Part shown: piece by piece, positions 1 through 21,578 of the stretch
How positions within the stretch are numbered: the first letter of the stretch is position 1
How the letters are laid out: every line of letters starts with the position of its first letter
IMG/VR virus record: IMGVR_UViG_3300010392_002534
Location: 1 to 21,578 of that record
Strand: one strand, 5' to 3'
Length of the DNA stretch: 21,578 nt
DNA from: a virus
The notes under the pieces: model-generated
Seen by the model: only the letters and a program-made list of their open reading frames with translations
Database searches by the model: none
What the model was told of the DNA's origin: nothing
Made by a program: the position numbers and the translations under genes

Positions 1-2
1 AC

Positions 3-635
3 CGAGGGACGCCGAACCGGTGCGTGGCCGCGCTGATGCCTCAGTTGGCTGGAAACGACAAGCTCATGCGAGCGGCTGCGCAGCGGGCTCGTCGAATCCG
101 CGACCGTCTTCGCGACGATGAGGGGCTCGACTTTTCGCGCCAGCGTGGCCCGCGCAAGGCCAGGCGCAAGGCTCCGGTCCACCTGCTGCCCAGGCCGGCA
201 GAGCAGAAGATGAATGTTGGGCAGGAGCAGTCGCCAGAGCCCTCGCCGGAGCCCCCACCGATAGCACCAATCCCATCGATGGCGCATAAAGCTCCTGCGC
301 ACCCCTCCCACCCGGTCTCAGATTCGAGCAAGCCTGTCTCTCAAATGAATCGGGTGGAGATGCTGGAGTGGTCTGTCGACCTAGCTGCGCGGGCGAGTGC
401 TGACGGTCGGTTCGCGCCGGCTCCGGTGCTCAAGCTGGTCGCAGAACTGCACGCTGACCTTGAGTCGGCTCGCAAGGAAGGTGTCTCCGAAGACGTCAGC
501 ATCACGGAATTGCTGGAGGTGCTCCCGCGCATCGCCCCCGACCTTCCCAACTCGGTGGTCGACTCGATGGTTGCCGAGTACCTGCGGCGCAACCCGAAGC
601 ACGAGGTCGCTGTCAAACAGCGTGAGGCGGGGTAG
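3..635 (+). CDS. Possible terminase small subunit, 5' end cut by window edge
   Basis: The frame is open to the left edge. A GTG at 24 could start a 203-aa product, but it has no Shine-Dalgarno at normal spacing. The codons before it read RGTPNR, resembling the basic 'KGTPNK' stretch common near the N-terminus of phage small terminase-like proteins, so the true start is probably outside the window. The visible protein has a basic, helical start (residues 15-50 from the GTG), a proline-rich linker (about 65-100) and a helical C-terminal part (about 105-200). It sits directly before the large terminase, its TAG sharing one base with that gene's GTG, which is the usual small-subunit place. No DNA-binding fold could be confirmed, so the role is inferred mainly from position. 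Confidence 0.45.
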   Translation, partial: RGTPNRCVAALMPQLAGNDKLMRAAAQRARRIRDRLRDDEGLDFSRQRGPRKARRKAPVHLLPRPAEQKMNVGQEQSPEPSPEPPPIAPIPSMAHKAPAHPSHPVSDSSKPVSQMNRVEMLEWSVDLAARASADGRFAPAPVLKLVAELHADLESARKEGVSEDVSITELLEVLPRIAPDLPNSVVDSMVAEYLRRNPKHEVAVKQREAG

Positions 636-2140
636 TGGCAGACTTCTCCGAGTTCGTGAACGTGCTGCAGGCAGCGCGGCGGGCCCGCAACCAGGACCCG
701 CTCGCGGACATGCGATGGACAGATCCGCAGCGTGACTGGTTCAGAGTGCGCGCTCCGCTGGCTGTCTGGCGCGGCGGCAACCAGCTTGGCAAGTCTCATG
801 GTCAGGCTGGCGACGCGACGATGTTCGTGCGCGGAGCACACCCATTCGACCAGACACACAAGCCGCCGGTCAAGATTGCGGTCTGCTCCAAGTCGTGGAA
901 GCAGATGGACCCGCTCATATCCAAGATCTGGAGCATGCTGCCCCGGCATGAGGTCGACCCGAAGGTCCGGTATGTCCCAGGGCAGGGCGTCAAGGGCTAC
1001 AAAGAGCCCATCATTCCGCTGGTTGACGGCCCCGGTGCGGGCTCCGAAATCCGGCTCTACACCTACGATGCGGGGACGCAGCGGCTGGCTGGGGAGACGT
1101 TCCACCGCGGTTACCCTGACGAACCTCCGCCAGAGTCCTTCTGGGGCGAACTGGTGCCCCGGCTCAATGTGCTGGGGGGCCATCTCCGGGCGTCGTTCAC
1201 GCCGACGCCAGACGCGCCGCCGCAGCTCTACCTGCGCAAGATGGTTCAGGCGTGGGAGGAGGCAGGTCGCCCGGCCTTTGGGTGTCCTGGTGGGGTCTTT
1301 GAGCACCACACTCCGCTGACTGAGGACGCCTGCATCCCGCGCGGCGGTCTGTTTGAGCTCCCGTTCATGTCCGAGGAGCAGATTGAGGCATTCGGTGCGG
1401 CGCTGCTTCCGCATGAGCGAGACATGCGGCTGAACGGAGCGTGGGAGCCGGTGCTGCGTGGTCGCTGGCTCGAGTATTTCGATCCAGAGGCGTGCGTGCA
1501 CGCGTTCCCGCTGGGGATGTCGCCAGGTCCACCGCGCGGCTCGCAGGTCTATGTCGGCATCGACCACGGGGCCGGGCCAGGCAAACAGGCCGCGGCGCTG
1601 GTGGCTGTCGATGTCCGCAACCCTGACATGCCCGGGGTCTGGGTTCTGGCCACTCATGTGGCTGACGGCTACAGCACTCCGGAGCAGGACGCCATCGCCA
1701 TCCGGGACCATCTGCTCGGGCCGTTTCGAATGTCATACGACGACGTTGACCACTGGGTTGGCGACCGGGCCACCAACGCGAATCGGGACGGAATCAGCAA
1801 GGGCAATGCGCAGTTGCGGTCTGAGTTCAAGCGCGTGTTCCGACTTCGCGGCGATGCGCGCTGGATTTCGACCCCGAAGAAAAAGCGCGGCTCGGTGGTG
1901 TACGGGTTCCGGCGGCTCAATGCCATCATGGCCCGGCGCCGTGGGGATGATGCGAACCTGTCGCACTTCATGGTCAATCCGCGCTGCAAGGAGTTCATCC
2001 GGGCGGCTCAGGAGTGGCGCGGCAGCAACCAAGACCCGCGAAAGGACATCTTGGATGCGGTGCGCTACCCGATTGAGCATGCGCTCCGGAATGCCGGCTC
2101 AATGGTTGACCTCTCCGAGGTTATGGGGCTAATGGGATGA
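635..2140 (+). CDS. terL: Terminase large subunit (packaging ATPase/nuclease)
   Basis: This 501-aa protein is the motor that translocates phage DNA into the prohead and cuts it. The ATPase domain has a Walker A motif GGNQLGKS (residues 47-54), a Walker B-like region with acidic pair D162-E163 in FHRGYPDEPP, and a coupling-type motif ASFTPTPDAP around 186-195. The C-terminal half has an RNase H-like nuclease pattern: D310 in YVGID, D377 in VGDRATN and D471/D474 in DILDAVRY, matching the acidic metal-binding triad of terminase nucleases. Length is normal for the family. The GTG start overlaps the upstream TAG (TAGTG), suggesting translational coupling. The portal gene follows after 32 bases. 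The identification is firm; the packaging strategy (cos or headful) cannot be read from it. Confidence 0.93.
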   Translation: MADFSEFVNVLQAARRARNQDPLADMRWTDPQRDWFRVRAPLAVWRGGNQLGKSHGQAGDATMFVRGAHPFDQTHKPPVKIAVCSKSWKQMDPLISKIWSMLPRHEVDPKVRYVPGQGVKGYKEPIIPLVDGPGAGSEIRLYTYDAGTQRLAGETFHRGYPDEPPPESFWGELVPRLNVLGGHLRASFTPTPDAPPQLYLRKMVQAWEEAGRPAFGCPGGVFEHHTPLTEDACIPRGGLFELPFMSEEQIEAFGAALLPHERDMRLNGAWEPVLRGRWLEYFDPEACVHAFPLGMSPGPPRGSQVYVGIDHGAGPGKQAAALVAVDVRNPDMPGVWVLATHVADGYSTPEQDAIAIRDHLLGPFRMSYDDVDHWVGDRATNANRDGISKGNAQLRSEFKRVFRLRGDARWISTPKKKRGSVVYGFRRLNAIMARRRGDDANLSHFMVNPRCKEFIRAAQEWRGSNQDPRKDILDAVRYPIEHALRNAGSMVDLSEVMGLMG

Positions 2141-2172
2141 CACGCGGCTCAGTGTCGCGATAGGATGGCTCA

Positions 2173-3882
2173 ATGGTCCGAACCCCTCCCAGCACGCCGA
2201 CTGCGCATGACGCCCAGCGAGTCCAGGAGACCCTCCCTATGGAGGCGATGTTGGACGAGGACTGGCGCGACGTTGCCAGGCAGTGGATGGAGTCGTTCCT
2301 TGAGCCAGAGCTCCTCGACAACTGGGGAGAAATCGACACGTCTGACAACGTCTATGGAGACATGTCGACCGCGCTGTCGCAACCGGGTCACTACTCCCGT
2401 GGCTGGTCGGTCCGCCACACCGACCGGCGCGCGAACCGTGTTACGGGCCCTGACGGCATCATGGCTCGGTGCGGCTACGCGTCGCGGATGACGTTCTGCG
2501 AGCGCTACGCGTGGGGGCTTGCCGACTACGTGCTGCACATTCAGGCGGAGTCTGCGGACAAGGTCACCTTCCATCCGGTCTCCCCGTCGCGCATCTACGC
2601 CGAGGGCTCCGACGCTGACCCCTCCTCCCCGGTTGTGCTTTGGCACCTGCGCTGGAGGTATCTGAAAAGCGTTGCCGACTTCGTCTGGTGCTGGGACCAG
2701 TACAACATCCGGGACCCGGAGAGCCCCTCGTTCAAGATTGTGGCTGGCGAGAACTTCGAGTCCGCCGACGGCACCAAGACCGTCACCGAAGGCGAAGACC
2801 TCACGGCCGCCGTCCTCGGTGAGGCATACACCGGGAAAGACGGCTACCCGTGGGTCTCGGTTGACGGCTCTGCGGTCATCCCCTACGCCATCTGCCGGAC
2901 GGTCGACAGTGGGCGGATGTGGACGCACATGGCGCGGTATGGGGCGTTCAAGGCGACACTGGTTCTGGCCCAGGTCGCCACCTACGTCCTCCACGCGGCG
3001 CGGGACGCGTCTGGCTCCATGGTCCTGACCTACGGCCTGGAGATGCCTGCTTCCCGGCCATCCAACAGCGGCGAGCGCGGCTCCTCGAACCGGCTGATTT
3101 TCACCCCTGGCGCCGTGGCTTTCCTGAGCCAGAAGACAGGCGCGGACAAGGTCGGCGTCGAGACCATCGGGCCCGGCGCGAACCTGCAGCCGCTGACACA
3201 GTTCATGCACATGTACCGGCAGTTGGCTGCTCAGCGCTACGGCGTCTCGGCCGGAAACGCCGTGCGCAACGATGCGAATCCGACCAGCGCGAGTGCGCTG
3301 CTCATCACGCAGCAGCAGAAAATGGACGCGGTCCGGTCGGCTGACCCGCTGTTCCGCCGATTTGATGCTGAGGTGATGCGGATTGTCTCGGTCGTCCTGC
3401 GCCCCCATGGCGTCACGGTGCCCGAGACCGGCTACACGTTTGAGTATTGGAGCCCGCCGCCGACTCCAGCTGAGATGGCTGAGCAGCGCGAGCAGGAGCA
3501 GTACGACGAGCAGAATGGCTACGCCAGCAAGGTGAGCAACTACCAGGCGCGGCACCCTGGCATGACTCGAGCAGACGCAATCCAGGAGCTCGCTCGGTTC
3601 CGGCTCGACGAGCTCGAGCTTGCCGCCTCGGTTGCCGCCGGCTCTGGCGCGAGTTCTGTGGCCATCGACCCGGACGACTACGACGACATCGCTGAGGAGC
3701 TCGACGGGATTGTTGATGTCATCAATACCGCCATCACCGAGGGTCGTCAGCTGACCGCGGAAGAACTGGCGCGCATCTCTGAGTCTGCATCTGATGCTCT
3801 GTCGGTGCTCGCTGGCGAGGCTGGAGACGAGGTTGACGACTCCTCGGATGGCAGTTCATCGGGCGACGACGATGCCAGTTGA
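2173..3882 (+). CDS. Portal protein
   Basis: A 569-aa protein at the portal position, directly after the large terminase. Portals form the dodecameric ring at one capsid vertex through which DNA passes and to which the tail attaches. The N-terminal half is alpha/beta. Around residues 365-390 is the helical stretch NPTSASALLITQQQKMDA, the kind of Q/K-rich helix after an N/S/T turn seen in SPP1-like and HK97-like portals. It is followed by a long helical region and an acidic tail rich in Asp and Ser (about 495-569). The ATG at 2173 is preceded by a short AGGA-type site (ATAGGATGG). Assignment rests on length, position and the C-terminal helical pattern. The acidic C-terminus could contact the neighbouring basic protein, which is inference. 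Confidence 0.88.
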   Translation: MVRTPPSTPTAHDAQRVQETLPMEAMLDEDWRDVARQWMESFLEPELLDNWGEIDTSDNVYGDMSTALSQPGHYSRGWSVRHTDRRANRVTGPDGIMARCGYASRMTFCERYAWGLADYVLHIQAESADKVTFHPVSPSRIYAEGSDADPSSPVVLWHLRWRYLKSVADFVWCWDQYNIRDPESPSFKIVAGENFESADGTKTVTEGEDLTAAVLGEAYTGKDGYPWVSVDGSAVIPYAICRTVDSGRMWTHMARYGAFKATLVLAQVATYVLHAARDASGSMVLTYGLEMPASRPSNSGERGSSNRLIFTPGAVAFLSQKTGADKVGVETIGPGANLQPLTQFMHMYRQLAAQRYGVSAGNAVRNDANPTSASALLITQQQKMDAVRSADPLFRRFDAEVMRIVSVVLRPHGVTVPETGYTFEYWSPPPTPAEMAEQREQEQYDEQNGYASKVSNYQARHPGMTRADAIQELARFRLDELELAASVAAGSGASSVAIDPDDYDDIAEELDGIVDVINTAITEGRQLTAEELARISESASDALSVLAGEAGDEVDDSSDGSSSGDDDAS

Positions 3883-4426
3883 GCGCGGCCAAGACAGCTC
3901 TGGCCCGTTCTATCGCTGGGGCTCAATGGGCAAGCGCTACCGCTACTCGCCTGGCAGCGAGAGCGCCCGGAAGCGTGCGCGTAGTCGGGCGGCCGCGCAA
4001 GGGCGCGCGGTCAAGGCGCGAGGCGGGCGCACCGGGCGGAACGTCCCGCTCGACACCACGTTTGTCGCACCGAAAGGCGCGGCGCGGAATGCCGCACTGG
4101 CGGAGAAGAAGCGCGACGAGAAGCCTCCAAGCCAGCGCGGGATGACAGAAGTCGGGCTCAATCGCCTCCGTCAGATTCGGGATGGTGAGCCGATGTCGCT
4201 GCGCACGCTGCGCCGGGTCATTCGCTACCTTTCCAGGCACCTCGTCGACAAAGACGGCGAGACCTGGGCCGATTGGGGCAAGGGCCGCCAAGCCTGGAAT
4301 GGCTGGGGCGGCGACGAGATGGGCCGTTGGGTCATCAAGATCTTGCGCCGCAACGATTCAGACTGGTTCACGAAGTGGGCGGAGAGCCCGCGTAACCGCC
4401 GCCTCATGCGGCATCTCGGAAAGTAG
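3872..4426 (+). CDS. Small basic head-associated protein with YRWG and WGGD motifs
   Basis: This 184-aa, strongly basic protein overlaps the portal stop by 11 bases. Two patterns are recognisable. Residues 13-30 (FYRWGSMGKRYRY, then SPGS) match a short 'Y-x-W-G-x-x-G-K-x-Y-x-Y-x-P-G' element found in phage head proteins. Residues 90-152 follow a conserved layout seen at the ends of some phage head-morphogenesis and protease proteins: GMTEVGLNR, a loop, SLRTLRRVIRYLSRH, VDKDGE, then AWNGWGGDEMGRW. Here they stand alone, with no SPP1 gp7-like or protease domain attached. The ATG at 3872 is preferred because a later ATG at 3926 would remove the YRWG element, although neither has a strong Shine-Dalgarno. 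Role is unknown; head assembly is inferred from position between portal and scaffold. Confidence 0.7.
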   Translation: MPVERGQDSSGPFYRWGSMGKRYRYSPGSESARKRARSRAAAQGRAVKARGGRTGRNVPLDTTFVAPKGAARNAALAEKKRDEKPPSQRGMTEVGLNRLRQIRDGEPMSLRTLRRVIRYLSRHLVDKDGETWADWGKGRQAWNGWGGDEMGRWVIKILRRNDSDWFTKWAESPRNRRLMRHLGK

Positions 4427-4436
4427 GAGCACACCA
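4425..4436 (+). repeat. Ribosome-binding cassette AGGAGCACACCA, copy 1
   Basis: First of three exact copies of a 12-base cassette containing the Shine-Dalgarno AGGAG and running into the ATG at 4436. The preceding TAG stop overlaps it. With one base before and the rest of the ATG after, copies 1 and 3 share 15 bases (TAGGAGCACACCATG). Confidence 0.8.
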
Positions 4437-5185
4437 TGCCGACAACGATTGAGGGACAGGTCTACTACACGCAGGCCGAGGTCGAGGGCGGTTTCGTCGC
4501 CAAGGCTCAGGTCGAGGAGACCATCAAGCGCCGCGTCGACCAGAAGAACGGGAAGATCAGCCAGCTGGAGGCGCAGCTTCTGGAGACCGGCGCCAAGCTC
4601 CGCGAGGCTGGCGAGGCGTCGAGCCGGCTCCAGACGCTGCAGGAGCAACTCGCGACGGAGCGGGACAACGCGGCGCTCCAGGCTGCTGGCATCGACCCTG
4701 CATCTGAGGATGTCGGCTTCCTGCGGATGGCTCACCGGCACATCATCGAGAGCACGCCCGAAGACAAGCGCCCCGAGGACGCGAGCGCGCACTTCCGCGA
4801 GTGGGTCAAGTCCGATGAGGGAGCCAGGGGCAACCGGTTCACGGCGCACCTGTTCAAGGCCGGGCAGGTCGGTGGCGCTGGTGGGGCACCGGCGCCCGCG
4901 CCCGCACCTGCGGCGGGAGCGGACCCTGCCGCTGGAGCCGACCCGGTGGCCGCTGCTGTCATGGCTGCGCTCCAGCAGGCTGGCATCGTGAAGCCCGCTG
5001 CGGACACTGGTGGTCGCAAGCCGCCCGTCACCAGCACCGGCACCGGTGACCCGCGCGTCTCCGGGTCGCTGAGCGAGGGTGAGATCAGCAAGCGAGTGCT
5101 TGCAATCAAGTCTTCCTCAGCGGACACGAAGACGAAGATGCAGCAGCTGGCGGAACTGCGCGCCGAGGTTGCCAAGGGTGGTTGA
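4436..5185 (+). CDS. Capsid scaffolding-like protein
   Basis: A 249-aa protein directly before the major capsid gene, the classic scaffold position. Residues about 20-80 form a charged coiled-coil region (VEETIKRRVDQKNGKISQLE and onward) with heptad-like Leu/Ala spacing. A low-complexity Ala/Pro/Gly linker (about 142-170, repeated PAPAPAP and AGADPAAGAD) separates it from a C-terminal part ending in a short amphipathic helix, TKTKMQQLAELRAEVAKGG. A long helix, disordered linker and C-terminal helix that binds capsid protein is typical of phage scaffolds. There is no protease motif, so it seems to be a separate scaffold and not a protease-scaffold fusion. A strong Shine-Dalgarno (AGGAG, 6 bases before the ATG) supports high expression. 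A minor capsid role is the main alternative. Confidence 0.7.
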   Translation: MPTTIEGQVYYTQAEVEGGFVAKAQVEETIKRRVDQKNGKISQLEAQLLETGAKLREAGEASSRLQTLQEQLATERDNAALQAAGIDPASEDVGFLRMAHRHIIESTPEDKRPEDASAHFREWVKSDEGARGNRFTAHLFKAGQVGGAGGAPAPAPAPAAGADPAAGADPVAAAVMAALQQAGIVKPAADTGGRKPPVTSTGTGDPRVSGSLSEGEISKRVLAIKSSSADTKTKMQQLAELRAEVAKGG

Positions 5186-5210
5186 CCTTGGCGCACGGTT
5201 GTGCTACGCA
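5182..5210 (+). promoter_or_regulatory. Candidate sigma-70-type promoter before the capsid gene
   Basis: TTGACC (5182-5187) is followed after exactly 17 bases by TACGCA (5205-5210), which has an extended -10 style TGC directly before it (5202-5204). The -35 box overlaps the scaffold stop codon. The -10 overlaps a 5-bp inverted repeat, GTGCT (5201-5205) and AGCAC (5214-5218), which could be an operator or a small hairpin. The -10 lacks the usual final T, so this is only a candidate. It lies in the largest gene-free gap of the window, before the capsid gene that needs the highest output. Confidence 0.35.
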
Positions 5211-5234
5211 TAGAGCACCGATAGCGCCTCATTC

Positions 5235-5303
5235 GGGTCTCTCCACGTCACGGGGTTGGGGGCGCAGAAGACGAATCCTTCTGCACCACCAAACAGGAGA
5301 GCC
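5235..5303 (+). promoter_or_regulatory. Structured capsid mRNA leader with RBS-complementary strand
   Basis: The leader contains a perfect 7-bp hairpin, GCAGAAG (5264-5270) and CTTCTGC (5278-5284), with a 7-base loop, ending 9 bases before the AGGAG (5294-5298) of the capsid gene. In addition GGGTCTCTCC (5235-5244) can pair with GGAGAGCCC (5295-5303), giving nine pairs with one bulged T and covering the ribosome binding site, with the small hairpin enclosed. This could modulate capsid translation or stabilise the mRNA. Folding was judged by eye only, and pyrimidine tracts complementary to Shine-Dalgarno sequences also arise by chance. Confidence 0.4.
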
Positions 5304-5305
5304 CT

Positions 5306-6280
5306 GTGGCTGCCCTCACTGTCCCCCAGACCGCAGCTGGCAACAACGCCCAGCTTGGCCTCAACCACATCGTCGGCGCCGAGATCGAGATGGAGCTTGC
5401 CGACAAGCTCGACGCGATGACCACTGGCATCGCCGGGCTCGTCGGCGACCTCGCAGGCTCCGGCACCACGGTCGTCCGGCTCCGCTTCGCGGGCGGCTTC
5501 GGCTACGACACCCGCCTGCAGGTGATGAGCGGCGAGGGCGACAGCCCCCCCGAGGTCTCCCCGACGGCTGGCTACACGGACTGCACCCTCGGTCAGTACG
5601 GCCTGAGCGCGTCTGAGAGCTTCATGTCGCGCATCACGTCCGACCCGGCATCCCGTGCCGCGACCGGCTCCGAGGCCCTGCGCGCTGGCGCCGTCCCGAC
5701 CTTCATCAGCACCTTCCGCCATCACGTCTGCCTGACCGGCGCGACCATCTCCGGCAGCGTGGGCAGCAGCGCCGCCGCGTCGACGGTGGACAACTACCTC
5801 AGCGCCATCGCGAGCTTCAACACCACGTCCGGCGCCCTCGACCGTGGCGCCCCGGTGTTCATGGTCCACCAGCAGCAGGCCCAGGACATCCGCAACAGCG
5901 CCCGCAGCGAGCCGGCGTTCCAGAACTCCGTCGCCGAGTTCGGCATGGTGCAGGGCATCATGGGTCAGGTGACTCCGAACTTCCTTGGCCTCGGCGCAAC
6001 GCTCGCCGCGACCAACGATGTGCAGACCAGCGGCGGCGCCTACCAGGGCTTCGGCATCAGCCCCGGAGGCATCGGCTACGCCGTCGCCAGCACCTCCCCG
6101 CTCGACCTCGGCAACGCGGCCAACGTGGTCTACGTGGACCGGTTCGGGCTCGTCATCTACGACGTGCTCAACGACCAGGGCCAGACCGTCAAGAAGTCGC
6201 AGATCGTGGCCTTCAACGGCTACTGCCTCGGCGACTCCAGCGTGTACCACCAGATCCGCATCCTCGGCGCCACGTCCTGA
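5306..6280 (+). CDS. Major capsid protein
   Basis: A 324-aa protein directly after the scaffold-like gene and a 120-base leader, the expected place and size for a major head protein. The N-terminus (MAALTVPQTAAGNNAQLGLN) is followed by helix and beta segments. The middle and C-terminal parts include VPTFISTFRHHVCLTGATIS, a long helix with VHQQQAQDIRNSA (about 190-205), and beta strands near the end (YVDRFGLVIYDVLNDQGQT), compatible with an HK97-fold capsid protein. The start is GTG, chosen because AGGAG lies seven bases upstream. Codons are strongly C-ending, more so than in the terminase, as expected for a highly expressed gene. No protease gene was found nearby, so processing of the N-terminus seems unlikely. 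Confidence 0.85.
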   Translation: MAALTVPQTAAGNNAQLGLNHIVGAEIEMELADKLDAMTTGIAGLVGDLAGSGTTVVRLRFAGGFGYDTRLQVMSGEGDSPPEVSPTAGYTDCTLGQYGLSASESFMSRITSDPASRAATGSEALRAGAVPTFISTFRHHVCLTGATISGSVGSSAAASTVDNYLSAIASFNTTSGALDRGAPVFMVHQQQAQDIRNSARSEPAFQNSVAEFGMVQGIMGQVTPNFLGLGATLAATNDVQTSGGAYQGFGISPGGIGYAVASTSPLDLGNAANVVYVDRFGLVIYDVLNDQGQTVKKSQIVAFNGYCLGDSSVYHQIRILGATS

Positions 6281-6295
6281 CGACCCCGCGTCGGT

Positions 6296-6329
6296 CCACG
6301 GGGCACGCTGCGCTGGTGTGCTCCCGTGG
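6296..6329 (+). terminator. Strong hairpin after the capsid gene (terminator-like, no U-tract)
   Basis: CCACGGGGCAC (6296-6306) pairs with GTGC (6318-6321) and CCCGTGG (6323-6329), an 11-bp GC-rich stem with one bulged T and an 11-base loop, starting 15 bases after the capsid stop. There is no run of T after it, so it is not a canonical intrinsic terminator. It may reduce read-through, protect the capsid mRNA 3' end, or act with the overlapping RBS-sequestering helix. Confidence 0.4.
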
Positions 6330-6368
6330 CCCGTGGGCCGTCGCCCTCCCTGCATAAGGAGCACACCA
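6314..6368 (+). promoter_or_regulatory. 11-bp inverted repeat that would sequester a ribosome binding site
   Basis: TGGTGTGCTCC (6314-6324) is the exact reverse complement of GGAGCACACCA (6358-6368), which contains the Shine-Dalgarno of the gene starting at 6370. Pairing would hide the ribosome binding site in an 11-bp perfect helix enclosing 33 bases. The upstream strand overlaps the 3' arm of the hairpin at 6296-6329, so the two structures are mutually exclusive. That is the arrangement of a translational switch or attenuator. What would trigger it is unknown. Confidence 0.5.
6357..6368 (+). repeat. Ribosome-binding cassette AGGAGCACACCA, copy 2
   Basis: Second exact copy of the 12-base cassette, here followed by one extra C before the ATG at 6370. 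It forms the 3' arm of the leader inverted repeat. Confidence 0.8.
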
Positions 6369-6369
6369 C

Positions 6370-7098
6370 ATGCCAATAACCTCTGACCATGGCTCTCTCG
6401 ATGTCCTTGGCGGCGTCGAGTACCTCAACTGCGAGCCGAATGAGCCCTTTGTGCTCATGGCGTCTCCTGCGTCCGGCTCTGTCCAGACCGAAGGGCTCGA
6501 CAAGCCGACCTGGCTCCCCGAGCTCGGACTGTTCCGGCTTCGCCCCGGCATCCGCTTCATGCGCGTGGCGTCTCGCAACGAGAGCCTCATGGATGTCTAC
6601 CGCGAGGCCGTCAAGGAACTGGAGAAGGACGGCGAGTGGACCGCCATCCCGATGGACCTCACCATCCCGGGCGAGTTCACTGCCGACGGCATCCCGCTCC
6701 GGTCGTACATGGTGACCCACGACTGCCGACACCTGACGAGCGGCGCGACCGGCAAGTGCTACACCGAGTTCTACGCTCGGCGTGTGCAGACCCGTCGCTC
6801 CAAGGACCCTGTCAAGTGGGAGTTCTCGAGCATGCGCGCCAAGCGCAACCAGTGGATTCTCCAGCTCATCAAGGACGGGGTCATCCCGGTCCCCGACGAG
6901 TGGTGTCGTCGAGACCGCACCGCGGACGCCGAGAACTGGGCCGCCTCGCAGGCGGTCATCGAAGACCCAGCCAAGCGCGAGGACTACGCGACCCGCGCGG
7001 AGCAGCGCGCCGAAATGCACCGCGAGGCTGTCGTCCCGTCTGCAGAGCCCAGCGAACCCAAGCCGAAGGGCCGCCGCGCCCAGAAGGCGAGCGCATGA
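6370..7098 (+). CDS. Unknown phage protein, 242 aa, after the capsid gene
   Basis: I do not recognise a family. The protein is soluble-looking, with a mixed alpha/beta N-terminal two thirds and a charged, helical, probably flexible C-terminal tail (about 195-242) rich in Ala, Glu, Lys and Arg and ending in KPKGRRAQKASA. It contains clustered Cys/His residues: VTHDCRHLTSGATGKCYTEF (about 115-135) and a further Cys in EWCRRD (about 180), a possible metal site but not a standard zinc-finger spacing. The start is well supported by AGGAG eight bases upstream. Its leader has the RBS-sequestering inverted repeat. Position between capsid and decoration-like genes suggests a head accessory or completion role, by inference only. 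Confidence 0.6.
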   Translation: MPITSDHGSLDVLGGVEYLNCEPNEPFVLMASPASGSVQTEGLDKPTWLPELGLFRLRPGIRFMRVASRNESLMDVYREAVKELEKDGEWTAIPMDLTIPGEFTADGIPLRSYMVTHDCRHLTSGATGKCYTEFYARRVQTRRSKDPVKWEFSSMRAKRNQWILQLIKDGVIPVPDEWCRRDRTADAENWAASQAVIEDPAKREDYATRAEQRAEMHREAVVPSAEPSEPKPKGRRAQKASA

Positions 7099-7250
7099 GC
7101 GAGCGACCAACGCACAGCCGCGAAGGCATCGCGAAGACCGCCCACGACCTGCGGCGACATCTCCTCCAGCGCGACAAGCGCATGACCCAGGAACAGGCTG
7201 AGCGCAGAGTGCGCGAGGCCATCCAACGCAGCCCCGTAGAGCGCGACTGA
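7095..7250 (+). CDS. Small charged helical protein, 51 aa
   Basis: A short frame whose ATG overlaps the previous stop as ATGA, the coupling arrangement used at several junctions here. The product (start MSERPTHSREGIAKTAHDLR) is highly charged and predicted helical, with no membrane segment or motif I recognise. Support is the overlap, the following Shine-Dalgarno-led gene after only 18 bases, and the lack of another reading for this stretch. It could be a small head or tail assembly factor or a spurious short ORF. Confidence 0.5.
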   Translation: MSERPTHSREGIAKTAHDLRRHLLQRDKRMTQEQAERRVREAIQRSPVERD

Positions 7251-7268
7251 GCGCCAAGGAGCCCGGCT

Positions 7269-7649
7269 ATGTCCCTCCCCACCAACATGTACTTCGCCCC
7301 CGGAAAGCTGTTCCAGCATCTCCCTGGGCAGCTCTCTGCGGCCACCGAGACCCTGGCTGCGACGCGCGCCCTGACCGCTGCCGACCCGAGCATGCTCAAG
7401 CTCGACCCGGGCGGCGCCGCGCGTGACGTGACCCTGGACGCCGAGGAGAACATCCCGACGACCGGCCTCATCCGCTGGATCTTCAACGCTGCTGACGCGG
7501 CTGAGAACCTCGTGCTCAAGAACGACGCGGGCACGACCATCGCCACCGTCAACCAGAACGAGTCGGCCATCGTCATCAACGATGGAGTCCAGGATGGCAC
7601 CGCATCCGCCTGGACCCTGTACGCCGTCGTCGCCATCGCCCTCTCCTGA
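7269..7649 (+). CDS. Probable decoration/structural protein with one DPGG module
   Basis: A 126-aa protein, start supported by AGGAG at 7257-7261. Residues 33-106 form a beta-rich module with signature LKLDPGGAARDVTL, then FNAADAAENLVLKNDAGTT and NESAIV. The same module appears twice in the next gene, so the two are paralogous. The N-terminal 30 residues are unique. Small beta-sandwich proteins encoded just after the capsid gene are often capsid decoration proteins or fibre-like proteins; here that is inferred from position, size and composition. No catalytic motif was seen. Confidence 0.6.
   Translation: MSLPTNMYFAPGKLFQHLPGQLSAATETLAATRALTAADPSMLKLDPGGAARDVTLDAEENIPTTGLIRWIFNAADAAENLVLKNDAGTTIATVNQNESAIVINDGVQDGTASAWTLYAVVAIALS
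7365..7586 (+). repeat. DPGG beta module, copy A
   Basis: Codes residues 33-106 of the 126-aa protein: core LDPGGAARDVTL, followed by a NAADAAENL segment and an NESAIV strand. It aligns in register with copies B and C in the next gene. Confidence 0.75.
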
Positions 7650-7663
7650 CCCACCCTCACAGA

Positions 7664-7670
7664 TAGGAGG
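7664..7670 (+). promoter_or_regulatory. Near-perfect Shine-Dalgarno TAGGAGG
   Basis: TAGGAGG lies five bases before the ATG at 7676 and is among the strongest ribosome binding sites in the window, pointing to abundant translation of the two-module protein. Confidence 0.75.
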
Positions 7671-7675
7671 CCCCC

Positions 7676-8293
7676 ATGGCCTACGGATCTGGAGCCCTCA
7701 AGCAGCTGACCGCTCAGCTGCGGCTCAAGGGTGGCGTCGAGAAGGTCACAATGACCGGAAACGTCACCCTCTCCGCAACCTCGTCCACTGTCCTGCACAT
7801 GGACCCGGGCGGTGCCGACCGCACCGTGACCCTCCTCGCTGAGGAGGTCAGCAACGGCGCCGTTTTCTGGGTCACGAATGCCGCAGACGCGACCGAGGGC
7901 CTCACCATCAACAACGACGCGGCCTCTCTGGTCGTGGCGCTGGGTCGTGGTGATTCCGCCCTTCTCGCCTGCGACGGCACGGACTGGCACGCGACCAGCA
8001 TCACGCGCCAGGTTCGGAACGAGGAACTGACGCTGTCCGGAAACCTGGTCCTCGACATCTACGACGCCCAGATGCTCCGCATCGACCCGGGCGGCGCTGG
8101 TCGTGACGTGACCCTCCCCGCCGAGGCCACCAGCAAGGACGCATGGTTCAGCATCTACAACATCGCTGATGCTGCCGAGGCTTTGACCGTGAAAGACGAC
8201 GGGGGCTCTACCATCGAGTCCATCGGCCAGGGCGAGATTGCCACCGTTGTGTGCGACGGCACCTCGTGGGTCATCCAGGCCCCGAACCACTGA
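7676..8293 (+). CDS. Probable decoration/structural protein with two DPGG modules
   Basis: A 205-aa protein made almost entirely of two tandem copies of the module found once in the preceding gene. Copy B spans about residues 27-104 (HMDPGGADRTVTL, NAADATEGLTINND, CDGTDW) and copy C about 118-199 (RIDPGGAGRDVTL, NIADAAEALTVKDD, CDGTSW). The conserved order is a strand, D-P-G-G, a VTL strand, a NxADAxExL segment and a C-D-G-T-x-W end. The repeated beta architecture and strong Shine-Dalgarno fit an abundant virion surface or decoration protein. This is inference; the protein could instead be a short fibre. The gene probably arose by duplication of the upstream module. Confidence 0.65.
   Translation: MAYGSGALKQLTAQLRLKGGVEKVTMTGNVTLSATSSTVLHMDPGGADRTVTLLAEEVSNGAVFWVTNAADATEGLTINNDAASLVVALGRGDSALLACDGTDWHATSITRQVRNEELTLSGNLVLDIYDAQMLRIDPGGAGRDVTLPAEATSKDAWFSIYNIADAAEALTVKDDGGSTIESIGQGEIATVVCDGTSWVIQAPNH
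7754..7987 (+). repeat. DPGG beta module, copy B
   Basis: Codes residues 27-104 of the 205-aa protein. It ends in CDGTDW, matching the CDGTSW end of copy C. At DNA level the core GACCCGGGCGG is shared with copies A and C. Confidence 0.75.
8027..8272 (+). repeat. DPGG beta module, copy C
   Basis: Codes residues 118-199 of the 205-aa protein, in tandem with copy B and separated from it by a 13-residue linker. Its NIADAAEALTVKDD segment is closer to copy A (NAADAAENLVLKND) than to copy B. Confidence 0.75.
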
Positions 8294-8301
8294 GCTGACA
8301 G

Positions 8302-9102
8302 ATGCCCATCTCTGGCGAAATCGCGTACTCCGCAGACCTCGACCTCCCGGACCTCCTGCAGTCCGGGCGGCCGTGCTCTGTGGCGCTCACGATTTCCGCC
8401 AGTGGGGCAACCATCGTGCCGAGCGCGGCAACGCTCACCCTCTACGCGCCTGGGCAGACAGACCCTGTCCTGGACGCTGTTTCCGCAACCGTGGCGGCCT
8501 CTGGTGTGGTCTCCTACACGATTGCTGCCGCAGTGCTCGACCCCACCCTGCCGGGCCGAACCTACGGCCCCGGCTGGCTCGAGTCTTGGTCTGTGACCAT
8601 CGGAGGCGTTGACTACCCGTTCAACCGCCCTGCTGCGCTTTCGGTCCGGCCGATTGTGCCGACGGTCTCCGACGAGACCCTGCTCTCCGAGTACCCGGAC
8701 CTCCTCGCATACTCTGTCCAGGGCGCCACGACGTTCCAGGCCATCCGAGAGACTGCATGGGGCGACATCGTCCGGCGCTGGCTCCAGGGCGGCGGCGCGA
8801 CGTGGAACATTGCTGACTCCAGCCTGTTTCACGAGGCGCACCGTGAGCTCACGCTCGCGAAGCAGTGGCGCCTCTCCGCGAAGTCGCACGGGAATGACGC
8901 GCTGGTCGAACTCGCGAAGGAGCACAGGCAGTCATACGAGGCGGCATGGTCCCGCATTGCGGCGCAGTACGACCGCGACCAGGACGGCCGAATCGATGAC
9001 CCCGAGGAGGTTGAGCCGAACTCGATGGTCCTGAATCGTAGCGCAACACGCGCTGTCCGCCGTGTCCCGTCCCGCAACCGTGGAACGATGGTGATTCGAT
9101 GA
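8302..9102 (+). CDS. Head-tail connector-like protein with EF-hand-type loop
   Basis: A 266-aa protein with two parts. Residues 1-120 look like an immunoglobulin-like beta domain (VALTISASGATIVPSAATLT and onward). Residues 125-223 are helical, with EYPDLLAYSVQ, FQAIRETAWGDIVRRWL and LAKEHRQSYEAAWSRIAAQY, resembling head-tail connector or adaptor proteins. The helices are followed by DRDQDGRIDDPE (224-235), which satisfies the canonical EF-hand calcium loop: Asp at 1, 3 and 5, Gly at 6, Ile at 8, Glu at 12. The last 30 residues are basic. The ATG at 8302 has only a weak ribosome binding site and may depend on coupling to the gene ending eight bases earlier. Its place between decoration-like proteins and the tail-terminator-like gene fits a connector. 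Confidence 0.65.
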   Translation: MPISGEIAYSADLDLPDLLQSGRPCSVALTISASGATIVPSAATLTLYAPGQTDPVLDAVSATVAASGVVSYTIAAAVLDPTLPGRTYGPGWLESWSVTIGGVDYPFNRPAALSVRPIVPTVSDETLLSEYPDLLAYSVQGATTFQAIRETAWGDIVRRWLQGGGATWNIADSSLFHEAHRELTLAKQWRLSAKSHGNDALVELAKEHRQSYEAAWSRIAAQYDRDQDGRIDDPEEVEPNSMVLNRSATRAVRRVPSRNRGTMVIR

Positions 9103-9599
9103 GCGCCACGTACAACGGCAGCGCTGGTGACATGTCGTGGCGTATCCTCACGGCCATTGACGAGGCCATCGCAGCCCAGAGCGCGGCTCCATTCCTGCGC
9201 AACGGGTTCACTGACGCATGGTCGCGTTCACAGACTCCGCTCAACCCGACCAACAGCACGCCACGTGGGCACCTCGAGTACGCCATCGCGGTGCGCCAGC
9301 ATCGGCCAAACGGCTCTGGCAACTCCGGAAGCAACGTCCGCAAGTCGATGACGGTTGAGATTGCGTTCGGGTTCATCGCCATCGTCAACGACCAGTGGGG
9401 AAGCTACCTTGAGTCTCTCCAGGCCGCCCACATGCTGGAGTGTACGGTGACGTCCGGCGCGTGGAAGTGCGGGTTCGGGACCATCTCCATCAACCCGGTC
9501 GAGACCTACAGCCCAGCACTACTGCCGGGCGAGGGCACCTGCGGCCTTCTCATTTCCCAGACCTACGAAATCCACCACAACTACGAGGTGCGCTCGTGA
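9099..9599 (+). CDS. Probable tail terminator/completion protein
   Basis: A 166-aa protein whose ATG overlaps the connector stop (ATGA). It starts with a helix (SWRILTAIDEAIAAQSA), then beta strands alternating with RKSMTVEIAFGFIAIV and a further helix, GSYLESLQAAHMLECTV. This alpha/beta layout, length and position between connector and tail tube genes match tail terminator proteins such as lambda gpU-type, which cap the tail tube and join it to the head. No signature motif proves it. A minor head-tail joining role is the alternative. Confidence 0.5.
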   Translation: MSATYNGSAGDMSWRILTAIDEAIAAQSAAPFLRNGFTDAWSRSQTPLNPTNSTPRGHLEYAIAVRQHRPNGSGNSGSNVRKSMTVEIAFGFIAIVNDQWGSYLESLQAAHMLECTVTSGAWKCGFGTISINPVETYSPALLPGEGTCGLLISQTYEIHHNYEVRS

Positions 9600-10087
9600 G
9601 CATGCAGACCACCCTCTCTCTCCTTGTGCGTGCACGTCAGTCGGCGGTCTCTCCGTTCGGTGGGCGCGGCGTCGCTGAGTACGCATACAGCAACGAATTC
9701 GCCAGCGGCACTGGTGACAACCAGGCCGACAAGTGCACCAAGTCGACTCACGCGGTGGCTGGCAGCGGGAGCACGACCGTAGACCTTCGCGCCCTCATCG
9801 CGGCTGATGGCTCTGCAGCCAACGGCGCAGAGCTCGTCGCAATCGCCGTCACCATCCCCGACGACGCGTCTGGTGTCATCACACTGTCTGACGCCAGCAG
9901 CAACGGTGTCGGCCTGTTCAGCGGCACCACCGACGGTCTGGAACTGCCAGCCGGGTCGACCTTCCCGCTCATTTTCCCGCTCGATGGATCCAAGCCCATG
10001 AGCGGCAGCGCGAAGGACATCACCTTCGCAAACGCGGGCGGCTCCTCCACCACCGTCACCCTCGTGACCCTCCAGCGGAGCGCATGA
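9596..10087 (+). CDS. Beta-rich virion protein, 163 aa, unknown role
   Basis: Starts at GTG 9596, overlapping the previous stop as GTGA; an ATG two codons later (9602) is the alternative. The product is rich in Ser, Thr, Gly, Ala and Asp, with long beta-prone segments such as STTVDLRALIAADG, ELVAIAVTIPDDASGVITLS and SSTTVTLVTLQRSA at the C-terminus. This looks like a small beta-sandwich protein as found among phage tail and decoration proteins. There is no membrane segment or catalytic motif. It sits directly before the probable tail tube gene, separated by one base, so a tail or neck role is likely, but the family is not recognised. Confidence 0.55.
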   Translation: MSMQTTLSLLVRARQSAVSPFGGRGVAEYAYSNEFASGTGDNQADKCTKSTHAVAGSGSTTVDLRALIAADGSAANGAELVAIAVTIPDDASGVITLSDASSNGVGLFSGTTDGLELPAGSTFPLIFPLDGSKPMSGSAKDITFANAGGSSTTVTLVTLQRSA

Positions 10088-10088
10088 C

Positions 10089-10574
10089 ATGGCACTTCCA
10101 GCACTGACCGTCCGTGATGTCACCATCACGGCAGAGACCGGCTCTGGCAACACGGCCACGATGGTTGGCAATGACGGCACCTTCGAGCTTCCCGACCTGT
10201 CCCAGGGCGGCAAGGAGGCCATCGACATCCGCAACCGCGGAGACCATGTCGCCTACATCCCTGGCCCTGGTCGCGAGTTCGAGACCACGCTGCAGTTCAC
10301 CATCGGCTCCGAGTCTGATGTCACAGACGGTGGCAACTACCGACTCTACGACATGGTGAACAAGACCGGCCTGTACGCTTCCGACGACAGCATCGAGACC
10401 ATCGGGTGCGGCCTCTGGGCCATCAAGGTGACCATCGCCGTGAGCAACGCGTGCGGCAAGTCCTTCACGGCCACCTACGCCAAGGTGCGCCCGCGGATGA
10501 CCCTGAGCATGACCGAGGAAGGCACCCGCGCCACCGTGGTCCTGCGTTCGCCGAACCCGCCCACTCTCACCTGA
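10089..10574 (+). CDS. Probable major tail tube protein
   Basis: A 161-aa, beta-rich protein (MALPALTVRDVTITAETGSG) in the slot between the tail terminator-like gene and the tail assembly chaperone gene, where the tail tube protein lies in lambda-like and many other siphophage genomes. Strands include EFETTLQFTIG and TIAVSNACGKSFTATYAKV, with a loop GDHVAYIPGPGRE. Tail tube proteins are beta-sandwich hexamers stacked along the tape measure, and size and composition agree. The preceding 163-aa beta protein is the only competing candidate. No separate sheath gene is present, supporting a non-contractile tail. Confidence 0.6.
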   Translation: MALPALTVRDVTITAETGSGNTATMVGNDGTFELPDLSQGGKEAIDIRNRGDHVAYIPGPGREFETTLQFTIGSESDVTDGGNYRLYDMVNKTGLYASDDSIETIGCGLWAIKVTIAVSNACGKSFTATYAKVRPRMTLSMTEEGTRATVVLRSPNPPTLT

Positions 10575-10590
10575 CCTGCACTCTCGCAGT

Positions 10591-10602
10591 AGGAGCACAC
10601 CA
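10591..10602 (+). repeat. Ribosome-binding cassette AGGAGCACACCA, copy 3
   Basis: Third exact copy of the 12-base cassette, running into the ATG at 10602. A small CTGC...GCAG hairpin lies just before it in the 27-base gap. Confidence 0.8.
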
Positions 10603-11009
10603 TGCACGTCACCATCAAAGGCAAGGACATCGGGCTCAAGCGTCCGACCCTTCGCCGAGCCGCCCACCTCTTCGGCGTCGTCCGCGGGGAACTCCCTGAA
10701 GACGGCGACGATGCCGCAGCTGGCCCAGACCTCGGAACGCTGACCGCCGCGGTACTGGGCGTCTGTCTGCCTCCTGTGGTTGGCGCCCCAAAGCCGCCCA
10801 AAGGATTCCCGTCTCGTGACGAGTGGGTCGACTACGGAGACGCGGTCGACCGCTGGTGTGTGTCTGAGGCTGGAATGGACAGTGACGCGTGGCTGGCTGC
10901 CTGCGACACGGCCTGGAGCATGCTCATGGCATCGCTTCCGACCGAAGACCGGGCAGAGGCCGCCGCCGGCCCTACCGAGGCCCATGGGGTCGCTTCCTCC
11001 GAAGAGTGA
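10602..11009 (+). CDS. Tail assembly chaperone, lambda G-like
   Basis: A 135-aa protein starting with a short beta segment (MHVTIKGKDIGLKRPTLRRA) and continuing into helices with a conserved-looking Trp-rich stretch (DEWVDYGDAVDRWCVSEAG), ending in an acidic, Ala-rich tail. This is the usual form of siphophage chaperones that coat the tape measure before tube assembly. The gene sits between the tail tube candidate and, two genes on, the tape measure. Its 3' part overlaps an open -1 frame (to 11218), the geometry of the lambda G/GT frameshift, but no good slippery heptamer was found. Start is well supported by AGGAG six bases upstream. Confidence 0.65.
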   Translation: MHVTIKGKDIGLKRPTLRRAAHLFGVVRGELPEDGDDAAAGPDLGTLTAAVLGVCLPPVVGAPKPPKGFPSRDEWVDYGDAVDRWCVSEAGMDSDAWLAACDTAWSMLMASLPTEDRAEAAAGPTEAHGVASSEE

Positions 11010-11014
11010 CCCTC

Positions 11015-11218
11015 ATGGGCATCCGGGCGACCGGTGACCCGCTGTGGTGGGACTCGCTCACCGCAGACCAACAGGATGCAGTTCTGGCGATGATGCACGT
11101 TGATGCGGAGGAGGAGGACAAACGCGACAGGGAGAGCAAACCGAGGCCGGCAATCAGCGACGCCCCTCCTCCAGGCTGGACACAGGCAGCGTGGGACGTC
11201 GCGAAAACGATGGTGTAG
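11015..11218 (+). CDS. Short tail assembly chaperone partner (T-like), -1 frame
   Basis: This 67-aa product (MGIRATGDPLWWDSLTADQQ...) lies in the -1 frame relative to the upstream G-like gene, and the frame is open back to 10886. It could be made from its own ATG at 11015, with GAAGAG eight bases upstream, from a GTG at 11006 overlapping the previous stop as GTGA, or as the C-terminal extension of a G-T frameshift fusion. The WWDSLTADQQDAVLAMM helix and the short proline-rich C-terminus (SDAPPPGWTQAAWDV) resemble small second chaperone components near tape-measure genes. I chose 11015 because of the ribosome binding site. Assignment depends on position. Confidence 0.5.
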   Translation: MGIRATGDPLWWDSLTADQQDAVLAMMHVDAEEEDKRDRESKPRPAISDAPPPGWTQAAWDVAKTMV

Positions 11219-11221
11219 CGC

Positions 11222-11776
11222 ATGTTTCCACAGTCTGACAAGTTCTGGCGCGCATCAGATGCCGGATTTACCCGCGTCGCCACCGACCCAGCCATGCGCG
11301 GCCGTTACGCGCGGTGGGTCAATCTGTCGCGCCAGCCAGAGCGGCGAAGGACGGCATACCGATTCATCAGCAACCGGCTGTCTGTTCTTCCGCGCAATCC
11401 ATCAAAGGCGCTTGCCATTCGACTTGACCCGTCGTTCCGAACGGTGCTGCTCGACACCAGCCTTGCGGCAGCGCCGATTGTGTCCTCTGAGGTCGACACG
11501 GGCATGGCGTCGCTGGCGTTCAACGCGTGGCGACGGTGGCCGGTCAAGACCGGGTTCTCCAAGGCGCTGCTGTCGCTTGAGTACGCGAGCAATGACCCCG
11601 GCGTGCTGGTGGCCAGCATGCACAGCAACGCGTGGTATACGTTCTACATCAAGTCTCGAAAGAGTGGCCTCGGCGGCGCCCAAGTCTGGCGTGAACTAAT
11701 CTTCAACGCGGCAGACTCGCGCATTGAGGCTGCGGCCGAGCGCATCGCAGACCGCATCGCATCAGGGGGGCGGTAG
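11222..11776 (+). CDS. HK97 gp10-like tail completion protein (tentative)
   Basis: A 184-aa basic protein starting three bases after the preceding stop and ending immediately before the tape measure ATG. The C-terminal half fits the loose pattern of gp10-like minor tail or neck proteins: WPVKTGFSKALLSLEY (about 105-120), a beta strand, then NAWYTFYIKSRKSGLG (about 139-154) with the Y-x-x-Y/F-I-x-S segment, and a final amphipathic helix (IEAAAERIADRIASGG). In most siphophages this protein is encoded upstream of the tail tube gene; here it sits between chaperone and tape measure. The ribosome binding site is weak, so translation is probably coupled. The family call is by eye and uncertain. Confidence 0.45.
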   Translation: MFPQSDKFWRASDAGFTRVATDPAMRGRYARWVNLSRQPERRRTAYRFISNRLSVLPRNPSKALAIRLDPSFRTVLLDTSLAAAPIVSSEVDTGMASLAFNAWRRWPVKTGFSKALLSLEYASNDPGVLVASMHSNAWYTFYIKSRKSGLGGAQVWRELIFNAADSRIEAAAERIADRIASGGR

Positions 11777-14341
11777 ATGGCAACCACACGCCGAGACATC
11801 GCGCTCAACGTCATCGCGGACATTCGCGAGTATCAGCAGAAGTTCGCCAAGCTGCCGGGATTCACCGAGAAGCAGGCCGCCGTTGCCGCGCGTCGACTGG
11901 AGCGCCAGCTCACCGCGGCGGCGTCGAAGACCGCTCGCGAGGCAGAGAAGGCGGCGAAGGCAGCGGCCCGCGCGGCTGAGCAGGCTGAGCGTGAGTCGGC
12001 GCGGGAGCGCATCCGTCAGGCAGAGGCGGTCCAGAGTGCGAACGCGCGTCTCTCCGACATCATCGAGCAGCAAGAACGCGACCGCATGTCCGCGAGTGAG
12101 CGGGCAGCCGCTGCGCTGCGCAAGGAACTCGCGGTTCTCGATCAGCTCAAGGAGGCCGGAGCGGACGCGGCCAAGGTCGACCAGGCACGGGTCAAGGCCA
12201 TTGAAGCCGGCGCGTCCCGAATCGCAGCGGCAAGGCAGAGGGAGATCAAGGCAGCCGGCTTTGATGCGCCAGCTACCGGCAAGGCATCTGCTGCGATGGA
12301 CGACTTTGCCGACGCACAAGGCCGCGCGGCAAGCCGCGGGAGAGAGCTGAGCAATGCCACCGCGTCTGTGGCGCAGCAGCTTCCAGACGTCATCTCGCAG
12401 CTCTCGGCAGGCGCTCCAGCTGGGCAGGTCTTCGCCCAGCAGGGGCTCCAGGTCGTCCAGTCGAACATGAGCCTGACCCTCTCCGCCGGGAAGGGCTTGG
12501 CTCGATTTCTGGTCGGCCCGTTCGGTGTTGCGCTGGCCGCGGCGGCCACAGCTGCTGCCTTTGTCGCGAACGCAGTCGACGAAAGCGCTGACTCTGTCGC
12601 CACATTCACTGAGCAGCTCAAGAACAACGAACTGTCCCTGCGCGTCACCTCTCTACAGGCGTACACGCAGGCGCAGATTGACCTGCGCAGCGCTGTCGCC
12701 GAGGCCGAGCTTGCCCTCTACCAGGAGACCGGCGTGCTCGACTCGCTGGACATCGCGCAGATGCGGTCTGTGCAGACGACGCGAGAGTCGGCACGGGCTG
12801 TGTTGCTTGAGGCCGCCGCCATCGGTGCACGGCTTGAGGTCCAGCGGCAGTCGCTACAGGCCCGCGTTGACGCCAACGACTTCACGGTCATCGAGAAGGC
12901 GCAGGGTGTCGACGATGCGGCGCGAGAGCGGCTCAAGGTCCTCTCTCGCGAGATTCCTCTGGCCAACCAGCGTCTCGACGCGCTCAAGGAGGAGGTCGAC
13001 CAGAAGGTCATCAACGTCAACGAGACCTACAACGAGATTCGAGCCGCCAAGGAGAAGGCCGAGGCAGACAGGGAGGCCGAGAAGGCCGCCAGGTCATCGG
13101 GACGCGCGTCGGTCAGCGCATCCAAAGCGTCGGCAGATGCAGCCCGAGAAGCAGCGCGAGCGACTGAGGAGTGGCTTTCGACGCTGGACCTTGTCGTGGA
13201 GGCTTCTGCCAGGCTCGACGCAGAGCGAGAGATTCTCGCCCAGGCGGCCGAGGGCCCGACGGCGAGCCAGATTGACTCCTGGCGCGAGCTCGGCTCCGCG
13301 GTCGAGGAGTTGGTGCCGCAGGCGGCTATCGACCGGACCACGCAGCTCCTGCTGCTGCTTGACCAGCTGGAACTCGCCGCGACGGCAGACGGTCGCGCTG
13401 CGGCGGCCCTCGCCGATGACATCAGCCGTGTTCGGTCCGCGCTCGCCGTCGAGGAGGCTGACCGGTGGATTGCCGAGATGGACAGCGCCGCCGCGGCGAC
13501 CGAAGATGCGTCTGGGCGCATCACAGGCAGCGTGCGGTCGATGGTGTCGTCGGTTGGTGAGCTTCTCGGTGGTGCCGGGCCGCTTGGTGGCCTCGTGTCT
13601 GGCCTTGCGGACGCTGAGCGCATCTCGGCCCGGATGACAGAGCGGGCCATGCAGCGTGGTGCATCGGCCGAGGACATCGCGGGCATTGCTGACGCTGCCG
13701 AAGGTCGGTCTGACGCAATCAGCGCTGCAGCAGGCATCGCCGGACCGTTTCTGGACGAGATTGCGAACGGTGCTGCGGGTGGAAGGGCCGTCGCCAAGAT
13801 GGCGGCCGGGTTCATCACGGGGCTCGCGAAGGGAATCGGACCATTCATCCAGGCGTTCGTGCTCAACGCGGACAAGATCGTCATCGCGCTCGTCAAGGCT
13901 GGTCCACAGATTGTGGCTGGAATCATCAAGGCCGTTGTCCGCATCGGGAAGGGCATTGCGCGGTCGTTCGTTGATGGCATTGGTGAGGGCTTGCGGCGCG
14001 TTGCCCGGCAGATTGCGCGCGTCGTCGTCGACGCTGTGACGCCCGGAAACCGTCGCCGTCGTCGGATTCGTGTTGGGGACACTCCCGGGCCTGTGCGAGT
14101 TCCGAGGGGCGGGACCATCGAGGCGGCTCCTGGTGACATGGTGGTCGCAGCCCGGAACACCCAGGGTCTGCGCAACCAGCTCGGTCCGGCCGCGTCTGGG
14201 TCCGGTGGCGAGACGACTGTGACCACCATCCTCGATGTTCGGGACGGCCCGATTCGCCTCGGAATCTCGCGGAGCACTACGCGCGAACTCGACCGCCGCG
14301 GTGTCGGTCGTGATATGACAGGACGGAGGAGGGCGTACTGA
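11777..14341 (+). CDS. Tail tape measure protein
   Basis: An 854-aa protein, among the two largest here, in the tape-measure position. Residues about 35-160 form an Ala/Glu/Arg-rich coiled coil. Around 195-228 is ATASVAQQLPDVISQLSAGA, then FAQQGLQVVQ, which resembles the 'I-x-x-Q-L-x-x-G ... L-x-Q-Q-G' segment of lambda gpH-type tape measures. A hydrophobic stretch follows (about 241-266), then long helical regions and a second hydrophobic cluster (about 660-735, with FITGLAKGIGPFIQAFVLNA). The C-terminus is basic and Gly-rich. Tape measures set tail length and help DNA entry; the rule of about 0.15 nm per residue gives a tail of about 128 nm. Start ATG directly follows the previous TAG. Confidence 0.9.
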   Translation: MATTRRDIALNVIADIREYQQKFAKLPGFTEKQAAVAARRLERQLTAAASKTAREAEKAAKAAARAAEQAERESARERIRQAEAVQSANARLSDIIEQQERDRMSASERAAAALRKELAVLDQLKEAGADAAKVDQARVKAIEAGASRIAAARQREIKAAGFDAPATGKASAAMDDFADAQGRAASRGRELSNATASVAQQLPDVISQLSAGAPAGQVFAQQGLQVVQSNMSLTLSAGKGLARFLVGPFGVALAAAATAAAFVANAVDESADSVATFTEQLKNNELSLRVTSLQAYTQAQIDLRSAVAEAELALYQETGVLDSLDIAQMRSVQTTRESARAVLLEAAAIGARLEVQRQSLQARVDANDFTVIEKAQGVDDAARERLKVLSREIPLANQRLDALKEEVDQKVINVNETYNEIRAAKEKAEADREAEKAARSSGRASVSASKASADAAREAARATEEWLSTLDLVVEASARLDAEREILAQAAEGPTASQIDSWRELGSAVEELVPQAAIDRTTQLLLLLDQLELAATADGRAAAALADDISRVRSALAVEEADRWIAEMDSAAAATEDASGRITGSVRSMVSSVGELLGGAGPLGGLVSGLADAERISARMTERAMQRGASAEDIAGIADAAEGRSDAISAAAGIAGPFLDEIANGAAGGRAVAKMAAGFITGLAKGIGPFIQAFVLNADKIVIALVKAGPQIVAGIIKAVVRIGKGIARSFVDGIGEGLRRVARQIARVVVDAVTPGNRRRRRIRVGDTPGPVRVPRGGTIEAAPGDMVVAARNTQGLRNQLGPAASGSGGETTVTTILDVRDGPIRLGISRSTTRELDRRGVGRDMTGRRRAY
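14325..14333 (+). promoter_or_regulatory. Strong Shine-Dalgarno GGAGGAGGG
   Basis: A purine-rich ribosome binding site inside the last codons of the tape measure gene, seven bases before the ATG at 14341. It fixes that start and allows translation independent of the TGATG overlap. Confidence 0.7.
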
Positions 14342-17300
14342 TGCCAGTGAGCAACATCGACAGCGTGCTGACCGGCATCCTCGTCCCCGACCCGCTCATC
14401 AGCGGCGACACACTCAGGCCAATCGGCGCCACCGCCGCAGACTCGTCGTACACAGAGCAGGGGCCAATCCCTGGCCCGCTCGTGTACCAGCGCGGCAGCA
14501 TCGGTGCGACATCGGCGACAGCCGGCAATCTTGGCCCGCAGCTTGAGCCGTTTCTGATTGGCGCCCAGAACGAGGCCGTTGCTGTGCGTGTCCAGCGGGG
14601 CGGAATGCCTGGGATTGGCGGTTGCGAGGTCGCGTGCCGGACTCCGACTGTTGACGACGATGACAACGCTACGACCATCTGGCAGGGCTGGACGACGCCA
14701 CAGGTCATCGAGCAGGGCTCGACGGCGTTCCTCGACCGCGGGTATGACGGGCCCCGTAACCTCGACGCTCAGGACATCGGCAACGGGCTCCTGTATGTGG
14801 TCTGGAATGACCAGGGCACGGTCTACGGGAGAATCTACGACATCAATGCGCACGACTGGTCTGGCTCCGCTGTCACCATTGTGGACCCGACCCGCGCGAT
14901 GGACGAAGACGGGGCGCAGCCGCAGGCATCATCTCTCGCGTCCGGGAACCCTGTCGCAATCACACGCACGGGGACTGGCCGCCTGCTCGTGGCTGTCATC
15001 GTCCAGGGCCCTGGGACTGATGTCGACCTGGCCATCAACTACAGCGACGACGACGGCGCCACGTGGATTGCGTCGACGCTGTCCGGCTATGACATCCCGC
15101 TGCCATATGACGCTGCTCGAGACTACGAGTGCATCTCGATGGCCTGGTACCAGGGCTCGGTGCTGCTCGTGGTTGGCGGCTCGCAGACTGACGGCGAGGA
15201 CGTCACGCCCGCTTGGGTTCAGTACGCGAGTTCGTCCGACGGAGCGTCATTCAACATGGTTGAGGACGGGTTCGCTGTTGCCTACGATGTTGACCCTTAC
15301 CGACCAATGGTCGGTGTTACTCTCGACGGCACCTGGGTCGTCTCCTACCAGCTGCGGCCAGGAGGAGGGACCCAAGGCGTGTACTGCCGCCGGATTTCCT
15401 CTCCATACTTGCCGCTTTCGGCGGCTGACCAAGTAGGTGTGGCTTCCCCTGTGGCGACACTGAGTCTCGTCGACACAGCGCAATGGCTATCGCCTGATGG
15501 CACCGTGAATATCGGGTTTGTGCGTGGAGAGCGCGTCGCTGTTGCTCGCTCCATCGACAGTGGTGCGACATGGGCTGAGTTTGACACGGCCCTACTAAAG
15601 CTGCCCGGCGCGGCAGTCGGTCGACTGTTCGGATTCGGGGTCAACAGTCGTGTCGTGTGGCTCGTTCAGGATGTCGCAACAGGCGCGAGGCCGGACCAGT
15701 GGCTCATGCTCGTCGAGTCCGGTGGCTGGACCATGGTCCCGATGCCGAGGGTCAACAGCAACCATCCGTCTGAACTGCGCGGATTCGGCGGCTCAGCATC
15801 CGTCACCGACGCTGCGACCTACCTCCCACTGGCCGCTCCGCCTGCGTATGGGTGGACGCTCACGGGGACCGCGGGGACGGTCGCGGCGTCCGGCGAGTGG
15901 CGTATCGACCTCACGGCACAGGGCGAATACGCGCGTGCGTTCGGCTCTCACTCGACAGAGACGGGGATCAACGTCCACTTCGAGGTCAAGACCACAACCA
16001 CGCCGGCCGACTACACGACGCAGGGTCCGGGCGTCGAGGTCGACCTCGGGAACGGTACCCAAGACCTGCGCGTGGACGTTCGGCTCATCAACGCTGGAGT
16101 CGGAATCTACGACGTCAATGCTGGTGCACTGCTGGGCTCTGCTGCGGTCAACAACACGGACCGCAGGGTCTACCGCCTGTCTCTCCAGCACAACGGCTCA
16201 GGCAACACGGTCGCGCTCTACAGCCGCAAACACGGCTCCAACTACTGGACGCTCCACGTCACCGGCACCGCGACCCGGCGCACATCTGGTGGCGGGACGA
16301 CGGCTGTCCGTTGGGGACACCTCTCCGCCGCTGCGGCGTCCTCGACTTGGTATGGCGTCCACGCCACGGTCTCCGCTGGATACGGCAACCACACTCAGAC
16401 GACGGACTCACTCTCTGCTGGCCTCGTCATCGCGGAAGCGCCTGAGACGTTGCCAGGTGCCCCGGTCCCGGTTGCCCCTGGGCGCCTTCACGTCAAGGCC
16501 GATCTCTACATGCGTGCGCGCAAAGGCCCCGGCCTTCGTGGTGACCTGTGGGAGGGCGCAATCGGGTACCGCTACGCGGCGGAGAACACCACCACGCGCA
16601 GCCGGCAGCGTGAGGCCAGGACAAACGCGGACAACGTGGCCGACTACTACACGTGGGAGCCGAACCCTGGCAACGAGCACCACCCTGGCGGCCGTGCTGT
16701 CGCGATGGCGGTGTTTGACAGCAACTGCCGCTACCACGTCCTGCGCGGTGGGGATGGCTCTACATCATCGCTCATCGCCGAGCTCGACCTTGCCGACGGC
16801 ACAACCGGTCTGTCGTTCACTCGGTCTGGAGACTCCGTTCGGGTCGCTGCTGGTTCAACCGCTGCATTCCTGACCGCCCTGGACCTTGTGGGCGGAACTG
16901 TGGATATGGGCTCTGGCGTGCTGCGGAAAATCACCGCTGCAACCCCGGGGCCGTGGAACTCGGCCGCGTCATCGCTCACCCTCACCATCGAGTTGAGTGG
17001 TGGCGAGCCGACCAGCGGAACGCTCGACATCTGGCGCACGTCCGGAGCAGTCGTTGTGCTCGGCTACACGACCTCCCACCGATACTGGATTCACCGCCGC
17101 TCGGCACAACAGACGGCAGACGACGACTATCGCGTTGGCCGTGTCGTCATCGGCCACGTAGAGGTCCTTGGCCAGCGTTGGAGCGAGGGCCGCTCGCAGA
17201 GCATCATGCCGCAGGTCGCGGTTGAGCAGGTGCCCGGTTTTGTCGCTGCCCGTCGGCTTGGCCCGACCGTTCGGTCATTCGGCATCGCGTGGACCGAAGG

Positions 17301-17613
17301 CGCACCGAGCAAGTGGACGACTGACCCTCCGCATCAAACGGCCGGCGGTGTCGCAATCGCGACCGCTGGGGACATCACACCGCTCGAGTCTGTCGTGTCC
17401 CAGTACGGCAGCGCGTTCGGGCCTGTCGTTCTGCTCCCTCGAATCGTGCGAGACGCTGCCGCAGTCAGCGTGGAGACGGTCCAGCTCATCGGGAGGGAAC
17501 TCGCCATCTACGGGCACTTCTCAACGGACCCGCAGATTGAGGATGCGTTCGGGGATGAGGCCGAGTGCGCGACCCGTCGTGTGTCTGGCGTCGAGTTCCA
17601 GGAGGAGCGCTGA
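14341..17613 (+). CDS. Large tail protein with Asp-box and LamG-like regions
   Basis: A 1090-aa protein following the tape measure with a TGATG overlap. Three Asp-box (BNR) motifs of the S-x-D-x-G-x-[TS]-[WF] type are visible: SDDDGATW (235-242), SSSDGASF (297-304) and SIDSGATW (404-411), with similarly spaced WND/DGT turns, indicating a sialidase-type beta-propeller over about 130-470. Residues about 495-690 form a beta-rich block (YGWTLTGTAGTVAASGEW to WYGVHATVSAGYG) with the look of a LamG/concanavalin-like jelly roll. Residues about 700-1090 are mixed, with DIWRTSGAVVVLGYTTSHRY and a cluster of Arg and Trp. Propellers and jelly rolls bind or cleave host glycans. The gene occupies the distal-tail-protein position, so tail tip attachment plus adsorption is plausible. 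Catalytic activity is not shown. Confidence 0.65.
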   Translation: MPVSNIDSVLTGILVPDPLISGDTLRPIGATAADSSYTEQGPIPGPLVYQRGSIGATSATAGNLGPQLEPFLIGAQNEAVAVRVQRGGMPGIGGCEVACRTPTVDDDDNATTIWQGWTTPQVIEQGSTAFLDRGYDGPRNLDAQDIGNGLLYVVWNDQGTVYGRIYDINAHDWSGSAVTIVDPTRAMDEDGAQPQASSLASGNPVAITRTGTGRLLVAVIVQGPGTDVDLAINYSDDDGATWIASTLSGYDIPLPYDAARDYECISMAWYQGSVLLVVGGSQTDGEDVTPAWVQYASSSDGASFNMVEDGFAVAYDVDPYRPMVGVTLDGTWVVSYQLRPGGGTQGVYCRRISSPYLPLSAADQVGVASPVATLSLVDTAQWLSPDGTVNIGFVRGERVAVARSIDSGATWAEFDTALLKLPGAAVGRLFGFGVNSRVVWLVQDVATGARPDQWLMLVESGGWTMVPMPRVNSNHPSELRGFGGSASVTDAATYLPLAAPPAYGWTLTGTAGTVAASGEWRIDLTAQGEYARAFGSHSTETGINVHFEVKTTTTPADYTTQGPGVEVDLGNGTQDLRVDVRLINAGVGIYDVNAGALLGSAAVNNTDRRVYRLSLQHNGSGNTVALYSRKHGSNYWTLHVTGTATRRTSGGGTTAVRWGHLSAAAASSTWYGVHATVSAGYGNHTQTTDSLSAGLVIAEAPETLPGAPVPVAPGRLHVKADLYMRARKGPGLRGDLWEGAIGYRYAAENTTTRSRQREARTNADNVADYYTWEPNPGNEHHPGGRAVAMAVFDSNCRYHVLRGGDGSTSSLIAELDLADGTTGLSFTRSGDSVRVAAGSTAAFLTALDLVGGTVDMGSGVLRKITAATPGPWNSAASSLTLTIELSGGEPTSGTLDIWRTSGAVVVLGYTTSHRYWIHRRSAQQTADDDYRVGRVVIGHVEVLGQRWSEGRSQSIMPQVAVEQVPGFVAARRLGPTVRSFGIAWTEGAPSKWTTDPPHQTAGGVAIATAGDITPLESVVSQYGSAFGPVVLLPRIVRDAAAVSVETVQLIGRELAIYGHFSTDPQIEDAFGDEAECATRRVSGVEFQEER
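17601..17607 (+). promoter_or_regulatory. Shine-Dalgarno GGAGGAG that decides the hub gene start
   Basis: GGAGGAG lies five bases before the ATG at 17613. The frame is open further upstream to 17565, but this site and the TGATG overlap with the previous stop make 17613 the likely start. Confidence 0.75.
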
Positions 17614-19193
17614 TGCGCGTCCTCATCAGCATTCAGACCGTAGACGGTCTCGTGAACCTGACCGACGGCTCAGCTGTGACGTTGACAGACCGTGCCACCG
17701 GAGAAGCGCGCACCTACGTCCCAGGTGTGCGCATCGAATCGGACGTGCTGACGTTCGCATTGTCGTTCCTGAGCGCGGATACCGGGCCCCGGTCTGTGTC
17801 GTTCACTGTGCTCGGCACCGGTGGTGGGACCGTCCAGGGCCTGGCTTCTGTCTCGATACTCGATGGTGAATCGTTGTACTACAGCGATGCCAAGACCATC
17901 GCAGAGGGTGAGCTGTCCGAGATTGTTGCAGACGAGCACTACTGGTCAGCGACGGTCACCGACGACCCGATGCGCGTGTCTGGGTTTTTGCTCGATGACC
18001 GCGCTGTGGTTGACACGTCCTCATGGCCGCGGACCGACGCTGAGAGAATCGCAGATGGTGACGTTGCCTTCGTTGGCACCAGCCCCGGCATTGACCCGCG
18101 AGCAGCCGGAGCACAGTACCCGCTCCCCATCGGGTTCCCGGGCCTGCGGACGGCTGGAGACTACGCGGGGGGCATTTACGGGACCAACTCCATCGGCTCC
18201 CCCGGCATCCTGTGCGAGTTGGGGACCGTGCTTGTGGCCGCTGACCAGACCATTCTCATCGCTGACGGAGTGGTCGACGCCGCCACGGTGCGCCGCATCT
18301 CGTTTGATTCAAGCAACGAGCCGTATGCCGAGGACCTTGACGTTGAGGTCGCGCACGACCGGCGAGGCCGCGCTGTCTCCGTGGTCAAGCCGTCGACAAA
18401 CATCATCGCAGACTCTGAGCAGTGGATTGCATGGCAGGGCGGAGGCATCTCTGACCCTTACGGCGTTGGCGTGTTGCGCAGGGTGGACCACGTCATCCGG
18501 TGGGCTCTCGACCGCTCCGGTGAGAGAATCGACTGGCAGTCGATGTCTCCTCTCGCCGCCCTGTCCGGCATGCAGATTGACACAGTCATCACGGGCCAGG
18601 TCGACGCACTGGACTGGCTGAGGTCGCAGGTCCTCCCGCTGCTGCCCGTGTCTGTGACGGAGGGGCCAGACGGTCTCTATGTCTGGCCATGGGTCATCGT
18701 TGACGACCGAGACCCGGTCACTACCATCACGACTGGGGAAAACGCGCAGCGGCCTGAGCCTTGGCGTAGAGAGACCCCAGGTGCGATGACGCGCTGCACT
18801 GTCTCGTATGCTCACGACGCCCGCAGTGGGCTCGCTACGCGACGGTGGACGACGGCCGGCGCCTATCGCACGACGGACGACCGCACTGAGGTCGGTCTGG
18901 ACCTGTACGCCCGGCGGATGCACGCCATCTTCGGTGAGCGCATCGGCTCCCCGGTAGAGGCCGAGGTCATCTGTGACCCTGCGACCGCGCAACTGGTCGC
19001 GCGGTGGAAAATCTGGGCCGCATGCAGGCTACAGGCAGTCGGGACGTTCTTCATGCGCAGAGACGACAGGCTGCGCCCAGGTGCCCCGGTCATGGTCGCT
19101 GACCCTGTGGTTAGCGCTGTGGCGCAGGTCGAAGAGGTGCGGTACACTGGCGCAGACAGCGTGGCGGTCACCGTTCGCGCATGGCCGGAGTGA
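17613..19193 (+). CDS. Tail hub / tail tip-associated protein (tentative)
   Basis: A 526-aa protein starting at an ATG that overlaps the preceding stop (TGATG). The N-terminal third is beta-rich (MRVLISIQTVDGLVNLTDGS, then VLTFALSFLSADTGPRSVSF), as in hub proteins that form the central ring at the tail end. The middle contains WALDRSGERIDWQSMSPLAA and QVDALDWLRSQVLPLLPVSV, followed by YVWPWVIVDD, and the C-terminal part returns to beta strands (GAPVMVADPVVSAVAQVEEV). This order resembles baseplate hub or Tal-like N-terminal domains, and the gene position after the tape measure and large tail protein fits. No protease or lysozyme domain was seen. Family assignment is by layout only. Confidence 0.5.
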   Translation: MRVLISIQTVDGLVNLTDGSAVTLTDRATGEARTYVPGVRIESDVLTFALSFLSADTGPRSVSFTVLGTGGGTVQGLASVSILDGESLYYSDAKTIAEGELSEIVADEHYWSATVTDDPMRVSGFLLDDRAVVDTSSWPRTDAERIADGDVAFVGTSPGIDPRAAGAQYPLPIGFPGLRTAGDYAGGIYGTNSIGSPGILCELGTVLVAADQTILIADGVVDAATVRRISFDSSNEPYAEDLDVEVAHDRRGRAVSVVKPSTNIIADSEQWIAWQGGGISDPYGVGVLRRVDHVIRWALDRSGERIDWQSMSPLAALSGMQIDTVITGQVDALDWLRSQVLPLLPVSVTEGPDGLYVWPWVIVDDRDPVTTITTGENAQRPEPWRRETPGAMTRCTVSYAHDARSGLATRRWTTAGAYRTTDDRTEVGLDLYARRMHAIFGERIGSPVEAEVICDPATAQLVARWKIWAACRLQAVGTFFMRRDDRLRPGAPVMVADPVVSAVAQVEEVRYTGADSVAVTVRAWPE

Positions 19194-19196
19194 GCA

Positions 19197-19604
19197 ATGG
19201 CATACACCGCAACCGTGACCGTCCAGAGGGTGCAGATTGCTGGCCATCTCGGGTACCAGCTCAAGATTGCAGAGACTGAGGCGGCGCAGACCTCCGAGAC
19301 GGAGATTGTGCTGGCGAACGTAGGGCTCCCGAGCATGGGTCGAGTCTTCTCTCAACAGTGCATTCTGTCCACAGGTACCGGGACGACCATCAACCCGGTC
19401 ATCGGCAACACGACCGACCCGGCCAATGCCAGGTGGCAGATGGCGAACGAGACGGCCGCAGCACGTGTCCACAACCAGAGCACGCTCGGTGTCCAGTACG
19501 GTGGTGACGTGACATCCTTCTTCCACCGCGCACAGCCGAACAACGCCACTGCTGACCACACCATCGAGACGGTGTACTACATCCGCGCCGGCTGGCGGGA
19601 CTGA
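19197..19604 (+). CDS. Small tail-associated protein, 135 aa
   Basis: The product begins MAYTATVTVQRVQIAGHLGY, a start pattern seen in small structural proteins near siphophage tail fibre genes, and is beta-rich throughout with a C-terminal strand HTIETVYYIRAGWRD. The ATG lies three bases after the hub stop, and its stop overlaps the next ATG (TGATG). There are no catalytic or membrane motifs. A tail tip accessory or fibre adaptor role is inferred from its place between the hub-like and fibre-like proteins. Confidence 0.6.
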   Translation: MAYTATVTVQRVQIAGHLGYQLKIAETEAAQTSETEIVLANVGLPSMGRVFSQQCILSTGTGTTINPVIGNTTDPANARWQMANETAAARVHNQSTLGVQYGGDVTSFFHRAQPNNATADHTIETVYYIRAGWRD

Positions 19605-20707
19605 TGGCCCTCTCATCCCCGAAGAGCTTGGACCCGGGCGGCGCTGGCGGCGGCTCCTGCACCGACCCCAGCATCTCCTCGTCGCTCGGCAACGTGGCAG
19701 ACCAGTCTGGAGCCTACGCGCCGACGCTGACGCACGACGGGGCCAGCGTCGCGACCGCGGCCGTTGACATCAACACGGGCCTCCCCGTGGTGGTCACGGG
19801 CTCGGCGACGACGACTCCGAGCGTGCCTGAGCCGACGGCCGGGCACGCGCTGCTGGTGACGCACACGACGACCGCGGCTGACGGGCTGACGGACCTGTTG
19901 CCGCGCGTGGTGATGAAGGCGGCGGCCCCATCCGGCGCGTCTTGGACCGATGTCTATGACGTCGACTTCACCACCGACATCACCGACAAGACCATCACCA
20001 TCGACGCGGCCGCCTCCGACCTCTACGAAGCGGACGGCACCACGGTCAAGGCTTCGGTCTACACGGATACCCGCTTCGGCAGCCCCTCCACCGAGTCAGC
20101 CGTCATCACCGCAGCGGCTGGGGGCTTCCGAATCCAGTGTGGCGGCGCGAACGACGCGCTCGTCGGCGGTGTGGTCATCTCTGCTGCCGCTGTGGGCCTC
20201 GACTTTGACGACCCGCGGCAGGACATCGCGGTCTACGTGGTGGTCGAGGGGCAGTCGTTCGCCCAGGACAACGACAGCCTCTTTGTTGGCATCGGCCCGG
20301 ACCAGAACGTTCGCAACGGTGGGGACGGGTCGTTTGGCCTCCAACAGAAGCGCAACAGCTCCACAGCCTACATCCGGCGCGGCGTGCAGTCCATCTCCGG
20401 CTCCTCGACCAGCGACAGCGACCAAGACAGCCAGACGAGCGCGCGGGCAGACCTTGTGGCCTGCTTCGTCATCCGTGGCGGGCGTGCGGTCGACGCCTTG
20501 TCCGTGGTCGGCACCACCATCCCTGACGGCGTGCCCGAGGTCACCGGAACGACCATCAGGTCCCCGCTCAACTACACGAACACGGTCGGGGCCGAGGGTC
20601 CGTTCTCGACTCAGATTTGCGTTGGGGTCGACGTCTTCACCGCTGGCGGCTCAACGGCCGAGGCCACCATCACCCGTATTCTCATCCGCACACTGGACCT
20701 GTCATGA
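19604..20707 (+). CDS. Tail fibre / receptor-binding-like protein
   Basis: A 367-aa protein rich in Ser, Thr, Gly, Ala and Asp. A Gly-rich N-terminus (LDPGGAGGGSCTDPS) is followed by repetitive Thr/Ala-rich strands, then a beta domain from about 125 to the end containing VGGVVISAAAVGLDFDDPRQ, DIAVYVVVEGQSFAQDN and a Ser/Asp-rich loop (SISGSSTSDSDQDSQ). It is the last large protein before the lysis gene, the usual place of a receptor-binding fibre. The region 175-260 resembles a jelly-roll domain in strand pattern. No Asp boxes or hydrolase residues were seen. The start overlaps the previous stop (TGATG) but lacks a strong Shine-Dalgarno. Confidence 0.55.
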   Translation: MALSSPKSLDPGGAGGGSCTDPSISSSLGNVADQSGAYAPTLTHDGASVATAAVDINTGLPVVVTGSATTTPSVPEPTAGHALLVTHTTTAADGLTDLLPRVVMKAAAPSGASWTDVYDVDFTTDITDKTITIDAAASDLYEADGTTVKASVYTDTRFGSPSTESAVITAAAGGFRIQCGGANDALVGGVVISAAAVGLDFDDPRQDIAVYVVVEGQSFAQDNDSLFVGIGPDQNVRNGGDGSFGLQQKRNSSTAYIRRGVQSISGSSTSDSDQDSQTSARADLVACFVIRGGRAVDALSVVGTTIPDGVPEVTGTTIRSPLNYTNTVGAEGPFSTQICVGVDVFTAGGSTAEATITRILIRTLDLS

Positions 20708-21009
20708 CGCCCACGACGACCCGCGTCCGCGACCTCAGTGATTCTGACGTCACCGAGTGGCGCACCGACATCGCCGCCAGCACGCTGGACGGGGCCGATA
20801 GCTCTATCGGCGTGGTCGTGCTGGAGGATGGTGGCGTGGCTGGGCTGGTCCGACTGTCCAGCGCTGAGGCGGCCGCACAGCTGCCCACCGTCCACGCCGA
20901 CCGCGGCTCACAGGGCCTCGACCCGCTCAAAGACCAGCTCACGGCCGCACACATGGGCGACCTGCTCAACGCGATGGCGGCGGCTCACGTTGCCGCGCAG
21001 GGGGACTGA
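20704..21009 (+). CDS. Unknown protein, 101 aa, before the endolysin
   Basis: The ATG overlaps the fibre-like gene's stop as ATGA; the frame is open further upstream to 20617, but only inside that gene. The protein is acidic (start MTPTTTRVRDLSDSDVTEWR), with a short hydrophobic patch IGVVVLEDGGVAGLV that is too short and charged to be a membrane segment, and a C-terminal helix (DQLTAAHMGDLLNAMAAAHV). It is therefore not an obvious holin despite lying just before the endolysin. A tail chaperone or fibre-assembly role is possible; no family is recognised. Confidence 0.55.
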   Translation: MTPTTTRVRDLSDSDVTEWRTDIAASTLDGADSSIGVVVLEDGGVAGLVRLSSAEAAAQLPTVHADRGSQGLDPLKDQLTAAHMGDLLNAMAAAHVAAQGD

Positions 21010-21578
21010 TGCGACTCGCCCTCATCCCAGGCCATGGCAACCGCTACCGCGGTGGCAAGTTCCGCTACGACCCCGGCGCAGCGAGCGGCGGCGTCATCGA
21101 GGCCGAGTGGGTCCGAGCCCTGTGTGAGCGCGTGACCGAGCTGTCGCCCCACGGGATGGCCGAGGTCTTCGACGAGCCCCAGCTGGGCGGACCGCTCTCG
21201 ACCTACACCCACCGGCGGAAGGCCGCGATGCGCTGGATTGGGGATGGCCCCGCGGTCGTCTGCCACGTCCACTGCAATGGCGGTGGTGGCCGCTACAGCC
21301 TCGCGATGCACGACCCGCGTTCCAGGGCCGGCGCAGCCTACGCCGTCGCGCTGACGGACCGCCTGAGCCGGGAGGCACCCGTCCTCACCAGCCGGATGCC
21401 GTGCAAGGTCATGCCAGCGCGTCGCAGCGACGGGTGGAAGCACGCAGCGAACCTGCTCGAGCCCACCTACAGCGCGCCAGCCGGCATCTGTGCTCTGCTC
21501 GTGGAGTGGGGCTTTGTCGACGGGCCAGATGCTGCCGGGTTCTACCCCTCGACCCTCGACGAGATGGCCCACGGGCTG
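21009..21578 (+). CDS. N-acetylmuramoyl-L-alanine amidase endolysin (Amidase_3 type), 3' end cut
   Basis: This frame starts at an ATG overlapping the previous stop (TGATG) and runs through the right edge; 190 codons are visible. It has the Amidase_3 zinc amidase pattern: LIPGHGNRYRGG with His9, GGVIEAEW with Glu31 or Glu33, CHVHCNGGGGR with His88 and Asn90 (the usual S-x-H-x-N segment), and LLVEWGFVDGPDA with the catalytic Glu166. These residues bind zinc and cleave the bond between MurNAc and the peptide stem of peptidoglycan. Placement after the tail genes fits the lysis cassette. There is no N-terminal signal peptide, so release would need a holin encoded outside the window. A C-terminal wall-binding domain, if any, is beyond the edge. 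Confidence 0.88.
   Translation, partial: MRLALIPGHGNRYRGGKFRYDPGAASGGVIEAEWVRALCERVTELSPHGMAEVFDEPQLGGPLSTYTHRRKAAMRWIGDGPAVVCHVHCNGGGGRYSLAMHDPRSRAGAAYAVALTDRLSREAPVLTSRMPCKVMPARRSDGWKHAANLLEPTYSAPAGICALLVEWGFVDGPDAAGFYPSTLDEMAHGL

Follow-up and report, generated by a model that had tools for sequence, protein, structure and literature searches.

A predicted, covarying pseudoknot over the ribosome binding site downstream of the capsid gene in an uncultured phage group, a probable brake on translation

From one message, tailed phages need capsid subunits by the hundred and the neighbouring head proteins in small numbers, a difference usually explained by the strength of ribosome binding sites (RBSs), by frameshifts or by terminators. 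In the preQ1-I and SAM-II riboswitches a loop pairs with the downstream Shine-Dalgarno to form a pseudoknot, lowering translation. In phage MS2, long-range RNA pairing from the coat region over the replicase start limits downstream translation and sets the ratio of capsid to non-capsid protein, while the pseudoknot of ColIb-P9 repZ promotes translation. The best-known translational pseudoknot of a phage is that of T4 gene 32. The preQ1 family has been reviewed (PMC11625349), the standby pseudoknot of tisB is also reported to promote translation (PMC7708055), and a 2010 review called T4 gene 32 possibly the only viral autoregulatory example (PMC3014915).

The element studied here lies between the major capsid gene of a double-stranded DNA phage and the gene that follows it, the post-capsid gene. 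Like preQ1-I and SAM-II, it joins a hairpin loop to a downstream Shine-Dalgarno in an H-type pseudoknot and would likewise lower translation; however, those riboswitches have conserved ligand-binding letters and a 5'-leader position, whereas here only the pairing is conserved and the element separates two structural genes. With the autoregulatory structure of T4 gene 32 it shares being a pseudoknot in phage mRNA with a part, presumed in our case, in translational control, but the T4 pseudoknot is located 67 nt ahead of the start codon, nucleates protein binding and does not include the RBS, with which the present element pairs. The MS2 coupling is similar in purpose, but it belongs to an RNA genome, has its partner inside the coat gene, is opened by coat translation and is not homologous. 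The repZ and tisB systems also combine a structured leader, a hairpin-loop pseudoknot and a downstream RBS in one message, yet their pseudoknots promote translation, whereas the pairing here covers the RBS itself. The element thus resembles the sequestering pseudoknots of preQ1 and SAM-II and, in purpose, the coat/replicase control of RNA phages, and is a member of neither. No Rfam family was found at the gathering threshold in the analysed DNA or in 13 relatives, which also did not match the preQ1 and SAM-II aptamer models, and no description of the element was found in open-licence papers, subscription journals and preprints being outside the scope of that search.

The DNA analysed, hereafter the window, is an IMG/VR virus record of 21,578 bases with 65.8% GC, in which the capsid and post-capsid genes (Table 1) are separated by 89 nt. 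Its capsid protein matches those of relatives with tblastn E-values as low as 8e-12, and the capsid proteins of the relatives match PHROG major head proteins. The predicted capsid model, of moderate confidence (mean pLDDT 62), resembles PDB capsids of the HK97 fold (E 2e-8); in Pelagibacter phages and phage DSL-LC06, annotated capsids are 26-29% identical to that of one relative. The post-capsid protein aligns with the post-capsid proteins of the relatives in hhalign (probability 96.5%, E 1e-9) and, by this comparison, is orthologous across the group; its predicted fold has a pLDDT of 84, comparisons with PHROG, Pfam and PDB folds gave no match, and its single match in BFVD is an uncharacterised marine-virus protein.

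Table 1. Features of the capsid/post-capsid junction in the window
Feature	Coordinates	Strand	Remarks
Major capsid gene (upstream gene)	5306..6280	+	stop codon TGA at 6278-6280
Stem S1, 5' strand	6288..6307	+	6288-6290, 6292-6302 and 6304-6307, paired with 6342-6344, 6330-6340 and 6325-6328, respectively; fold with anti-RBS unpaired, also in the unconstrained minimum-energy fold
Competing 11-bp hairpin (6296-6306 with 6318-6329)	6296..6329	+	preliminary description; alternative local fold in which part of the anti-RBS is paired
Anti-RBS, TGGTGTGCTCC	6314..6324	+	apical loop, 34 nt past the capsid stop; perfect complement of 6358-6368; position and role alike in relatives
Stem S1, 3' strand	6325..6344	+	6325-6328, 6330-6340 and 6342-6344; fold with anti-RBS unpaired
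Shine-Dalgarno, AAGGAG	6356..6361	+	
RBS strand of pseudoknot stem S2, GGAGCACACCA	6358..6368	+	
Post-capsid gene (proposed regulated gene), 242 aa	6370..7098	+	hhalign orthology to the post-capsid proteins of relatives

Single-protein scans with the capsid, post-capsid and terminase proteins of the window retrieved no relatives, nor did annotated phage records contain any for the capsid or post-capsid protein. The terminase has weak kin in GenBank, and an alignment of these led to 80 loci, with terminases up to 36% identical, many of which carry portal and capsid homologues in the same order as the window. Further loci came from group-specific capsid alignments, and a narrower capsid alignment run against genome contigs added three MAG contigs. 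About 230 homologous capsid/next-gene junctions were recovered, nearly all from IMG/VR, and the genes on either side both mark the junction as orthologous. Shine-Dalgarno and ATG, never complementarity, guided the choice of start codons, with L180 and L326 corrected by hand and the MAG starts (L330-L332) set by eye. Cultured relatives appear to be absent for the whole group (L005-L332), since among 50,697 phage records there were none, or only capsids of about 26-29% identity; its matches in bacterial genomes are MAG contigs labelled Janthinobacterium and proteobacteria.

A preliminary description of the window had reported an 11-nt perfect complement between a segment of the spacer and the RBS, and its coordinates are exact: TGGTGTGCTCC is the reverse complement of GGAGCACACCA, which overlaps most of the Shine-Dalgarno. 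The odds of about 1 in 10^5 that it attached to this match were far too strong, as shuffling the 89-nt intergenic region with the RBS gives a probability of 5.5e-4, and dinucleotide-shuffled windows contain on average 1.46 perfect inverted repeats of at least 11 nt within 120 nt, against the one observed. Judged from the window alone, the complement is only mildly unusual and weak as a finding. The 11-bp hairpin of the same description exists as well (6296-6302/6323-6329 and 6303-6306/6318-6321, with one bulge), but the minimum-energy fold has the longer stem 6288-6344 instead (-48.7 kcal/mol, against -46.4 for the fold with the hairpin), and it is not this hairpin that the relatives have been shown to conserve. 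No other 65-nt stretch of the window is as stable as the longer stem (rank 1 of 4303), the segment 6284-6350 has a folding z of -4.5, and the spacer folds three standard deviations better than its own shuffles.

The preliminary description took two mutually exclusive folds to be the essence of the element, one exposing the RBS and the other burying it. In the window, the anti-RBS directly adjoins the 3' strand of S1, with zero unpaired bases between them; this is the geometry of an H-type pseudoknot, in which stem and RBS pairing can therefore coexist. We forced the anti-RBS to be unpaired in 59 representatives at an 88% identity cut-off, drawn from the two family groups that carry the element, the freshwater clade described below lying outside this set. 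A complement of at least 7 nt is present in 53 of the 59, and in 51 of these 53 the anti-RBS is enclosed by a stem that stays intact while the anti-RBS is left unpaired in the apical loop. The stem begins at a median of 7 nt past the capsid stop and has about 20 enclosing base pairs, with about 13 nt from there to the RBS strand; loop 1 has a median of 3 nt and loop 2 of 0 nt, and mean stem energy is best with the loop exactly on the anti-RBS and worse when it is shifted. In the modelled geometry S2 stacks on S1 as in an H-type pseudoknot, coaxial stacking being permitted by the short loop 1 and the near-zero loop 2. As a rough sum, the pseudoknot energy lies below the nested minimum in 28 of the 53 representatives; for the window it is put at -52.3 kcal/mol, the best nested fold having -48.7, a crude comparison of which only the sign is meaningful, as the margin depends on the assumed penalty. 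Mutual exclusion is thus not what defines the element, and the 11-bp hairpin is better seen as a local competitor specific to this sequence.

In most families a long hairpin begins about 7 nt past the capsid stop, with its loop 26-47 nt past the stop, and 7-12 nt of this loop form an exact complement to the RBS or start of the gene that follows. The anti-RBS has different letters from family to family, being TGGTGTGCTCC in the window, GCGTTCTCTCG in L034, GTGTCCTC in L044, TTTCGTCCTTTC in L246, TTTCCTCCTT in L027, TCCCTTTGTA in L200, TCCCTGTT in L217, CATGGTCTGTTA in L221, CACGTCCTT in L320, and others elsewhere, and anti-RBS and RBS form unrelated letter pairs such as TTTCGTCCTTTC/GAAAGGACGAAA, CATGGTCTGTTA/TAACAGACCATG, GCGTTCTCTCG/CGAGAGAACGC, TTTCCTCCTT/AAGGAGGAAA, TCCCTTTGTA/TACAAAGGGA, TCCCTGTT/AACAGGGA and CACGTCCTT/AAGGACGTG. 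Because the anti-RBS segments of GC-rich spacers fall out of register in a MAFFT alignment, the cross-family test was made alignment-free, by exchanging RBSs between phages (3000 permutations), and pair counting was limited to a low-GC clade. The swap test took in 26 divergent spacer clusters representing every family found, including those without the element. The longest perfect complement averages 7.96 nt over these clusters, compared with 5.24±0.23 after swapping (maximum 6.12, so that 0 of 3000 permutations reach the observed value) and with 4.9 in capsid leaders, used as a control. Complements of at least 7 nt occur in 19 of the 26 clusters, whereas swapped pairs reach this length in 10% of cases, in-gene windows in 5%, and capsid leaders in 1 of 26. 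In 18 of the 19 clusters the complement begins 29-47 nt past the capsid stop; an earlier set of 23 clusters gave the same picture, and in both sets almost all such complements lie 26-47 nt past the stop.

Pair counting in the low-GC clade (20 sequences) gave 80.9% of cells paired, against 70.0±1.4 in shuffled and at most 57% in slid versions, and a covariation score of 0.304 versus 0.164. The pseudoknot helix S2 is paired in 89.7% of cells, with both sides changed in four of its ten pairs, and in the outer S1 helix both sides have changed in seven of nine. The cells paired, the double-changed pairs and cells, and the covariation score all beat every shuffle and the slid versions. Both predicted stems are backed by compensatory changes, and most relatives that share the gene order retain the complement with different letters, rather than lacking complementarity or covariation, the two outcomes that the preliminary description had named as counting against it. 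As far as these comparisons go, the significance of the 11-nt complement comes from the relatives and not from the window alone, and the real feature is, on the same grounds, broader and better supported than the window by itself suggests.

The element is not universal in the group. No clear loop/RBS complement was found in the GC-rich freshwater clade (the cluster of L006, with 79 loci) or in the L013, L018, L250, L290 and L025-like clusters, and ten loci have no spacer hairpin and only 11-25 nt between the genes. The element is therefore dispensable in some relatives and arises or is lost within the group, and what we propose covers only the families that have it. Hairpins resembling intrinsic terminators, with T runs, were observed at the capsid/post-capsid junction of L258 (3456-3484), L264 (3488-3506) and L278 (3490-3510), where they possibly replace the pseudoknot. 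The L085-L164 spacers of the GC-rich freshwater clade (e.g. L007, 5590-5672) contain a hairpin whose loop hardly varies (GTGCTTATGGTAC, GTGCTTACCTGTAC), together with a diverging RBS and a weak or absent loop/RBS complement; the conservation of this loop points to another partner or to protein binding. In the spacers of L027, L187, L192, L200, L209 and L214, the 3' arm of the loop hairpin has two possible partners, the 5' arm and a copy of the 5' arm farther downstream, suggesting that alternative folds may form in low-GC families.

From the anatomy of the spacer, its conserved position, the compensatory changes and the orthology of the junction, we infer that it is probably a cis-acting brake, a pseudoknot that sequesters the RBS and lowers post-capsid translation relative to that of the capsid gene. 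The RNA just past the capsid stop would fold into the long hairpin S1, and 7-12 nt on the 3' side of its apical loop would pair, as S2, with the RBS of the next gene tens of nucleotides downstream, the resulting H-type pseudoknot hiding the Shine-Dalgarno or the start codon. The likely outcome would be strong capsid synthesis and reduced post-capsid translation from one message, with a presumed purpose in gene dosage. As the leading edge of a ribosome at the capsid stop would lie approximately at the base of S1, control coupled to ribosomes may also be possible. Since the pairing persists through a complete change of letters between phages, a real translation brake is, on this comparative evidence, very likely; the intrinsic terminators at the same junction of three relatives are another way to lower downstream expression, and therefore fit such a brake. 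The proposal of the preliminary description, that RNA folding at the post-capsid RBS adjusts how strongly the two genes are translated relative to each other, probably holds for the kind of regulation, in view of the conserved complement, but not for the detail of two exclusive folds.

That detail would correspond to a two-state switch, in which the anti-RBS is either held in an upstream hairpin, leaving the RBS open, or freed to close it, the outcome being decided by ribosomes translating the capsid gene or by a bound protein. Nested folding of the window agrees with such behaviour, as the full spacer is mostly RBS-open (the nested RBS-buried fold, at -41.5 kcal/mol, is about 7 kcal/mol worse than the minimum) and flips to RBS-buried with a probability above 0.99 once the 5' arm is cut to begin at 6300 or later; in several low-GC families, moreover, the 5' arm recurs downstream and this copy may pair with the 3' arm instead, e.g. 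GGTTTGGGG..CCCCAAACC..GGTTTGGGG in L027. The alternative pairing varies, however: in the window and L034 it joins arm 1 to arm 2 or 3, in marine clades arm 2 to arm 1 or 3. What the families have in common is a pairing of loop and RBS within a stem that stays intact. In addition, no conserved ligand- or protein-binding sequence was seen in the element, and this lack of conserved letters argues against a ligand or a specific protein. We regard the switch as rather unlikely. An opposite effect, with the pseudoknot activating the second gene as a standby site or an aid to re-initiation, has precedents in pseudoknots near an RBS that promote translation, but it is improbable here, because the pairing covers the Shine-Dalgarno or the start codon itself in nearly all families and the terminators of L258, L264 and L278 also point to lowered downstream expression.

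The hairpin alone could also be what matters, as a terminator, an RNase processing site or a stabiliser of the mRNA after the capsid gene, with the RBS complement incidental. It is indeed the most stable hairpin of the window, and the L006, L013 and L018 clusters have hairpins without an RBS complement; nevertheless, the window lacks a terminator-like T tract, and a processing site would have no need of the strong covariation between loop and RBS that is seen across families, so this explanation is strongly disfavoured. An intrinsic terminator was rejected for the window, where no GC-rich stem followed by a T run was found in 4900-7400. A spacing of about 7 nt between stop and stem, as in the median junction of this group, is typical of frameshift pseudoknots and would suit a recoding stimulator producing a capsid fusion by stop readthrough or frameshifting. 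Such recoding is hardly credible, as the pairing partner is the RBS, which is superfluous for it; readthrough and frameshifting were rejected, the spacer length modulo 3 not being conserved and the capsid frame not being preferentially open. Finally, a window of this composition should contain about 1.5 such inverted repeats, as would suit chance complementarity in GC-rich DNA, but complements with different letters recur at the same place in most junction clusters, low-GC families included, and the swap test effectively refutes chance, leaving it a negligible probability.

A whole group of uncultured phages seems to employ an RNA pseudoknot at the capsid junction. We see an even chance that it represents a widespread and previously unreported cis-regulatory RNA of double-stranded DNA phages, a covarying, RBS-sequestering pseudoknot that couples the capsid gene to the downstream gene and is maybe opened or set by ribosomes. 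As the pairing is kept while the sequence is nearly free, RNA searches based on sequence miss the element, in line with the lack of an Rfam match; a complementarity test of the swap type detects it, and could be applied to other phage capsid junctions. If the brake is real, breaking the loop should raise the second protein and restoring the pair should lower it again.

Two further features of the window were observed. The second most stable 65-nt RNA stretch, at 5146-5210, spans the end of the pre-capsid gene and the start of the 120-nt capsid leader, so that the two strongest hairpins of the window sit on either side of the capsid gene. Downstream of the post-capsid gene, the neighbouring genes at 7269-7649 and 7676-8293 both match phrog_32934, a PHROG of unknown function, and are apparently repeated domains.
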